In this document: one piece after another, positions 1 to 64,000 of the stretch
Layout: the number at the start of each line of letters is the position of its first letter
Position numbering within the stretch: the first letter of the stretch is position 1
From: Pseudonocardia sp. ICBG1293
GTDB lineage: Bacteria; Actinomycetota; Actinomycetes; Mycobacteriales; Pseudonocardiaceae
Length of the DNA: 64,000 bases
Direction: 5' to 3'
Assembly: GCF_020131355.1 (NCBI RefSeq)
Contig: NZ_JAHLEL010000038.1
Span: 186,001 to 250,000 of the forward strand
Position numbers and translations under genes: made by a program
The notes under the pieces: generated by a model
Database searches by the model: none
What the model saw: the letters and a program-made list of their open reading frames with translations, nothing else
What the model was told of the DNA's origin: nothing

Positions 1-2
1 CG

Positions 3-818
3 GCGCTGGACGTGCCGCTGTACGGGGTGCACCACCTGGCCGGGCACGCCGCCGTCGACGTCCTGGAGCACGGGCCGCTGCCCGACCGCTGCGTCTGCCT
101 GATCGTCTCGGGCGGGCACACCTCGCTGCTGGCACTGGGGGACCTGGCCCGGGACCCGGTCGAGCACCTCGGCGACACCGTTGACGACGCGGCGGGCGAG
201 GCGTTCGACAAGGTCGCGCGGCTGCTGGGGCTGCCCTACCCGGGAGGACCGTCGGTGTCGCGGGCCGCGCTGGACGGTGACCCGGCCGCGATCGCGTTCC
301 CACGCCCCATGACCGGCCCGCGCGATGCCGCGTTCGGGTTCTCCTTCTCCGGGCTCAAGACCGCCGTGGCGCGGCACGTGGAGGCGGCCCAGGACGCGGG
401 CCGGGCGGTGCCGGTGGCCGACGTCGCCGCGTCGTTCCAGATGGCCGTCGTCGACGTCCTGGTCCGCAAGGCGCTGCGGGCCTGTGCCGAGCGCGGCGCG
501 GACACCCTGCTCATGGTCGGTGGGGTCGCGGCGAACCGCGTGCTGCGCAGCGAGATGGAGCGCGCCTGCGCCGGTGCCGGGATCACCCTGCGGGTGCCCG
601 TGCCCCGGCTGTGCACCGACAACGGGGCGATGATCGCGGCCCTGGGGGACCTGCTGGTCCGCGACGGGGTGGAGCCCGCGGGGCTGGCCGGGACCGCGGT
701 GCCCACCGTGCCGCTGACCGGCGCGACGATCACGTTCCCGCCCGCGACGGGGGAGGCGGCGGAGTTCCCGCTGCCCGTCGTCCCCCACACCGCGGCGGGG
801 TCGATCATCGCCCCGTAG
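3..818 (+). CDS. tsaD: tRNA N6-adenosine threonylcarbamoyltransferase TsaD, 3' part
   Basis: C-terminal ~270 residues of TsaD, the catalytic subunit that moves the threonylcarbamoyl group from threonylcarbamoyl-AMP to A37 of ANN-decoding tRNAs (t6A). The frame is already open at the window edge, so roughly 70-80 N-terminal residues lie outside. Family marks seen: the metal-binding HHLAGH (HxxxH) close to the cut, [47 protein letters not shown] and CTDNGAMIA. It ends 9 bp before mshB on the same strand, so the two may be cotranscribed. Identity is secure; only the start is missing. Confidence 0.96.
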
Positions 819-827
819 GCTCCCCCG

Positions 828-1715
828 GTGCCTGCTCGTCGCCTCCTGCTCGTCCACGCCCACCCGGACGACGAGACCCTGACCACCGGTGGGACCGTCG
901 CCCGCTACACCGCCGACCCGGACTGCGAGGTCACCGTGGTGACCTGCACCCTCGGCGAGGAGGGCGAGGTGATCGGCCCGGAGCTGGCCGAGCTCGCCCC
1001 GGACCGCGGTGACCAGCTCGGCGGCTACCGCATCCGCGAGCTCGACGCCGCGCTGGCGGCCCTCGGCGGCCCCCGGCACCGCTGGCTCGGCGGCCCCGGC
1101 CGGTGGCGCGACTCCGGCATGGTGCTGGTGGGGCACGGCACCCGCGCGGCGCTGCCGCCGGAGCTGCACCCGCGGGCGTTCGCCGCCACGGAGCCGTTCG
1201 GCACCCAGCTCGCGCAGCTGCTGGAGATCATCGACGAGGTCCGCCCGCAGGTCCTGGTCTCCTACGCCGCGGACGGCAGCTACGGCCACCCCGACCACGT
1301 CCGCGCGCACGAGCTGGCCGTCGCCGCGGCCGGGGCACGACCGGACGTGGTGGCCAAGCTGTACTTCGCCGTGCGGTCGAGCTCGCTGCTCGACGAGGGG
1401 CTGACCGAGCTGCTGTCCGCCCTCGGCGGGGACCCGGACCGCACCGGGCTGCGCTGGCCGGAGCCCGACGAGCACCCCGGTCACGACGCCGCCGCCGTCA
1501 CCACACGGGTCGACGTCGGCGCCCACGACGCCGAGCGCGTCGCCGCGATGCGGGCGCACGCCACCCAGATCGACGTCCGCAGCGGCGACGGCTGGGTCGC
1601 GTTCGCGATGAGCAACGGGATCGTCCAGCCGCTGCTGGGCACCGAGGAGTACGTGCTGGCCGGCGCGCCGCCCGGCACGACGGAGTCGGATCTGTTCGAG
1701 GGGGTCGACGGGTGA
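828..1715 (+). CDS. mshB: N-acetyl-1-D-myo-inositol-2-amino-2-deoxy-glucopyranoside deacetylase MshB
   Basis: Zinc deacetylase of mycothiol synthesis: it removes the acetyl group from GlcNAc-Ins to give GlcN-Ins, the acceptor for MshC. The 295-residue protein opens with the LmbE/PIG-L metal site HAHPDDE (residues 10-16) and has the second metal-ligand segment YGHPDHVRAHELA in the middle, both typical of MshB. Length matches the family (~300 aa). GTG at 828 is chosen because the protein then begins directly with the beta strand before HPDDE. The stop overlaps the GTG of the next gene (GTGA), indicating coupled translation. The same pair occurs as Rv1170-Rv1171 in M. tuberculosis. Confidence 0.95.
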   Translation: MPARRLLLVHAHPDDETLTTGGTVARYTADPDCEVTVVTCTLGEEGEVIGPELAELAPDRGDQLGGYRIRELDAALAALGGPRHRWLGGPGRWRDSGMVLVGHGTRAALPPELHPRAFAATEPFGTQLAQLLEIIDEVRPQVLVSYAADGSYGHPDHVRAHELAVAAAGARPDVVAKLYFAVRSSSLLDEGLTELLSALGGDPDRTGLRWPEPDEHPGHDAAAVTTRVDVGAHDAERVAAMRAHATQIDVRSGDGWVAFAMSNGIVQPLLGTEEYVLAGAPPGTTESDLFEGVDG

Positions 1716-2101
1716 GCGACGTGACGAGGCTGCCGCTCGCGCTGGTGCTGCTGGTGATCTCGCTGCTGCTGGTGGCCTTCGAGCTGATGTTCCAGATGCT
1801 CTACATCGGGCCGGTCCCGGTGCCGCTGGGCACGCTGATCGTGGTGGTCTCGCTGCCGTGGCTGGTCCACACCACGGCGACCGAGATCCTCCCGACCCCC
1901 GCGGGTGCCGCCGCCCCGCTGGTCGTGTGGTTCGGCGCGGTGCTCGTGCTCGGCTTCTTCGGACCGGGCGGGGACCTCCTGCTCCCGGTGAACTGGGAGT
2001 CGCTGCTGCTGCTCGTCGCCGGCGCCGTGACCGGCGTGGTGTCGTTCCGCAGGGCGCTCGACCGGCTGGCGGACGGCCGCGACCGGAAGGTGACCCGATG
2101 A
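1712..2101 (+). CDS. small conserved membrane protein (Rv1171-like)
   Basis: A 129-residue protein with about four hydrophobic segments (residues ~6-28, 32-48, ~63-80, ~90-107) and a short basic C-terminus. The GTG start overlaps the mshB stop by 4 bp and the gene's own stop overlaps the next ATG (ATGA), so the three genes read as one coupled operon. Position after mshB corresponds to Rv1171. No catalytic motif is visible; function unknown. A role linked to mycothiol rests on position only. Confidence 0.8.
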   Translation: MSDVTRLPLALVLLVISLLLVAFELMFQMLYIGPVPVPLGTLIVVVSLPWLVHTTATEILPTPAGAAAPLVVWFGAVLVLGFFGPGGDLLLPVNWESLLLLVAGAVTGVVSFRRALDRLADGRDRKVTR

Positions 2102-2877
2102 CGATCTCCGACGACGACCTGGTGCGGGTCCTGCGGCCGTTCGTGCGGGCCACCCGCCCGGTGCTGGACGGGCTGCGCGAGGCCGACCCGTTCGGGCTGC
2201 GGGCCAGGGTGGCGCCCGGTTCGGGCGGCCCGCAGGGCGCGACCGACGAGGAGCGCTCCCTCGCCGACAAGATCCTCGACGCGCTGGCGTCGGTGAAGGT
2301 CCCCGGTACCTCGGCGTGGGCGGCGATGGACGTCCCGGCCCGCAGCGACTGGTGGGTCTACCGGGTCGGCCGGTTCACGACGCTGATCGCCGCGATCCCG
2401 GGCCTGGGCGGCGCGCTGGCGCGCACGCTGCCGGTGTCCGACGCCGTCGGCGCGGCGGGCGAGGGGCTGCTGCTCGTCGCGATCGCGGGCGAGCACGGAG
2501 TGCGGTCGGAGGACCGGCTCGTGGAGCTGCTGGCGTCGGTGCTGTTCCGGCGCGAGCTCGACCTCGACGCCCGGGAGCTGTCCGCCGCCGAGGACGCCGC
2601 TGCCCAGGCCCGCGCCGAGGAGCTCACCGGCGACCTCGCCGGGGACGGCAGGCGGGCCACGCTCCAGCGCGTCGGCAGCGCGGTCTGGCGCCTCGGGCGG
2701 GCGCTGTGGGGTGTCGAGGACGAGCTCGACAAGCGTCCGCACGGCCGCTTCTACCACCAGTGGCTCGGCCTGCTGCCGGTCGTCGGCGTCGTCGGGAAGT
2801 ACCTGGGGGAGTGGTCGGGTCTCAAGCGCGCCGCCCGGCAGGCCCGTGAGTGGCTGGCCCGCCGCGGGTTCGCCTGA
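2098..2877 (+). CDS. conserved protein of unknown function, 259 aa
   Basis: ATG overlaps the upstream stop (ATGA). The protein is mixed alpha-helical. A Gly/Ala-rich hydrophobic stretch (about residues 97-130, RFTTLIAAIPGLGGALAR) and a C-terminal one (GLLPVVGVVGKYLGEW) could associate with membrane; between them is an acidic, probably coiled-coil region rich in Glu/Asp/Ala. I do not recognise the family. Codon use matches its neighbours, so it is a resident gene. It is probably the last gene of the mshB operon, since a convergent gene follows after 19 bp. Confidence 0.7.
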   Translation: MTISDDDLVRVLRPFVRATRPVLDGLREADPFGLRARVAPGSGGPQGATDEERSLADKILDALASVKVPGTSAWAAMDVPARSDWWVYRVGRFTTLIAAIPGLGGALARTLPVSDAVGAAGEGLLLVAIAGEHGVRSEDRLVELLASVLFRRELDLDARELSAAEDAAAQARAEELTGDLAGDGRRATLQRVGSAVWRLGRALWGVEDELDKRPHGRFYHQWLGLLPVVGVVGKYLGEWSGLKRAARQAREWLARRGFA

Positions 2878-2896
2878 GCCCGACCGTCCGGACGGG

Positions 2897-3877
2897 TCAG
2901 TCCGCGGGCACCAGGTAGTGGTAGCGATGGTGGTCGGTCCACCCGGTGCCGCGGTAGAGCGCGAGCGCGGCGGTGTTGTCGTCGGCGACGTCGAGCATCC
3001 CGTGCCGCGCCCCGTGGGCGGCGCCCCAGGCCAGCGCCTCCCGGGTCAGCCGGGACGCGTGGCCGCCCCGGCGCGCGGCCGGGACCACCCACAGCCGTGA
3101 CACGTAGACGTGCGCGTCGACGACGGCGGCACGCACCGAGGCGACCGGTGTCCCGTCGCCGTCGTGCAGCGTCCCGAACCCGATCGGGACGGGGTCGCTC
3201 CGGGTCGCTGCGCTCTGCTCACCAGGACGCAGCACCCCGGTCAGCACCGCCCACGCGGGCGCGCCGGGCGGGGGCTCCGGCTCGCCCTGGGCCGCCCACC
3301 AGCCGGGCCCGGGCGTCGCGGGCCACCGCGGCGCCGGGCCGTCGGACGCGGCGCCGGTGACGAGCACGGTGCAGGTCCCGGGGCTCGCGTCCCGTACCCA
3401 GCCCGCCTCGGCCACCCGGTTCGACCAGGGCGCGTCCACCGGTGCCTGCACCGCCGGGGCGATGCCGTGCCGCCCGGCGAACCCCCGCACCCGTTCCAGG
3501 GCGCGTTCCACCGGCATCCCCGGGTCCCCGAGCGCGAGCGCGGAGTTCGCCCGCCGCGTCCAGCCGCCCGCCGCGCGCAGCAGCCAGCCGCCCAGCTCCT
3601 CGACGACCGGGGCCGGCCAGGCGGCCGCGCGCACCCGTTCCAACCGGTCCACGGCGGCCCGGGACGCCCGCCGCGCCGGGGCGGGCGGCACCTCCCGGAC
3701 CGCGACGACGGCGTCGCGGCGCACCCGGACCGGCCCCGACCGGGTGTGCACGACGACGGCGTCGGGCCCGTCGTGCTCCAGCTCACCGACCGCGTCGGTC
3801 AGCCCGGGACCCGGCGCGGTCTCCGGTGCGATGCGGTGACGCAGGGACACGCGCCGTCCTGCCAGCTCGTCGAGCAT
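2897..3877 (-). CDS. GNAT-family N-acetyltransferase, two-domain
   Basis: 326 residues. The C-terminal ~90 residues form a GNAT acetyl-CoA fold: VSRLWVVPAARRGGHASRLTREAL is split here as VSRLWVVPAARR and GGHASRLTREAL, followed by MLDVADDNTAALALYRGTGW, which is the usual motif A/B pattern. The N-terminal half carries a small beta-barrel-like segment (GRRVSLRHRI... VVVHTRSGPVRV) and a degenerate second GNAT-like region. Substrate unknown. ATG at 3877 is used; GTG at 3889 is an alternative. Between the halves the peptide VLRPGEQS is encoded by one copy of the dispersed GGTGAGCAGAGC repeat (3212-3232). Confidence 0.78.
   Translation of the reverse strand: MLDELAGRRVSLRHRIAPETAPGPGLTDAVGELEHDGPDAVVVHTRSGPVRVRRDAVVAVREVPPAPARRASRAAVDRLERVRAAAWPAPVVEELGGWLLRAAGGWTRRANSALALGDPGMPVERALERVRGFAGRHGIAPAVQAPVDAPWSNRVAEAGWVRDASPGTCTVLVTGAASDGPAPRWPATPGPGWWAAQGEPEPPPGAPAWAVLTGVLRPGEQSAATRSDPVPIGFGTLHDGDGTPVASVRAAVVDAHVYVSRLWVVPAARRGGHASRLTREALAWGAAHGARHGMLDVADDNTAALALYRGTGWTDHHRYHYLVPAD
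3212..3232 (-). repeat. dispersed GGTGAGCAGAGC repeat, copy 1
   Basis: On the minus strand CTGCG, four variable bases, then GGTGAGCAGAGC. It lies inside the GNAT gene in frame, coding LRPGEQS. It is one of six copies in the window (see findings). Confidence 0.7.
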
Positions 3878-4005
3878 GAAGCCGACCACCTCACTCCTGC
3901 CCCGCCGGGGGGCGCGGGTTAACCTGCGGGCGTCCCAGTTTGACCGGGCACCCTTCCACCACGTGATCTCCGGGTGCCCGCTGCTCCGAGTGGAGGACCA
4001 CCGAA

Positions 4006-4332
4006 GTGACCTACGTGATCGCCGAACCCTGCGTCGACCTGCTCGACAAGGCGTGTATCGAGGAATGCCCGGTGGACTGCATCTACGAGGGTGGACGCAT
4101 GCTCTACATCCACCCCGACGAGTGCGTCGACTGCGGTGCGTGCGAGCCGGTCTGCCCGGTCGAGGCCATCTACTACGAGGACGACGTCCCCGACCAGTGG
4201 GCCGCCTACACGAAGGCCAATGTGGACTTCTTCGACGAGCTGGGCTCGCCCGGCGGCGCCTCGAAGCTGGGCAAGATCGACCGTGACGTGGAGCCGGCCA
4301 AGAGCCTGCCCCCGCAGGAACACGACGAGTGA
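4006..4332 (+). CDS. fdxA: seven-iron ferredoxin (3Fe-4S/4Fe-4S)
   Basis: A 108-residue low-potential electron carrier. The first 55 residues hold eight cysteines at 9, 17, 21, 25, 40, 43, 46 and 50; the spaced first set followed by CxxCxxC plus CP is the actinobacterial 7Fe ferredoxin pattern (one 3Fe-4S and one 4Fe-4S cluster). The acidic C-terminal extension is usual for FdxA/FdxC. GTG start after GGAGGACC. It overlaps dapC by 4 bp, as fdxC-Rv1178 does in mycobacteria. The physiological partner cannot be read from sequence. Confidence 0.95.
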
Positions 4333-5432
4333 GCAGGCTCGACCTCCCCGATTTCCCGTGGGACTCGCTGACCGGGGCGCGTGAGCGCGCGTCGGCGCAC
4401 CCGGACGGCATCGTCGACCTGTCGGTCGGCACCCCGGTGGACCCGGTCCCCGCGGTGCTGCGGGAGGCGCTGTCCGGGCCCGCCGCCGCCGAGCCCGGCT
4501 ATCCGACGACACACGGTCCGGCGTCGCTGCGCGAGGCGGTCGTCGCCTCGCTGCAGCGGCGTTTCGGCGTGTCCGGGACCGACCCGGCCGCGGTGCTGCC
4601 CACGATCGGCTCCAAGGAGCTGGTCGCGTGGCTGCCGACGCTGCTGGGCCTCGGGACGGGCGACACCGTCGTCATCCCGGAGCTGGCGTACCCGACCTAC
4701 GAGGTCGGGGCGCGGCTGGCGGGTGCCGGGCACGTCCGTTCCGACGGGCTCACCGCCGCCGGTCCGGCCCGGGTCCGGCTGGTGTGGCTGAACTCTCCGT
4801 CGAACCCGACCGGCCGGGTCCTGCCGGTCGAGCACCTGCGCAAGGTGGTCACCTGGGCGCGGGAGCGGGGCGCGGTCGTGGCCTCGGACGAGTGCTACCT
4901 CGGCCTGCCCGGGGACGCGGACCCGGCACCGCGGTCGGTGCTGCACCCCGACGTCTGTGACGGCGACACCACCGGTCTGCTGGCGGTCCACTCGCTGTCG
5001 AAGGTCTCGAACCTGGCCGGGTACCGCGCCGGGTTCGTCACCGGTGACCCGGCGCTGGTCGCGGGGCTGCTGGAGGTCCGCAAGCACGCGGGCATGATCG
5101 TTCCGCGTCCGGTGCAGGCCGCGCTGGAAGCGGCCGTCTCCGACGACGCGCACGTCGCGGACCAGGCCGCCCGCTACGACGCCCGTCGCACCCGCCTGCG
5201 GGCCGGGCTGGAGAAGGCCGGGCTGACGATCGAGCACTCGCAGGCCGGGCTGTACCTGTGGGCGAGCGCGGACGAGCCGTGCCGCGAGACCGTGGACCGG
5301 CTGGCCGGCCTGGGGATCCTCGTCGCCCCCGGCGAGTTCTACGGTCCCGCCGGGGCCCGGCACGTCCGGGTCGGGCTGACCGCGCCGGACGAGCGGATCG
5401 ACGCCGCGGTCGAGCGGCTGGGCGCGGCCTGA
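4329..5432 (+). CDS. dapC: N-succinyldiaminopimelate aminotransferase DapC
   Basis: PLP-dependent class I/II aminotransferase, 367 residues, converting N-succinyl-2-amino-6-oxopimelate to N-succinyl-LL-diaminopimelate in lysine and peptidoglycan synthesis. Visible: the substrate loop [10 protein letters not shown], the cofactor Asp/Tyr in [10 protein letters not shown], the Schiff-base lysine in [15 protein letters not shown], and the C-terminal arginine region ARHVRVGLT. The GTG start overlaps the fdxA stop. dapD and dapE lie nearby, so most of the succinylase branch is in this window. Family assignment is firm; the exact substrate follows from context. Confidence 0.9.
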
Positions 5433-5538
5433 ACCCCACGGTCGTTGCGATGAGCAAGGATCCCGGGAGAGGATCGGCCCGGTAGCGACGACATCGGCGC
5501 AGCGATCCGGTGCGCCCGGCAGGCGAAGGAGCCGTCGA

Positions 5539-6825
5539 ATGCAGGCACCGCGTCCCGGCGGCCCGGGAGGCGCCGATCCGGCCGCGCCCTCCGGCACGGG
5601 GCCGGGGTCCGGTCGGGCGGCCGGGAGGCACCCGGCCGTGCGGCCCGCGCTGGTCCTGTTCGGGGTGCTGGCACTCGCGGTCAACCTGCGGGCCGGGCTG
5701 GCGGGCTACCCGCCGCTGTTGGAGACCGCCCGTGCCGACCTCGGGATCGGGGCGGGCGCGGCCGGTCTCGTCCAGGCCGGAGCGGTGCTGATGATGTCGG
5801 CGGGCTCGTTCGGCGCCGCCGCCGTCGCGGCCCGGGTCGGACGCGAGCGGCTGCTCGGCATCGCCGTCGCGACGATCGGGGTCGGCAGCCTGCTGCGGTC
5901 GGTGGTGGCGCTGCCCGCGCTGGTCGGCGGTTCGGTGCTGGTCGGACTCGGCATCGGGGTCTCCGGCGTGCTGCTGACCGGGGTCGTGAAGGAGCACCTG
6001 GCCGAGCGTGCGGGTGCGGTGACCGGCGCCTACGTCGTCTCGATGATGATCGGTGCGACCGTCGCGTCCGCGGTCGCGGTGCCGCTGGCCGTCGCGCTCG
6101 GCGGCTGGTCGTGGTCGCTCGCGGTCTGGGCGGTGCCCGCGGTGCTCGCCGTCGCGGTGTGGGCGCCGGTCGCGAGCCGGATCGGGCACGCCCGCCGGGA
6201 GCCGGTCGGCGCGCCGGGGGTGGCCGACGACGGTCCCTCGCTCGCCGAGGAGGTCCGGGTCCGGCACGATCCGTTCGCCCGCCGCATCGCCTGCTACCTG
6301 GCCGGCTCGTCGACCGTCTTCTACGGCTGGCTGACCTGGCTGTCGCCGTTCTACGAGTCGCAGGGCTGGTCCCCGCAGGGTGCCGGGCTGCTCCTCGCCG
6401 CGTGGAGCATCGCCCAGATCCCCGCCGCGCTGCTGTTCCCGGCCGCGGCCGAGCGCCGGCGCCGGTGGCGGTTCTGGGCGGCGCTGACCGTGCTCAGCTC
6501 GGCGGCGGGGACGCTGGGGGTGCTGCTCGCCCCGGCGCCGGGGACGCCGCTGCCGTGGCTGTGGGCGGTGCTGATCGGCATCGGGGTCGGTGCCGGCTTC
6601 CCGCTGGGGCTGACCGTGATCGCCTGGCGGACGCCGACCCCGGCCCGCAGTGCCGCGGTCAGCGGCTTCGGACTCGGGATCGGCTACCTCTCGGCCGGGC
6701 TCGGGCCGCTGGTGATGGGCGTGGTCATCGACTCCGCCGGGTTCCCGCCCGCGATCGCGTTGCTGCTGATCGGTGCGGTGCTGCAGGGCGCCGCGGTCGT
6801 CCGGATCGGGGACCGTCCGCGCTGA
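5539..6825 (+). CDS. MFS transporter, CynX/NimT-like
   Basis: 428 residues with about 12 membrane segments. The first helix (VLFGVLALAVNLRAGLAGYPPL) carries the NLR motif typical of the CynX/NimT (cyanate/2-nitroimidazole) branch of the major facilitator superfamily. The N-terminal ~35 residues are Pro/Gly-rich and probably cytosolic. ATG at 5539 has a good ribosome site (GAAGGAG, 8 bp upstream). Substrate unknown; efflux of a small polar compound is likely. Monocistronic. Confidence 0.87.
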   Translation: MQAPRPGGPGGADPAAPSGTGPGSGRAAGRHPAVRPALVLFGVLALAVNLRAGLAGYPPLLETARADLGIGAGAAGLVQAGAVLMMSAGSFGAAAVAARVGRERLLGIAVATIGVGSLLRSVVALPALVGGSVLVGLGIGVSGVLLTGVVKEHLAERAGAVTGAYVVSMMIGATVASAVAVPLAVALGGWSWSLAVWAVPAVLAVAVWAPVASRIGHARREPVGAPGVADDGPSLAEEVRVRHDPFARRIACYLAGSSTVFYGWLTWLSPFYESQGWSPQGAGLLLAAWSIAQIPAALLFPAAAERRRRWRFWAALTVLSSAAGTLGVLLAPAPGTPLPWLWAVLIGIGVGAGFPLGLTVIAWRTPTPARSAAVSGFGLGIGYLSAGLGPLVMGVVIDSAGFPPAIALLLIGAVLQGAAVVRIGDRPR

Positions 6826-6921
6826 GCGGGCCCGGCCCGGCGGGTACCCGCAGCGGTGGCCGGCGCGCGGTACCGGGCGGTCCCGGCGCGTCCGGGAACG
6901 GCCGCGCGGGCGGGCGACCGC

Positions 6922-7899
6922 TCAGAGGGCCTCGGCCTGCTCGGCCAGGTGCTCCCACGCGGCCCACCACTGCTCGCGCAGCGCCTCGGCACGGGCCCGC
7001 TCACGCTCGACCAGCCGGCCGCCGACGAAGACCTCGTGGGCGTCGGGGCCCGGGCCCAGCCCGTCGAGCAGCGCGCGGATCCGGTGCTCGGCGACGCAGG
7101 CGTCCTGGTGGTCGCCCAGGACCTCCTGCAGCCCGGCGGCGGCCTTGAGCATGCGCCGGACCTGACGGGCGTCGTCGGTACGGGCTCCGCGCTCGTCGCG
7201 CATCGCCGGCTCGACCAGCTCCCCGGTGTAGCGCAGCCGCTTCGTGCGGATCCGCAGGTCGTGCAGGGTCATGTCCGGCGGGTTCGGCCCGGCCCGGCGC
7301 ACCGCCTTGACGAGCTTGCGGGTCTCGGCCCGGACCAGGTCGATCAGGTCCGGGCGCGCGACCTCGGCGGGCGGCTCGGGCAGCGGAGCGGAGACCGCCT
7401 CGACCAGCGCACGGCGCAGCGCGGCGTGCCGGTCGGAGTCCAGCTCGTCGAGCATCTCCGCACGGGCGCCGACGCGTTCGGCCTCCAGCACCGCGACGAG
7501 GCGCTCACCGGCGGCCAGCTCGGCGGACGGCAGCGTGGCGACCTCGCCCCGCAGACGACCGATCATCACGTCGAGGTCGCGCACCGGGCCGAGGGCCCGT
7601 CCGAGCCGGCCGAGCTCGGCCCGCAGCCGGTCCGCCCAGGCGGGGTCGAGCAACGGCCGGGCGGCCTTGAGCGCCGCCCGCATCCGCCGCACCGAGACCC
7701 GCATCCGGTGCAGGTCCTCGATCTCGGACCCGTCGCGCACCCCGGGCTCGTGCCGCAGCATCGCGCGCAGCCGCTTGTCCAGCAGCGCGCGGACGTGCGC
7801 GACCGCCGGGTCCTGCGGTCCCGCCGTCAGCGGTGCGCCGAGGTCGGCGGCGCCGTAGAGGTTGCCCGGAGGCTGCGCAGCCCCGTCCATGCCCACCAT
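6922..7899 (-). CDS. CHAD-domain protein
   Basis: 325 residues covering one complete CHAD domain, an alpha-helical bundle rich in conserved His, Arg and Lys that binds inorganic polyphosphate. Signature pieces seen: DLHRMRVSVRRMRAALK, GPVRDLDVMIGRL, LHDLRIRTKRLRYTGEL and the C-terminal LGDHQDACVAEHRI. There is no CYTH domain, so no polyphosphatase activity is expected. Convergent with the MFS gene and followed on the same strand by dapD upstream. Confidence 0.88.
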   Translation of the reverse strand: MVGMDGAAQPPGNLYGAADLGAPLTAGPQDPAVAHVRALLDKRLRAMLRHEPGVRDGSEIEDLHRMRVSVRRMRAALKAARPLLDPAWADRLRAELGRLGRALGPVRDLDVMIGRLRGEVATLPSAELAAGERLVAVLEAERVGARAEMLDELDSDRHAALRRALVEAVSAPLPEPPAEVARPDLIDLVRAETRKLVKAVRRAGPNPPDMTLHDLRIRTKRLRYTGELVEPAMRDERGARTDDARQVRRMLKAAAGLQEVLGDHQDACVAEHRIRALLDGLGPGPDAHEVFVGGRLVERERARAEALREQWWAAWEHLAEQAEAL

Positions 7900-7953
7900 G
7901 TCCCTGCCGTCCTGCTCCTGTGGGTGTCCTGCCGCGAACCGTTGCCGGACGGG

Positions 7954-8889
7954 TCAGTTGGCGTGCAGCGCGGCGTTGAGGGCGATGCCGTCCCCGGTGC
8001 GGGCCAGCGCCTCGACGGCGCCGGACACCGAGTTGCGCCGCAGCAGCAGCCCGTCCTGGCCGGACAGCTCGCGGGCCGCGGCGGTGCCGCCGCCGGGCAG
8101 CGTGACCTTGGTGCCCGCGGTGAGGTACAGACCGGCCTCGACCACGCAGTCGTCGCCGAGGGAGATCCCCAGGCCGGCGTTCGCGCCGAGCAGGCAGCGG
8201 CGGCCGATGGAGATGACCTCCTTGCCGCCACCGGACAGCGTCCCCATGATCGACGCCCCACCGCCCACGTCCGAACCGTCCCCGACGACGACACCGGCGG
8301 AGATCCGGCCCTCGACCATCGACGCGCCGAGGGTCCCGGCGTTGAAGTTGACGAAGCCCTCGTGCATGACGGTCGTGCCCTCGGCCAGGTGCGCGCCGAG
8401 CCGGACCCGGTCCGCGTCGCCGATCCGGACACCGGCGGGGATCACGTAGTCGACCATCCGCGGGAACTTGTCGACGTGGGTGACGGTCACCGGCCCACGG
8501 CCGCGCAGCCGTGCCCGGGTCAGCTCGAACCCGGGCACGGGGCACGGGCCGTGGTTGGTCCAGACGACGTTGGCGAGCAGGCCGAACTGACCCTCGAGGC
8601 TCACCTGGTGCGGCTGGACGAGGCGGTGGCTGAGCAGGTGCAGCCGCAGGTAGACGTCGGCGGCGTCGGCGGGCGCGTCGGCGAGCGAGGCGATCTCGGT
8701 GCGGACGACCTCGGTCCGGACCCCGCGCAGCTCGTCGGTCCCGGCGAGGGGCGCCAGGTCGACGGCGTCGTCGGACGCGGCTCCCGCCAGCACCGGGGCC
8801 GGGTACCAGACGTCGAGGACGGTGCCGTCGGTCGTGACCGTGGCCAGGCCGGTTCCGGAAGCGCCTTCGCGGCGGTACTCGGTGCTCAC
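7954..8889 (-). CDS. dapD: tetrahydrodipicolinate N-succinyltransferase DapD (actinobacterial type)
   Basis: Succinylates tetrahydrodipicolinate using succinyl-CoA, opening the succinylase branch of diaminopimelate synthesis. 311 residues. The middle (about 170-290) is a left-handed beta-helix of hexapeptide repeats ([40 protein letters not shown]). This matches the longer actinobacterial DapD (Rv1201c), not the E. coli form. GTG at 8889 is the start that gives the family N-terminus; the open frame runs far upstream without coding character. dapE follows at 11238, but a lipoprotein gene, a MITE and a regulator lie between. Confidence 0.93.
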
Positions 8890-9044
8890 GGGCCCCGAAC
8901 CTACCGTCCCGTCCTCGCCCGCGGCGCGCCGCGGTGGGTGCGTCGGGACACGTCCCCGTGACCGGTGGGCGGGACCGGGGCGGCCGGGCCGGGAGACGCC
9001 GGTGCCGTTGGTGCAGGAGAACCCCTCGCCCGGCTGAGCGGGTC

Positions 9045-10070
9045 TCATCCGTCGATGAGCCGAGCCACCCTCAGCGCGGGGCGGTTCCCCTCCCGGAGCG
9101 CACCGTTGCTGATGAACACGGTGTCGTCGAGGACGACCACCGCCGTCGTGTTCTGAAGGCCGTCGTCGCCGTCGAGCAGAATCCGATGCGTGCCGTCCGC
9201 CGCGATGCCCACCAGCTCGCTCGTGTCGTTGAGTGCGGCGAGGATCTCGTCGTCCCGGCCGGTGAAGTCGAAGTCGTCGATTCCCGCCAGGCCCGTGGCG
9301 TACACGGCGGCCGGTCCCGAGGCACCTGATGACTCCACGGGGACGCGCACGATCGTGCCGAGATCGTAGTTGCCGACCCACACCGCTCCTGCGTGGACCT
9401 TCAGCCCGTTCGCCCCGAAGAAGCCGGACGGAGCGAGGGTGGGGTCCGAGCTCCATACCGACGGTTCGCCACCGGCCAGCGGTGCCTCCCACACCCGCCC
9501 ACCGGTCGAGTCGGTGACGAGGAAACGGCTCCTGGCCCGGTCGATGACCAGCGCGTTCGGCATGGTGTCCGCCGGCATCGGGGCGATCAGTACCGGATCG
9601 TCCGACCCGGGTGTCAACCGCCAGATGCCGGTCAGTCCACCCCGCCCTGCCGCGTAGAGGAAGAACACCGTGCCGTCGTGATCGCGCGCCACGCCCGTGA
9701 CCTGCGAATGCCCGACCACCGGTGTGGTGCCGGCCCCGTCCGCGGGCACCGGCATGGTGGCCAGTACCTCGGTCGCGCCGTCCGCTCGAACCCTGACGAC
9801 CTGGCGTGCGCCGATCATGCCGACGACCGCTCCACCACCCGGTTCGAGCGCGATGCTCTCGGTGTTCTGCCCGGCGGACGTGTCGAACTCCGCCAGCACC
9901 CGTACATCGGCCAACGCACTGTGTCCGGTGTGGGCCGGGGCCCCCGCCGGCGCGGCGGGCTCGCCGGAGGCGCACGCGCCCGCACCGAGTGCGGTGCCGA
10001 TCGTCAGGAGGATGCCGACGACGGTCGACGACAGGCGGGTGTGTGCGCCGGGCGGCGACGATCGCATCAT
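9045..10070 (-). CDS. secreted lipoprotein with beta-propeller-like repeats
   Basis: 341 residues. A signal peptide (~residues 14-33, [18 protein letters not shown]) ends in a lipobox with Cys at ~33, so the protein should be lipid-anchored outside the membrane. The rest contains repeated blades ([50 protein letters not shown]) resembling NHL/SMP-30 or ScyD-type six-bladed propellers. Ligand unknown. The 121-bp MITE ends 15 bp upstream of the start codon, so the native promoter has been displaced and expression must start in or beyond the MITE. Confidence 0.75.
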
Positions 10071-10087
10071 GATGTCCTCGGATCTAA

Positions 10088-10208
10088 GAGGTCATTTCAG
10101 AACGAGGTCGACGTGTCTGTTGTAGACGACAAGCGGCTATCTGACCTGCCGTTTGATCTGTCGTCGAGGGGTCAATGGAAACTCGACAAGTCGTTCTGAA
10201 ACGACCTC
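10088..10208 (-). mobile_element. 121-bp MITE, copy A
   Basis: Non-coding element with 18-bp terminal inverted repeats beginning GAGGTC(A/G)TTTCAGAACGA (one mismatch), flanked by TAA at 10085-10087 and 10209-10211. Its reverse complement is identical base for base to the three copies at 42178, 45315 and 46423. It lies between the lipoprotein and regulator genes. Its first 15 terminal bases match the ends of the IS at 42302-43904, whose transposase probably mobilises it. Confidence 0.93.
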
Positions 10209-10261
10209 TAAAGTGGACTGTGCTGGCGGTGTGGTGGGGCCCGCCGGTCCGCGAGGTGCGG

Positions 10262-11119
10262 TCAGGGCCCCGTGCCCGGCCCCGTGATGTCGAAGGACTC
10301 CCGGCCGAGCGCCGCGATCAGTTCGAGTTTCCCCACGGCGTCGCTGCCGGGAGCGGGTGAGTACACGATCAGCCGCTGCCCTTGGGTGGTCGCCAGAACG
10401 TCGAAGTCGAGTTCCACCAACCCGACCAGCGGGTGGATGATCCGCTTACGATCGCTCCGGCGGACGGCGACGTCGTGGTCGTCCCACAGCCGCGTGAACT
10501 CGGGGCTCGCGACGTGCAGAGCTCGCACGAGGTCCGTGGCGGTGCGGTCGCCGGGCCGTGCGGCGACCGTCGCACGCAGGTCCTCGACCTGAGCCCGGCC
10601 CTCGTCCTCGTGATCCTCGGCCGGCAGGCGGGCGCGGAACGCCGGGTCGGTGAACCACCGATAGGTACAGCTGCGGGCAGGGCATCGTCGTGGGGCCTGC
10701 TCTCCGAGAAGTGCGTCGGCGAGTTCGTTCCGGGCGAGCTCCACGTTGAGGTCGGTGGCGATCAGTGCGGGGAGAGTGGCCAGGTCGTCGAGCAGCCGCA
10801 GCAGAGCCCGGTTCACGTGTTCGTCGGAACCCGGCGCAGGCGGAGCGGGGTGTCCCGAGAGCCGGAACAGGTGGTCGCGCTCGTCCCGGTTCAGTCGTAG
10901 GGCACGGGCCAGGGCTGCGATGAGGGTGGCCGAGGGCGCGGCGACCCGGCCCTGTTCGATCCGGGCGAGGTAGTCCGGTGACATCCCGGTGAGCTGGGCG
11001 ACCTCGAGGCGTCGCAGGCCCGGCGTCCGCCGCCGGGACCCGACGGGCATTCCGACGTCTGCAGGCTGCAGCAATGCCCGCCTGCTGCGGAGGAAGCCGC
11101 CGAGCTCGCTCTGCTCCAT
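10262..11119 (-). CDS. XRE-family regulator with MmyB-like ligand domain
   Basis: 285 residues. The N-terminal helix-turn-helix (about 25-80: [24 protein letters not shown]) is of the Cro/C1 type. The C-terminal ~180 residues match the MmyB-like region common in actinobacterial regulators ([45 protein letters not shown]). It probably controls itself or a neighbour through the palindrome at 11156-11170. ATG at 11119 is used; ATG at 11131 also fits. With the lipoprotein gene it interrupts the conserved dapD-dapE neighbourhood. Confidence 0.86.
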
Positions 11120-11155
11120 GCGCTCCAGCATGATCCGCCGGCAGCCGGACAGCCA

Positions 11156-11170
11156 GGACCTGTCAGGTCC
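11156..11170. promoter_or_regulatory. perfect 15-bp palindrome, candidate operator
   Basis: GGACCTG-T-CAGGTCC in the 118-bp gap between the divergent regulator gene (start 11119) and dapE (start 11238). Its position suggests an autoregulatory operator for the XRE protein. Inference from symmetry and position only. Confidence 0.5.
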
Positions 11171-11237
11171 ACGGTCCGGCCCGCCGATGCCGGGTCGCGG
11201 GGGAGCGGCCGCGGGACGGATCGGTAGCGTCGGCCCG

Positions 11238-12323
11238 GTGACGACGACGCTGCCCGCGCTGGACCTCACCGCCGACCCGGTGACCCTGACCGCCGCGATG
11301 GTCGACATCGCCAGTGTGTCCGGGGACGAGCGACGCCTCGCCGACGCGATCGAGGCGGCGCTGCGGACGCAGGCACCGCACCTGGAGGTGCTGCGGTCGG
11401 GTGACGCGCTGCTCGCGCGCACCGACCTGGGGCGGCCGCACCGGGTGCTGCTGGCCGGGCACATCGACACCGTGCCGATCGCGGACAACGTGCCGTCGCG
11501 CCGGGCCGACGGGATCGTGCACGGCTGCGGCACCTCCGACATGAAGTCCGGTGATGCCGTCTTCGCCCACCTCGCGGCCACGCTGACCGAACCGCGGCAC
11601 GACCTCACCCTGGTCCTCTACGACTGCGAGGAGGTCGAGGCGGAGCGCAACGGGCTCGGTCGGATCGAGCGCGAGCACCGCGACTGGCTCGACGCCGACC
11701 TCGCGATCCTCGGCGAGCCGACCGACGGCACGCTCGAGGCGGGCTGCCAGGGGACACTGAGGGTCGAGCTGCGGACCACGGGGCGGCGCTCGCACTCGGC
11801 ACGCTCCTGGCTCGGGGACAACGCGATCCACCGGGCCGGGGAGATCCTCGCGCGGCTGGCCGCCTACCGGCCGCGGTGGGTCGACATCGACGGCTGCGAG
11901 TACCGCGAGGGACTGCAGGCCGTGCGGATCGGCGGCGGGGTCGCGGGCAACGTGGTCCCCGACGAGTGCGTCGTGACCGTCAACTTCCGGTTCGCCCCGG
12001 ACCGGTCGGCCGAGCAGGCCGTCGAGCACGTCCGGGAGGTGTTCGACGGGTTCGCGCTCGTCGTCACCGACCTGTCGCCGGGGGCGCTGCCGGGGCTGTC
12101 CGCGCCGGCGGCCGCGGAGTTCGTCGCCGCGACCGGGGCCGTGCCGCGGGCCAAGTACGGGTGGACCGACGTCTCCCGCTTCGCCGCGCTGGGCATCCCG
12201 GCGGTCAACTACGGGCCCGGCGACCCGAACCTCGCCCACACCCGCGAGGAGCACGTCGCCGAGGACGCGATCACCGCCTGCACCGCGGTGCTGCGCCGCT
12301 ACCTCGCGGGCCCGTCCGCCTGA
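11238..12323 (+). CDS. dapE: succinyl-diaminopimelate desuccinylase DapE
   Basis: M20-family zinc hydrolase, 361 residues, releasing LL-diaminopimelate from its succinyl derivative. Metal ligands and catalytic residues are in GHIDTVP, the [13 protein letters not shown] region, [14 protein letters not shown] and LGEPTDG; a dimerisation domain follows ([17 protein letters not shown]). GTG at 11238 gives the expected N-terminus; in-frame codons upstream run into the divergent regulator. Equivalent to Rv1202. Confidence 0.94.
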
Positions 12324-12403
12324 ACCGGGGGCCGGACGGCGGGAGTGCGCGGTGGGGACCACCGGCGGGGCCGGGTCGCCGCGGCCCGAATACCGTGATC
12401 GCC

Positions 12404-13186
12404 ATGGCCGACGAGAACGCCGATCCCCGGACGCTGCACGAGAAGCAGCCCGAGAAGCAGCGTGGGCCGGTGGTGCTGCGCGGCGAGCGCAGCATCGAGC
12501 CGACCACCACCGACCAGCGGCTGCTGGACTCGCGGGGCCCGGCCGACTGGGTGCACACCGACCCGTGGCGGGTGCTGCGCATCCAGGCCGAGTTCGTCGA
12601 GGGCTTCGGGATGCTCGCCGAGCTCCCGCGCGCGGCGACCGTGTTCGGCTCGGCCCGCACGCCGGTCGGCTCCCCGGAGTACGAACTGGGCCGTGAGCTG
12701 GGCGCCCGGCTCGCCGGTGCCGGGTTCGCCGTGATCACCGGGGGCGGCCCGGGCGCGATGGAGGCCGCGAACCGTGGCGCCTCCGAGGCGGGCGGTCTCT
12801 CGGTCGGGCTCGGCATCGAGCTGCCGTTCGAGCAGGGCCTGAACCCGTGGGTCGACCTGGGTATCAACTTCCGCTACTTCTTCGCCCGCAAGACGATGTT
12901 CGTGAAGTACTCGCAGGCCTTCGTCTGCCTGCCCGGCGGGTTCGGCACGCTCGACGAGCTGTTCGAGGCACTCGTCCTCGTCCAGACCAAGAAGGTCACC
13001 AAGTTCCCGGTCGTGCTGCTCGGCAGCGACTACTGGGGCGGGCTCTACGACTGGATCGCCAAGACCGTCCTGCGGGACGGCAAGATCGGGGAGAAGGACC
13101 TGGACCTGCTGCACGTCACCGACGACATCGACGACGCCGTCGACGTGGTCAACGAGGCCTACCACGCCTGGGAGGAGACGCACTGA
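12404..13186 (+). CDS. TIGR00730-type Rossmann protein, LOG-like
   Basis: 260 residues with the nucleotide-binding core ITGGGPGAMEAANRGASEAG and the LOG-family motif LPGGFGTLDELFEAL. Proteins of this family are phosphoribohydrolases acting on nucleoside monophosphates (cytokinin-activating LOG is the known example); the bacterial substrate here is not known. A charged ~60-residue N-terminal extension precedes the domain. Overlaps the next LOG-like gene (TGATG). Confidence 0.87.
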   Translation: MADENADPRTLHEKQPEKQRGPVVLRGERSIEPTTTDQRLLDSRGPADWVHTDPWRVLRIQAEFVEGFGMLAELPRAATVFGSARTPVGSPEYELGRELGARLAGAGFAVITGGGPGAMEAANRGASEAGGLSVGLGIELPFEQGLNPWVDLGINFRYFFARKTMFVKYSQAFVCLPGGFGTLDELFEALVLVQTKKVTKFPVVLLGSDYWGGLYDWIAKTVLRDGKIGEKDLDLLHVTDDIDDAVDVVNEAYHAWEETH

Positions 13187-13782
13187 TGTCCGGTCCGGAA
13201 CCCGGCTTCGCCGTCTGCGTCTACTGCGCCAGCTCCGACGGCGTCGCCCCGCACTACCTCGAGCTCGCCCGCGAGGTCGGCCGTGCCGTCGCGGCCCGCG
13301 GCTGGACGCTCGTCTCCGGCGGCGGGCGCAAGTCGATGATGGGCGCGGTGGCGGCCGGTGCCCGGGAGGCCGGCGGCCGCACGGTCGGGGTCATCCCGCG
13401 GTCCATGGTCGAACGCGAGTGGGCCGACCACGACAGCGACGAGCTGCGCGTCGTGGAGAGCATGCGTGAGCGCAAGCAGGAGATGGAGGACCGCGCCGAC
13501 GCGTTCCTCGCCCTGCCCGGCGGCATCGGGACCTGCGAGGAGCTGTTCGAGGTCTGGACGGCGGGGTCCCTCGGGCTGCACGGCAAGCCGGTGGTGCTGC
13601 TCGACCCCGACGGCCACTGGGACGGCCTCGTCGACTGGGTCGCGGGCCTCGCCGACCGCGGGTTCGCCTCGCGGGCCCCGATCGAGCGGCTGCGCCGGGT
13701 CCGGGGCGACGACGGCGCCCCGGCCGACCCCGCCGGGCTGGCCGGTGCGGCGCTCGACGAGTGCGCCCGTCCGCTCGCCTGA
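13186..13782 (+). CDS. LOG-family protein (cytokinin riboside 5'-monophosphate phosphoribohydrolase-like)
   Basis: 198 residues, close to plant and bacterial LOG in length. It starts CVYCASSDG and contains SGGGRKSMMGAVAAGA, the catalytic arginine/glutamate segment SMRERKQEMEDRADAF and LPGGIGTCEELFEVWT (PGGxGTxxE). The reaction is probably release of base and ribose 5-phosphate from a modified AMP. Coupled to the preceding paralogue; the pair corresponds to Rv1205 and its neighbour in mycobacteria. Confidence 0.88.
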   Translation: MSGPEPGFAVCVYCASSDGVAPHYLELAREVGRAVAARGWTLVSGGGRKSMMGAVAAGAREAGGRTVGVIPRSMVEREWADHDSDELRVVESMRERKQEMEDRADAFLALPGGIGTCEELFEVWTAGSLGLHGKPVVLLDPDGHWDGLVDWVAGLADRGFASRAPIERLRRVRGDDGAPADPAGLAGAALDECARPLA

Positions 13783-13786
13783 GCCG

Positions 13787-14773
13787 GTGACCCTCTCCGC
13801 CCGGCTCGCCGCCCGCAAGGACGGCCGGCGCGTCGCCGTCGTCCTGCCCGCCCTGGACGAGGAGGCGACGGTCGGTCCGCTCGTCGCCGGGCTGACCCGG
13901 CTGTGCGACGGGAGCCGCCCGCTGGTCGACGACCTCGTCGTCCTCGACTCCGGCAGCACCGACCGCACCGCGGAGCGTGCCGCCGCGGCCGGTGCCCGGG
14001 TGCTCGGCCGGGAAGGGGCGGTACCCGGCGTCCCGGTGCTGCCGGGCAAGGGCGAGGCCATGTGGCGCGCCGTCGTCGCGCTGGGTGCCGGACCACGCCC
14101 GGCCGACCTGGTCTGCTTCGTCGACGCCGACCTCGTCGACCCGCACCCCGAGCTCGTCGAACGGCTCCTCGCCCCGCTGCTCGTGCGGCCCGGGACAGCC
14201 CTGGTCAAGGGCTACCACCGACGCCCGCTCACCGGCTCCGGCGGTTCCGGGGACGCCGACGACACGGGCGGGCACGAGGGCGGACGGGTCACCGAACTGC
14301 TCGCCCGACCGCTGCTCGCCGCCCTCCGGCCCGGTCTGCGGCACGTCCGCCAGCCCATCGGCGGTGAGTACGCCGGGACCCGCGAGCTGTTCGACCGGCT
14401 GCCGTTCGCGACCGGCTACGGCGTCGACATCGGTCTGCTGCTCGACACCGACGCCGACACCACCGTCGGTGGGACGGCGGCGATCGCGCAGGCCGACCTG
14501 GGGGTGCGGCGGCACCGCAACCGCCCGCTGCACGAGCTCGGCCGCACCTCCCGCGAGGTGCTCGCCACGGCCCTGGCCCGCTGCGGGATCGAGGACTCCG
14601 GAGCGGGGCTCACCGCGTTCCTCCCCGCCGACGTCCGCTCCGGCCACGGCGCGGAGACGGGATGGCGTACCGAGACCCGTCCGCTGAGCCAGGTGGACCG
14701 GCCCCCACCGGGCCGGGTGCGCGACGGAGGGTCCGCCGAGCCGGTGGTCGCACCGTCCGCCCGCGTGGGGTGA
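13787..14773 (+). CDS. gpgS: glucosyl-3-phosphoglycerate synthase
   Basis: GT81-family enzyme of 328 residues that moves glucose from a nucleotide sugar to 3-phosphoglycerate, the first step toward glucosylglycerate and methylglucose lipopolysaccharides. Motifs: VVLPALDEEATVG, VVLDSGSTDRT, the metal-binding DADLVDPHP, and PIGGEYAGTRELFDRLPF with GYGVDIGLLLD. GTG start, 4 bp after the LOG stop. Same position as Rv1208. The last ~40 residues are Pro/Arg-rich and likely disordered. Confidence 0.93.
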   Translation: MTLSARLAARKDGRRVAVVLPALDEEATVGPLVAGLTRLCDGSRPLVDDLVVLDSGSTDRTAERAAAAGARVLGREGAVPGVPVLPGKGEAMWRAVVALGAGPRPADLVCFVDADLVDPHPELVERLLAPLLVRPGTALVKGYHRRPLTGSGGSGDADDTGGHEGGRVTELLARPLLAALRPGLRHVRQPIGGEYAGTRELFDRLPFATGYGVDIGLLLDTDADTTVGGTAAIAQADLGVRRHRNRPLHELGRTSREVLATALARCGIEDSGAGLTAFLPADVRSGHGAETGWRTETRPLSQVDRPPPGRVRDGGSAEPVVAPSARVG

Positions 14774-14808
14774 ACCCGGTCGTCGGACCGGCGTGATGAG
14801 ATGGCGGC

Positions 14809-15171
14809 ATGGGGACCGCACTCGCGTACGTGCTCGTCCTCGCCGGCGTCGCCGCGCTGGTGTTCGTGTTGGCGGCCGCGGTCTTCGGCCGCGGGGAGGA
14901 GCTCGCCCCGCTCGCCCCGGACGCGACACCCACCCGGCTGCCCGCCCGCGAGGTGGCCGGCACCGATGTCCGTGACCTGCGTTTCCAGCAGGTACTGCGC
15001 GGATACCGGATGGCTGAGGTGGACTGGGCGCTCGACCGGCTCGCCGGCGAGCTGGACCGGGTCCGGACCGACCGGCACGAGCTGGCCGACCGGGTGGCCC
15101 GGTTGGAGGCGACGATCGCGCGGATGCGCGCCGAGGAGGACCCGGTTGACGAGCAACGACGGCAGCGGTGA
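14809..15171 (+). CDS. membrane-anchored DivIVA-domain protein (Rv1209-like)
   Basis: 120 residues: an N-terminal membrane segment (residues ~5-27, ALAYVLVLAGVAALVFVLAA) followed by a DivIVA-type motif DVRDLRFQQVLRGYRMAEVDWALDRL (given here as DVRDLRFQQVLRGYRMAEVD and WALDRL) and a coiled coil to the end. Such proteins are placed at the cytoplasmic membrane and may recognise curved membrane at poles or septa. Same place as Rv1209. Confidence 0.83.
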   Translation: MGTALAYVLVLAGVAALVFVLAAAVFGRGEELAPLAPDATPTRLPAREVAGTDVRDLRFQQVLRGYRMAEVDWALDRLAGELDRVRTDRHELADRVARLEATIARMRAEEDPVDEQRRQR

Positions 15172-15721
15172 CGGCGGGAGCGCGGACGGGAGCGACGGGG
15201 GAGTGGGCGACCGCACCCCCGGCGTACGGCCGGCCGGCGGTGACCGGGTGGAGCTGACCGTCCCAGTCGACGTGAACGTGCCCGCCGACGTCCTGTGGGA
15301 GGTCGTGTCCGATCTGGAGGGCCAGTCGGACTGGATGCTCGGCACGACCGTCGCGATCACCGCGGGCGACGGCCGCTCGGTCGGCACCGAGCTGCGCGCG
15401 GTCACCGGGGTCGGGCCGCTCGGCGTCGCCGACACCATGCGGGTCACCGAGTGGACCGAGCCGCCCGCCGGAACGGCGGGGGAGCGCCGGATCGTCGTGA
15501 CCCACACCGGCACCGTGATCCGCGGCGACGGTGTGTTCGCCGTGCTGGAGCTGGGTCCGGCGCGGTCTCGGTTCGTCTGGACCGAGCTGCTCGACCTGCC
15601 CCTCGGGGCGCTGGGCCGGCTCGGCTGGCCGCTGGTGCGCCCCGCGTTCCGGGCCGGGGTGGCGCACTCGCTGCGCGGCATGGCCGAGCGCACCGAGGAC
15701 CGTCACCGGGCCGGCCGGTGA
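15146..15721 (+). CDS. SRPBCC-fold protein (polyketide cyclase/dehydrase-like)
   Basis: 191 residues with a START-like SRPBCC domain from about residue 32: VELTVPVDVNVPADVLWEV, SDLEGQSDWM, and the C-terminal helix FRAGVAHSLRGMAERTED. The hydrophobic pocket ligand is unknown. The first 30 residues are Gly/Asp/Ser-rich. The proposed TTG start at 15146 overlaps the previous gene by 26 bp; GTG at about 15203 is an alternative, so the N-terminus is uncertain. Confidence 0.72.
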   Translation: MTSNDGSGDGGSADGSDGGVGDRTPGVRPAGGDRVELTVPVDVNVPADVLWEVVSDLEGQSDWMLGTTVAITAGDGRSVGTELRAVTGVGPLGVADTMRVTEWTEPPAGTAGERRIVVTHTGTVIRGDGVFAVLELGPARSRFVWTELLDLPLGALGRLGWPLVRPAFRAGVAHSLRGMAERTEDRHRAGR

Positions 15722-15748
15722 CCCGGCGCGGGTCCCGTACCTGCGGTG

Positions 15749-15769
15749 CTGCGCATGGGTGAGCAGAGC
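15749..15769 (+). repeat. dispersed GGTGAGCAGAGC repeat, copy 2
   Basis: CTGCG, four bases, GGTGAGCAGAGC. The ATG used for tag (15755) lies inside this repeat, so the repeat supplies the start codon and codes MGEQS. Confidence 0.7.
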
Positions 15770-16396
15770 AGTGGACGGGCCGAGCCCACCCCGCCCGACG
15801 ACCGCCCCCGCTGCGACTGGGCGCTGTCGGCTCCGGACTACGTCGCCTACCACGACGACGAGTGGGGTCACCCCGTCCACGGCACCGCCGCCTGGTTCGA
15901 ACGGATGAGCCTGGAGGCCTTCCAGTCCGGGCTGTCCTGGATCGTCGTGCTGCGCAAGCGCCCGGCGTTCCGCGAGGTCTTCGCCGGCTTCGACCCGGAG
16001 ACGGTGGCCCGTTTCGGCGACGACGACGTGACCCGCCTGCTCGGCGACGCCCGGATCGTGCGCAACCGGCAGAAGATCGAGGCGACGATCTCCAACGCCC
16101 GCGCCGTGCTCGACATGACCGACGCCGGTGACGACCTCGGTGCCTTCCTCGCCTCCTACGCGCCCGCCCCGGCCGACCATCCGCGCCCGGCCCGGCTCTC
16201 CGACGTCCCCGGCTCCACACCCGCGTCGACGGCACTGTCCAAGGCACTCAAGAAGCGCGGTTTCCGGTTCGTCGGCCCCACCACCTGCTACGCGCTCATG
16301 CAGGCGACCGGACTGGTCGACGACCACGTCGCGTACTGCTGGCGCGCCGCGGCCGGCCCCCGGGACACACGGAGGACCGGACGGGGACCGTCGTAG
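15755..16396 (+). CDS. tag: DNA-3-methyladenine glycosylase I
   Basis: HhH-superfamily base-excision enzyme, 213 residues, removing 3-methyladenine from alkylated DNA. The zinc-binding and active-site signature is intact: RCDWAL, HDDEWGHPVH, LEAFQSGLSWIVVLRKR, and at the end the H-x3-C pair in VDDHVAYCW. It corresponds to Rv1210. Either GTG 15746 or ATG 15755 could start it; both lie in the dispersed repeat. Confidence 0.93.
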   Translation: MGEQSSGRAEPTPPDDRPRCDWALSAPDYVAYHDDEWGHPVHGTAAWFERMSLEAFQSGLSWIVVLRKRPAFREVFAGFDPETVARFGDDDVTRLLGDARIVRNRQKIEATISNARAVLDMTDAGDDLGAFLASYAPAPADHPRPARLSDVPGSTPASTALSKALKKRGFRFVGPTTCYALMQATGLVDDHVAYCWRAAAGPRDTRRTGRGPS

Positions 16397-16567
16397 GGTC
16401 ACCCGGCCGTTGCGCTGCGTGAACGCCGTGGGTATCGCCGCCGAGCCGTGATCGCCTCGGTTGCACCTCGACGCCGGTGATGGGGGACAATGTGGTCCCA
16501 CGGTCGGCGCGTGCCCCGAGCGCGCACCGGGGAACGACAGTTGTGGATGTTGACGGAGGACGGACGA

Positions 16568-16735
16568 ATGGCCGCGATGAAGCCCCGCACCGGCGACGGG
16601 CCCATGGAAGTCACCAAGGAGGGCCGGGGCATCGTGATGCGCGTCCCGCTCGAGGGCGGCGGGCGTCTCGTCGTCGAGATGACCCCGGACGAGGCCACCG
16701 ACCTCAGTGAGGCGCTGAAGTCCACCGTCGGCTGA
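16568..16735 (+). CDS. DUF3117 protein
   Basis: A 55-residue protein, MAAMKPRTGDGPMEVTKEGR onward, matching the highly conserved actinobacterial DUF3117 family (Rv1211) over its whole length. Function unknown. The 170-bp upstream gap fits its own promoter. A 12-bp hairpin terminator follows 23 bp after the stop. Confidence 0.92.
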   Translation: MAAMKPRTGDGPMEVTKEGRGIVMRVPLEGGGRLVVEMTPDEATDLSEALKSTVG

Positions 16736-16758
16736 CGGGCGGACGGACGGACACGACA

Positions 16759-16786
16759 CGGCGGGACCGGGGAACCGGTCCCGCCG
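16759..16786. terminator. bidirectional hairpin terminator
   Basis: Perfect 12-bp stem CGGCGGGACCGG / CCGGTCCCGCCG with a GGAA tetraloop, between the convergent DUF3117 and glgM genes. Confidence 0.8.
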
Positions 16787-16817
16787 TCGTCGTACCCGGC
16801 GCCCGCCGGCGCGGGTC

Positions 16818-17981
16818 TCAGGCGACCGACTCGTAGACCTCCAGCGTCCGGCGGGCCATCTCCGCCCAGGCGAACTCGGCGACCGCACGCTCCCGGCCCC
16901 GCTCGCCCATCGTCGCGGCCCGCCCCGGGTCCGCGACGAGCGCGTTCACCTGCTCGGCCAGCGCGGCCTCGAACGCCGCGGTGTCGGCGGGGTCGTAGTG
17001 CGCGAGCAGCCCGGTCACCCCGTCGTCGACGACCTCCGGGATCCCGCCGACGTCGGAGGCGACCACCGCGGTGCCACAGGCCATCGCCTCCAGGTTCACG
17101 ATGCCCAGCGGCTCGTACACCGAGGGGCACACGAACACCGTGGCCGCGGACAGCAGCTGGCGGACCTCCGCGGTCGCGAGCATCCGCTGGATCCACACGA
17201 CGCCGTCGCGCGTGGCCGACAGCTCCGCCACCGCCCGCTCGGTCTCGGCCGCGATCTCCCGGGTGTCCGGGGCGCCGGCGCAGAGCACGACCTGCGCCGC
17301 CGGGTCGAACCGGTGCGCCGCCGCGACCAGGTGCCCGAGGCCCTTCTGCCGGGTGATCCGGCCGACGAACACGACGAGCGGACGGTCCGGGTCGATGCCG
17401 TGGGCGAGGAGCGCGTCGCGGGCCGGGTCGGGCGCGTAGAACTGTGTGTCGATGCCGTTGTGCACCACGTGCACCAGGTCCGGGTCGATCGCGGGGTAGG
17501 CGGCCAGCACGTCGCGGCGCATGCCGTGCGAGACGGCGATGACGGCGTCCGCCGCCTCGTAAGCGGTCCGCTCCACCCACGACGACAGCCGGTACCCGCC
17601 GCCGAGCTGCTCGGCCTTCCACGGGCGCAGCGGCTCCAGCGAGTGCGCGGTGACCACGTGCGGCCGCCCGTGCAGCAGCCCGCCGACGTGACCGGCCATG
17701 TTGGCGTACCAGGTGTGGGAGTGCAGCACGTCGCAGCGCTCCAGCTCGGCGGCCATCGACAGGTCCACCCCGAGCGTGGTCAGCGCCGCGTTCGCCCCGT
17801 CCGGCAGCGGCGGCGCGGAGTGCGCGCGGGCGTCGGCCGGGGCGTCGCTGCCCGGTTCGGCGAAGCAGTGCACGTCGACGTCGACGAGCTCCCGCAGGGC
17901 GGGGACGAGATGTCCCACGTGGACTCCGGCGCCGCCGTAGACGGCGGGCGGGTATTCACGGGTGAGGAGGCCGACGCGCAC
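16818..17981 (-). CDS. glgM: alpha-maltose-1-phosphate synthase GlgM (GT4, formerly GlgA)
   Basis: GT4-family glycosyltransferase, 387 residues, joining ADP-glucose and glucose 1-phosphate to maltose 1-phosphate for the GlgE alpha-glucan route. N-terminal [16 protein letters not shown] loop binds donor phosphate; C-terminal [20 protein letters not shown] and DVGGIPEVV carry the GT-B ExxxxxxxE site; [19 protein letters not shown] is also typical. Divergent from glgC, as in Rv1212c-Rv1213. The GlgM name rests on that synteny. Confidence 0.92.
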
Positions 17982-18118
17982 GGCCCGGGACGCTACCGGG
18001 GCGGGCGGACGCCGCGCGAGGAGTCCGCCGGAGCGGCCTGCGTCCGATCCGGTCCGACCCCCGTCCGGCGCGGACGGACGTATGGCCCCGCCACCATGCG
18101 CCCACTAGTGTTCACCCC

Positions 18119-19354
18119 ATGCGACCGACCGCGTCCGGACGTCTTCCCGGAAGGGTTCTCGGCATCGTGCTGGCCGGTGGCGAGGGGAAGCGGCTCTGGC
18201 CGCTCACCGCGGACCGCGCCAAGCCCGCCGTCCCGTTCGGTGGCAACTACCGGCTCATCGACTTCGTGCTGTCCAACCTCGTGAACTGCGGGATGGACCG
18301 GCTCTGCGTGCTGACCCAGTACAAGTCGCACTCGCTGGACCGGCACATCTCCACGACGTGGCGGCTGTCGTCGGTGCTCGACCAGTACATCACCACGGTC
18401 CCGGCCCAGCAGCGGCTCGGGCGGCGCTGGTACACCGGCTCGGCGGACGCGATCTTCCAGAGCCTCAACCTGGTCTACGACGACCAGCCCGAGTACATCG
18501 CGGTGTTCGGCGCCGACCACGTGTACCGGATGGACCCGGCGCAGATGATCGCCCAGCACGCCGAGTCCGGGGCGGGCGTCACCGTCGCGGGGATCCGGGT
18601 GCCGCGGGCCGAGGCGAAGGCGTTCGGCTGCATCGCCTCGGACGAGTCCGGCCGCATCACCGAGTTCCTGGAGAAGCCGTCCGACCCGCCGCACGTGCCG
18701 GACGACCCCGAGGTGACCTTCGCCTCGATGGGCAACTACGTGTTCACCACCGAGGCGCTGCTCGACGCGCTGAAGTCCGACGCGGCGAACGCCGACTCCG
18801 ACCACGACATGGGCGGGGACATCATCCCGGCGCTGGTGGCCAGGGGGGAGGCGCACGTCTACGACTTCGCCGACAACGTCGTGCCCGGCGCCACCGAGCG
18901 CGACGCCGGCTACTGGCGCGACGTCGGGACCATCGACGCCTACTACGACGCGCACACCGACCTCGTCTCGGTGCACCCGATCTTCAACCTCTACAACCAG
19001 CGCTGGCCGATCCGCACCGCGGTGCCCGCGCTCCCGCCGGCGAAGTTCGTCGAGGGCGGCATCGCGCAGGACTCGATCGTCGGCGCGGGCACGATCATCT
19101 CCGGGGCGATCGTGCGCCGGTCGGTGATCAGCCCGAACGTGTCGGTCTCGGGCGGCGCGGAGGTGTCGGACTCGGTGGTCCTGCCGGGCGCCCGGATCGG
19201 CCGGGGCGCCGTGGTGCGCCGGGCGATCCTCGACAAGAACGTCGTCGTCCCCGACGGCGCGCTGATCGGCGTCGACCTCAACCTGGACCGCAGCCGCTAC
19301 ACGGTGTCCAACGGCGGCGTCGTCGTCCTGGGCAAGGGCGTGACGGCGCAGTAG
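18119..19354 (+). CDS. glgC: glucose-1-phosphate adenylyltransferase
   Basis: 411 residues; makes ADP-glucose from ATP and glucose 1-phosphate, the donor for GlgM and glycogen. Motifs: [20 protein letters not shown] (nucleotide-binding loop), [26 protein letters not shown]-like [16 protein letters not shown] and [16 protein letters not shown], followed by a C-terminal left-handed beta-helix. Shares a 137-bp promoter gap with glgM. No separate operator is evident. Confidence 0.96.
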
Positions 19355-19359
19355 CGGTT

Positions 19360-19417
19360 CCGCGTCCGCTCCGCTCACCTGCGGTGCGGATGCCGCGTTC
19401 GCTCCGCTCACCTGCGG
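19360..19417. repeat. 25-bp direct duplication at the glgC-methyltransferase junction
   Basis: Two 25-bp copies at 19360-19384 and 19393-19417 differ at one base, period 33 bp. The second covers the stop codon and last codons of the O-methyltransferase gene (minus strand). Each contains GCTCCGCTCACC, one mismatch from the core of the dispersed repeat read on the minus strand (GCTCTGCTCACC). Confidence 0.7.
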
Positions 19418-20040
19418 ACGGCGCAGAGCATCCCGTCCGAGACCGGCAGCAGCGCCGACAGCAGGCGCTCGTCGTCGCGGACCAGGGCGGCGGTCTCGCG
19501 CAGTGCGGCCGTGCCCGGACCGTGTCCGGCGCCGTCCTCGGCGACCCGGCCGCCGTCGAGCACGCCCTCCAGCACCAGCACCCCGCCGGGACGCAGCAGC
19601 CGGATCGCCTCGGCCAGGTAGCCCGGGTACTCGGCCGGGACGGCGTCGGCGACGACGAGGTCGTAGCCGCCGTCGGTCAGCCGCGGCAGCACCTCCAGCG
19701 CCATCCCGTTGATCAGCCGGGCCCGACCCGGCCCGTACCCGGCGGCGACGAAGGTGCGACGCGCCGAGCGCTGCAGCTCCGGGTCGACGTCGATGGTGGT
19801 CAGCGTCCCGTCCGCGGCCATGCCGCGCAGCAGGTACAGCCCGCTCACCCCGGCACCGGTGCCGATCTCGACGACCGCCCGCGCGGAGATCGTCGCGGCC
19901 AGGACCGAGAGTGCCGCCCCGCCCGCCGGGGAGATCGGGTGCGCGCCCGCCGCCGTGCCCAGCGCGCGTGCCTCGCCGCACGCGTCGTCCTCGGCGAGAT
20001 AGCCCTCGACGTACGCGGCCGCCCCCGCCGGTGTGCTCAT
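19408..20040 (-). CDS. SAM-dependent O-methyltransferase (family 3)
   Basis: 210 residues of the catechol-O-methyltransferase-like family: SAM site AVVEIGTGAGVSGLYLLRGM, metal-ligand region VVADAVPAEYPGYLAEAI and RLLRPGGVLVLEGVLDGG. Matches Rv1220c, which sits next to sigE. Substrate unknown. Divergent from sigE with a 167-bp gap. Confidence 0.9.
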   Translation of the reverse strand: MSTPAGAAAYVEGYLAEDDACGEARALGTAAGAHPISPAGGAALSVLAATISARAVVEIGTGAGVSGLYLLRGMAADGTLTTIDVDPELQRSARRTFVAAGYGPGRARLINGMALEVLPRLTDGGYDLVVADAVPAEYPGYLAEAIRLLRPGGVLVLEGVLDGGRVAEDGAGHGPGTAALRETAALVRDDERLLSALLPVSDGMLCAVRR

Positions 20041-20072
20041 GGCGCAAGATTATCGCCGCATGATCCGTCGAC

Positions 20073-20105
20073 GGTTTCACAGACTTCTCTCAGACGGGTT
20101 TCACA
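20073..20105. promoter_or_regulatory. paired direct repeats upstream of sigE
   Basis: GGTTTCACA occurs twice, at 20073-20081 and 20097-20105, 24 bp apart, with CTCTCAGAC between. Direct repeats spaced by about two helical turns suggest a response-regulator site in the sigE / methyltransferase gap; in mycobacteria sigE is MprA-controlled. Which regulator acts here is inference. Confidence 0.4.
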
Positions 20106-20207
20106 TCCTCCTCATGGGTGGCGGGCAGTCTGTGCTGCAACGAACGAGTCCTCGCGTCCGATCGACATCACGACACGGTCGCGACTCGACGGAGGTGCCC
20201 CGCCCCG

Positions 20208-20882
20208 ATGTCCGCCCCTCGCACCACCGACGACGCCCCGTTCCGGGACGCCGCCGCCGGTACCCGCCCCGGTGAGGGTGCCGACTGGACCCCGCCCACC
20301 TGGGACGAGGTCGTCCGGGAGCACGCCGACCGCGTCTACCGCCTCGCCTACCGCCTGTCCGGCAACCAGCACGACGCCGAGGACCTGACCCAGGAGACCT
20401 TCATCCGGGTGTTCCGGTCCCTGGCGTCCTACAAGCCCGGCACGTTCGAGGGCTGGCTGCACCGCATCACCACGAACCTGTTCCTGGACATGGTCCGCCG
20501 CCGCGCCCGGCTGCGGATGGAGGGCCTGCCCGAGGACACCGACCGTCTCCCGGGCGGTGGTCCCGAGCCCGAGACGGTGTTCGCCATCAACCACCTCGAC
20601 CCGCACCTGCAGGCGGCGCTGGACGAGCTGCCCCCGGACTTCCGCGTCGCGGTCGTCCTGTGCGACGTCGAGGGCCTGTCCTACGAGGAGATCGGCGCGA
20701 CCCTCGGGGTCAAGCTCGGCACCGTCCGCAGCCGCATCCACCGCGGGCGGACCGCGCTGCGGGCGTCGCTGGAGCGCCACCGCGCGGCCGACGCCGAGCC
20801 GGCGGAGCGCCGTGCCGGCACCGGTCCGCGGACGCAGCCGGTGGCATCCGACGGCGGTCCGGTGGCAGAGTTGGTCCCGTGA
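20208..20882 (+). CDS. sigE: ECF sigma factor SigE
   Basis: 224-residue extracytoplasmic-function sigma factor for envelope stress. Region 2 ([49 protein letters not shown]) and region 4 ([40 protein letters not shown]) are complete. ATG at 20208 is preceded by GGAGGTG at 20191; an in-frame ATG at 20118 would add 30 atypical residues. Overlaps rseA by 4 bp, the normal sigma/anti-sigma coupling. Confidence 0.95.
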
Positions 20883-21529
20883 CCGAGCGACGGCGTTTCC
20901 AGGTCGTCCCCCCGAACTGGGGGGAGACCCACCTGACGCTCGAGGCGGTCGTCGCCTTCGTGGACGACGAGCTGGCCGCCGGTCCGCACGACCGCGCCAC
21001 CCGCCACCTCGAGCGCTGCCCCGACTGCGCGGCGGAGGTCGCCGAGCAACGACGGGCACGGTCTGCGCTGCGGGGTGCGGACGCGCCCACGCTGCCGCCG
21101 TCGCTGATGTCGACGCTGCGGGCCATCCCGCAGGACACCGAGCTGCCCCCGCCGCCCGCGGGTCTGTCGCTCACCCCGGACGGCCAGCTGGTCTCCGTGC
21201 TGCGACCGGCCCCCGTCGACGGGGACCACGGCCGGCGGGCGAGCCGGTCGCGACGGGTCCGTCTGGGCACCGGTGCCGCCGTGTCCGGGCTGGCGCTCGG
21301 CGCACTGGCGTTCGGGCTGCCGGCCGCGCCGACCGGCGCTCCGGCCGCACCGGCCGTGCCCGGCCCGGGGGCCGCGGCCGTCGCCCGGTTCGCGGCCACC
21401 CCGGTGCCCGCCTCGTCGCGGCGGACGGCCGTCCCGGCCACCGGGACGACGGGCTCGTCCGGGGCGCCGCTGTCACCGACCACCTCGGCCGTGCCGACCG
21501 GAGAGGCCGACCTGTCCTCGATCCCCTGA
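20879..21529 (+). CDS. rseA: anti-sigma factor RseA (zinc-binding)
   Basis: 216 residues. The ZAS motif HLERCPDC (H-x3-C-x2-C) at about residues 43-50, preceded by an upstream histidine, binds zinc and clamps SigE. A membrane segment lies near 130-147 ([17 protein letters not shown]), followed by a Pro/Ala/Thr-rich exterior tail. GTG start overlapping the sigE stop. Corresponds to Rv1222. The transmembrane segment plus an adjacent HtrA protease suggest stress-triggered proteolytic release of SigE. Confidence 0.9.
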
Positions 21530-21656
21530 GACGTCGAGGGGTCACCGATACACCGACTTCACCACCCGGCGGGCAGGCTGTGCGGGTGTACTGGGTGGTC
21601 GCCGTGCCGGCGCGACGATCGTCGGGAGCAGTCTCCCCGTCCCCCGGGACGACCCG

Positions 21657-23231
21657 GTGAGCGACGACCGCGGGGCGCCCCCCGACGACGCCCCCGACCC
21701 GGGCCCCTCCGGCTCCGCCCCGCCGCGGTTGCGCCCCCGTCCGCTCGAACGCCCCGCGACCGACCCCGGCGAGCGTGCGACGTTCGGCCGCCCGGACGGC
21801 GTCGACAGCTCCTTCGCGCCGCCGCCGTCGCAGCGGGGGTCGACGGGGTCGCTGCCGACCGGGGCCCCGCCGACCGCCGCCGTCGCCCGCGCGTTCGGGC
21901 GCCCGGACCGGACGCAGGACGGCGAGCCCGCCGGTGGTCTGCAGCGCCCGCCGGGTGCGGGCGACGCGCTGCGCCACGGTGAGCAGAGCGACGAGCAGGA
22001 CCCGTTCTGGCCCGGAGGCTCGGCGGGCGACCCGTGGCGCGATCCGGGGACACCGGTCGTCGCCGCCCCGCCCCCCGGCGACGGCGCGGACACCGACGAC
22101 GGCCCCCGGCCCGACGGCCCCCGGCTCAGCGTCCGCGAGGTGCTGTTCGGCAAGCGGGTGCAGCCGCGCGCGCTGGCGCTGCTCGGGGTGCTCGCCCTCG
22201 TCGTCGGCGCGGCGGGTGGGCTGGTCGGGCACTGGACCGCCACCGCGGCAGGCGCCCTGACCAGCCCCGGAGCCGTGATCGGCGCGACGGAGCCCGCCCG
22301 TGAACGGCCGCCCGGCTCGGTGTCGGAGGTCGCCTCGCGGGTGCTGCCCGCCGTGGTCTCGCTGGAGGTGACCGTCGGGAACCAGGCGGGCAACGGGTCC
22401 GGCGTCGTGATCGACCCCGAGGGCTACGTGCTCACCAACGACCACGTCGTCGCGCCGGCGACCGGGCCCGGTCAGGGCACGATCGAGGCGCTGTTCTCCG
22501 ACGGCTCCCGGGTCCCGGCCACCGTCGTCGGGGCGGACCCGATGACCGACCTCGCCGTGGTCAAGGTGCCCGTCGCGAACCCGACGGTCGCGGCGGTCGG
22601 CCGTTCCGGCGAGCTCGCCGTCGGTGACGCGGTGATCGCCATCGGGTCGCCGTTCGGGCTGGCGGGCACGGTGACGACCGGGATCGTGTCGGCCGTCGAC
22701 CGTCCGGTGCGGCTCGACCCCGAGGGCAGCGCGGGCGACGCGGTGATCGACGCCGTGCAGACCGACGCCGCCATCAACCCCGGCAACTCCGGCGGCCCGC
22801 TGGTCGACGCCACCGGCGCCGTCGTGGGGATCAACACCGCGATCCGCAGCGCGGGCAGCGCCGAGTCCGGTGGCCAGGGCGGCTCGATCGGCCTGGGCTT
22901 CGCCATCCCGATCGACGACGCCCGCGCCATCGCCGAGGAGCTCATCCGCACCGGCCGCGTCGCGCACGCCGACCTCGGCGTCAACGCCCGGTCGGTCACC
23001 GACGGCGCCACCGACGGCGCCCAGGTGCAGAACGTCGTGGCGGGCGGACCGGCGGCCGCCGCCGGGATCGCCGACGGCGACGTCGTGGTCGACGTGGCCG
23101 GGCGCCCCATCGCCAGCGCCGACGAGCTCGTCGTCGCCGTCCGCGAACACGGCCCCGGGGAGCAGGTCCCGGTGGGCCTCGTCCGACAGGGACGACCGCT
23201 CACCGTGACCGTGACGCTCGGGCAGCGCTAG
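21657..23231 (+). CDS. htrA: HtrA/DegP-type membrane serine protease with PDZ domain
   Basis: 524 residues: a ~165-residue Pro/Gly-rich cytosolic region, one membrane helix (~172-192, ALALLGVLALVVGAAGGLVG), a chymotrypsin-fold protease with catalytic His263 (TNDHVV), Asp298 (MTDLAVVK) and Ser378 (NPGNSGGP), and a C-terminal PDZ domain from ~435. GTG at 21657 follows the only plausible spacing after rseA. Equivalent to Rv1223. The N-terminal tail contains one copy of the dispersed repeat, coding ALRHGEQS. Confidence 0.94.
   Translation: MSDDRGAPPDDAPDPGPSGSAPPRLRPRPLERPATDPGERATFGRPDGVDSSFAPPPSQRGSTGSLPTGAPPTAAVARAFGRPDRTQDGEPAGGLQRPPGAGDALRHGEQSDEQDPFWPGGSAGDPWRDPGTPVVAAPPPGDGADTDDGPRPDGPRLSVREVLFGKRVQPRALALLGVLALVVGAAGGLVGHWTATAAGALTSPGAVIGATEPARERPPGSVSEVASRVLPAVVSLEVTVGNQAGNGSGVVIDPEGYVLTNDHVVAPATGPGQGTIEALFSDGSRVPATVVGADPMTDLAVVKVPVANPTVAAVGRSGELAVGDAVIAIGSPFGLAGTVTTGIVSAVDRPVRLDPEGSAGDAVIDAVQTDAAINPGNSGGPLVDATGAVVGINTAIRSAGSAESGGQGGSIGLGFAIPIDDARAIAEELIRTGRVAHADLGVNARSVTDGATDGAQVQNVVAGGPAAAAGIADGDVVVDVAGRPIASADELVVAVREHGPGEQVPVGLVRQGRPLTVTVTLGQR
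21969..21989 (+). repeat. dispersed GGTGAGCAGAGC repeat, copy 3
   Basis: CTGCG, CCAC, GGTGAGCAGAGC, inside htrA in the low-complexity N-terminal region and in the same reading frame as copies 1 and 2 (LRxGEQS). Confidence 0.7.
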
Positions 23232-23249
23232 TACCCGTAGGCTGGCGCT

Positions 23250-23696
23250 GTGTTCGAGAACGTCGGCATGCCGGAGCTCCTCGTCCTGGTCGTGGCGGGG
23301 CTGTTCATCCTGGGCCCGGAACGGCTGCCGGAGGCGGCGGCCTGGGTCGGTCGTGCGGTCCGCCAGGTCAAGGAGTTCGCGAGCGGCGCGCAGAACCACC
23401 TGAAGAAGGAGCTGGGTCCGGAGTTCGACCAGATCCAGCAGCCGCTCAACGACCTGCGCAGCCTGCGGTCGCTCAACCCGCGGACCGCGATCACCCGCAG
23501 CCTGTTCTCCGACAACGACGCCTACACCCCGCCGGTCAAGCCCAACGGGTTCGCCCCCGGGCCGGGTGGCACCGCGGCCGCCGCCGGCGCCGCGGCCCTG
23601 GGCGGGGCCGCGGCGCCGGCGGCGGCCCCGGTCCGCGCGCCCCAGTCGCCGCTGGCCGCGGATGAGCGCCCCCCGGTGGACCCGGACGCCACCTGA
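23250..23696 (+). CDS. tatB: Sec-independent translocase subunit TatB
   Basis: 148 residues. N-terminal helix MPELLVLVVAGLFILGPERL, the short hinge GPERLPEAA and a following amphipathic helix (RAVRQVKEFASGAQNHLKKE) define TatB of the twin-arginine translocase. The C-terminal half is Ala/Pro-rich. GTG start at 23250, 18 bp after htrA. Matches Rv1224. A strong terminator follows. Confidence 0.93.
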   Translation: MFENVGMPELLVLVVAGLFILGPERLPEAAAWVGRAVRQVKEFASGAQNHLKKELGPEFDQIQQPLNDLRSLRSLNPRTAITRSLFSDNDAYTPPVKPNGFAPGPGGTAAAAGAAALGGAAAPAAAPVRAPQSPLAADERPPVDPDAT

Positions 23697-23723
23697 CCTG
23701 CGGCCCGCCCCCCGGGCGGTGCG

Positions 23724-23762
23724 ACGACGGTGCCGCACCCCGGCCGGGCGCGGCACCGTCGT
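23724..23762. terminator. hairpin terminator after tatB
   Basis: 13-bp perfect stem ACGACGGTGCCGC / GCGGCACCGTCGT with a 13-nt GC-rich loop, between convergent tatB and amidase genes. Confidence 0.75.
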
Positions 23763-23769
23763 GGGCGGG

Positions 23770-25182
23770 TCAGCCCAGCAGCGGCGGGCGGCGCAGGTGG
23801 TGCGTCGTCGCGCGCTGGTAGGCGTGGGCGGCGGCCAGCACCGTGGCGTCGGCGTGCCGCGGCCCGACGACCTGCAGCCCCACCGGCAGCCCCGCGGAGG
23901 TGAAGCCGCACGGGACCGACGTCGCGGGCTGCTGGGTCATGTTGAACGGGTAGGTGAACGGGGTCCACGACGTCCAGCGCGGGTCGTGCCAGCCCTCGGG
24001 CACCTCCCGGCCGCCCTCGAAGGCGGTGATCGGCAGGGTCGGGGTGAGCAGCAGGTCGTACTCGGTGTGGAAGCCGCCCATCAGGGTGCCCAGCTCGTTG
24101 CGGACGGCCATCGCGCCCAGGTAGTCCAGCGCGGACACCCGCGCACCCTGCTCCGCGATCTCCACCAGCGCCGGGTCCATCGCCGCCCGCGCCTCCGGGC
24201 CGATCGGCTCCAGCGACTTCGCCGCGGCGGCGAACCACAGGGTGTGGAACGGCTCGATCGGGTCGGCGAATCCGGGGTCGGCGGTCTCCACGGTCGCGCC
24301 CAGCTCCCGGGAGAACACCTCGACCGCCTCGGCGACGAGCGCGGCGACCTCGGGGTCGACGTCGACGAAGCCCAGGGTGGGGGAGAACGCGACCCGCAGT
24401 CCCTGCGCCCCACCCGCGAGCCGCGCCACGGCGGACTCGCGCGGCACGTCGAACACCCAGGGGTCGCGGGTGTCGGGCTGGGCGACGACGTCGTACAGCA
24501 GTGCGGCGTCGTCGACGGTGCGGGTCATCGGGCCGACGTGGGCCAGGGTCCCGAACGCCGAACCCGGGTAGTGCGCGATCCGCCCGTAGGTGGGCTTGTG
24601 CGCGACGGTCCCGGTGAACGCGGCCGGGATGCGGACCGAGCCGCCCGCGTCGGTGCCCAGCGACAGCGGGCCCATCCCCAGCCCGACGGCCGACGCCGAC
24701 CCACCGGACGACCCCCCGGCCGTCCTCGTCGGGTCCCACGGGTTGGTGGTGACGCCGGTCAGCGGCGAGTCGGTGACGCCCTTCCAGGCCAGCTCGGGCG
24801 TGGTGTTCTTGCCGATCAGCACCGCGCCCGCGGCGCGGACCCTGGCCACCGGCGGGCCGTCGACCTCGAACGGCCCGTCCGGCGATGTCGTCGTCGAGCC
24901 GCGGCGGGTGGGCCAGCCGATCGTGAGCAGCATGTCCTTGATCGAGGTGGGCACGCCGTCGAGCGGCCCGACCGGCTCCCCGGCCTGCCAGCGCGCCTGC
25001 GAGTCCTTCGCCTGGGCGAGGGCGGAGTCGGCGTCGACCAGGCAGAACGCGTTCACCGCACCGTCGTGGGCCTCGATCCGGTCCAGCGCGTCCCGGGTGG
25101 CCTGCACCGGGGAGATCTCGCCGCTGCGGTAGCCCGCCAGCAGCTCGGTCGCGCTGAGGTCTGCAGTCGTCACAGCAGTCAC
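23770..25182 (-). CDS. amidase-signature hydrolase
   Basis: 470 residues of the amidase signature family: catalytic Lys82 (TSIKDM), the cis-Ser at ~158 in TAGGSSGGSASAV and the nucleophile Ser182 in GTDAGGSVRIPA. It hydrolyses an amide or carbamate of unknown identity. GTG at 25182 overlaps the stop of the upstream dehydrogenase (GTGA); GTG at 25173 has better spacing to AGGAAAGG and is the alternative. Last gene of a two-gene operon driven from the operator-bearing promoter at 26200-26238. Confidence 0.88.
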   Translation of the reverse strand: MTAVTTADLSATELLAGYRSGEISPVQATRDALDRIEAHDGAVNAFCLVDADSALAQAKDSQARWQAGEPVGPLDGVPTSIKDMLLTIGWPTRRGSTTTSPDGPFEVDGPPVARVRAAGAVLIGKNTTPELAWKGVTDSPLTGVTTNPWDPTRTAGGSSGGSASAVGLGMGPLSLGTDAGGSVRIPAAFTGTVAHKPTYGRIAHYPGSAFGTLAHVGPMTRTVDDAALLYDVVAQPDTRDPWVFDVPRESAVARLAGGAQGLRVAFSPTLGFVDVDPEVAALVAEAVEVFSRELGATVETADPGFADPIEPFHTLWFAAAAKSLEPIGPEARAAMDPALVEIAEQGARVSALDYLGAMAVRNELGTLMGGFHTEYDLLLTPTLPITAFEGGREVPEGWHDPRWTSWTPFTYPFNMTQQPATSVPCGFTSAGLPVGLQVVGPRHADATVLAAAHAYQRATTHHLRRPPLLG

Positions 25183-26165
25183 ACCTTTCCTGCGGATGAG
25201 CTCACGTACCCGCGTTCGGGGTCCACCACGTTGCGCAGCTCCCGGCCGTCCGCGAAGCGCGCGAGGTTGTCGGCGAACAGCTCGACGAGCATGTCCTTCC
25301 ACCCGACGACGTCGCCGGACATGTGCGGGGAGAGCAGCACGTGCTCCATCGTCCACAGCGGCGAGGTCGCGGGCAGCGGCTCGACCTCGAACACGTCCAG
25401 CGCCGCCCCGGCGAGCCGTCCGGACGCGAGCGCCTCGGTCAGGTCGTCCTGGACGACCAGCGCGCCCCGACCGACGTTGACCACCCGGGCCCGCTCGGGC
25501 AGCAGGGCGATCGTGCCGGTGTGCAGCATCCCGCGGGTCGCGTCGGTCAGCGGCGCCGCGAGCACCAGGTGGTCGGTGTCGGGCAGCAGCCCGGGCAGCT
25601 CCTCGAAGGCGTGCACGCCGTCCGCGGCGCGCCGTCCGACCAGCCGCACCCGCATCCCGACCGCGCCCAGCAGGTCGGCGACGGCACGTCCGATCGGTCC
25701 GCTCCCGACGACCGTCGCGACCTTCCCGGCGACGGTCTCGGTCTCGCGGTGGCGCCAGGTCCGCTCCCGCTGCAGGGCCAGCGAGCGGGCGGTGTCCTTG
25801 GCGAAGGCGATCACTGCGCCGAGCACGAACTCGGCGATCGGGCGGTCGAAGACCCCGCGCGAGTTGGTGAGCGTCGCGCCCGAGGCGAGCAGCGCGGGGA
25901 AGGCGACCCGGTCGACGCCGGCGCTGGCGGTGTGCACCCAGCGCAGGGCGGAGGTGTCGGTCGTCCCCCAGACGTCCTTGACGGCGTCGGAGGTGAAGTC
26001 CCAGGTGAGCAGGACGTCACTGCCCGGCAGTGCGTCGGCGAGCTCGCGCGCGTCGACGGCGAAGCGGAGACGTGCGTCACCGACGTGGCGCTCGATGCCG
26101 GGCGGCGTCTCCCCGCCGTGCAGTACGGCGACGGTGATGGGTTCCTGACCAGCGGAAACCGGCAA
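25179..26165 (-). CDS. D-2-hydroxyacid dehydrogenase
   Basis: 328 residues, NAD(P)-dependent 2-hydroxyacid dehydrogenase family. The dinucleotide fold is VATVVGSGPIGRAVADLLGA (GxGxxGxx variant); the substrate/catalytic pieces are VNVGRGALVVQDDL (Arg), LDVFEVEPLP (Glu) and LLSPHMSGD (His). These reduce 2-oxoacids to D-2-hydroxyacids or the reverse; substrate unknown. Divergent from the DUF3830 gene and cotranscribed with the amidase. Confidence 0.87.
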   Translation of the reverse strand: MPVSAGQEPITVAVLHGGETPPGIERHVGDARLRFAVDARELADALPGSDVLLTWDFTSDAVKDVWGTTDTSALRWVHTASAGVDRVAFPALLASGATLTNSRGVFDRPIAEFVLGAVIAFAKDTARSLALQRERTWRHRETETVAGKVATVVGSGPIGRAVADLLGAVGMRVRLVGRRAADGVHAFEELPGLLPDTDHLVLAAPLTDATRGMLHTGTIALLPERARVVNVGRGALVVQDDLTEALASGRLAGAALDVFEVEPLPATSPLWTMEHVLLSPHMSGDVVGWKDMLVELFADNLARFADGRELRNVVDPERGYVSSSAGKV

Positions 26166-26199
26166 CGGAAGATCCTGTCGGTAGGGAGGTCGGGCGGCG

Positions 26200-26238
26200 T
26201 TGACACGCTAGGAAGCGCACCTACGATTGTCAACAATC
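26200..26238. promoter_or_regulatory. divergent promoter pair with GntR-type operator (site 1)
   Basis: Plus strand: TTGACA (26200-26205), 16-bp spacer, TACGAT (26222-26227), driving the DUF3830 gene. Minus strand: TTGACA (26233-26228), 17-bp spacer, TAGCGT (26210-26205), driving the dehydrogenase-amidase operon. The palindrome GATTGT-CA-ACAATC (26225-26238) covers the plus -10 and the minus -35, so one bound repressor would block both. Boxes are read by eye. Confidence 0.72.
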
Positions 26239-26261
26239 CGCGTATCGGACAGGGGGATCGG

Positions 26262-26759
26262 ATGTCGAAGCTGATCAGGATCGAGCTCGAGAAGCGGGGC
26301 GTCGCGTGCACCGCCCGGCTGCTGGAGGCTGAGGCGCCGCGCACCTCGGCGGCGGTCTGGGAGGCGCTGGCCGACGGCCCGAAGGGCGGCGACGCCCAGC
26401 ACGCCAAGTACGCGCGCAACGAGGTCTACACCATCGTCGGGCGGTTCGGCCCGCGCATCGGACAGGAGAACCCGACCGTGACGCCCATCCCGGGCGACGT
26501 CTGCTACTTCGACTTCCACGGCGGGATGCTCGACAGCGCCTTCAGGGACGACCAGGGCATCGACGCGGCCGAGGGCGGTATCGACCTCGCGATCTTCTAC
26601 GGCCGCAACAACCTGCTGCTCAACGGGGACGTCGGCTGGGTGCCGGGCAACGTGTTCGCCACCATCGTCGAGGGCCTCGACGCGATGGCGACCGCCTGCC
26701 ACGACGTGTGGCGTGCCGGCAGCGTGGGGGAGCGGCTCGTCTACTCGCGGGCGTCGTGA
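26262..26759 (+). CDS. DUF3830 protein (cyclophilin-like fold family)
   Basis: 165 residues matching DUF3830: IRIELEKRGVACTARLLEAE, PRTSAAVWEALADGP, AKYARNEVYTI, and the conserved VTPIPGDVCYFDF and DLAIFYGRNN segments. The family is reported to have a cyclophilin-like barrel but has no established activity. It commonly neighbours Asp/Glu-racemase-like enzymes and amidases, as here. ATG at 26262 after AGGGGGATCG. 40 bp separate it from the next gene, which has its own operator. Confidence 0.82.
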   Translation: MSKLIRIELEKRGVACTARLLEAEAPRTSAAVWEALADGPKGGDAQHAKYARNEVYTIVGRFGPRIGQENPTVTPIPGDVCYFDFHGGMLDSAFRDDQGIDAAEGGIDLAIFYGRNNLLLNGDVGWVPGNVFATIVEGLDAMATACHDVWRAGSVGERLVYSRAS

Positions 26760-26783
26760 CCCTTGCGGCGGCCCGGGTGTCTG

Positions 26784-26800
26784 TAGGATTGTCGACAACA
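26784..26800 (+). promoter_or_regulatory. GntR-type operator overlapping a -10 box (site 2)
   Basis: TAGGAT (26784-26789) merges with the palindrome TTGTCGACAA (26789-26798), directly before the ATG at 26800. If TAGGAT is the -10 element, transcription starts at or next to the start codon, giving a nearly leaderless mRNA. The sequence TAGGATTGTCGACAAC recurs at site 3. Confidence 0.68.
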
Positions 26801-27528
26801 TGAGCACGGTCGGATTCCTGTACCCCGGCTTCTCCGCGGAGGACGACTACCCGCGTGCCGAGAAGCTCCTGCACGACGGCAGCCGGCTCCCCCTCGTCCA
26901 CACCGAGATGGCCGTCGACGCCCACCGCGAGGACGCGTTGCTGGCCATCGGCGGCGACGAGGTCCTCACCGACGGCGCACGCCGGGTCGCCGCGGAGGCG
27001 GGGCCGCTGGACGCGGTCGTCTGGGCCTGCACCTCGGGGTCGTTCATCTTCGGTCCCGAGGGTGCCGCCCGGCAGGTCGCGGAACTCGAGCGGGTGTCGG
27101 GAGTACCGGCGTCGAGCACCTCGTTCGCCTTCGTCGACGCCTGCCGGCGGCTCGGGATCGGGTCGGTGGCGGTCGGGGCGACCTACCCGCCCGACGTCGC
27201 CGGGGCGTTCGTGCACTTCCTGACCCACCACGACATCTCGGTGCACACGCTGTCCGCGCGCGACATCATCACCGCCGCCGAGGTCGGGACGCTGCCGCCG
27301 GAGACCGTGCTGGAGTTCGCCGCCGCGGTGGCCTCGGACGCGCCCGGCGCCGACGCGGTGCTGCTGCCCGACACCGCGCTGCACACCGTCGACGTGCTCG
27401 ACGCGCTCGACGCCCGGGTGGGCAGGCCGGTGCTGACGGCGAACCAGGTGAGCATCTGGCAGGGCCTGCGGCTGGCCGGATCCGACGTCGACCGTCCCGG
27501 ACTGGGGACGCTGTTCCGGAGAGGGTGA
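26800..27528 (+). CDS. Asp/Glu racemase-superfamily protein (EutA / maleate isomerase-like)
   Basis: 242 residues. The first catalytic Cys is present (Cys77 in VVWACTSGS), and GSVAVGATYPPDV matches the usual AT-P-Y segment. The second Cys position of isomerases and racemases is replaced by Asp191 in LLPDTALHTVDVL; LTANQVSIWQGLRLAG closes the fold. That pattern points to the EutA/arylmalonate-decarboxylase-like branch, not a two-cysteine racemase. Reaction unknown. Ends 3 bp before the GntR gene. Confidence 0.83.
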   Translation: MSTVGFLYPGFSAEDDYPRAEKLLHDGSRLPLVHTEMAVDAHREDALLAIGGDEVLTDGARRVAAEAGPLDAVVWACTSGSFIFGPEGAARQVAELERVSGVPASSTSFAFVDACRRLGIGSVAVGATYPPDVAGAFVHFLTHHDISVHTLSARDIITAAEVGTLPPETVLEFAAAVASDAPGADAVLLPDTALHTVDVLDALDARVGRPVLTANQVSIWQGLRLAGSDVDRPGLGTLFRRG

Positions 27529-27531
27529 GTC

Positions 27532-28209
27532 GTGGGCCTGGACGTCTCGGACCTGGAGCCGGTGAGTCGCCGTTCCACCGCGGAGATCGTCGCCGACCGT
27601 ATCCGGTCCGCGATCATGCGCGGCACCTTCGCGCCGGGCACCCAGCTCGGCGAGGTGGACCTCGCGAACCGGCTGGGGGTGAGCCGTGGCCCGCTGCGCG
27701 AGGCGATGCAGCGCCTGGTCGCCGAGGGGCTGCTGCGCAGCGAACGCCACCGCGGACTGTTCGTGCGCGAGCTCGGCCCCGACGACGTCCGTGACGTCTA
27801 CCTGGCCCGGACCGCCGTCGAACGGGCCGCGGCGCTCCGGGTGCTGGAGGGGGACCGGTCGGCCGCCGTCGTCGCGCTGGAGATCCCGCTGGGGGTGATG
27901 GCCGCCGCGGCCGAGGCCGGCGACGCCGTCGCGCTCGCCGACGCCGACCACGACTTCCATGCGGCGCTCGTCGCCGCGTCGGGGAGCCCGCGGCTGCGGC
28001 GGATGACCGAGGGGCTGCTCGTGGAGACCCGGATGTGTCTCGCGGCGTTCCAGCAGACCGCCCCGCCCGCCCGCGCGCTGCTCGCCGAGCACGAACGGCT
28101 GCGCGACGCCCTGCGCGACGGTCGCACCGAGCTTCTGCTCGACCGCCTGGCCGCCCACATGGACGACGCCGTCACCCGCATCCTGGCCGCGATGCCGGGT
28201 GCGGCCTGA
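27532..28209 (+). CDS. GntR-family regulator, FCD subfamily
   Basis: 225 residues. N-terminal winged helix (about 15-78: IVADRIRSAIMRGTFAPGTQ, LANRLGVSRGPLREAMQRLV) and a C-terminal FCD domain with metal/ligand residues DADHDFHAALVAASGSPRL and LLAEHERLRDAL. Probably recognises the three TTGT-(2 bp)-ACAA palindromes at 26225, 26789 and 29552, the usual half-site type for this family. GTG start 3 bp after the racemase-like gene. Confidence 0.9.
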   Translation: MGLDVSDLEPVSRRSTAEIVADRIRSAIMRGTFAPGTQLGEVDLANRLGVSRGPLREAMQRLVAEGLLRSERHRGLFVRELGPDDVRDVYLARTAVERAAALRVLEGDRSAAVVALEIPLGVMAAAAEAGDAVALADADHDFHAALVAASGSPRLRRMTEGLLVETRMCLAAFQQTAPPARALLAEHERLRDALRDGRTELLLDRLAAHMDDAVTRILAAMPGAA

Positions 28210-28274
28210 GCCCGCCTGTGAACCGCGCCGCCGAACGCCCCGGAGAGTAGTTCGCATACGTAACATACCGGGAC

Positions 28275-29204
28275 GTGGTGGGCGTCCTCGAGGGTTTCCT
28301 GGTCATCGGCGTGGTCGTGACCGTCGGGTACGTCCTCGGCCGCGGCCGCCTGCTCGGTGACCAGGGGTCGAAGGTCCTCGCCCGCACCGCCTTCTTCGTG
28401 GCGACGCCTGCCCTGCTGTTCACCACGCTCAGCCGCTCCGACGTCGGTGCCGTCCTGTCCTCGGGCCTGGTCGTCACCGCGCTGACCAGCACCCTGGCCT
28501 GTCTGCTGTTCGTGCCGGTCGCGCTCCTGCGCCGCCGCCCGGCCGGCGAGGTCGTCGTCGGTTCGATGGCCTCGGGCTACGTCAACGCGGGCAACCTCGG
28601 CATCCCGATCGCGGCCTACGTGCTGGGCGACTCCGCCGCGGTCGCGCCGGTGCTGCTGTTCCAGCTGGCGATCCTGACGCCGCTGTTCACGACCCTGATG
28701 GACGTCCTCCCCGGCGACGGCCGTGGCGAGCGCCCGGGGTGGGTCCGGGTCGCGTTCGCCCCGCTGCGCAACCCGATCGCGATCGCCACCGCCGCCGGGC
28801 TGACCGTGTCGGCGACGGGCGTCGTGCTGCCCGAGCCGGTGACCGCCCCGGTCGAGCTCCTCGCCGACCTCGCGGTGCCCGCCATGCTGCTGGCCTTCGG
28901 CATCTCGCTGCACGGGGCCCGGCGCCCCGGGACGGGAGAGACCGCGGGCTCGGTGTGGACCGCGGTCCTGATCAAGAACGTGCTGCATCCGCTGCTCGCC
29001 TGGGCCCTCGCCGCGGGCGTGCTCGGCCTGACCGGACCGGCGCTGCTCGCCGCGGTGGTGCTGGCCGCGCTCCCGACGGCGCAGAACGTGTTCGGCTACG
29101 CCGTGCGCTACGACCGTGCCGTCCCGCTGGCCCGTGACGTGGCTCTGGCCTCGACCGTCGTCGCCGTACCGGTGCTGCTGGTGATCGCCGCTCTGCTGAC
29201 CTGA
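28275..29204 (+). CDS. AEC-family transporter
   Basis: 309 residues with about ten membrane helices in the auxin-efflux-carrier fold; conserved GYVNAGNLGIPIAAYVLGD is the unwound helix 4 region. AEC members include malonate and other organic acid carriers, so uptake of the island's acidic substrate is plausible. GTG start at 28275, preceded by CATACG/TAACAT that could serve as a -10 (28255-28266). No GntR-type palindrome seen directly before it. Confidence 0.85.
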   Translation: MVGVLEGFLVIGVVVTVGYVLGRGRLLGDQGSKVLARTAFFVATPALLFTTLSRSDVGAVLSSGLVVTALTSTLACLLFVPVALLRRRPAGEVVVGSMASGYVNAGNLGIPIAAYVLGDSAAVAPVLLFQLAILTPLFTTLMDVLPGDGRGERPGWVRVAFAPLRNPIAIATAAGLTVSATGVVLPEPVTAPVELLADLAVPAMLLAFGISLHGARRPGTGETAGSVWTAVLIKNVLHPLLAWALAAGVLGLTGPALLAAVVLAALPTAQNVFGYAVRYDRAVPLARDVALASTVVAVPVLLVIAALLT

Positions 29205-29256
29205 CCAGCGCTTTCCTCGTCGCGACGGCCGGGACGAGGGGGGCCTCCGCCTGTCC

Positions 29257-29500
29257 CCTTGCTCTGCTCACCGATACGCAGCACCGGCCCCACGCCGGTG
29301 CCGGGCGGCTCCGCGGCGTGCCGGCCACTCGCGTCGCGCCCGCGCCGAGATGCAGCCCACCGGGCGGTGGAGATCGACAACTCCCGCTGAGCCGCATCTC
29401 GACGCCGCCGAGCGGTGTCCGCCCGGCCGCGCGGGCCCGTCCGGGGCCCCGGCGCCGGGGCGGTCCGGGCGCGTGCTGCGTATCGGTGAGCAGAGCAAGG
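29257..29500. repeat. 28-bp inverted repeats bracketing 188 bp (dispersed repeat copies 4 and 5)
   Basis: Left arm 29257-29284, right arm 29473-29500, perfectly complementary. Each contains CTGCG, TATC, GGTGAGCAGAGC (29261-29281 minus strand; 29476-29496 plus strand). Inside lies a weaker pair GAGATGCAGC / GCCGCATCTC. No open frame of coding character and no transposase; could be a non-autonomous element or a structured RNA. Confidence 0.6.
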
Positions 29501-29546
29501 GCGGGCCCGTCGCACCCTTGCCCGGAGCTGCCCGCCCGTGCTTCCC

Positions 29547-29563
29547 TAGGATTGTCGACAACT
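29547..29563 (+). promoter_or_regulatory. GntR-type operator overlapping a -10 box (site 3)
   Basis: TAGGAT (29547-29552) joined to TTGTCGACAA (29552-29561), 51 bp before the aminotransferase ATG. Sixteen bases match site 2 exactly, followed by a further half-like CGACAAC at 29564-29570. Indicates joint control of the aminotransferase with the racemase-like gene. Confidence 0.68.
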
Positions 29564-29611
29564 CGACAACCCGAGATGCACCACCCTCGACGCATCAGGA
29601 GCTGCGAACCC

Positions 29612-30868
29612 ATGGCACAGCTGTCCCCGCTGCTGAAGCAGGCCACCCCGGTCCAGGCCGCCCGCGGTGAGGGCGTCTACCTGTACGACACCGACGGGCG
29701 CCGCCACCTCGACTTCACCGCCGGCATCGGCGTCACCTCCACCGGGCACTGCCACCCCGCGGTCGTCGCGGCGGCGCAGGAGCAGGTGGCCACGCTGATC
29801 CACGGCCAGTACACGACCGTGATGCACCAGCCACTGCTGACGCTGGTCGAGCGGATGGGCGAGGTACTGCCCGCGGGCATCGACTCGGTGTTCTTCACCA
29901 ACTCGGGTTCCGAGGCCGTCGAGGCGTCGGTGCGCCTGGCGCGCCAGGCCACCGGGCGGCAGCTGATCGTCGCGTTCGACGGCGGCTTCCACGGCCGCAC
30001 CATGGGTGCGGCGGCGCTCACCACGTCCGGGGCGAAGATCCGCGCCGGGATCGGCCCGATGATGGGCGGGGTCGCGTTCGCGCCGTTCCCCTACGCCTAC
30101 CGCTACGGCTGGTCCGAGGAGCAGGCCGTCGCGTTCGCCCTGTCCGAGCTCGACCGCCAGCTGGCGAGCACCGCACCGGCGTCCGACGTCGCCGCGTTCA
30201 TCGTCGAGCCGGTCCTCGGCGAGGGCGGCTACGTCCCCACCCCGCCCGCGTTCCTGCACGGGCTGCGCGAGCGCGCCGACCGCCACGGCATCCTGCTCAT
30301 CGCCGACGAGGTCCAGACCGGCTACGGCCGCACCGGGAAGTTCTGGGGCCACCAGCACGCTGAGGGGCTCACCCCGGACATCATCGTCACCGCCAAGGGG
30401 CTCGCCTCCGGCTTCCCGCTCTCGGCCATCGCCGCGCCCAAGGCCCTCATGGAGAAGGCCTGGCCCGGCTCGCAGGGCGGCACCTACGGCGGCAACGCCG
30501 TCGCCTGTGCCGCCGCGCTCGCCACGCTCGAGGTCGTGCAGGGCGAGGGCCTGGTCGAGAACGCCCGTGTGCAGGGCGAGAAGCTGCTCGCCGGCGTCCG
30601 GGACGCCGCGCAGGGCATCGCCGCCATCGGCGACGTCCGCGGCCGGGGATTCATGATCGGCATCGAGTTCGTCGACCCCGACGGCAAGCCCGACGGCGCC
30701 ACCGCCGCGAAGGTGCACGCCGCGGCCGCCGCGCAGGGTCTGCTGCTGCTGACCTGCGGTGTGTACGGCAACGTCGTCCGGATGATCCCGGCGCTGGTCG
30801 TGACCTCCGAGCAGGTCGACGAGGGACTGGCGCTGTGGACCAAGGCGCTCAACGACGCGCTGTCCTGA
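29612..30868 (+). CDS. class III PLP aminotransferase (GABA/acetylornithine type)
   Basis: 418 residues. Class III features: FTNSGSEAVEASVRLARQAT, FDGGFHGRTMGAAALT, the cofactor Asp in LLIADEVQTGYGRTG and the Schiff-base lysine in TAKGLASGFPLS. It moves an omega-amino group, for example from GABA, beta-alanine or ornithine, to 2-oxoglutarate or pyruvate; the substrate cannot be told. ATG at 29612 with AGGAGCTG upstream. Operator site 3 ties it to the GntR island. Confidence 0.9.
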   Translation: MAQLSPLLKQATPVQAARGEGVYLYDTDGRRHLDFTAGIGVTSTGHCHPAVVAAAQEQVATLIHGQYTTVMHQPLLTLVERMGEVLPAGIDSVFFTNSGSEAVEASVRLARQATGRQLIVAFDGGFHGRTMGAAALTTSGAKIRAGIGPMMGGVAFAPFPYAYRYGWSEEQAVAFALSELDRQLASTAPASDVAAFIVEPVLGEGGYVPTPPAFLHGLRERADRHGILLIADEVQTGYGRTGKFWGHQHAEGLTPDIIVTAKGLASGFPLSAIAAPKALMEKAWPGSQGGTYGGNAVACAAALATLEVVQGEGLVENARVQGEKLLAGVRDAAQGIAAIGDVRGRGFMIGIEFVDPDGKPDGATAAKVHAAAAAQGLLLLTCGVYGNVVRMIPALVVTSEQVDEGLALWTKALNDALS

Positions 30869-30888
30869 GACCCGCCCCGGGGGACGGA

Positions 30889-30925
30889 CGAGGCCCCGCA
30901 CACCGGTCGGGTGTGCGGGGCCTCG
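30889..30925. terminator. bidirectional hairpin terminator
   Basis: 16-bp perfect stem CGAGGCCCCGCACACC / GGTGTGCGGGGCCTCG with a 5-nt loop, between convergent aminotransferase and mrp genes. Confidence 0.85.
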
Positions 30926-30946
30926 TGGCGTCGGGGGGTGTGCGGG

Positions 30947-32095
30947 TCAGCGCCCGACGGGGGAGATGTTCAGGCTCATCCCGGCCAGGCCGCGGGCCTT
31001 CACGGTCAGCTTCTCCGCGATCGCGTCGAGGGCCTGCGCCGCGGCCGACTCGGGCTTGCCGAGCACGATCGGGGTGCCGGCGTCGCCGCCCTCGCGCAGC
31101 GCCACGTCGAGCGGGATCTGACCGAGCAGCGGCACGGTGGTGCCGACGGTGCGGCTCAGCGAGTCCGCGACGATCTGCCCGCCGCCGGAGCCGAAGATCT
31201 CGTTGCGCGAGCCGTCGGGCATCTCCATCCAGGACATGTTCTCCACGACACCGGCCAGGCGCTGGCGGGTCTGGGTGGAGATCGACCCGGCGCGCTCGGC
31301 GACCTCCGCGGCAGCCTGCTGCGGGGTGGTGACGACCAGCAGCTCGGCGTTCGGCACGAGCTGCGCGGTGGAGATGGCGACGTCGCCGGTGCCCGGGGGC
31401 AGGTCGAGCAGCAGCACGTCCAGGTCACCCCAGAACACGTCGGCGAGGAACTGCTGCAGCGCGCGGTGCAGCATCGGGCCACGCCAGACGACCGGGGTGT
31501 TGCCGTCGGTGAACATGCCGATCGAGATGACCTTCACGCCGTGCGACTGCGGCGGCATGATCATGTTCTCGATCTTGGTGGGCCGGTCCGCGGCGCCGAT
31601 CATGCGGGGCACCGAGTGGCCGTAGATGTCGGCGTCGACCACGCCGACCTTCATCCCGCGCCGTGCCATGGCCGCGGCCAGGTTGACGGTGACCGAGGAC
31701 TTGCCGACGCCGCCCTTGCCGGACGCCACGCAGAACACGCGGGTCAGCGAGCCGGGCTGGGCGAAGGGGATGACCGGTTCGTCGGCGTCGCCGCGCAGCG
31801 ACCGGCGCAGCTCGGTGCGCTGCTCGTCGCTCATGACGTCGAGCTCGACCTCGACGCGCTCGACGCCGGGGACCTTCGAGACCGCCTCGGTGACGCGGGA
31901 GGTGATCGTCTCGCGCATCGGGCAGCCGGCGACGGTCAGGTAGACCCCGACGTGGGCGAGGCCGTCGGCGGAGACGTCGACGCTCTTGACCATCCCCAGC
32001 TCGGTGATCGGCTTGTGGATCTCCGGGTCCTCGACGGTGCCGAGGGCTGCGCGCACGGCCTCGACGACGGTGCTGGTGCTGCCGGTGACGGACAT
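30947..32095 (-). CDS. mrp: Mrp/NBP35-type Fe-S cluster carrier ATPase
   Basis: 382 residues: N-terminal MIP18-like domain (PEIHKPITELGMVKSVDV, VAGCPMRETI) and a ParA/MinD-type ATPase with the deviant Walker A FCVASGKGGVGKSSVTVNLA, VGVVDADIYGHSVPRM and LDLPPGTGDVAIS. The CxxC of classic Nbp35 is not present near the C-terminus, as in other actinobacterial Mrp. Equivalent to Rv1229c. Its upstream gap carries the IS630-family insertion 144 bp away. Confidence 0.93.
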   Translation of the reverse strand: MSVTGSTSTVVEAVRAALGTVEDPEIHKPITELGMVKSVDVSADGLAHVGVYLTVAGCPMRETITSRVTEAVSKVPGVERVEVELDVMSDEQRTELRRSLRGDADEPVIPFAQPGSLTRVFCVASGKGGVGKSSVTVNLAAAMARRGMKVGVVDADIYGHSVPRMIGAADRPTKIENMIMPPQSHGVKVISIGMFTDGNTPVVWRGPMLHRALQQFLADVFWGDLDVLLLDLPPGTGDVAISTAQLVPNAELLVVTTPQQAAAEVAERAGSISTQTRQRLAGVVENMSWMEMPDGSRNEIFGSGGGQIVADSLSRTVGTTVPLLGQIPLDVALREGGDAGTPIVLGKPESAAAQALDAIAEKLTVKARGLAGMSLNISPVGR

Positions 32096-32238
32096 GGGCT
32101 CCTACGACCTCTTTCCTCTCGCGTCACCCCATGCTACGTGGGTGCTCCCGGGCGCTCCGGCTCCCCGGCGGTGTCGCCCGGCACGTCCGCGAGCGGGTGG
32201 GTCGACGAGGTGGTGGCAGCATCGGCGGCCCTCGGTCT

Positions 32239-33309
32239 CTAGTGTCGCGTAAACGATGTTCTTTGACCGGGTCGGCAGTGGTTGAGTAGGTGGTCTGCGG
32301 GTTTGGTCCAGATGAACGGGTGGCAGCGTTCGTTCCAGCCGTCGATGAACCGGCCGATCGCGCCGATCAGTTCTCTGACGCTGCCGAAGCTGCCACGGCG
32401 AATGGCCTGGCGGGTGATGACCCCGAAAAAGACCTCGACCATGTTCAGCCACGATCCCGAGGTCGGGGTGAAGTGCAGGGTGATCCGCGGGTTGCGGGCC
32501 AGCCAGGCCTTCACTGCGGGGTGCTTGTGGGTCGCGTAGTTGTCCACCACCAGGTGCAGCTTGCGCCGCGGGTAGGCCTTCGCGACCTGCTTGAGGAACC
32601 GCAGGAACTCCTGATGGCGATGCCGCGGCAGGCACGCCTGCTCGACCCGCCCGGTCGCGACCTCTAACGCCGCGAACAGCGTGGTGGTGCCGTGACGGAC
32701 GTAGTCATGCGTCCGTTTCTCCGGGATACCGGGCATGATCGGCAGGATCGGCGCTGTCCGGTCCAGGGCCTGGACCTGGGATTTCTCGTCGACGCAGAGC
32801 ACGACGGCCTTGTCCGGCGGGTTCAGATACAACCCGACGATGTCGCGGACCTTGGCTTCGAGCTCGGGATCGGTGGAGAACTTGAACGTCTCGGACTTCC
32901 ACGGCTGCAGCCCCCACCGCCGCCAAATCTTGCCGATCCACACGTGGGAGATCCCGAGCTCGGCACCGAGCAGCCGTGACGACCAGTGCGTGACTCCGAG
33001 CCGCTCAGGCGGCGGTTCCAGCGTGGCGAGCACGACCGCGACCTCGTCGATCACCGGCGGCCGGCCCGCCTTGGGCCGGTCGGCCAGCCCGGCGATCCCC
33101 TCAGCGGCGTAACGCTTCTTCCACCCGATCACCGTCGCCTTCGACGCCCCGACCAGTGTGACGATGTCCTTGACCGCCACCCCGTCCGCGGCCAGCAACA
33201 CGATCCTGCCCCGTCGGGCCAGTCCCGCCGAAACCGACGAGGAACGCAGCCAGGACTCCAGCACCTCGCGGTCGGCGGCCGGAACGTCCACGGTCACAGT
33301 CAACGGCAC
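32239..33309 (-). CDS. IS630-family transposase
   Basis: 356 residues: helix-turn-helix domains at ~30-110 (GRIVLLAADGVAVKDIVTLV, KATVIGWKKRYAAEGIAGL), then the DDE catalytic domain with Asp in VVLCVDEKSQVQAL, Asp in LHLVVDNYATHKHP and Glu in GSWLNMVEVFFGVI. The frame is intact. Its TAG stop is formed by the TA of the target duplication plus one host base, so stopping depends on insertion at CTAG. Confidence 0.93.
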   Translation of the reverse strand: MPLTVTVDVPAADREVLESWLRSSSVSAGLARRGRIVLLAADGVAVKDIVTLVGASKATVIGWKKRYAAEGIAGLADRPKAGRPPVIDEVAVVLATLEPPPERLGVTHWSSRLLGAELGISHVWIGKIWRRWGLQPWKSETFKFSTDPELEAKVRDIVGLYLNPPDKAVVLCVDEKSQVQALDRTAPILPIMPGIPEKRTHDYVRHGTTTLFAALEVATGRVEQACLPRHRHQEFLRFLKQVAKAYPRRKLHLVVDNYATHKHPAVKAWLARNPRITLHFTPTSGSWLNMVEVFFGVITRQAIRRGSFGSVRELIGAIGRFIDGWNERCHPFIWTKPADHLLNHCRPGQRTSFTRH

Positions 33310-33366
33310 AGCTCATGATCCCGTAAACCAGCCCGTGAGTAAAGTAACCTAGTTACCGCAACACTA
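32240..33366 (-). mobile_element. IS630-family insertion sequence
   Basis: About 1.12 kb. Ends read TAGTGTCGCGTAA (left) and, on the opposite strand, TAGTGTTGCGGTAA (right), each at a CTAG (32239-32242, 33364-33367). CTAG target choice with TA duplication is known for IS630. Inserted between mrp and marR, 11 bp before the marR start codon. Single copy in the window. Confidence 0.88.
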
Positions 33367-33377
33367 GCATCTCTGCG

Positions 33378-33860
33378 ATGGACGAGACGAGCGGCGCCCC
33401 CACGCGCGAGCACCCGGTGCGCCGCCGTGTGGTCCCCACCCCGGTCGAGCTCGCGTCGTGGCGCAGCTTCCTGCGCGCACACGCGGGCATCACCAAGCAG
33501 CTGGAGACCGAGCTGGAGGGCGAGCAGCAGCTGTCGCTGGCGGCCTACGACGTGCTGGTCCAGCTGTCCGAGGCACCCGGCCACCTCCTCCGGATGACCG
33601 AGCTGGCCGACGCCGTGCTGCTGTCGCGCTCCGGCGTCACCCGGCTGGTCGACCGGCTGGAGCGGGCCGGGCTCGTCGCCCGGGCCAAGGTCGCCGACGA
33701 CGGCCGCGGCGTCGCGGCCCGGCTGACCGACCTCGGCTACGAGCGCCTGCGCACCGCCGCGGTCACCCACCTGCGCGGGGTCCGGACGCACTTCGTCGAG
33801 CGGCTCGACGCCGACGACCTCGCCGACCTCGAACGCATCATGGGCCGTCTCGTGCCCTGA
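33378..33860 (+). CDS. MarR-family transcriptional regulator
   Basis: 160 residues; winged helix at about 55-115 (LAAYDVLVQLSEAPGHLLRM, LADAVLLSRSGVTRLVDRLE, DDGRGVAARLTDLGYE with the beta-wing). Ligand and targets unknown. The IS630-family element stops 11 bp upstream of ATG and splits the original promoter: TAGCAT (33365-33370), a likely -10 for a leaderless start, is kept, but everything upstream is now IS sequence. Confidence 0.88.
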   Translation: MDETSGAPTREHPVRRRVVPTPVELASWRSFLRAHAGITKQLETELEGEQQLSLAAYDVLVQLSEAPGHLLRMTELADAVLLSRSGVTRLVDRLERAGLVARAKVADDGRGVAARLTDLGYERLRTAAVTHLRGVRTHFVERLDADDLADLERIMGRLVP

Positions 33861-33864
33861 ACGC

Positions 33865-34404
33865 TCAGCGTTCCTTCCTGCGCATCTTCTTCCGGGCACC
33901 CGGGTCGACCGGAAGGTCCTCCCCGCGGCTGCGGGCGACGGCGTCGTCGAGCCGGTCGCCCAGCTTCTCCAGCTCGCCGCGCAGGTAGTCCCGGCTCGCG
34001 GTCTCCCCGACGGCCAGGCGCAGCGCCGCCAGCTCCCGGGCGAGGAACTCGGTGTCGGCCTTCGTCCGCTCGGCGCGCCTGCGGTCCTCGTCCAGCGCGA
34101 TCCGGTCCCGGTCGTCCTGCCGGTTCTGGGCCAGCAGGATCAGCGGAGCCGCATACGCGGCCTGGGTGGAGAACGCCAGGTTGAGCAGGATGAACGGGTA
34201 CGGGGCCCACTGGATCGACCAGGCGACCAGGTTCAGCGCGATCCACACCACGACGATCACCGTCTGGATGGCGAGGAAGCGGCCCGTCCCGAGGAACCGG
34301 GCGATCCGCTCGGAGAACCGGGCGAACCCGTCCGGGTCCACCTCGAACCGCCGACGGCCGACGCGCGGCTGGTCCAGCCGCCGTCCGATCCCGGGCTCAG
34401 GCAC
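33865..34404 (-). CDS. DUF1003 membrane protein
   Basis: 179 residues with two membrane helices (about 44-62, FLAIQTVIVVVWIALNLVAW; and 70-92, PFILLNLAFSTQAAYAAPLI) followed by ILLAQNRQDDRDRIALDEDR, the DUF1003 signature, and a charged coiled coil. Function unknown. GTG at 34404 overlaps the stop of the upstream MgtE-N/CBS gene by 8 bp; the two are coupled. Matches the Rv1231c/Rv1233c neighbourhood. Confidence 0.85.
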   Translation of the reverse strand: MPEPGIGRRLDQPRVGRRRFEVDPDGFARFSERIARFLGTGRFLAIQTVIVVVWIALNLVAWSIQWAPYPFILLNLAFSTQAAYAAPLILLAQNRQDDRDRIALDEDRRRAERTKADTEFLARELAALRLAVGETASRDYLRGELEKLGDRLDDAVARSRGEDLPVDPGARKKMRRKER

Positions 34405-35713
34405 CGTGCACCTCCCCGGCACGCGTGCGGCCCGCGCCGCCGTTCGCGGCCCGCGCCGAGCCGCCGTGCACCTCGCCCGGGGCGAGGTCGCGGTCGCGCC
34501 AGCCCTGCGGCAGCAGGTGGTCGAGCACGTCGTCGACGGTGACCGCGCCCAGCAGGTGGTCCTCGGCGTCGACCACCGGGCCCGCGACGAGGTTGTAGCT
34601 GGCGAAGTACCGGGTCACCTCGCCGAGACCGGCCTCCGGGCCCAGCTGCGGGAGGTCGGCGTCGACCATGCCCGCGACCAGCTCGAACGGCGCCGCCCGC
34701 AACAGCTGCTGGGCGTGCACGCAGCCCAGGTAGCGCCCGGTCGGCGTCGCCGTCGGCGGGCGGACCACGAACACCATCGACGCCAGCGCGGGCGGCACCT
34801 CCGGGTGGCGGACCCGGGCCAGCGCCTCGGCCACGGTGACGTCCGGCCCCAGCGTGATCGGCTCGGGGGTCATCAGGCCGCCCGCGGTGTCCCACTCGTA
34901 ACGCAGCAGACGGCGCACGGGCTCGGACTCGTCGGGCTCCATCAGCTCCAGCAGCCGGCCCGCCTCGTCGTCGTCGAGCTCGCCGAGCAGGTCCGCCGCG
35001 TCGTCCGGGCTCATCGCCTCCAGGACGTCGGCGGCGCGGTCGTCGTCGAGGTACCCGAGCAGCTCGCGCTGGTCGGACTCGGACAGCTCCTCGAAAACGT
35101 CGGCGAGCCGCTCGTCGTCCAGGGCGTCGACGACGTGGCGCTGCCGGTCGTCGGGCAGCCGGGACAGCGCCGCGGCGACGTCGGCCGGGCGCATCGAGTC
35201 GAACACCGCGAGCAGCCGGTCCGCGCCCTGCGCGGCGGCGACGTCGAGTCCGGAGACGGCCTCCCAGCCGTACACCTCGACCCGCGGCCTGCGGGCCAGC
35301 CGGGTCCGCCGGAACCGCAGCGCCACCTTGGTGATCACCCAGTCGCGGGTCCGGCTCGGCTCGATCGCGACGTCGACGACCGACCCCTCGGCCCCGCCCT
35401 CGCGCACGGTCGCGGGGGAGTTCAGCAGCTGGCCGAGCACCAGGGTCTCGTTGGGGCGCTGGTCGAACGACCGCAGGTTCACCGAGCCGCTGGCCAGCGT
35501 CACCGCGCTCGGCGCGATGTCGGTGACCCGCAGCATCGGCACGAAGATGCTGCGGCGCGCGGACAGGTCCACGACCAGGCCCAGCACCCGCGGCGGATGG
35601 CTGTCCACGCGCAGCGACACGACGACGTCGCGGACCTTGCCGATCCGCTCACCGTCCGGGCCGTAGACGGCCAGGCCGGCCATCCGCGCGACGAACACCC
35701 GTACCGAGGCCAT
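34397..35713 (-). CDS. PRC-barrel / MgtE-N / CBS protein (Rv1232c-like)
   Basis: 438 residues without membrane helices. An N-terminal PRC-barrel-like segment (YGPDGERIGKVRDVVVSLRV), a helical MgtE N-domain (~190-290, LSRLPDDRQRHVVDALDDER, MSPDDAADLLGELDDDEAGR) and a pair of CBS motifs (MTPEPITLGPDVTVAEAL ... LLGAVTVDDVLDHLL). It resembles the soluble sensor half of the Mg2+ channel MgtE, lacking the channel. Possibly a Mg/nucleotide sensor; the DUF1003 partner could be its membrane element. Confidence 0.85.
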   Translation of the reverse strand: MASVRVFVARMAGLAVYGPDGERIGKVRDVVVSLRVDSHPPRVLGLVVDLSARRSIFVPMLRVTDIAPSAVTLASGSVNLRSFDQRPNETLVLGQLLNSPATVREGGAEGSVVDVAIEPSRTRDWVITKVALRFRRTRLARRPRVEVYGWEAVSGLDVAAAQGADRLLAVFDSMRPADVAAALSRLPDDRQRHVVDALDDERLADVFEELSESDQRELLGYLDDDRAADVLEAMSPDDAADLLGELDDDEAGRLLELMEPDESEPVRRLLRYEWDTAGGLMTPEPITLGPDVTVAEALARVRHPEVPPALASMVFVVRPPTATPTGRYLGCVHAQQLLRAAPFELVAGMVDADLPQLGPEAGLGEVTRYFASYNLVAGPVVDAEDHLLGAVTVDDVLDHLLPQGWRDRDLAPGEVHGGSARAANGGAGRTRAGEVHGA

Positions 35714-35779
35714 GGCGCCGAGACTAGAACCACGGGCGGGCCCGCGTCGGTGCCGGTCGGGTGACTAGGCTCGCCCGCC

Positions 35780-36706
35780 GTGAGCGAGCCGCAGCACGAT
35801 CCCGGCCAGGCCCCCGAACCCCTCCGCTACGACGTCGTGGACGTGTTCACCGACCGTCCGTACGCCGGCAACCCACTGGCCGTCGTCCACGGCGCCGAGG
35901 CGTTGTCGGCCGCCCGGATGCAGGCGATCGCGGCCGAGTTCAACCTGTCGGAGACGACGTTCCCACTGCCCCCGACCGGTGACGCCGAGGGCGGTGCGGA
36001 CTACCGGGTACGGATCTTCACCCCGCTCGCCGAGCTGCCCTTCGCCGGGCACCCCAGCGTCGGCACGGCCTGGGTACTGGCCCGCGACGGCGTCATCGGC
36101 GAGGGCGACCGGGTGCAGGAGTGCGGGGCGGGCCTGCTGCCGGTCCGGGTCGACGACACCGGCGCGCGGGTGTGGGGTGGCGCTCCGTCGGTCGGCGCCG
36201 AGCTGGACGCCGTCCGGCTGGCGGCCGCGGTCGGTCTCGGTCCCGACGACGTCGACGGCGCCGCCGTGCCGGGCGTCGCCGGTGCCGGGACCGACTTCGC
36301 GATCCTGCTCGTCACCGCCGCTGCGGTCGCCCGCGCGGTCCCCGACCCGACGGCCCTGGCCGCCGCGGTGGCGGGCAGCGGCGCGACCGGGCTGCTGGTC
36401 GCCGCCGTCGACGCCACCGCGGAGCGGGTGCACGCCCGCATGTTCGGCGTCGGGATCGGCGTGCCCGAGGACCCCGCGACGGGCTCGGCCGCCGTCGCGC
36501 TGGGGATCTTCCTCGCCGACCGCGGTCTGGTCACCGATGACGGCGAGCACTCCTTCGTCGTCGTCCAGGGCGTGGAGATGGGCCGCCCGTCCACGCTCTA
36601 CGCCGGCGTCCGCACGGAGGACGGGCGAGCCGTCGCCAGCTGGGTCGGCGGGACCGTCGTGGCGGTGGCCAGGGGCTCGCTGACCCCACCTCCCGAACAG
36701 GGGTGA
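35780..36706 (+). CDS. PhzF-family isomerase
   Basis: 308 residues, two pseudo-symmetric halves of the diaminopimelate-epimerase-like fold. [16 protein letters not shown] opens the first half; the catalytic glutamate is Glu58 in FNLSETTF; the second half has [16 protein letters not shown]. PhzF enzymes isomerise small compounds by proton transfer; no phenazine genes are near, so the substrate is unknown. GTG start. Confidence 0.9.
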
Positions 36707-36871
36707 CCGACGGGTAACCCCATCTGACCACCGGCGGGTGAGAAACCAATCACCTGGACGGGGCGCCGCGGCCGTCGTCGTGCCAGCATCGGACCCCAGC
36801 CCGAGCGCCCGTGTCACGACGACGTCGTCGCCGCGACCCGGGCGAGGACGATCTCGACGAGGAGCCCGCCT

Positions 36872-37831
36872 GTGAGCACCACCCTCCGCGCCCGCCGGTC
36901 CTGCCTGGCCGTGCCCGGATCGAGCCAGAAGTTCATCGACAAGGCTCGGACGCTGAACTCCGACCAGGTGTTCCTGGACCTGGAGGACGCCTGCGCCCCG
37001 CTGGCCAAGCCGGGTGCCCGGAAGACCATCGTCGAGGCGCTCAACGAGGGCGGCTGGGGCGAGAAGATCCGCGTCGTGCGGGTCAACGACTGGACCACCG
37101 AGTGGACCTACCGCGACGTCGTGGAGGTCGTCGAGGGTGCCGGCGCGAACCTCGACGCGATCATGCTGCCGAAGGTGCAGACCCCCGAGCAGGTCGTCGC
37201 GCTCGACCTGCTGCTGACCCAGTTCGAGAAGACCAACGGTCTCGAGGTCGGGAGGATCGGCATCGAGGCACAGATCGAGAACGTGCTCGGCCTGACCAAC
37301 GTGAACGCGATCGCCACCGCGTCGCCGCGGGTCGAGACGATCATCTTCGGCCCGGCCGACTTCATGGCCTCGATCAACATGAAGTCCCTGGTCGTCGGCG
37401 AGCAGCCCCCGGGCTACGACGTGGGCGACGCCTACCACCACATCCTGATGTCGATCCTGATGGCGGCCCGCGCCCACGACAAGCAGGCCATCGACGGTCC
37501 GTACCTGCAGATCAAGGACGTGGACGGTTTCCGCCGGGTCGCCGGCCGCTCGGCCGCGCTCGGCTTCGACGGCAAGTGGGTGCTGCACCCCGGTCAGATC
37601 GACGCCGCCAACGAGACGTTCTCCCCGGCGCAGTCGGACTACGACCACGCCGAGAACATCCTCGACGCCTACGAGTACTTCACCTCCGAGGCCGGCGGCA
37701 AGCGCGGTGCGGCGATGATCGGCGACGAGATGATCGACGAGGCCAGCCGCAAGATGGCGCTGGTGATCTCGGGCAAGGGCCGGGCCGCGGGCATGACCCG
37801 CACCGACAAGTGGACCCCGCCGGAGTCCTGA
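36872..37831 (+). CDS. HpcH/HpaI-family CoA-ester lyase (CitE-like)
   Basis: 319 residues, citrate-lyase beta/malyl-CoA lyase family: RRSCLAVPGSSQKFIDKA, VFLDLEDACAPLAK (substrate/metal), MLPKVQTPEQV, the metal Glu in GIEAQIENVLGLTN and IIFGPADFMASI with its Asp. It cleaves or forms a C-C bond between acetyl-CoA or propionyl-CoA and a short oxoacid. Followed by an acyl-CoA dehydrogenase; with the MaoC gene at 51037 this recalls Rv2498c-Rv2500c. GTG start with GAGGAG upstream. Confidence 0.9.
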   Translation: MSTTLRARRSCLAVPGSSQKFIDKARTLNSDQVFLDLEDACAPLAKPGARKTIVEALNEGGWGEKIRVVRVNDWTTEWTYRDVVEVVEGAGANLDAIMLPKVQTPEQVVALDLLLTQFEKTNGLEVGRIGIEAQIENVLGLTNVNAIATASPRVETIIFGPADFMASINMKSLVVGEQPPGYDVGDAYHHILMSILMAARAHDKQAIDGPYLQIKDVDGFRRVAGRSAALGFDGKWVLHPGQIDAANETFSPAQSDYDHAENILDAYEYFTSEAGGKRGAAMIGDEMIDEASRKMALVISGKGRAAGMTRTDKWTPPES

Positions 37832-37871
37832 GCGACCCCGCCCCCGACACCGACGTCCAGGAGGAACACCC

Positions 37872-39065
37872 ATGGCCCGGCTCGCCCAGACCGCCGGTCT
37901 GACCGACATCCAGACCGAGATCCTGTCCACCGTCCGCAGCTTCGTGGACAAGGAGATCATCCCGCACGCGACGGCGCTGGAGCACGCGGACACCTACCCG
38001 CAGGACATCGTCGACGGGATGAAGGAGATGGGGCTGTTCGGCCTCATGATCCCCGAGGAGTACGGCGGCCTCGGCGAGTCGCTGCTCACCTACGCCCTGG
38101 TGGTCGAGGAGATCGCCCGCGGCTGGATGAGCGTCTCCGGCGTCATCAACACCCACTTCATCGTGGCGTACATGCTCCGCCAGCACGGCACGCAGGCGCA
38201 GAAGGAGAAGTACCTGCCGAGGATGGCCACGGGCGAGACCCGCGGCTCGTTCTCGATGTCCGAGCCCGACCTCGGCTCGGACGTCGCGGCGATCAAGACC
38301 CGCGCGAAGCAGGACGGCGACGACTACGTCATCGACGGCGCCAAGATGTGGCTGACCAACGGTGGCACGTCGAACCTGACCGCGGTGCTGGTGAAGACCG
38401 ACGAGGGCGCCGAGCGCCCGCACCAGAACCTCACCACGTTCCTGGTGGAGAAGCCCACCGGCTACGGCGAGGTCGCCCCCGGCCTGATCGTCCCGGGCAA
38501 GATCGACAAGATGGGCTACAAGGGGGTCGACACCACCGAGCTGGTGTTCTCCGACCACCGGATCTCCGGTGAGCAGATCCTCGGCGGGGAGCGTGGCAAG
38601 GGCTTCGCGCACATGATGGACGGCGTCGAGGTCGGCCGCGTGAACGTCGCCGCCCGTGCCTGCGGCATCGCGATCCGGGCCTTCGAGCTGGGCGTCGAGT
38701 ACGCCCAGCAGCGCTCCACCTTCGGCAAGCCGATCGTCCAGCACCAGGCGATCGCATTCAAGATCGCCGAGATGGCGACCAAGGTCGAGGCCGCGCATCT
38801 GATGATGGTCAACGCCGCGCGCCTCAAGGACCGCGGCGAGCGCAACGACGTCGAGGCCGGCATGGCCAAGATGCTCGCCTCGGAGTACTGCAAGGAGGTC
38901 ACCGAGGAGGCGTTCCGCATCCACGGCGGCTACGGCTACTCCAAGGAGTACGAGATCGAGCGCCTCATGCGCGAGGCGCCGTTCCTGCTCATCGGCGAGG
39001 GCACCTCGGAGATCCAGAAGACGATCATCTCCCGGGGTCTGCTGCGCGACTACAAGCTGCGCTGA
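37872..39065 (+). CDS. acyl-CoA dehydrogenase
   Basis: 397 residues of the FAD acyl-CoA dehydrogenase family. Flavin/substrate motifs: FSMSEPDLGSDVAAIKT, DGAKMWLTNGGTSNL, the QQRSTFGKPIVQHQ segment, and the catalytic Glu region IHGGYGYSKEYEIERLMREA, then IGEGTSEIQK. Probably oxidises a branched short-chain acyl-CoA, judging by the FadE19-type neighbourhood. ATG start with GGAGGAA; 40 bp after the lyase gene, so one operon. Confidence 0.93.
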   Translation: MARLAQTAGLTDIQTEILSTVRSFVDKEIIPHATALEHADTYPQDIVDGMKEMGLFGLMIPEEYGGLGESLLTYALVVEEIARGWMSVSGVINTHFIVAYMLRQHGTQAQKEKYLPRMATGETRGSFSMSEPDLGSDVAAIKTRAKQDGDDYVIDGAKMWLTNGGTSNLTAVLVKTDEGAERPHQNLTTFLVEKPTGYGEVAPGLIVPGKIDKMGYKGVDTTELVFSDHRISGEQILGGERGKGFAHMMDGVEVGRVNVAARACGIAIRAFELGVEYAQQRSTFGKPIVQHQAIAFKIAEMATKVEAAHLMMVNAARLKDRGERNDVEAGMAKMLASEYCKEVTEEAFRIHGGYGYSKEYEIERLMREAPFLLIGEGTSEIQKTIISRGLLRDYKLR

Positions 39066-39080
39066 CCCCCGTCGGCGTCA

Positions 39081-39113
39081 CGGCCCCGTACCCCGTCCCG
39101 GGGGACGGGGCCG
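39081..39113 (+). terminator. hairpin terminator after acyl-CoA dehydrogenase
   Basis: CGGCCCCGT / ACGGGGCCG outer stem enclosing CCCCGTCCC / GGGACGGGG, 16 bp after the stop. The two stems overlap and cannot form together. Confidence 0.65.
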
Positions 39114-39231
39114 CGTCGTCCGGTCGGCCGGGTGTGACCTGGGGCTCCGCGACTAGTCTTCGGGGCACGTCGCGGTCGGGTCGAACGTTGCACCGACGAC
39201 GAGACAGGACATCTTCCACGAGGAGCACGCC

Positions 39232-39753
39232 ATGACCAACCCCTTCGGCGGCCAGACTCGTCCGGCTCCGGGCCTGCCGCAGCTGCCCACCCCGCCGACC
39301 GGGTGGCCGGTGGGCTCCTACGCCACCTACGAGGAGGCGCAGCGGGCCGTCGACCACCTGGCCGACTCCGACTTCCCCGTCGCCGACGTGACCATCGTCG
39401 GCGTCGACCTGATGCTCGTCGAGCGGGTCATCGCCCGCCTGACCTGGGGCCGGGTGCTCGCCTCGGGTGCGGCGCAGGGTGCCTGGCTGGGCCTGTTCGT
39501 CGGCATACTGCTGTTCGTGTTCTCCCCGGACGGCAACGTCCTGCCGATCGTGGTCGGCCTGGTGTCCGGCGCGGTGTTCTTCATGGCCTTCGCCGCGGTC
39601 AGCTACCGCGCGAGCAAGGGCCGCCGGGACTTCCAGTCCGCCAGCCAGATGGTGGCGGGCCGCTACGACGTCCTGTGCGAACCGCGCAACGCCGAGCGGG
39701 CCCGCGAGATGCTGGCCAAGCTGGCGATGAGCGGCCCCGGCGGGGGTTTCTGA
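39232..39753 (+). CDS. general-stress-protein-like membrane protein (GSP17M domain)
   Basis: 173 residues: a soluble N-terminal GSP17M-like domain (GSYATYEEAQRAVDHLADSD, DVTIVGVDLMLVERV) and two membrane helices (~78-98 and ~103-122, AWLGLFVGILLFVFS, IVVGLVSGAVFFMAF). Related proteins are stress-induced in actinobacteria and bacilli (Rv1234 position). A -10-like TAGTCT lies at 39154. ATG with CACGAGGAG upstream. Confidence 0.82.
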   Translation: MTNPFGGQTRPAPGLPQLPTPPTGWPVGSYATYEEAQRAVDHLADSDFPVADVTIVGVDLMLVERVIARLTWGRVLASGAAQGAWLGLFVGILLFVFSPDGNVLPIVVGLVSGAVFFMAFAAVSYRASKGRRDFQSASQMVAGRYDVLCEPRNAERAREMLAKLAMSGPGGGF

Positions 39754-39862
39754 CCGGCGCCGGACGCGCCCGCACGACCCACGGCCGTCGTCACCCGACC
39801 GGGTGGCGGCGGCCCCGTGCGTCGGCGGTCGGACGGATGTTCCCACCGGGCGCACCGACTCC

Positions 39863-39868
39863 TATAGT
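39863..39868 (+). promoter_or_regulatory. candidate -10 box of cstA
   Basis: TATAGT, 29 bp before the cstA ATG, followed by GGAGGGG at 39887. The -35 region is poorly matched, as expected for an activator-dependent starvation promoter; that dependence is inference. Confidence 0.5.
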
Positions 39869-39897
39869 TCGCGGGTCGGACATATCGGAGGGGCGCG

Positions 39898-41039
39898 ATG
39901 ACACAGGTGTCGGGCGGACCGGCGGAGCGCGAGCTGCCGCCTGCTGCGGTGGACGAGGAGGTGCTCCTCGCCGAACAGCGGGCGTGGACCCCGCTCAAGA
40001 TCGCGGTGTGGGCGGCGATCGCCCTGCTGGGCGGAGTGGCGTGGGTGATGCTCGCGCTGGTCCGCGGGGAGACGGTGAACGCGATCTGGTTCGTGTTCGC
40101 CGCGGTGAGCACCTACGCGATCGCGTACCGGTTCTACTCGCGCTACATCGAGAACAAGCTCCTGCGGCCGGACGACCGGCGCGCCACCCCGGCGGAGTAC
40201 AAGGAGAACGGCCAGGACTTCCTGCCGACCGACCGGCGGGTCCTCTACGGCCACCACTTCGCCGCGATCGCCGGTGCCGGGCCGCTGGTCGGGCCGGTCC
40301 TCGCGGCGCAGATGGGCTACCTGCCCGGCACGATCTGGATCATCGTCGGCGTCATCGTCGCCGGCGCGGTCCAGGACTACCTGGTGCTGTTCTTCTCGAT
40401 GCGCCGCGGTGGGCGCTCGCTCGGCCAGATGGCGCGCGAGGAGCTCGGCCGGGTCGGTGGCATCGCGGCCATCATCGCGACCCTGGCCATCATGATCATC
40501 CTGATCGCGGTGCTCACGCTGGTCGTGGTGAACGCGCTCGGGGAGAGCCCGTGGGGCGTGTTCTCGGTCGCGCTGACCATCCCGATCGCCCTGTTCATGG
40601 GCGTCTACCTGCGCTACCTGCGTCCGGGCAAGGTCTCCGAGGTCTCCTGGATCGGCTTCGCGCTGCTGATCGGTGCGATCGTCGCCGGCGGCTGGGTCGC
40701 CGAGACCGAGTGGGGCCAGACCCTGTTCACCCTGGACCGCACCACCATCGCCTGGGGTGTGATCGTCTACGGCTTCGTGGCCGCGGTGCTCCCGGTCTGG
40801 CTGCTGCTCGCGCCGTGCGACTACCTGTCGACGTTCATGAAGATCGGCACGATCGTGCTGCTCGCGGTCGCCATCATCGTGGTCCGGCCCGAGCTCGCGG
40901 CGCCCGCGTTCAGCGAGTTCGCGGGCAGCGACGACGGCCCGGTCGTCGCCGGGTCGCTGTTCCCGTTCCTGTTCGTCACCATCGCCTGCGGCGCGCTGTC
41001 CGGCTTCCACGCCCTGATCTCCTCGGGCACCACCCCTAA
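39898..41039 (+). pseudogene. cstA: cstA, 5' half, interrupted (carbon-starvation / pyruvate transporter)
   Basis: Codes the first 381 residues of a CstA-family transporter with many membrane helices; motifs include ENGQDFLPTDRRVLYGHHFA, AGAGPLVGPVLAAQMGYLPG and SGFHALISSGTTPK. In E. coli CstA and BtsT are pyruvate/peptide carriers. After TTPK the frame runs into inserted DNA and stops at 41082. The missing part resumes at 46548 (CTG GTC GAG), which fits the family continuation TPK-L. Target trinucleotide TAA is at 41037-41039. Confidence 0.93.
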
Positions 41040-41191
41040 GAGCGCCCGGCAAATGAGGTCGTGGGGGTGTCGTTGCAGGTAGAGGCACGGACTCTCCAGG
41101 CGACCATCAGGACATCAGCAATCCCATGATCACTTGCAGGTCCGTGTCTCTACCAACACCGACACACGGCCACCTCTACTGCCGGGCGCTC
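41040..41191 (-). mobile_element. 152-bp MITE, deletion derivative of the IS at 45439
   Basis: Ends GAGCGCCCGGCA / TGCCGGGCGCTC, flanked by TAA (41037-41039 and 41192-41194). Read on the minus strand, its first ~115 bp match the left end of the IS at 45439 with two differences, up to and including the transposase start region, then ~37 bp lead to an inverted terminus. No coding capacity. It arose from a relative of that IS with a C in place of T in the terminus. Confidence 0.88.
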
Positions 41192-41194
41192 TAA

Positions 41195-42174
41195 GAGGTC
41201 GCGCGGATTGGTCACAGCTTGGCCGCGGTCGAGTGTCTGGGGGCGAGGGCGGGTACGGGCCTGCCGATCATGAAGTTATCTACGCTTCGTGATCGTCTGG
41301 AGGCCGCGTGCCCACCCTGCCATCATGGCTGACCGAGCCGTTGTGGGACCAGTTCACCGCGCTGCTGCCTCATCGAGACGAGTTCGATCCCACCCATCCG
41401 CTGGGCTGCCATCGCCGCCGGATCGCGGATCGGATCGTGTTCGACAAGCTCCTGCAGGTACTGCGGTTCGGCTGCTCGTATGAGGGCATCGCTGACAGCA
41501 CCTGCTCGGCGACCACCATCCGCGATCGTCGTGACGAGTGGATCAGGCTCGGGGTCTTCGCCCAGCTGCGTCGGATCGTCCTGGACGCCTACGACCGCAT
41601 CGTCGGTCTGCTGCTGCACGACATCGCCGTCGATGGCGCCATCACCAAGGCCCCCGGCGGCGGCGAGGTCGCCGGTCCGTCGCCGGTGGACCGGCGCAAA
41701 CAGGGTATGAAACGTTCGGTGCTCGTCGAGGGATACGGCATCCCGCTGGGCCGAGTCCTGGCCGGAGCCAACCGGCACGACTCCCCGCTACTGGGCCCCA
41801 CCCTCGACCGCCTCGATGCTCTCGGCCCGCTGCCCGACGACATCACCGTGCACCTCGACGCCGGCTATGACTCCGGCAAGACCCGCGACACGCTGGCCGA
41901 ACGAGGCCTGCACGGCGAGATCGCGCACAAGGGTGAGAAAGCGCCGATCCAGGCCACCCGCCGCTGGCACGTCGAGCGGACCAACGCTTGGCACAACAGC
42001 TTCAACCGGCTGCAGCGCTGCTACGAACGACGAGAAATCGTCGTCGACGCGTTCTTCGACCTCGCCGACACGATCGTCACACTCCGTAGCTTGATTCGGC
42101 AGGCCTGGACCACACACCGCTGGAACGCCCGACCTGCACGACGTCCATGATCACCAACCAATCCGCGCGACCTC
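41195..42174 (+). mobile_element. IS5-type insertion sequence, 980 bp
   Basis: Perfect 18-bp terminal inverted repeats starting GAGGTCGCGCGGATTGGT, flanked by TAA (41192-41194, 42175-42177). One intact transposase gene. Second bead in the chain inside cstA. Confidence 0.92.
41308..42150 (+). CDS. IS5-family transposase (intact)
   Basis: 280 residues in one frame, DDE type: first Asp in DIAVDGAITKAPGGGEVAG, second in VHLDAGYDSGKTRDTLAE, Glu in WHVERTNAWHNSFNRL. The N-terminal part holds the IS5 helix-turn-helix (LTEPLWDQFTALLPHRDE, CHRRRIADRIVFDKLLQVLR). GTG start. Related to, but clearly distinct from, the transposase at 45542. Probably active. Confidence 0.93.
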   Translation: MPTLPSWLTEPLWDQFTALLPHRDEFDPTHPLGCHRRRIADRIVFDKLLQVLRFGCSYEGIADSTCSATTIRDRRDEWIRLGVFAQLRRIVLDAYDRIVGLLLHDIAVDGAITKAPGGGEVAGPSPVDRRKQGMKRSVLVEGYGIPLGRVLAGANRHDSPLLGPTLDRLDALGPLPDDITVHLDAGYDSGKTRDTLAERGLHGEIAHKGEKAPIQATRRWHVERTNAWHNSFNRLQRCYERREIVVDAFFDLADTIVTLRSLIRQAWTTHRWNARPARRP

Positions 42175-42177
42175 TAA

Positions 42178-42298
42178 GAGGTCGTTTCAGAACGACTTGT
42201 CGAGTTTCCATTGACCCCTCGACGACAGATCAAACGGCAGGTCAGATAGCCGCTTGTCGTCTACAACAGACACGTCGACCTCGTTCTGAAATGACCTC
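42178..42298 (+). mobile_element. 121-bp MITE, copy B
   Basis: Identical to copies C and D in the same orientation and to the reverse complement of copy A. Flanked by TAA at 42175-42177 and 42299-42301, each shared with the neighbouring IS. Confidence 0.94.
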
Positions 42299-42365
42299 TA
42301 AGACGTCGTTTCAGAAGTGGTGGGCCCGGTTCTGCCGGTGACGGCGGGGCTGGCAGCATCGGCTG

Positions 42366-42959
42366 ATGGTCGCGCCTCGTGTGTCTGAGAAGACGAAGAT
42401 TTTCGAGTTGGAGATCGTCCTGACCGAGGTGGTGCCGGCGGTCCGGCGTCGGGTGCAGGTGCCGGGCGAGGTCGACTTGGCGGTGTTGCACGAGGTGGTG
42501 CAGTCAGTGATGGGCTGGACGAACTCTCATCTGCACGAGTTCGAGATCGTCGGGCGCCGCTACGGGATCCCAGACCCGGACTGGCCCGGACAGGATGTCG
42601 CCGACGAGACGAAAGAGAAGCTGTTTCGGCTGGTCAAGGCTGGTGACCGGTTCGGTTACGTCTACGACTTCGGTGACAACTGGGCCCACGAGATCACCGT
42701 CGAGGCGGTCGCGGCCGTCGAGCCGGGAGTGTGCTATCCGCGATGCGTCGCCGGGCAGGGGGCGTGCCCGCCCGAGGACGTCGGCGGGATCGGGGGGTAT
42801 GAGGACTTCCAGGCCGTGCTCGCCGACCCTGACCATCCCGACCGCGCCGAGCGCCTGGAGTGGGCGGGCGGGCCGTTCGACCCGCACCGCTTCGACCCTG
42901 ACGAGGCCGACCGGGCCTTGGAGTGGCTGGCCTGGCGGCCGCTGGCCCCGACCTCGTAG
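42366..42959 (+). CDS. plasmid pRiA4b ORF-3-like protein, IS passenger
   Basis: 197 residues, PRiA4_ORF3 domain (IS1096 TnpR-like): FELEIVLTEVVPAVRRRVQV, LHEVVQSVMGWTNSHLHEFE, DRFGYVYDFGDNWAHEITVE and the C-terminal CPPEDVGGIGGYEDF with three cysteines. These small proteins occur as cargo of actinobacterial IS elements and were named resolvase-like without proof. It faces the transposase gene, 31 bp apart, so it is not its cotranscript. Confidence 0.87.
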   Translation: MVAPRVSEKTKIFELEIVLTEVVPAVRRRVQVPGEVDLAVLHEVVQSVMGWTNSHLHEFEIVGRRYGIPDPDWPGQDVADETKEKLFRLVKAGDRFGYVYDFGDNWAHEITVEAVAAVEPGVCYPRCVAGQGACPPEDVGGIGGYEDFQAVLADPDHPDRAERLEWAGGPFDPHRFDPDEADRALEWLAWRPLAPTS

Positions 42960-42990
42960 GCGAGTGCCTCAGCGAGGGCTGGGTCGACCA

Positions 42991-43836
42991 TCACTTCGGC
43001 TTCGGCTTCGGCTTGGTGAGGCGGCGGTGGCAGATCAGGGCGCAGGCCAGCGATAACAGCGCGGTGATCGTGGATTCGGCGCGGTCGTAGCGCAGCGCGA
43101 GGCGGCGGAAGTCCAGCAGCCAGGACATGGTGCGCTCGACGACCCAGCGGACCCGCCCGAGCCGGGTGGAGTCCTCGATCCCGCGCCGGGCGATCCGCAC
43201 CCCGATCCCACGCCCACTCAGGTAGCGGCGGCAGCGGGGATAGTCGTAGCCCTTGTCGGCGTGCACCTTGTCCGGCCGACGTCGCGGACGCCCCGGCTGT
43301 CCCGCCCGTTCGCGGACGCCGGGGTTGGTGTCCAGCAGCGGGGCGAGCATCCGACTGTCGTGGGTGTTCGCCCCGGTGACCAGCGCATGCAGCGGGAGCC
43401 CGCCTCGGTCGCAGAGCACGTGGTACTTGCTGCCCGCCTTCCCGCGATCGGTCGGCGAGGGCCCGGTGGCCTCGCCGCGGCGCTTGGCCCGCACGCTCAC
43501 GCTGTCCACCGCCGCCCGCGACCAGTCCAGCAGGCCCTGCTGGGCGAGGCGGTCGAGCATCACCCGGTGCAGCTGGGCCCAGACCCCGGCCTGCTGCCAC
43601 TGCCGTAGCCGCCGCCAGCAGGTCACTCCGGACCCACAGCCGAGCTCGGCGGGCAGCGCGTTCCAGCTGATCCCGGTCTTGAGCACGAACACGATCCCGG
43701 CCAGAGCGGCCCGATCCGGCACCCGCGGACGGCCTGTCCGTCCCCGCTTGTGCTTGCGCGGCTTGGGCAGCAGCGGCTCCACCAGCGCCCACAGCTCGTC
43801 GCTCACCAATCGCTCGACACAAGATCGCCGCGCCAC
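42991..43836 (-). CDS. IS5-family transposase (intact)
   Basis: 281 residues: DDE residues in WSRAAVDSVSVRAKRRGEAT, DKVHADKGYDYPRCRRYL and GRVRWVVERTMSWLLDFRRL; N-terminal LVSDELWALVEPLLPKP and ALAGIVFVLKTGISWNALP. The frame is unbroken and it probably also acts on the 121-bp MITE. GTG start. The C-terminus is an odd KPKPKPK tail. Confidence 0.93.
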   Translation of the reverse strand: MARRSCVERLVSDELWALVEPLLPKPRKHKRGRTGRPRVPDRAALAGIVFVLKTGISWNALPAELGCGSGVTCWRRLRQWQQAGVWAQLHRVMLDRLAQQGLLDWSRAAVDSVSVRAKRRGEATGPSPTDRGKAGSKYHVLCDRGGLPLHALVTGANTHDSRMLAPLLDTNPGVRERAGQPGRPRRRPDKVHADKGYDYPRCRRYLSGRGIGVRIARRGIEDSTRLGRVRWVVERTMSWLLDFRRLALRYDRAESTITALLSLACALICHRRLTKPKPKPK

Positions 43837-43907
43837 GACCGGACATGATCAGCTACCAGCGCCGATCCACACAGGACCGACACGCCGACTTCTGAAACGA
43901 CCTCTAA

Positions 43908-45310
43908 TACTCCAGCCGCACTTCGTTAGCTGAGCTGTCTTCGTCGTCGATAGTGGCTTTCGCGGGCTCGGTGTTGGTGGCGACGTCGCCAGGTCGACCA
44001 GGCCCAGCACGGCGCCTGGGTGGGAATGTGGATCAGAGGTGCCAGGAGACGTCGGATCTCGGCGAGGGTGAGCGGGATGAGCCCGTGATCAGGTCTTTTG
44101 GGGCGATCGCCGCGGTGACCGAGAGGTAGGCGTGGGCGAGAATAGCCAGGGTGACGTGGCGGTACCAGGCGTCGTAACGCCGCACTTGATAGTGGTCGAG
44201 CCCGACCTCGTTCTTCGCGGTCTGGAAGCACTCCTCGATCGCCCACCGCGTGCCGGCGACGCGGATGAGATCGTCGTCGGTGGTGCCGGGCGGGCCGGCG
44301 CACAGGTAGTAGGCCAGATCGGGCTCCTCGCCGGCGGAGAGCTGTGTGTCGGTGAGGATCTGACGTCGGACCAGTAGCCATCGGCCCCATCCGGCCGGGG
44401 CGTTCTCGGGCGGATACAGCGAGGCCACGGCCCAGTCGTAGAAGCGTTCTCCCTTCACACCCGGACCGGCTGAGCGGCGCTTCCACGCCCGTCCGGGAGC
44501 GCGGGCGACCAGGTCGTCGGCCCGTCGTGAGCCGCTGATCTGACAGATGTCGGCGTCCAGGGACAACGGGACGGACTGGCTGCGCGGAACCGCGACGACG
44601 TAGCCGATCCGGCGCTGCTCGCACCAGGTGCGGAACTTGTAGTCCTGCCCGTATGCCTCGTCCGCGGTCACCCATCCTGCGGGAACCCCGGCATCGAGGG
44701 CACGGCCGAGCATTTCCTTGGCCAGCGTGGCCTTGGTGGCGAACTCGATCTCCTCAGGCACCGCCGCGGCTCGGCAGCGTTCCCGATCACCGGTCCAGGA
44801 CTTGGGCAGGTAGAGCTCGCGGTCGATCAACGTCCGGCCCTTGCTCGTGGCATAGGCACAGAAGACTCCGAGCTGGCAGTTCTCCACCCGCCCGGCAGTG
44901 CCCGAGTACTGGCGCTGCACCCCCGCCGACTTCGTCCCCTTCTTCAGGAACCCGGTCTCATCGACGATCAGCACCCCACCGGACTCGCCGAGGTGCTCGA
45001 CGACGTAATCCCGCAGGTCATCACGGACACCGTCGACATCCCAGGTCGCGGAGTTGAGCAGCCGCTGCATCCCATCCGGAGTCGTGTCACCGGCGACCTC
45101 GGCCAGCGTCCACCCGTTCTTCCCCGCCAACGGCGCCAACAACCCCCGCACATACGCCCGCGCCCGACGCCGCGGTTCCGTCCGGAAGAACCGGCCCGCC
45201 ACCAGCCCGAACAGCCCATCCAGGCCACCGGCCCACGCCTCGAGATCCTCCTCCACCTGCACAAGATCGAAGCTTAGCGCACATCAACATCACAAACTGC
45301 GGCTGGAGTA
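43908..45310 (-). mobile_element. IS701-family insertion sequence, 1403 bp
   Basis: Terminal inverted repeats TACTCCAGCCGCA / TGCGGCTGGAGTA, flanked by CTAA at 43904-43907 and 45311-45314. A 4-bp YTAR-type duplication is the known IS701 pattern. The target was the CTC-TAA-GAG seam between the preceding IS and MITE copy C, so this insertion is younger than that seam. Confidence 0.92.
44033..45262 (-). CDS. IS701-family transposase (intact)
   Basis: 409 residues. DDE domain features: GGVLIVDETGFLKKGTKSAG (first Asp), AGWVTADEAYGQDYKFRTWC (second Asp) and RWAIEECFQTAKNEVGLDHY (Glu). N-terminal FFRTEPRRRARAYVRGLLAP is typical. GTG start. No frame damage seen. Confidence 0.93.
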   Translation of the reverse strand: MQVEEDLEAWAGGLDGLFGLVAGRFFRTEPRRRARAYVRGLLAPLAGKNGWTLAEVAGDTTPDGMQRLLNSATWDVDGVRDDLRDYVVEHLGESGGVLIVDETGFLKKGTKSAGVQRQYSGTAGRVENCQLGVFCAYATSKGRTLIDRELYLPKSWTGDRERCRAAAVPEEIEFATKATLAKEMLGRALDAGVPAGWVTADEAYGQDYKFRTWCEQRRIGYVVAVPRSQSVPLSLDADICQISGSRRADDLVARAPGRAWKRRSAGPGVKGERFYDWAVASLYPPENAPAGWGRWLLVRRQILTDTQLSAGEEPDLAYYLCAGPPGTTDDDLIRVAGTRWAIEECFQTAKNEVGLDHYQVRRYDAWYRHVTLAILAHAYLSVTAAIAPKDLITGSSRSPSPRSDVSWHL

Positions 45311-45314
45311 CTAA

Positions 45315-45435
45315 GAGGTCGTTTCAGAACGACTTGTCGAGTTTCCATTGACCCCTCGACGACAGATCAAACGGCAGGTCAGATAGCCGCTTGTCGTCTA
45401 CAACAGACACGTCGACCTCGTTCTGAAATGACCTC
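45315..45435 (+). mobile_element. 121-bp MITE, copy C
   Basis: Identical to copies B and D. Flanked by TAA at 45312-45314 (part of the IS701 CTAA duplication) and 45436-45438. Confidence 0.94.
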
Positions 45436-45438
45436 TAA

Positions 45439-46419
45439 GAGCGTCCGGCAGTAGAGGTGGCCGTGTGTCGGTGTTGGTAGAGACACGGACCTGCAAGTGA
45501 TCATGGGATTGCTGATGTCCTGATGGTCGCCTGGAGGGTCCGTGCCTCTATTGCCAGAATCGCTGATCGACCCCCTCTGGGTCGAGTTCGCTGCCCTGAT
45601 CGAGGCAGAGCGGCGCCCGGAGTTCGACCCGGCCCATCCGTGGGGATGTCACCGCCGCCGTATCCCCGACCGCCTGGTGTTCGAGCACGTGCTCGCGGCG
45701 TTGGTGCACGGCAGCGGCTACGAACGCATTGCCACCCCCGGCTGCTCGGACCGCACGATCCGCCGCCGTCTCGCCCAGTGGGCCGCCGCTGGCGTCGGGG
45801 AGCAGGTCCTTCGGGCCGCGCTGGCCGGCTATGACTAGATGATCGGTCTCGACCTCGACGATCTGTCTGCCGACGGAGCGATCACCAAGGCTCCCTGCGG
45901 TGGCGAGGTCGCCGGCTGTAACCCGGTCGACCGGGGCAAACAGGGCACCAAACGCTCCGTGGTCTGCGACGGTGCGGGGATCCCGCTGCACCTGATCAGC
46001 GCCCGCGCCAATGACCACGACTCGCCGTTGCTGAAACCGACCCTGATCGGGATCTACGACATGATCGGGCCGCTGCCCGAGCGACCGTGCCTGCACCTGG
46101 ACCGGGGCTATGACTCAGGCAAGACCCGCGATCTGCTCGAACGACTCGGGTTCGACGCACAGATCGCCACCAAGGGCCGGCCCGCCCCGATCCAGGTCGG
46201 TAAGCGGTGGCCGGTCGAGCGCACCCATTCCTGGATGAACGGCTACGGCAAGCTGCGCCGGTTCACCGATCGCCGGAAGATCATCGTCGAGTTCTACCTC
46301 GACCTCGCCGCCGCGCTCACCGTGATCCGCCGGCTGATCAACCGTGCCCGCAGCCGCTACCGCTGGACAACCCGACCCACGACCCGTCGACTCCGATAAC
46401 CATCAATCGCCGGACGCTC
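45439..46419 (+). mobile_element. IS5-type insertion sequence, 981 bp
   Basis: Ends GAGCGTCCGGC on both sides (11 bp), flanked by TAA (45436-45438) and TTA (46420-46422), both within TNA. Parent type of the 152-bp MITE at 41040. Its transposase frame contains an amber codon, so it may not be autonomous. Confidence 0.9.
45542..46399 (+). pseudogene. IS5-family transposase interrupted by an amber codon
   Basis: The N-terminal 98 residues (LLPESLIDPLWVEFAALIEA ... ALAGYD) end at TAG (45836-45838); the same frame continues at once with ATG (45839) as MIGLDLDDLSADGAITKAPC, then LHLDRGYDSGKTRDLLERLG and WPVERTHSWMNGYGKL. The paralogue at 41308 reads YDRIVGLLLHD here, so TAG stands for an original sense codon, for instance CAG. 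All three DDE residues lie after the stop; reinitiation at TAGATG could still give a 186-residue catalytic part without the DNA-binding part. Confidence 0.85.
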
Positions 46420-46422
46420 TTA

Positions 46423-46543
46423 GAGGTCGTTTCAGAACGACTTGTCGAGTTTCCATTGACCCCTCGACGACAGATCAAACGGCAGGTCAGATAGCCGCTT
46501 GTCGTCTACAACAGACACGTCGACCTCGTTCTGAAATGACCTC
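46423..46543 (+). mobile_element. 121-bp MITE, copy D
   Basis: Identical to copies B and C. Left flank TTA (46420-46422), right flank TAA (46544-46546). Its right flank is the right copy of the original cstA target trinucleotide. Confidence 0.94.
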
Positions 46544-46547
46544 TAAG

Positions 46548-47652
46548 CTGGTCGAGAAGGAGCGCCAGACCCGGTTCATCGGCTACGGCGGCATGCTGAT
46601 GGAGTCCTTCGTCGCGATCATGGCGCTGGTCGCGGCGCTGTCGATCGACCGCGGGCTCTACTTCGCGATGAACGTGCCCACGTCGCTGACCGAGGGCACC
46701 GTCGAGGGTGCGGCCGCGTTCGTCAACTCGCTCGGCCTGATGAACGTCAACGTCACCCCCGGACCAGCTCGCGACGACCGCGGCGCTGGTCGGCGAGGAG
46801 TCGATCGTGTCGCGCACCGGCGGCGCGCCGACCCTGGCCGTCGGCCTGGCGAACATCATGCAGCAGTTCATCGGCGGGCCCGCGATGATGAGCTTCTGGT
46901 ACCACTTCGCGATCATGTTCGAGGCGCTGTTCATCCTCACCGCCGTCGACGCGGGTACCCGGGTGGCGCGCTTCATGCTCCAGGACGCGATCGGCACCGT
47001 CGTCCCGCGGTTCAAGGACACCTCGTGGCGGCCGGCGGCCTGGATCTGCACCGGCCTGATGGTCGGGGCGTGGGGCGCGATCCTGCTGATGGGCGTGAGC
47101 GACCCGCTCGGCGGGATCAACACGCTGTTCCCGCTGTTCGGCATCGCGAACCAGCTGCTCGCCGCGATCGCGCTCGCGGTCTGCCTGGCGATCGCGGCAC
47201 GGCGCGGGCAGGTGCGCTATCTGTGGATCATCGTCGTGCCACTGGCCTTCGCCGCGGTCGTCACGGTCACGGCGTCGATGTACAAGATCTTCTCCTCGAA
47301 CCCGAAGATCGGGTACTGGGCGCAGCACCTCGCCTTCCGCGAGGCCATCGCGTCCGGGGAGACGAGCTTCGGCACCGCGGGCACCCCACAGGCGATGGCG
47401 GCCGTCGTCCGCAACACCTTCGTGCAGGGCTCGCTGTCGATCCTGTTCGTGACGCTTGCGCTCGTCGTGATCGTCGCCGCGGTGCTGGCCGCCTGGAAGT
47501 CGATCTCGGTGGGTGGCCGTCCGGACCACGAGGAGGAGCCGGTGGCATCGCGGCTCTACGCCCCGGCGGGCCTGGTCGCGACCCCGGCGGAGAAGGAGCT
47601 GGAGAAGGAGTGGACCGAGGCGGTCGGCACACCGGCGCGGTCGGGGCACTGA
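46548..47652 (+). pseudogene. cstA: cstA, 3' half, with a further frameshift
   Basis: Codes the last ~367 residues of CstA: LVEKERQTRFIGYGGMLMES onward, then after a +1 shift LATTAALVGEESIVSRTGGA and AVGLANIMQQF. A run of five C at 46756-46760 where four are expected (NVTPDQL in the family) throws the frame; the rest reads in the frame ending at 47652. No start codon or ribosome site suits independent expression. With the transposon chain upstream, this copy should give no full transporter unless both lesions are repaired. Confidence 0.9.
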
Positions 47653-47654
47653 CC

Positions 47655-47864
47655 GTGACCGTACCGACCGTGACGGCCAGGACGCTCACCCGGCTGCGGG
47701 CGCTGCACGGCTGGTGGCGCGGGGTGATCGGGGCGGACCTCTACGACCGCTACCTCGACCACCACCGCCGCACCGGGCACGACCACCCGCCGATGACGGA
47801 GCGGGAGTACTGGCGGGCCCGCAGCGAGTACCAGGAGAGCAACCCGCAGGGACGCTGCTGCTGA
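47655..47864 (+). CDS. ybdD: YbdD/YjiX-family small protein, CstA partner
   Basis: 69 residues: RLRALHGWWRGVIGADLYDR, YLDHHRRTGHDHPPMTEREY and a C-terminal NPQGRCC, the YbdD/YjiX pattern. In E. coli YbdD is needed with CstA for pyruvate uptake. GTG start 2 bp after the cstA stop. Still intact although cstA is broken; it now lies behind 5.5 kb of inserted DNA. Confidence 0.87.
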   Translation: MTVPTVTARTLTRLRALHGWWRGVIGADLYDRYLDHHRRTGHDHPPMTEREYWRARSEYQESNPQGRCC

Positions 47865-47932
47865 GCCGGCGCCCGCCCCGGCGCCGCGCCCGCTGCGCCG
47901 CACGGGTGGCTCCGGAACCACGTTCGGCCCAG

Positions 47933-47976
47933 CGCGCCCTCCCGGGTGGGTGTCACACCCCATCCGGGAGGGCGCG
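47933..47976 (+). terminator. hairpin terminator after cstA-ybdD
   Basis: 13-bp stem CGCGCCCTCCCGG / CCGGGAGGGCGCG with an 18-nt loop that has inner pairing GGGTG / CACCC-like, 68 bp after ybdD. Confidence 0.75.
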
Positions 47977-48018
47977 TCGGGTTCCGGACGCGGGGCGCTG
48001 CGGGCAGGATCAGGCCCC

Positions 48019-49554
48019 GTGAGCGGCGAGGCGTGGCAGGAGAGCGACCAGATCCGCCCGGCCACGGTGCACCGTGCCTACGGGCGAGGGGCCGCGGGCT
48101 TCGACGCCTTCGTCGCCACCCTGCCCGGCTACCGCACCCACCTGCGGGTGTCGGCGTCCCGGATGGGCCTCGGCGAGGGACACGGCCTGCGGCTGCTGGA
48201 CGTCGGCTGCGGCACCGGGGTGTCCACCGAGGCGCTGCTGACCAGCGTCGGGGGTGCCGAGGTGGTGGCGGTCGACGCGTCCGCGGAGATGCTCGCCGTG
48301 GCCCGGCGGAAGAACTGGTCGCCCCGGGTGACGTTCGTGCACTCCCGGCTGGAGACCCTTGCCGAGGCCGGTGTCGAGGGGCCGTTCGACGGCATCCTCG
48401 CGTCCTTCCTCGTGTCGAACCTGCCCGATGCCGAGCACGGCCTGCGACGCCTGCTGAGCCTGCTCGAGCCCGGCGCCCCGCTGGCCGTGCACGACTACGC
48501 CGTCGGCGGGAGCCGGAACCGGGTGCGGTGGACCACCGCGAACTGGACCTGGATGCTGCCGATGGCCTCGCTGCGCTGGGGGGTCGCCGACCTGGCCCGC
48601 TACCGGGCCAAGCGGATCGCGACGGCCGGCGGGCCGGAGCAGATGGTGCACCGGATGGAGCGCGCCGGATTCGACGACGTCCGTGTCCAGACCGTCGGCG
48701 GGTCCCAGCAGCACCTGGTGCACACCTTCCTGGGACGGCGTCCCGACGAGCCCGACGTGGTGGGGGAGCGCCGGGAACGCCGCGCCCGCCGCTCGGCCAT
48801 CGCCGCCGCCGGGTGGCGGCCCCTGCGCGAGGACACCGGCCCGGCCCCCGACGACGCCGCCGAGCCCGTCGCCGAGGGCGGGCCCGAGGACCCCGGCTAC
48901 GCCGAGGCGCTCCCGGAACGGATCGGCGACGACGTCGAGGTGGGGGAGGGCGACGCCCCCGGGCGCACCACGCCCCCCGCGGACGCCGCGGACACCGCGG
49001 ACACCGCGGACACGGCCGCTCCCGCACACCCCGACGGCACCGACCGCAACGGCACCGACCGCAACGGCACCGACGGCACCGACGACGCGCCCCGGGGGGC
49101 GGACGACCACGTTCCGGACACGTCCCGCCCGGGACCCGGCCCCGCCTCCGACGACGACGCGGACACCCGGCCGCGCGGGCACGCCGTCGCCCGGGCGTTG
49201 CGGTACGGACTGCCGGGAACCGGGCCCGGCCGCGCGGGAGCCGGCGCGTCCGGGCCGGGGGAGCCGGGCTCCGCCGGAGCCGACGCGTCCGGACCCGCGG
49301 AGCCCGGCGCCACCGGGTCCGGTCCGTCCGGGGCCGCGGGTCCCGCCGGGGCCGGGACCGACGACCCCGTGCCCGGGCCCCGGCCCGACGACCCGGTTCC
49401 CGGGGGACCGCGGCGGCCGACGTCCGGCCCCCGGCCGCGGCGCCCGGTCGGCCTGCGCCGCCCCGGCCCGCCGAGGCCGCGCCCGGAGGAGACACCCCCG
49501 CCCGCGGGTGACGACGAGCCGCCGACCCCGCCGACGGGCACCCGCCGGGTCTGA
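48019..49554 (+). CDS. SAM-dependent methyltransferase with long disordered tail
   Basis: 511 residues. A class I methyltransferase occupies ~20-260: LLDVGCGTGVSTEALL (motif I), VVAVDASAEMLAVAR, PFDGILASFLVSNLPDAEHG, and LEPGAPLAVHDYAV. The remaining ~250 residues are Pro/Gly/Asp/Ala-rich, with tandem repeats DTADTADTA and GTDRNGTDRNGTD near residues 325-350, and no recognisable fold. Substrate unknown. GTG 48019 is preferred; ATG 47950 would put the terminator stem inside the gene. Confidence 0.82.
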   Translation: MSGEAWQESDQIRPATVHRAYGRGAAGFDAFVATLPGYRTHLRVSASRMGLGEGHGLRLLDVGCGTGVSTEALLTSVGGAEVVAVDASAEMLAVARRKNWSPRVTFVHSRLETLAEAGVEGPFDGILASFLVSNLPDAEHGLRRLLSLLEPGAPLAVHDYAVGGSRNRVRWTTANWTWMLPMASLRWGVADLARYRAKRIATAGGPEQMVHRMERAGFDDVRVQTVGGSQQHLVHTFLGRRPDEPDVVGERRERRARRSAIAAAGWRPLREDTGPAPDDAAEPVAEGGPEDPGYAEALPERIGDDVEVGEGDAPGRTTPPADAADTADTADTAAPAHPDGTDRNGTDRNGTDGTDDAPRGADDHVPDTSRPGPGPASDDDADTRPRGHAVARALRYGLPGTGPGRAGAGASGPGEPGSAGADASGPAEPGATGSGPSGAAGPAGAGTDDPVPGPRPDDPVPGGPRRPTSGPRPRRPVGLRRPGPPRPRPEETPPPAGDDEPPTPPTGTRRV

Positions 49555-49562
49555 GCGGAGGC

Positions 49563-50669
49563 CTACAGCCAGCCGTTGCGGCGGAAGTTGCGGTAGAGCA
49601 GACCGCACAGCGTCGCGATGACCAGCAGGACCATCGGGTAGCCGAAGTCCCAGTGCAGCTCGGGCATCGAGTCGAAGTTCATCCCGTAGACGCCGGCGAT
49701 CATCGTCGGCACCGAGATCAGGCCCGCGTAGGCGGTGATCTTCCGCATGTCGTTGTTCTGCCGCATGCTGATCTTCGCCAGGACCGCGTCGACCAGGGTG
49801 GTCAGGAGCTCGTTGAAGCCGGCCACCTGCTCGGCGACGCCACCGAGGTGGTCGTCGACGTCGCGGAAGTAGGACCGCACGTCGTGCGGGACCAGCGCGC
49901 TGTAGCCCTCGGCGAGCTTGCGCATCGGCCCGACCAGTGGCATCACGCAGCGGCGCAGGTCGAGGATCTCGCGCTTCATGACGTAGATCTGCTCGGGGTT
50001 CATCGTCGAGCGCGGCGAGAACACCTCCGCCTCGACCGCGTCGATGTCGTCCTCGATCTGGCCGCAGACCTCGATGTAGGAGTCCACGACGTGGTCGGCG
50101 ATCGCGTGCAGCACCGCGGCCGGGCCGAGCTGGAGCTGTTCCGGGTCGTCCTCGAGCCGCCGCCGGACCTCACGCAGGCCGGTGTGGCGGCCGTGCCGGA
50201 CGGTGACGACGAAGTCGCGTCCGAGGAAGGCCATGACCTCGCCGGTCTCGACGATCTCGTTCGACGTCGTCGGGTCGGCGTGCCCGACGTAGCGGACGGT
50301 CTTGAGCACCATGAACAGCGTGTCGTCGTAGCGCTCGAGCTTGGGGCGGTTGTGGGCGTGCACCGCGTCCTCGACGGCGAGCTCGTGCAGCCCGTAGGTC
50401 TCGGCGCCGCCCGCGATCTGCTCGGAGTCCGGCTCGTGCAGGCCGATCCAGACGAAGCCCTCGCCGCGCTCGCGGACCTCGGCGATCGCCTCGTCGTGGG
50501 TCCAGCGACCGGCGAGCCGGTGACCGCCGACGTAGACGGCGCAGTCGACGACGTAGGCCGACAGCGGGACGCGCAGCCGGACGGGTGGGCTCGCCGCGGC
50601 CCGGGCGGCGGCGCGCTCGGCACGGCGGGACGGGCGGATGGTGGGACGGAGCTGGGAGAGCGAGGGCAT
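49563..50669 (-). CDS. corA: CorA-family divalent-cation (Mg2+/Co2+) channel
   Basis: 368 residues: large soluble N-domain, long pore-lining helix (NEQ-type stretch LTTLVDAVLAKISMRQNNDM), and two C-terminal membrane helices with the selectivity motif YGMNFDSMPEL between them. ATG 50669 follows GGAGG by 11 bp; GTG 50672 is equally possible. Convergent with the methyltransferase gene. Confidence 0.94.
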   Translation of the reverse strand: MPSLSQLRPTIRPSRRAERAAARAAASPPVRLRVPLSAYVVDCAVYVGGHRLAGRWTHDEAIAEVRERGEGFVWIGLHEPDSEQIAGGAETYGLHELAVEDAVHAHNRPKLERYDDTLFMVLKTVRYVGHADPTTSNEIVETGEVMAFLGRDFVVTVRHGRHTGLREVRRRLEDDPEQLQLGPAAVLHAIADHVVDSYIEVCGQIEDDIDAVEAEVFSPRSTMNPEQIYVMKREILDLRRCVMPLVGPMRKLAEGYSALVPHDVRSYFRDVDDHLGGVAEQVAGFNELLTTLVDAVLAKISMRQNNDMRKITAYAGLISVPTMIAGVYGMNFDSMPELHWDFGYPMVLLVIATLCGLLYRNFRRNGWL

Positions 50670-51036
50670 CACGAGGACCACCTCCGGGCATGCCGGTACG
50701 GCTCGAGGGGGCGAGCGGTACCGGGGATCGGTGCGACCGCACGCGGCGGCCGCCGGGCCGGAACTCGCCTCCCGCCGGGATCAGCCCCGGACGTACCCCG
50801 GGGCCGTGCGCAGCGGGAGGCGGCACCTACTGCTCGCCGGTGTCTGGGACGCGGACACCGCACTCACCTCCCTGCCGTTCGGCGGACCGTCCTGTGTCTC
50901 GTCCGTGCGCCGGCGGAGGTCACCGAGATGTGACATCCCCGACCGTGCACGTGTGAGCCGGACCGCCCTTCCTCGCGCGGGCCACCGGATAGGTTACTCC
51001 CGCAACGGAGGACACGGCGTGATGGGAGCGTGAACG
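50670..51036. other. 367-bp divergent intergenic region, corA / MaoC
   Basis: Contains the corA ribosome site (GGAGG on the minus strand near 50681) and a -10-like TAGGTT at 50990-50995 for the MaoC gene. No open frame here has coding character and no palindrome above 6 bp was noticed. Confidence 0.5.
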
Positions 51037-51540
51037 GTGCAGTTCGGGCGCTACTACGAGGAGTTCGAGGTCGGTGCGGTCTACAAGCACTGGCCCGGTA
51101 AGACGGTCACCGAGTACGACGACCACCTGTTCTGCCTCCTCACCATGAACCACCACCCGCTGCACATGGATGCGCACTACGCGGAGGAGACGACCGACTT
51201 CGGCAAGAACGTCGTGGTCGGCAACTACATCTACTCGCTGCTGCTGGGGATGTCGGTGCCCGACGTGTCGGGCAAGGCGATCGCGAACCTGGAGGTCGAG
51301 TCGCTCAAGCACACCAAGCCGACCTTCCACGGCGACACGATCTACGGCGAGACCGAGGTCCTCGACCGGACCCCGTCGAAGTCGAAGGACGACCGCGGCG
51401 TCGTGTACGTCGAGACCCGCGGCTACAAGCAGGACGGCACCGTCGTCTGCACGTTCCGCCGCAAGGTCATGGTGCCCAAGCGGTCCTACGGCGACAGCCG
51501 TGGCGGCGAGCAGCCGGGCCGCCCCACACCGCAGGTCTGA
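51037..51540 (+). CDS. MaoC-family hydratase
   Basis: 167-residue hot-dog-fold enoyl-CoA hydratase: YEEFEVGAVYKHWPGKTVTE, the catalytic Asp/His region LLTMNHHPLHMDAHYAEETT, and VVVGNYIYSLLLGMSVPDVS. Similar proteins (Rv2499c type) sit with CitE-like lyases and acyl-CoA dehydrogenases; those partners are here at 36872-39065, 12 kb away. Probably hydrates a short enoyl-CoA. GTG start. Confidence 0.9.
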   Translation: MQFGRYYEEFEVGAVYKHWPGKTVTEYDDHLFCLLTMNHHPLHMDAHYAEETTDFGKNVVVGNYIYSLLLGMSVPDVSGKAIANLEVESLKHTKPTFHGDTIYGETEVLDRTPSKSKDDRGVVYVETRGYKQDGTVVCTFRRKVMVPKRSYGDSRGGEQPGRPTPQV

Positions 51541-51566
51541 CCCGGCGGGGTCCGTCCCCGCGGTAC

Positions 51567-51598
51567 CGGCCCCCGACTCCGCCCGGAGCCGGGGGCCG
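51567..51598. terminator. bidirectional hairpin terminator
   Basis: CGGCCCCCG / CGGGGGCCG outer stem with inner CTCC / GGAG, between convergent MaoC and Nudix genes. Confidence 0.78.
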
Positions 51599-51651
51599 TC
51601 CTGTGTCACCCACACGCCGACCGCGGATCCGGGTGGGCACCCGGCGTGGCG

Positions 51652-52056
51652 TCAGGACCGGGGCAGGCAGTCCCACCCACCGAGGGTCTCGGTGAGCCCG
51701 TCGACGACCGCCAGCGCCGCGTAGTCCGCCCGGTCGACGAACCGGGCGTCGGTGGCGTCGTCGCCGGCCCGCGGGGCGCCGCCGCCGGGCGCGAGGGTGC
51801 ACACGTAGTCGGCGATCCGGTAGGGACCGCGGAACACCACACCGGCCAGCCGACCGGGGACGACGTCCAGACCGGTCTCCTCGGCGAGCTCGCGGACGAC
51901 GGCGGCGTGCTCGCTCTCCCCGGCCTCGACCCGCCCGCCCGGAACCGACCACAGGCCCCGGCCGGGCTCGTTCCCTCGGCGGACGAGGAGCAATCGTCCG
52001 TCCGGGTCGAACACGATTCCACCCACGCAGGCGACGTGTCGGCTACTGTCGGTCAT
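51652..52056 (-). CDS. Nudix hydrolase
   Basis: 134 residues. The Nudix box is complete: GGRVEAGESEHAAVVRELAE followed by ETGL (G-x5-E-x7-REUxEExGU). Precedes VPGGRV as in MutT-like enzymes. Hydrolyses a nucleoside diphosphate linked to another moiety; substrate unknown. ATG at 52056 gives the typical short N-terminal strand (VACVGGIVFDPDGRLLLVRR). Confidence 0.92.
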   Translation of the reverse strand: MTDSSRHVACVGGIVFDPDGRLLLVRRGNEPGRGLWSVPGGRVEAGESEHAAVVRELAEETGLDVVPGRLAGVVFRGPYRIADYVCTLAPGGGAPRAGDDATDARFVDRADYAALAVVDGLTETLGGWDCLPRS

Positions 52057-52165
52057 CCGGAACGACGGTACGCTGCTCGGGTGCCGGTACCGGGGCCAGT
52101 CGGCCCTCCGGTACCAATGACATGTCTGTGTGTCCGACACACCGAGAAACGGGTGGGCAGGGAAC

Positions 52166-52318
52166 GTGAAGAAGATCCTGATCCTGGTAGCGGTGGCGCT
52201 GGGGATCTTCCTGGTGATCACCAATCCCAACGGTGCAGCCGGTTCGGTCTCGAACGTGGGCAACATCCTCTACGACGCGGCGCAGTCCGTCTCGACCTTC
52301 GTCACCAACCTGATCTGA
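52166..52318 (+). CDS. small conserved membrane protein, 50 aa
   Basis: [20 protein letters not shown] then NPNGAAGSVSNVGNILYDAA and a hydrophobic end. One membrane helix at the N-terminus. Short proteins of this pattern precede PH-domain proteins in many actinobacteria; function unknown. GTG 52166 after CAGGGAA; GTG 52130 would add 12 residues. Spaced 4 bp from the next gene, so cotranscribed. Confidence 0.75.
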   Translation: MKKILILVAVALGIFLVITNPNGAAGSVSNVGNILYDAAQSVSTFVTNLI

Positions 52319-52322
52319 GCCC

Positions 52323-52880
52323 GTGCTCGCGCCCCGGGAGATCGACGAGTACCTGCTCCCCACGGAGCGACGCGTCATCCGTGTGCGCCAGCACTGGGCC
52401 GTGATGGTCCGACACATCTGGCAGACCGCGCTGTTCATCGTGGTCGTGGTCGGGATCGAGCAGCTGCTCGACCGTCCCGGGATCGACCCGGTGCTGGACG
52501 CCGTCATCGACAACCTGGCGTTCTACCTGGTCGTCGTGGCCGTCCTGCGGTACACGGCGCTGTCGATCCTCTGGTGGATCGAGCGGATCGTGATCACCGA
52601 CAAGCGGGTGATGATCGCCCAGGGGATCATCGTGCACAACGTCGGCATGATGCCGCTGGGCAAGGTCACCGACCTGACGTTCCAGCGTTCGCTGTCCGGT
52701 CGCATGCTCGGTTACGGCACGATGGTCGTGGAGTCCGCGGGCCAGATCCAGGCGCTCAACCGCATCGACTACATGCCGCGCCCCGAGGAGATCTACGAGG
52801 CACTCTCCGAGCTGGTCTTCGGGGAGAAGGGCAAGACGCGCGCGACCGGCATGCTCGCCAAGCCGCGCTGGCGACGCTGA
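52323..52880 (+). CDS. bacterial PH-domain membrane protein
   Basis: 185 residues: two membrane helices (about 33-50 and 63-83) and a C-terminal bPH2-type domain (VITDKRVMIAQGIIVHNVGM, LGKVTDLTFQRSLSGRMLGY). It probably resides in the cytoplasmic membrane; role unknown. GTG start. A hairpin follows (52888-52912). Confidence 0.85.
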   Translation: MLAPREIDEYLLPTERRVIRVRQHWAVMVRHIWQTALFIVVVVGIEQLLDRPGIDPVLDAVIDNLAFYLVVVAVLRYTALSILWWIERIVITDKRVMIAQGIIVHNVGMMPLGKVTDLTFQRSLSGRMLGYGTMVVESAGQIQALNRIDYMPRPEEIYEALSELVFGEKGKTRATGMLAKPRWRR

Positions 52881-52887
52881 CCCCGGC

Positions 52888-52912
52888 ACCGGGGCGGGCG
52901 TCCCGCCCCGGT
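52888..52912 (+). terminator. hairpin terminator after PH-domain gene
   Basis: 11-bp perfect stem ACCGGGGCGGG / CCCGCCCCGGT with CGT loop, 7 bp after the stop. Confidence 0.75.
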
Positions 52913-53036
52913 CGGCGCGGGACGTCGTCCCCGGGCTCGACCGTGCCCGCCGACCGGTCCGGGTCGTCCTGACCGACCGGAGGGTGCGGCCGCGTCCCGG
53001 GGTGCACGTGGCGTGCGCCGGGCTAGGGTCGGCGGC

Positions 53037-53924
53037 GTGTCCGTCATCGACCTGCACGCCCACTCCACCGCGTCCGACGGCACCGACTCCCCGGCCGAGC
53101 TGGTCCGGGCGGCCGGGGCCGCGGGGCTCGACGTCGTCGCGATCACCGACCACGACACCACGGGCGGGTGGGCCGACGCCGCGGCCGCGCTCCCCGCGGG
53201 CCTCGACCTGGTGCGCGGCGCCGAGTTCTCCTGTCTCAGCCCGACCGACCGGACGGGCGAGCCGCGCTGCTCGGTGCACCTGCTCGGCTACCTGTTCGAC
53301 CCCGGGCACGCCGCGCTCGTGGCGGAGCAGGAGCGGCTGCGGGGGGAGCGGGTGCAGCGGCTGGAGACGATGATCGGCCGGATGGCCGCGGACGGGTACC
53401 CCGTCGACGTCGACACCGTGTTCGCGCACCTGCCCGAGGGGGCCAGCGCGGGCCGCCCGCACCTGGCCCGTGCCCTCGTCGCGGCCGGCGTGGTCGGGTC
53501 GGTCGACGAGGCGTTCGCCGAGCTGCTCCACAACGACAGCCCCTACTACGTGCCGCGGGCCGACACCCGGGTCGAGACGGCGGTCGAGATGATCGTCGCG
53601 GCGGGTGGGGTCGCGGTGTTCGCGCACCCGCTGGCCCGCGCGCGCGGTGTCGTCGTGGAGCCCTCGGTGCTCGTCGACCTCGTCGGTTGGGGCCTGGGCG
53701 GGGTCGAGGTCGACCACCCGAACCACGCCCCGGCCGACCGGGAGCTGCTGCGGGGTCTCGCCGCCGAGCACGGCCTGTTCGCGACCGGGTCCAGCGACTA
53801 CCACGGCACCAACAAGACGACCCCGCTCGCCGAGGAGACGACCGACCCGGAGGTCTACGCGGCGCTGGCCGAGCGGGCCACCGGCGTGCCGGTGCTGCAC
53901 GGCGGATCCGGCGGCGCCCCGTGA
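53037..53924 (+). CDS. PHP-domain phosphoesterase
   Basis: 295 residues with all PHP metal motifs: DLHAHSTASDGT, ITDHDTTGG, GAEFSC, FAHPLARAR and GSSDYHGT. Closest characterised type is the 3',5'-nucleoside bisphosphate / RNase AM family, but the substrate is inference. GTG at 53037 directly precedes the first metal motif. Followed after 57 bp by the RecB-like gene. Confidence 0.9.
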   Translation: MSVIDLHAHSTASDGTDSPAELVRAAGAAGLDVVAITDHDTTGGWADAAAALPAGLDLVRGAEFSCLSPTDRTGEPRCSVHLLGYLFDPGHAALVAEQERLRGERVQRLETMIGRMAADGYPVDVDTVFAHLPEGASAGRPHLARALVAAGVVGSVDEAFAELLHNDSPYYVPRADTRVETAVEMIVAAGGVAVFAHPLARARGVVVEPSVLVDLVGWGLGGVEVDHPNHAPADRELLRGLAAEHGLFATGSSDYHGTNKTTPLAEETTDPEVYAALAERATGVPVLHGGSGGAP

Positions 53925-53981
53925 CGACGCGTCGCCGGGAGTGATCGACGGTCGGTGACCCTCCGGGAGTACCGTGGCGCC

Positions 53982-54863
53982 ATGGCCCGGACCACCGCTC
54001 CCGCCACCGGGGCACCGGACGGTCAGCTCGGCCTGGACCTGCTCGACCCGGACTTCGGAGCGACCGCGCTGCACCGGGTCACCCCGGCCCGGCTCGACAC
54101 CTGGGACACCTGCCCCCGCCGCTACCGGATGCTGCACGTCGACCGGCCGGCCCCGTCGCGGGGCGGCGGATTCGCCCACACCTCGCTCGGCGCGGTGGTG
54201 CACCTGGCGCTGCGCTCGCTGGCGGCCCTGCCCGCGTCGCGGCGCACGCCGGAGCAGGCCGCGGCGCTGGTCGACCGGCACTGGACCGGGGAGGGTTTCG
54301 CCGACGACGCCCAGGCCGCCCGGTACCGCCTGCGGGCCCGGGACTGGCTGGCCGCGGCCGTCGACGGGCCGGTCGGGCGTGACGAGCCGCTCGCCGTCGA
54401 ACGGTGGGTGCGCGCCCCGGCCGGGCCGTTGCTGGTGGAGGGCCGGGTCGACCGGATCGACGCGCGCGACGGCGAGGCCGTCGTGGTCGACTTCAAGACC
54501 GGGCGCCGGGTACCGACCGACGACGACGCGGCGGCCTCCCGCCAGCTCGCGCTCTACGCCGTCGCCACCGCCTCGGTGCTCCGCCGTCCCTGCCGCACCG
54601 TCGAGCTGCACCACGTGCCCAGTGGGACCGTCGCCGCACACACCCACGACCAGGCCTCCCTCGACCGGCACGTCACCGCCGCCGCCGCGACCGCCGACGC
54701 CGCCACGCGGGCGACGACGGCACTCGCCGCAGGCGGCGACGCCGCCGCGCTGTTCCCGGCCCGCACCGGTGGGCACTGCGGGACCTGCGCGGTCCGACGG
54801 CACTGCGCGCCCGGCCGCGCCGCCGTCGCCGAGCCCCGACCGTGGGACCTGCTCGCCCCGTGA
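53982..54863 (+). CDS. RecB-family PD-(D/E)xK exonuclease domain protein
   Basis: 293 residues. Nuclease core: GAVVHLALRSL (His), LLVEGRVDRIDARDGEAVVV (Asp) and DFKTGRR (D-x-K). One Cys in TCPRRYRM near residue 44 and C-x2-C-x5-C near the end (HCGTCAVRRHC) form the four-cysteine Fe-S site typical of RecB/AddB-like nucleases. No helicase domain. Likely DNA repair. GTGA overlap with the next gene. Confidence 0.87.
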   Translation: MARTTAPATGAPDGQLGLDLLDPDFGATALHRVTPARLDTWDTCPRRYRMLHVDRPAPSRGGGFAHTSLGAVVHLALRSLAALPASRRTPEQAAALVDRHWTGEGFADDAQAARYRLRARDWLAAAVDGPVGRDEPLAVERWVRAPAGPLLVEGRVDRIDARDGEAVVVDFKTGRRVPTDDDAAASRQLALYAVATASVLRRPCRTVELHHVPSGTVAAHTHDQASLDRHVTAAAATADAATRATTALAAGGDAAALFPARTGGHCGTCAVRRHCAPGRAAVAEPRPWDLLAP

Positions 54864-55537
54864 CCGCCGACCCGCCGTTCCCCGGCCCGCCGCGGCACGG
54901 CCGTCCCGCGCTCCCGCCACGCCCGCCCGCCCCGTACCGGGCGCGACCCTCGTACGGGCGCCCGCATCCCGGGCCCGACGGCTACGACCCCCGTCCGCCG
55001 GGCCCGCCGTCGGGTCCGCCCGGCCGGCGCGGAGCCGTCGGCCCGCCGGCCGGCCCGCGGCCCGCCGAGGCGCTGCCCGAGTCCCGCCGCGCACCGCGCC
55101 GGGGCGACGGGGCCCCGGCCCCGCGCCGCGAACCGTCCGCCGGCGCGGCCGGGCGACCGGGCGACGACGAGCACCCCGCCGCCTGCGCCCCCGGCCGGCC
55201 GGTCGACCGCCGGAGCGCCGGGGAGGGCACGCGGCGCCGCGGCGCCGGACCGGGTGGCGACGGTGTCGGGACCCGGCTGCTGCGCGGTCTGTCCGGGGTA
55301 CTCGCCGGTGGACTGGTCGTGCTGGCGCTGGGACTGGTCGTGGTGGAGTGGGCGGCAGGGAACAGCGGGGTGCCGGGGCCCGGGGCGGGTGCGATCGTCG
55401 CGCACGTCGGCGCGGCGGTCGTCGCCGTCGCCGGCCAGGTCGTCGCCGACCGGCGGCGGGACCGTACCGGGTCGCTCGCCGCGCTCGTGGTGGTCGTGAC
55501 GGCGTCGCTGGTGCTCGGGTTCGGCTGGTTCCTGTAG
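54860..55537 (+). CDS. proline-rich membrane protein
   Basis: 225 residues. The first ~130 are Pro/Arg/Gly-rich and disordered; three hydrophobic segments follow (about 142-163, 176-193, 205-223). No family recognised. GTG start overlapping the nuclease stop, so coupled. Convergent with the FAD monooxygenase (4-bp gap), with no terminator between. Confidence 0.65.
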   Translation: MTADPPFPGPPRHGRPALPPRPPAPYRARPSYGRPHPGPDGYDPRPPGPPSGPPGRRGAVGPPAGPRPAEALPESRRAPRRGDGAPAPRREPSAGAAGRPGDDEHPAACAPGRPVDRRSAGEGTRRRGAGPGGDGVGTRLLRGLSGVLAGGLVVLALGLVVVEWAAGNSGVPGPGAGAIVAHVGAAVVAVAGQVVADRRRDRTGSLAALVVVVTASLVLGFGWFL

Positions 55538-55541
55538 CCGG

Positions 55542-56876
55542 TCAGGCGCCCTCGGAGTCGCGGACCCGCTGCATGCTCCTGGCCATCCGACGGCGCAGCG
55601 CGGGGACCCGGTTGACCAGCTGCAGCCCGCTCCGCTGCGCGACGGTCCCCAGCGCGCGGAGGACCGGGCCGCGGCCGGACCCGTCGTGCATCTGCTGCAG
55701 CGACTCGCGCACCGCGGCCGCCGAGTAGCGGCGCATCCGGGCCTCGTAGCCGCCGATGGCGGTGTGCAGGTCGAGGTCGCCGTCGAGCACCCGGACCAGG
55801 CGCTCGCCCAGCTCCCGGGCGTCGCGCAGGGCGGTGTTGGCGCCGGCGCCGCGGCCGGGGGTCATGGTGTGCGCGGCATCGCCGAGCAGCGTGACCGGGC
55901 CGGGCTCCCAGTGCGGCAGCGGGTCGGAGGTGCGGATGTCGATCCACAACGCCGACGCCGGGTCCGACCGGTCGAGCAGCTCCCGCCAGCGCGGGTCCCA
56001 GTCCGCGGTGACCTGCTGCGCCAGGGTGAGCAGAGCGGAGCCGTCCGCGGTGGCGGGACGCCCGCCCGGCAGCACGGTGTGCGAGACGGTCACCCCCCAG
56101 GAGACGAAGTCGTCGGTCGGGTCCCCGGCCAGGCCGGGCCAGCCGCGCAGCGTCGCGGCGCGCGCCGGGTCGAGGCCCGGGCGGGGGACCCGGTCCTCGT
56201 CCCAGGGCATCCGCATGACGTGGCTGATGCCCATCGTCCCGGTGCGGCCCAGCACCAGGGCCATGCCGTCGGCCCCGGGCAGCAGGGCCGTCGTGGTGGC
56301 GTCGAGCGGGGCCCGGCCGCCGATCGCGACGAGCCCGGTGGAGGTGTGCCCGGCGCCGGGCAGGAACCGCCCGCGGACCCGGGAGTGCGCGCCGTCGGCG
56401 CCGACCAGGAGGTCGCCGGTGACCGTGTCCCCGGCGCCGGTCCGCACGACCACGGTGCCGTCGTCGCGTACCTCGTGGGAGGCGTACGGGCTGCCCCACC
56501 GGACGGTGTCCTCGATGCCGGTCAACAGCACCCGGCGCAGCGTGGTGCGGCTGACGTTGAACTCCTCGGCCCCGCCGCCCGGCATCTCGGCGAACGGCAG
56601 CGACAGCAGCTCGCGGTAGCGCTCGGTGCACATCAGCAGCCCGGCGTAGGCCCCGGCCGTGGTCGCCTCGAACACCGCGTACAGCTCCGCGGGCAGGCAG
56701 GCCCGCAGGGCGCGGGAGCCGTCGGGGGAGATGCCGACCCGGTAGCCGCGCAGCCCGGCCGGGCGCGGGTCGGCGTCGCGTTCCAGGACGACGACCTCGG
56801 CCCCGGCCCGGTGCAATCGCTGGGCCAGGCACAGGCCGCCGGTGCCGGCACCGGCGACGATCACTCGGACGGACAT
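55542..56876 (-). CDS. FAD-dependent aromatic-type monooxygenase
   Basis: 444 residues, PHBH-like flavoprotein monooxygenase: Rossmann GAGTGGLCLAQRLHRAGAEV, the DG motif region LLVGADGAHSRVRGRFLP, and GDAAHTMTPGRGAGANTALR. It hydroxylates an aromatic or similar substrate using NAD(P)H and O2; substrate unknown. It lies 93 bp downstream of padR on the same strand, so PadR may control it. Copy 6 of the dispersed repeat lies inside on the opposite strand. Confidence 0.9.
   Translation of the reverse strand: MSVRVIVAGAGTGGLCLAQRLHRAGAEVVVLERDADPRPAGLRGYRVGISPDGSRALRACLPAELYAVFEATTAGAYAGLLMCTERYRELLSLPFAEMPGGGAEEFNVSRTTLRRVLLTGIEDTVRWGSPYASHEVRDDGTVVVRTGAGDTVTGDLLVGADGAHSRVRGRFLPGAGHTSTGLVAIGGRAPLDATTTALLPGADGMALVLGRTGTMGISHVMRMPWDEDRVPRPGLDPARAATLRGWPGLAGDPTDDFVSWGVTVSHTVLPGGRPATADGSALLTLAQQVTADWDPRWRELLDRSDPASALWIDIRTSDPLPHWEPGPVTLLGDAAHTMTPGRGAGANTALRDARELGERLVRVLDGDLDLHTAIGGYEARMRRYSAAAVRESLQQMHDGSGRGPVLRALGTVAQRSGLQLVNRVPALRRRMARSMQRVRDSEGA
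56016..56036 (+). repeat. dispersed GGTGAGCAGAGC repeat, copy 6
   Basis: CTGCG, CCAG, GGTGAGCAGAGC, antisense inside the FAD monooxygenase gene, where it codes ALLTLAQ on the gene strand. Confidence 0.65.
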
Positions 56877-56969
56877 GGTGGACCTCCGTGTCGGAGCAGG
56901 ACGGGTCGCGGCCGGTCGCGGACGCGACGGCCGTGCGTGCGGTGCGGCCGGGACACCCCCGGCGCCGGG

Positions 56970-57587
56970 TCAGGGGACGCCGGGCGGCGCGGGGCCACCG
57001 CGTGCGGCGGCCAGGCGCAGCAGCTCCTCGCGGCTCCAGGTGAGACGGCCGCTACGGACGTCGTCGACGAGCGCGGCGACCCAGGAGGTCTCGGCCTCCA
57101 GCATCGCGATGGTGTACTCGAGCTCGACGAGCACGACCCGCGGCAGCAGGCCCACGACCGACTCGTGGTTCGCCCGGGCGCCGGCCGAACGCCGTCGCAG
57201 GGTGTCGAGCCGGGTCTCCATCGCCGCGGCGGCGTCGGCGGGGGTGAGCTGGGGCAGGTGCGCGAGGCCGACGACGAACTCGGGGAAGTCCGGCCGCGGC
57301 GCGGTCAGCATCTCCCGGGTCCACTCCTCGGCGGTCTCGCGACCGGCGTCGGTGACCGCGTACAGGGTGCGTTCCGGGCGGGCGGTCTCGCGCTCGGTCG
57401 TGTGCTCGACGATCAGGCCGTCGCGCGCGAGGCGGTCGATCGTCTTGTAGAGCTGCGACCGCTGCCCGACGTTGACCACGTCGTCCTTGCCCCGCTCGCG
57501 GACGAGCTGCTGCATCCGGTACGGGTGCATGGGCGCCTCGGTGAGCAGGGACAGCACGGCGAGAGCGAGGCCGGACCGCTGCGTCAT
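56970..57587 (-). CDS. PadR-family transcriptional regulator
   Basis: 205 residues: winged helix at ~1-80 (LALAVLSLLTEAPMHPYRMQ, DVVNVGQRSQLYKTIDRLAR, RTLYAVTDAGRETAEEW) and a C-terminal helical dimerisation region. PadR proteins sense small hydrophobic or phenolic ligands; a FAD monooxygenase directly downstream fits that. A perfect palindrome just upstream is the probable autoregulatory operator. Confidence 0.9.
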   Translation of the reverse strand: MTQRSGLALAVLSLLTEAPMHPYRMQQLVRERGKDDVVNVGQRSQLYKTIDRLARDGLIVEHTTERETARPERTLYAVTDAGRETAEEWTREMLTAPRPDFPEFVVGLAHLPQLTPADAAAAMETRLDTLRRRSAGARANHESVVGLLPRVVLVELEYTIAMLEAETSWVAALVDDVRSGRLTWSREELLRLAAARGGPAPPGVP

Positions 57588-57601
57588 GGTGTCGAAGATA
57601 C

Positions 57602-57618
57602 TAGTGTCTCCGACACTA
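57602..57618. promoter_or_regulatory. PadR candidate operator
   Basis: TAGTGTC-TCC-GACACTA, perfect 7-bp inverted repeat, 15 bp upstream of the padR start and touching the minus-strand -10 candidate TAGTAT (57603-57598). Confidence 0.65.
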
Positions 57619-57633
57619 CGGCAACGTCGGTTC

Positions 57634-58884
57634 TCAGCCGCCCGGACCCAGTACGACGACCTCGTCGCCCCGCAGCTCCACGAGCAGGGCGCCCTGGGCG
57701 GCGAGCAGGACCGGGGCGGTGACCGGGCCGCGGTCCACCGGCAGGGTCCGGGCGACGGCGCCGGTCGCCGGGTCGACGTCGGCGACCCCGCCGGGGACGG
57801 GGACGAGCAACCGGTCGCCGTAGCGGGTTCCGGGGCCCAGGGTGCCGGGCAGACTCCAGCGTGGCTGCAGGCTGCGGGTGTCCAGCGCGACGGTCGCGCC
57901 GCCGGTCCACCAGTAGCGGCGCTCGTCGGCGGCGGTGCGGGCGACGCCGTCGGAGGGGGCGGCGACCGTGCCGCCCGCGTCGACGGGGAACTCGCCGATG
58001 CTGCGCCCCATCCGGTCGTAGAGGGCCAGGCGGGGCGCGCCCGGCAGCAGCAGGGCGACGCGCTCGGGGGAGGTGGCGACCACCTGGGCGCCGTCGGTCC
58101 CGGTGACCGACGACGAGTCGAACGCCGGGCGGTCGCCCTCGGTGCCGCTGGGGCGCAGCACCGTCAGGCGCTCGGAGGGCTCGCCCGGGCAGCGTTCCAG
58201 GATCACGGCGCGGTCCTCGGCGGCGGCGAACGACCCGAAGGTGCACCCCGACCGCGGCTGCGAGCCGGGCTCCTCCAGTGCGCGCACCGTGCCGTACTCC
58301 GCGGTGCGGACCAGGTCGGAGCGGAAGGTCTCGACGTAGTCCTGACCGGTCGCGAGCACCGGGTCCTGGCCGATCAGCCGGGTGCCGGGCCGGGCGTCGA
58401 GGGTCCGGGCCGGTCCCCGCGCCCCGGAGTCGGGCTGCAGGGTCGACAGCTCGGAGCAGTACTCGTCGTTGCGGTAGAGCGCGAGCACCCGGCCGTCGGC
58501 GAAGCCGGTGGTGCACAGCGGCAGGTCACGCCGGTAGCTCCAGCGCTCGGCGCCGGTGCGGGCGTCGCGCCCCGAGACCCGGGACCTCTCGGCCACGACG
58601 ACGCCGTCCCCGACCGCCAGTGGCACCGGCGTGTCCGGGCTGGCCGCCCGCCACAGCTCGGTGAACCCCGCCGGGACCGGGCCGGCCGGAGGGGGCGGGA
58701 CGGGCGCGGCCGCGGCCGGCACCGACTCGGTGTGTGCGGCCGGGCTCTGCACGGCGTAGAGCACCGCGACCCCGACCACCAGCAGCACGAGCACCGCGGC
58801 GACCAGTCGGTCGCCGCGGTGTCGTCGTTCGGCGGGGACGCCCGGGAGCGGGAGCCGGTCCCGCAGCGGTCGGCCGCGCAGCAC
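57634..58884 (-). CDS. membrane-anchored PQQ-like beta-propeller protein (Rv3212-like)
   Basis: 416 residues: one N-terminal membrane helix (about 28-46, [18 protein letters not shown]), a Pro-rich linker and repeated propeller blades ([53 protein letters not shown]). The domain faces outside. Two Cys pairs may form disulfides. Lies directly downstream of rhlE as Rv3212 follows Rv3211. Function unknown. Confidence 0.82.
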
Positions 58885-58892
58885 GCGTGGGG

Positions 58893-60551
58893 TCAGCTGG
58901 CGGCCGCGTCGGCCCCGTCGGCGGACTCGCCGCCACCGGGCCCGCGACGCGACCCGCCGCGACGGCGACGGCGGCGCGGCTTGGCCGCCCCGCCCTCGTC
59001 CGACGTGCCGGTGTCCGGCCCGTTCTGCGGGGCGCCCTCGGCAGGAGCCGCGACGGCACCCTCGGCGGGGGCCGAGCCGCCCGCCTCGACCGCGACGCCG
59101 CCGCGGGTCCGGGAGCGGGAGCGGTTGCGGCGCGGACGACGGCCACCCTCGTCCCCGTCACGACTGCCGCCGTCGCGTCCACCGCCGTCGCGCCCGCCAC
59201 CGTCACGGCGGCTGGTGCGCGGCTTGCGGGCGCCCTGGTGGTCGCCCTCGGAGTCGATGTACTCGGCGTCGAGCCCGGCGCGGGTGCGGGCGGACAGCGG
59301 GAGCCGTCCGGACGCCGTCGTCGGGATGTCGAGGTCGGTGAACAGGTGGTCCGAGGTCGAGTAGGTCTCGACCGGCTCGTCGATGCCCAGCGACAGGTCG
59401 TCGGAGATCATCTTCCAGCGCGGGGTCTCGTCCCAGTCCACCAGCGTGACCGCGACGCCCTCGCGTCCGGCGCGGCCGGTGCGGCCGATCCGGTGCACGT
59501 AGGTCTTGGCGTCCTCGGGGCACTGGTAGTTGATGACGTGGGTCACGCCGGTGACGTCGATCCCGCGGGCCGCGACGTCGGTCGCGATCAGCACGTCGAC
59601 CTTCTCCGCGCGGAACGCGCGCAGCGCCTGCTCACGGGCACCCTGACCGAGGTCACCGTGCACCGCCGCGGCGGCGAAGCCACGCTCGGCGAGGTCGTCG
59701 GCCACCCGCTGGGCGGTCCGCTTGGTCCGGGTGAAGATCATCGTCAGGCCGCGGTCCCTGGCCTGCAGGGCCCGGGTCACCAGCTCGACCTTGTCCATCG
59801 CGTGGGCGCGGTAGACCAGCTGCTTGGTCCGCTCGTGGATGGAGCCCTGGTCGGCCTCCTCCGCGCGGATGTGGGTCGGGCGGGTCAGGAACGCGCGCGA
59901 GAGCTGGACGATCGGGCCCGGCATCGTCGCCGAGAACAGCATCGTGTGCCGCTCCTCGGGGAGCATGCGCAGGATCCGCTCGACGTCGGGCAGGAAGCCC
60001 AGGTCCAGCATCTCGTCGGCCTCGTCCAGGACGAGGGCCTTGACCCGGCCGAGGACCAGGTGGCGCTGCTCGGCGAGGTCGAGCAGCCGGCCCGGGGTGC
60101 CGACGATGACGTCGACACCCTTGCGCAGGGCCTCCAGCTGCGGCTCGTAGGCGCGGCCGCCGTAGATGGCGACGACGCGCACGCCCAGGTTCTTGCCCGC
60201 GGCGGCGATGTCCCGGGCGACCTGCACGCACAGCTCGCGGGTCGGGACGACGACGAGCGCCTGCGGCACGTCCTTGGTGCGGTCGGCGGCCTCGCCCTCG
60301 GCGGTGGCGGCGGCGCGCTCACCGGGCGGGGTGATCCGCTGCAGCAGCGGGACGCCGAAGCCCAGCGTCTTGCCGGTGCCGGTGCGGGCCTGGCCGATGA
60401 CGTCCTCGCCGGCCAGGGCCAGGGGGAGCGTGAGCTCCTGGATCGCGAACGTGCGCACGATGTCGTTCTCCGCGAGCGCGGAGACGATCTCGGGCCGGAC
60501 GCCGAGCTCGGCGAAGGTCGGGGGGAGCTTCTCGCCGCCGGGGTTGGTCAC
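58893..60551 (-). CDS. rhlE: DEAD-box RNA helicase RhlE
   Basis: 552 residues. Q motif and motif I ([21 protein letters not shown]), motif II DEAD in [14 protein letters not shown], motif III SATMP, and motifs V-VI ([27 protein letters not shown]). The C-terminal ~120 residues are Arg/Gly-rich with [14 protein letters not shown] repeats, likely RNA-binding. GTG 60551 is the nearest normal start, but the frame stays open upstream with coding character to about 60640, with only CTG (60638) as a possible initiator. Equivalent to Rv3211. Confidence 0.93.
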
Positions 60552-61007
60552 GCCGAGCGGGGTCTCGCTGGGGGTGATGCCGGTGGGCAGGAAGCCCAGG
60601 TCGGCCTCGGGGGTGTCGGTGCTGTCGACTCGGGACAGTGTGATCGCCTCTCTCCGCGCACAGGAGCCGTGGCGTGGCTCGTCGACCGGCCCCGGTCCGT
60701 CTACGACGGTTCGGGCGGGAGAGCCGCCGAGGCGCTGCGCGCACCAGTTCTGGTGCGGGTCCCGGTGAGACGCGTTCGGCCGTGTCGGCCGCTCGTCCCG
60801 TTACCCGGTCCCCGCGCGGTGGGCGCGTCCGCAGGGAGCTCCAGGATCTCGACAACCTCCGGACACGCTGTCCGCATGATACCCGCCACGGCGCCCGAAC
60901 ACGACGGCGCGGCCGTCCCCGGGTGTGGTGAGTTGGCTCGCCCCGTGGTCGGCGTGGCCGTCGCGGGCCACCCGGCGGGCCCGCGCCGCCCGGTTAGGGT
61001 GACGGCC
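60552..61007. other. 456-bp divergent region, rhlE / ferritin-like gene
   Basis: Holds the possible N-terminal extension of rhlE (to ~60640), then ~370 bp with no open frame of coding character. The ferritin-like gene starts with GGTGACGGCC before ATG. No strong hairpin seen; a structured leader for a cold- or stress-induced helicase is possible but not shown. Confidence 0.5.
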
Positions 61008-61664
61008 ATGACCACTGGAGGCGACGCGCCGACGGCCGCGACCGTGGAGCTGCTCGGCGTGCTGGCCTACGGCGAGCTCTCCGCGTTCGACCGGCTCGCC
61101 GAGGACGCCCGGGCCGCGCCGACGCTGGCCGGCCGCGCCCAGCTCTCGACGATGGCGGCCGCCGAGATCGGTCACTTCCGGCTCATCGAGGACCACCTGG
61201 GTCACCGTGGGATCGCCGTGGCCGACGCGATGGCGCCGTTCGTCGCGCTGATCGACAGCTACCACGCCTCGACCGCCCCGCGGAGCTGGCTGGAGTCGCT
61301 GGTCAAGGCCTATCTCGGCGACGGGCTGGGTGCCGACTTCTACCGGGAGGTCGCGGGCTGGGTGGACCCCGGCACCGGCGACCTGGTGCAGCGCGTGCTC
61401 GCCGACACCGGGCACTCCGCGTTCGCCGAGCGCGAGGTGCGCGCCGCCTGCACCGCCAACCCGGCGCAGCGCGACCGGCTGGCCCTGTGGGGCCGGCGGC
61501 TGCTGGGCGAGGCCGTCACCCACGCCCAGCGGGTCGTCGCCGAGCGCGACGAGCTGGCCGAGTTCATCGTGCTCGGTTCGGGGGAGAAGGGCGGCGTGGC
61601 CGGACTCATCCGGACGGTGCAGACCGCGCACGGCCGTCGGATGGGCCGTCTCGGACTCGACTGA
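61008..61664 (+). CDS. ferritin-like-fold protein (Rv3210c-like)
   Basis: 218 residues, all-helical. Possible diiron ligands: Glu in [10 protein letters not shown], Glu-x2-His in [15 protein letters not shown], Glu/His in [13 protein letters not shown] and [15 protein letters not shown]. It resembles the MiaE-like ferritin superfamily branch conserved next to rhlE in actinobacteria. Activity unknown. Divergent from rhlE as in Rv3210c-Rv3211. Confidence 0.85.
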
Positions 61665-61749
61665 GCGCGACCCGGCGATGCTCGGGGCCGATCTCGACTA
61701 GCCTGGCGCCGGCAAGGAGATCAGTAGTGAGGGATCGGGAGGACCACCG

Positions 61750-61980
61750 GTGAAGGTCAAGATCGGCATCGCGGAGACCCCGCGGGAGCTCGTGGTGTCC
61801 AGCGACCGCACGCCGGACGAGGTGGCCCAGCTCGTGAGCGGGGCGATGAAGTCCGACGACGGGCTGCTGGACCTCACCGACGACGAGGGCCGTCGTTACG
61901 TCGTCCCGGTCGCGCGGATCTCGTACGTGGAGATCGGCCCGTCCGAGGAGCGCCGGGTCGGGTTCGGCCTCAGCGGCTGA
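61750..61980 (+). CDS. DUF3107 protein (TB9.4-like)
   Basis: 76 residues covering the whole DUF3107 family: VKIGIAETPRELVVSSDRTP, DEVAQLVSGAM, YVVPVARISYVEIGPSEERR. Matches Rv3208A. Function unknown. GTG start with GGGAGGACC; TAGCCT near 61699 could be its -10. Confidence 0.92.
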   Translation: MKVKIGIAETPRELVVSSDRTPDEVAQLVSGAMKSDDGLLDLTDDEGRRYVVPVARISYVEIGPSEERRVGFGLSG

Positions 61981-61997
61981 GCGCACACGGAGTCGTC

Positions 61998-62032
61998 CGG
62001 GCCCGGTTCCCCCGTCCGCGGGGCCGGGCCCG
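61998..62032. terminator. bidirectional hairpin terminator
   Basis: CGGGCCCGG / CCGGGCCCG outer stem with inner CCCCG / CGGGG, between convergent DUF3107 and DUF4873 genes. Confidence 0.72.
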
Positions 62033-62058
62033 ACGCGTGTGCGGGGCCGGTGGGCGGG

Positions 62059-62382
62059 TCAGTCGGTCTCCGGCGGGGGCGGCCCGTCCAGCGCGAACGG
62101 CGGCCTGCCGGTGCCGGTGATCCGGAACCGGTCCCACACGTCCGGCTCGGACAGCGTGCCGACCGCCGCGTACCCGGGCGTCCGGACCTCGGCGGTACCG
62201 CCGCGGCTCCCCAGCAGCGCGGTGAGCCGGGGGTGCGCGACCACCCGCCCCGACCAGTGCAGCCGCCCGTCGAAGGGCTCGTGCCGGGCGTCGAGCAGCA
62301 CCTCGACGTCGACGGTCTCCTCACCCAGCACCAGGGTGGCCGGGCCGCGGTAGCCCTCGTCGTGATCGTGGTCCCCGCTCAC
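62059..62382 (-). CDS. DUF4873 domain protein
   Basis: 107 residues matching DUF4873: YRGPATLVLGEETVDVEVLL, EPFDGRLHWSGRVVAHPRLT and YAAVGTLSEPDVWDRFRITG. The domain also occurs fused to flavin monooxygenases and may modulate an oxygenase; here it is alone. GTG 62382 overlaps the TetR stop by 4 bp, so the two are coupled. Confidence 0.8.
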   Translation of the reverse strand: MSGDHDHDEGYRGPATLVLGEETVDVEVLLDARHEPFDGRLHWSGRVVAHPRLTALLGSRGGTAEVRTPGYAAVGTLSEPDVWDRFRITGTGRPPFALDGPPPPETD

Positions 62383-63089
62383 CGGTCGCCCTCCGCGACG
62401 TCGGCGCCGGTCCCGGTGACCTGCGGGTCGGGGACCAGCCGCAGGATGTCGGCGTTCGCGGTGGGCGAGTCGATCCCGGCGACGCCGGCGATCCCGCCCC
62501 AGATGAGCGCGGACAGGTAGTTGGTCAGCGCGTCGCGGCTCATCGTGCGGCGCTCCAGCCACCACTCGCCCGCGGTCTGGACCATCCCGATCAGGCCGTG
62601 TGCCCACGCCTCGGCGCCACCGGAGTCGCGGCCCTCGGCGCGCAGCCGCTCGCCGAACAGCGTGGCGAGCAGGGCGCCGATCTGGCCGCGGACGTCCTGG
62701 GCGATCTCCGCGCCCGGCACCGGTTCGGCCGGGTTGGCGACGACGAAGCGGTAGAGCTGCGGCTCGTCCTCGACCATGCCGAGGTAGGCGTCGATGACCG
62801 CGGCGACGTGCTCGATCGGCTCGGCGTCGATCGCCAGCACCGGGTAGATGCGCTGCATCAGCATGTCCGCCGCGTGCTCGCCGACCGCGCGCTGCAGGTC
62901 GGCCCGGTCGGCGAAGTGCCGGTAGAGCACCGGCTTGGTGATCCCGGCCGCGGCGGCGATCTGGGCCACCGAGACCCCCGGGCCGTGCTCGCGGATCGCC
63001 TCGACGGCGGCGGCGACCATCTCGGTCCGCCGTTCCTCCCGTCGGCGGCTGCGCGCGTCCGGCTTGACATCCCTGGAGTCGTGGGGCAC
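62379..63089 (-). CDS. TetR-family transcriptional regulator
   Basis: 236 residues: N-terminal helix-turn-helix (AAAVEAIREHGPGVSVAQIA, AAAGITKPVLYRHFADRADL) and a large helical ligand domain. Position next to DUF3107 is that of Rv3208 (FasR), but here it faces an oxygenase gene, so orthology of function is uncertain. GTG 63089 abuts two tandem palindromes that are its probable operators. Confidence 0.88.
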   Translation of the reverse strand: MPHDSRDVKPDARSRRREERRTEMVAAAVEAIREHGPGVSVAQIAAAAGITKPVLYRHFADRADLQRAVGEHAADMLMQRIYPVLAIDAEPIEHVAAVIDAYLGMVEDEPQLYRFVVANPAEPVPGAEIAQDVRGQIGALLATLFGERLRAEGRDSGGAEAWAHGLIGMVQTAGEWWLERRTMSRDALTNYLSALIWGGIAGVAGIDSPTANADILRLVPDPQVTGTGADVAEGDR

Positions 63090-63120
63090 GTTACCAGTGG
63101 TAACCGTTACCGGCGGTAAC
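63090..63120. promoter_or_regulatory. tandem TetR operators
   Basis: GTTACCAGTGGTAAC (63090-63104) and GTTACCGGCGGTAAC (63106-63120): two perfect GTTACC-N3-GGTAAC palindromes, 16 bp centre to centre, in the divergent gap between the TetR gene and the diiron oxygenase gene. Confidence 0.8.
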
Positions 63121-63182
63121 AGCAAGGGTTCCGTGTGTGGAACCCGCCACCGCAGGCCCCTCCCAGCAGGAAGGCGCGACCG

Positions 63183-64000
63183 ATGAGCGCTCCCGCCCGC
63201 ACCGGCAGCAAGACGAACCTCGCCGACCGCGAGGACACCGCCCGCCGGCTGCTCAAGAGCTCGGTCACCACGTCCTACAACCCGTCGATCGACATCGACT
63301 GGGAGGCCCCGCTGGTCGAGGGCCGGTACGGGATCGTCCCCGAGCGGGTGTCGCTCTACGGCACGCCGCTGTGGGAGGGGATGACCGAGGAGCAGCGGAT
63401 CACGCTGTCGGTGCACGAGTTCTGCAGCGTCGCCCGGATCGGGCTGTGGTTCGAGATGATCCTCATGCAGATGCTGCTGCGCTACGCCTACGACCGCGAC
63501 CCGCGTCGCGCACACATCCAGTACGCCCTGGTCGAGATCGCCGACGAGTGCCGGCACTCGATGATGTTCGCCAAGGCGACCGAGCGCTACGGCGTGCCGG
63601 ACTACGCCCCGCGGCGGCTCACCCACGAGCAGGGCCGGTTGATGAAGACCATCGGGACCGGCCCGGCGATGTTCGCCGGCACCCTGTTCGTCGAGGAGAT
63701 CCTCGACCAGCTCCAGCGCGAGGGCATGCGCGACGAGCGCGTCCAGCCGCTGTCCCGCATGATCAACAAGATTCACGTGACCGAGGAGGCCCGGCACGTC
63801 CGGTACGCCCGGGAGGAGCTGCAGCGGATCATGCCGAGGACCAACCGCGCCGAGCGCGCCTGGGCCCGCTACCTCACCGCGCGGATCGCGTTCGTCGTCG
63901 CCCGCAACCTCATCCACCCCGAGGTCTACCGCAGCGTCGGGATCGCCCCGGCCGTCGGGCGGAAGGCGGCGCTGGCCAACCCGCACCACCACGAGATGCT
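63183..64000 (+). CDS. AurF-like diiron oxygenase, 5' part
   Basis: 272 residues visible; the frame is open at the window end. Family pieces: TARRLLKSSVTTSYNPSIDI, IDWEAPLVEGRYGIVPERVS, and the helices carrying diiron ligands: ALVEIADECRHSMMFAKATE, LFVEEILDQLQREGM, VTEEARHVRYAREEL. AurF is a p-aminobenzoate N-oxygenase; most homologues have unknown substrates. ATG at 63183 after CAGGAAGG. Probably repressed by the divergent TetR. Confidence 0.87.
   Translation, partial: MSAPARTGSKTNLADREDTARRLLKSSVTTSYNPSIDIDWEAPLVEGRYGIVPERVSLYGTPLWEGMTEEQRITLSVHEFCSVARIGLWFEMILMQMLLRYAYDRDPRRAHIQYALVEIADECRHSMMFAKATERYGVPDYAPRRLTHEQGRLMKTIGTGPAMFAGTLFVEEILDQLQREGMRDERVQPLSRMINKIHVTEEARHVRYAREELQRIMPRTNRAERAWARYLTARIAFVVARNLIHPEVYRSVGIAPAVGRKAALANPHHHEM

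Follow-up and report, generated by a model that had tools for sequence, protein, structure and literature searches.

Chains of insertion sequences and MITEs joined by duplicated TWA targets in the high-G+C genome of Pseudonocardia sp. ICBG1293

The element chain in cstA

The cstA gene of Pseudonocardia sp. ICBG1293 is interrupted by eight transposable elements lying end to end, which raises the question of whether such a chain arrives as one composite insertion or is built up on the spot. The locus was examined in a window of 64,000 nt (GCF_020131355.1, NZ_JAHLEL010000038.1, 186,001-250,000, forward strand) and then followed through the genome. A scarce target that is regenerated by every insertion, rather than a single composite insertion, offers the best explanation of the chains, with a probability that we put at about 0.72.

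All eight units and the seams between them, as proposed by the initial annotation, are present (Table 1), subject to corrections. Successive units are separated by a single TAA or TTA except at the IS701-family element, whose CTAA duplication makes the following gap four bases instead of three; the GAG...CTC ends assigned to the units fail for the second IS5-type unit, which starts GACGTC. The three 121-bp MITEs are identical to each other.

Table 1. Features of the cstA locus (window coordinates)
Feature	Position	Strand	Details
cstA 5' part	39898..41036	+	Pfam CstA, profile 1-322
TAA target, left copy	41037..41039	.	context C-TAA-G when joined
MITE M152	41040..41191	+	ends GAGCGCCCGGC
TAA seam M152/IS5A	41192..41194	.	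CTCTAAGAG at 41189
IS5A, IS5 family, 980 bp	41195..42174	+	transposase 41308-42150; NCBIfam NF033580, 157 bits, cut-off 110
TAA seam IS5A/M121	42175..42177	.	CTCTAAGAG at 42172
MITE M121, first copy	42178..42298	+	ends GAGGTC(G/A)TTTCAGAACGA, resemble IS5B ends
TAA seam M121/IS5B	42299..42301	.	
IS5B, IS5 family, 1603 bp	42302..43904	-	transposase 42991-43836 (-); NF033580, 248 bits
IS5B passenger gene PRiA4_ORF3	42366-42959	+	PF07929, E 8e-63
TAA seam IS5B/IS701	43905..43907	.	within 4-bp CTAA duplication of IS701 (43904-43907)
IS701-family element	43908..45310	-	ends TACTCCAGCCGCA; transposase 44033-45262 (-); NF033540, 445 bits, cut-off 150
CTAA, right duplication of IS701 and seam to M121	45311..45314	.	
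MITE M121, second copy	45315..45435	+	
TAA seam M121/IS5C	45436..45438	.	CTCTAAGAG at 45433
IS5C, IS5 family, 981 bp	45439..46419	+	transposase frame broken by TAG stop at 45836-45838
TTA seam IS5C/M121	46420..46422	.	CTCTTAGAG at 46417
MITE M121, third copy	46423..46543	+	
TAA target, right copy	46544..46546	.	
cstA 3' part	46547..47652	+	net one-base shift near 46756-46761 vs G005 and G008

IS5A and IS5B both exceed the profile cut-off for IS5-family DDE transposases, while the C-terminal half of IS5C reaches 81 bits, below that cut-off because a stop interrupts its frame. The IS5 units carry terminal inverted repeats of about 11-18 bp and TNA-type duplications, the TWA duplication being missing at two flanks of IS5C variants. 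The IS701-family assignment rests on the profile score and a 4-bp duplication, CTAA in the window and CTAG at solo copies. M121 and M152 are short and transposase-free, share their ends with autonomous elements and are flanked by TWA duplications; at least 41 identical copies of M121 occur in the genome and seven copies of M152 in the sample described below.

A search of 62 genomes gave 29 relatives' cstA loci among the matches listed, and in all 29 the site is empty and aligns without a gap. The prediction that relatives would read CCT AAG failed, however: every one of these loci has CCG or CCC before AAG, so that the T creating the TAA target is present in this genome alone among those compared. 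Deletion of the chain had also been expected to restore CstA. Joining 41039 to 46547 does yield TTPK-LVEK locally, but a net surplus of one base near 46756-46761, not shared by the two genomes compared (G005 and G008), moves the frame downstream, and removal of the chain would therefore not give the full CstA frame as assembled. The gene is thus disrupted twice, by the chain and by the downstream frameshift.

Seams and chains across the genome

The sequence CTCTWAGAG, formed where a GAG...CTC element abuts another across TAA or TTA, served as a signature of such seams, which the initial annotation proposed to look for elsewhere in the genome. It occurs 210 times, compared with 0-4 times in each of 61 other genomes of the genus; in a draw of 396 genomes from the phylum, this one included, none of the other 395 had more than 34, and the control count of the genome with 34 was 51.

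Chains were dissected in a sample totalling 1.83 Mb, most of it contiguous (C6:1-415000, C7:1-280000, C8:1-320000, C14:1-380000 and C38:1-436000). This sample is not strictly random: C38 contains the window, the other four contigs were picked from the M121 matches listed and then used as contiguous stretches, and C6:400001-415000 was selected for its hits. Smaller stretches (on C1, C9, C11, C17 and C18, with C6:450001-470000 and C14:400001-420000), likewise selected for hits, contribute to the counts of seams, pairs, free sites and middle bases but not to those of 125 entries and 27 sites given below.

Chains of 2-9 units hold 101 of the 125 unit entries, fragments of interrupted copies being counted separately. 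There are 92 seams, of which 90 as scored consist of a single TAA or TTA, the exceptions being one IS701-IS701 joint and one unit edge that is off by a base; by comparison, the interiors of library units contain three insertions of TWA-class elements and one of Y630. Unit order and orientation vary from chain to chain. The window chain opens with M152 and closes with M121, and other sampled loci show different orders; the copies of a unit are near-identical. X1605, an element of the NF041680 family, lies in chains in 6/6 sampled copies.

Target choice and target scarcity

Among TWA-class units whose ends are intact, TNA is found at 102/105 outer flanks, one mis-set unit edge and two IS5C variants making up the remainder. 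Of the distinct free sites, 43 have TNA on each side; in all of them the middle base is A or T, and the two copies of TWA match at all 20 solo sites of this kind. CTAAG or CTTAG accounts for 19 of the 40 free sites with matching flanks, and this preference for C and G neighbours is graded: chromosomal CTWAG is occupied at 17 of 27 sites, TWA with one fitting neighbour at 18 of 214 (196 free) and TWA with none at 3 of 374 (371 free; Fisher p 3e-10 and 3e-6). The number of CTWAG sites is small, the 27 being 17 occupied and 11 free less one free site that is an IS701 flank. From these preferences we infer that the transposases themselves are specific for TWA, best within CTWAG.

This target is scarce. 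In this genome of 74% G+C, free CTWAG occurs 11 times in 1.74 Mb and is the rarest of the 160 pentamers with two G/C (next 29, mean 786). The related genome G005 has three CTWAG in 400 kb; a probe with the IS5B end found no match there, and the G005 orthologue of a site that holds a 2-unit chain is empty with its TAA present.

TWA-class units have G as their first base and C as their last, and one CTWAG therefore becomes two with each insertion. These observations have led us to propose a model in which the chain would grow by one insertion after another, most of them of single units, through the action of several transposases: those of three IS5-family elements (accompanied by two MITEs), of an IS701-family element and, at other loci, of X1605. 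The TWA-class elements would share the target TWA, preferably within CTWAG, and IS701 would use the related 4-bp CTAG/CTAA. Insertion into C-TWA-G would give C-TWA-G(element)C-TWA-G, so that the target is doubled at the element edges instead of being consumed; as copy number rose, self-made sites would come to exceed native ones. Near-absence of CTWAG combined with this doubling would cause later copies to land beside earlier ones and chains to grow as a Yule (Polya-urn) process, presumably neutral with respect to selection, with a minority of modules shuffled by recombination or moved together.

Chain sizes and the attraction of element ends

The number of units per CTWAG site, empty sites included, follows the geometric (Yule) law. 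Sites with 0-8 units number 10, 7, 4, 2, 0, 1, 2, 0 and 1, for which the geometric expectation is 10.0, 6.3, 4.0, 2.5, 1.6, 1.0, 0.6, 0.4 and 0.25 (9.99 for empty sites before rounding), and the log-likelihood is -48.1 compared with -56.4 for a Poisson law. This count leaves out seven chains or units that did not have TWA on each side, including a 7-unit chain that opens with IS701.

It is unlikely, on these data, that the ends are specifically recognised, that is, that the transposases favour TWA between terminal repeats (CTC...GAG) far beyond their preference for CTWAG. Such recognition would agree with the abundance of CTCTWAGAG and with the confinement of X1605 to chains, yet 63% of chromosomal CTWAG is occupied, the size law is matched when seams and native sites are given equal weight, and positions past +/-2 in free sites carry at most 0.13 bit of information. 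A wider target consensus was considered and rejected, CTCTWAGAG as such being absent from free sites. In urn simulations, seam weights of 1-3 fitted about equally and weights of 0.5 and 4 fitted worse, which leaves room for some attraction and suggests that under this model seams need only about one to three times the attractiveness of native CTWAG. At a seam weight of 1, the simulation placed too few chain units where only one neighbour fits (40.5 +/- 9.0 predicted, 57 seen) and too many at CTWAG (62.6 +/- 9.0 predicted, 46 seen). Native sites in essential genes may be permanently closed to insertion, an effect that trades off against seam weight. The initial annotation suggested that the seams are re-used as targets: landing there is indeed repeated, but what recurs is the TWA/CTWAG target duplicated by every insertion, and the data support the view that, given this target, element ends hardly need to be attractive in themselves, if at all.

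Safe havens and target content

Elements might instead insert widely and survive only in DNA that is already dispensable (other elements), which would suit their clustering, the double disruption of cstA and the repeated insertions into two interior sites of repeat R, itself an IS. We consider this improbable. Across the whole sample, the seven library units have about 112 kb of interior sequence that is just as dispensable as their edges, yet only the three TWA-class insertions mentioned above (IS5A in IS5A twice, and M121 in IS701 at its CTTAG) were found there, compared with 92 seams. These interiors have few CTWAG (6 over all intact copies), and the insertions into repeat R lie at two C-TWA sites, so that target content is a better predictor of where elements lie than safety is. 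Copies of repeat R preserve states before and after insertion: its TTA site is empty in five copies and holds varied chains in three more, and its end site is empty in four, occupied by M121 alone in three and by IS5A plus M121 in one.

Stepwise growth and block movement

In chains whose outer flanks agree, each target duplication should carry the middle base of the flanks inward, and it does so at 61 of 71 inner seams (binomial p 2e-10 against one half). Together with the varying unit orders and orientations, and with the empty, single-MITE and longer-chain states of one site in repeat R, this supports the initial annotation in preferring repeated insertion at element ends over one composite insertion. 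Two chains have unequal flanks; a third scored in this way is a nested-insertion artefact. A composite transposon comprising the whole chain was rejected, since order and orientation differ between loci and the outer copies are not one IS; the window chain lacks the combination of the same outer IS and a common outer duplication that defines such a transposon.

The ten discordant seams indicate that recombination, or joint movement, has displaced some modules. They include 46420-46422, the sole window seam with a middle base unlike the flanks; simple target duplication does not yield a TTA amid TAA flanks. Compared with a full shuffle, repeated pairs (56 vs 44 expected) and triples (10 vs 4.2, p 0.005) were in excess, IS5B-IS701 keep the same relative orientation at three loci, and 6 of the 17 IS5C entries lie between two copies of M121. 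When only orientation was shuffled, however, pairs barely exceeded expectation (52.2, p 0.04) and triples (p 0.24) and quadruples (p 0.45) showed no excess, and M121 also neighbours two of the three IS5C variants of 82-84% identity. Block movement or recombination is thus likely as a side process, but composite multi-unit transposons, or copying between loci by homologous recombination, are very improbable as the main route by which chains spread, given the concordant seams.

Relation to known systems

Close parallels to the repeated insertion proposed here include the IS5 elements with three-base targets (the IS1031-like group) and PIF/Harbinger with its Tourist MITEs, which likewise combine a DDE transposase, a 3-bp target and MITEs. 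Both use TNA/TWA targets, that of PIF being longer and palindromic; our literature search found no chaining on a comparable scale for either. IS4321 and IS5075 also lie repeatedly at the ends of another element, those of the Tn21 family. Their transposases are DEDD enzymes of the IS1111 type that are guided to a specific target and, to our knowledge, build no self-propagating chain.

End-to-end arrays are known from SaTar, non-autonomous Mu-like elements of guayule and rice, whose arrangement is stated to be previously undescribed in eukaryotic or prokaryotic genomes (PMC5907723). The chains described here resemble such non-nested multimers in their uninterrupted units but differ in the joint, which there is a microsatellite, with homologous recombination proposed (PMC5907723), and here is one duplicated 3-bp TWA; they also include complete bacterial ISs, and their growth is explained by target scarcity. 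The M1-M2 arrays of pithovirus share with them alternating MITE-like units and a target dinucleotide common to neighbours; they comprise two unit types in a giant virus, and no related transposon was found in the amoeba host (PMC10664404), whereas here seven unit types with transposases occupy a bacterial genome. Arrays of unrelated elements, known from plants and giant viruses, are thus also formed in a bacterium from complete ISs, and arise there mostly by plain insertion.

Such chains suggest a countable and testable rule, by which transposons that have exhausted their preferred target would multiply it themselves and stack up. The rule would tie transposon burden to target choice and to the composition of the genome, and the 210 seams found here provide natural data for it. 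More tentatively, unrelated transposase classes may have come to share G...C termini that rebuild a scarce common target, the elements of a genome collectively building landing arrays under a law of preferential growth set by target rarity. That target rarity would then govern transposon architecture generally in high-G+C genomes is a doubtful part of the same speculation.

Composition of the chains

IS5C-M121 neighbours are in excess (19 vs 7.2 expected), IS5A-IS5B neighbours mildly so (13 vs 7.7), and same-type neighbours are deficient (4 vs 19.5); the chains are therefore not random mixtures. Adjacent M121-M121 pairs were not found among the neighbours counted (9.1 expected). End-based target immunity is not supported as the reason, since M121 and IS5B, which have common terminal sequences, adjoin 8 times (9.1 expected); the likelier explanation would be that adjacent identical repeats collapse or that palindromes are unstable. 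A wider scan of genome contigs gave at least 70 stretches bearing GACCTCTWAGAGGTC, and a crude inverted-end test found a plausible neighbouring element at 2 of these 70. Within M152, the stretch 41080-41191 is the inverted left end of IS5C, with 98% identity over 112 bp.

The chain in cstA

The initial annotation had described eight transposable units lying head-to-tail inside cstA, and this chain proved exact to the base: M152, IS5A, M121, IS5B, IS701, M121, IS5C and M121 (M121 and M152 being MITEs of 121 and 152 bp) follow one another with a copy of TAA on each side. Profile searches place the transposases of IS5A, IS5B and IS5C in the IS5 family, the IS5C half scoring under the model cut-off, and that of the fifth unit in the IS701 family; the IS701 in the window has a separate 4-bp target duplication, CTAA. 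M152 and IS5C have 112 bp in common, and the ends of M121 resemble those of IS5B, which holds a PRiA4_ORF3 passenger gene. A 73% identical element on the Pseudonocardia plasmid pLS2-1 has this gene as well. A TAG stop breaks the IS5C transposase in the window, and 9 of 15 full copies that were inspected share it. These split copies have nonetheless multiplied, so probably either intact relatives mobilised them in trans or they travelled with M121.

The insertion site is gapless, reading CC(G/C)AAG, in 29 of 29 relatives' loci among the matches listed (of 62 genomes searched, this one among them, 57 gave a match of some kind), while the CCT that creates the TAA target was seen, against those loci, in this genome only. 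Downstream of the chain, cstA shows a net one-base shift relative to the close relatives G005 and G008, due either to another lesion in the gene or to an error in sequencing.

Seams and chains across the genome

Seams, for which the annotation had proposed a search, recur elsewhere: CTCTWAGAG, the joint between abutting GAG...CTC elements, occurs 210 times in this genome (8.0 Mb, 86 contigs; probably Pseudonocardia, judging by plasmid matches) versus 0–4 times in each of 61 congeners. In a phylum-wide draw of 396 genomes, this one included, the second-highest count was 34, in a genome whose control count was 51. Across 1.83 Mb, mostly contiguous stretches, chains take in 101 of 125 unit entries. 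A seventh unit, X1605, with an NF041680-family transposase and ends GCTTG...CAAGC, lies in chains in all six sampled copies. On the Pseudonocardia plasmid pFRP1-1 (NZ_CP010990.1), a like seam joins two IS5A-like copies, one truncated. Full copies within a unit type are nearly all 99–100% identical (exceptions in the first sample: 3/12 IS5C, 1/31 IS5A), and an IS5B-end probe found no match in G005, G030 or G008, all of them close relatives; we interpret these observations as a recent burst of elements in this genome.

Non-nested arrays are already described in plants (PMC5907723) and giant viruses (PMC10664404); our literature search, which is limited evidence, found no bacterial case of such chains.

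Features located in the window, in contigs (C) of the same genome and in one fetched locus (L)
Feature	Location	Remark
PRiA4_ORF3 gene	window 42366-42959	inside IS5B
PRiA4_ORF3 gene	L265 1823-2416	pLS2-1
TAG stop	window 45836-45838	IS5C transposase
One-base shift	near window 46756-46761	cstA
cstA-like match	C8:293378	second match, 76%
Longest chain in sample	C7:108656-114719	nine units
Chain in R	C14:33738-36808	internal TTA
Chain in R	C17:4655-6375	internal TTA
Chain in R	C6:408801-414096	internal TTA; small difference at left joint
Fourth chain	C38:394713-395941	R on one side only
Two-unit chain	C38:325930	TAA site
CTAG chain	C6:90698-94579	IS701-CTAG-IS701-CTAG-R
Y630	C6:209607-210726	example at CTAG

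Target site and its scarcity

TWA-class units with intact ends (TWA being TAA or TTA) gave 105 outer flanks, and 102 of these flanks are TNA; the three others comprise one unit edge mis-set by a base and two IS5C variants with GAA and GTA. With TNA required on both sides, all 43 distinct free sites are TWA, and duplications are identical at all 20 solo free sites. Occupancy was 3/374 for TWA sites with no fitting neighbour, 18/214 for those with one of the flanking C and G, and 17/27 for those with both (CTWAG). Free CTWAG is extremely scarce, with 11 in 1.74 Mb against 29 for the next-rarest two-G/C pentamer and a mean of 786. It is also scarce in G005 (3 in 400 kb), and the scarcity was therefore not produced by the burst.

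Stepwise insertion and growth

Where the two flanks of a chain agree, the middle base (the W of TWA) of its inner seams matches that of the flank in 61 of 71 cases. The internal TTA of R, a repeat with an IS5-family transposase in two frames and a CTAG duplication (judged by eye), is intact in five copies and occupied by differing chains in three (Table). A TAA near the R end is vacant in four copies; three others have a lone M121 there, and one has IS5A together with M121, this IS5A itself holding a nested IS5A. In G005, the TAA site orthologous to that of the two-unit chain at C38:325930 is empty.

An insertion into CTWAG turns one such site into two, and a single hit rate for every site would make units per native site geometric. 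CTWAG sites with 0–8 units, empties counted, numbered 10, 7, 4, 2, 0, 1, 2, 0 and 1, the geometric expectation being 10.0, 6.3, 4.0, 2.5, 1.6, 1.0, 0.6, 0.4 and 0.25; a Poisson fit fell 8.3 log units below the geometric. In an urn simulation that covered every site class and used a coarse grid, seams weighted 1–3 times native CTWAG fit about equally, and weights of 0.5 and 4 were worse. Weight 1 gave too few chained units where only one neighbour of the site fits (40.5 predicted versus 57 seen) and too many at CTWAG (62.6 versus 46). Given the small sample and possibly unequal native sites, the geometric sizes and urn fit are consistent with growth by doubling of a scarce target rather than proof of it.

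Discordant seams and neighbour biases

Ten inner seams, one of them in the window, are discordant, and two chains have unequal flanks. IS5C-M121 neighbours are in excess (19 versus 7.2 expected), M121-M121 neighbours are absent from the sample-wide chains (0 versus 9.1), and M121-IS5B neighbours are about as expected despite similar ends. Repeated pairs (56 versus 44) and triples (10 versus 4.2) exceed a full shuffle; when orientations alone are shuffled, pairs only just exceed expectation (52, p 0.04) and triples do not exceed it (p 0.24). These departures indicate that some units recombined or moved jointly, and perhaps that identical neighbours were lost.

Further chains and repeats

A second chain class uses the rare tetramer CTAG; in its first IS701 sits an M121, at the internal CTTAG. 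Y630, an IS630-family element of 1120 bp (NF033545, 261 bits), is also inserted at CTAG, in one case the CTAG containing the IS5C stop codon. In Marinomonas piezotolerans, the palindrome GACCTCTWAGAGGTC lies close to the ends, probably contig ends, of several fetched loci (L205, L208, L210, L234, L238), which suggests a repeated element there.
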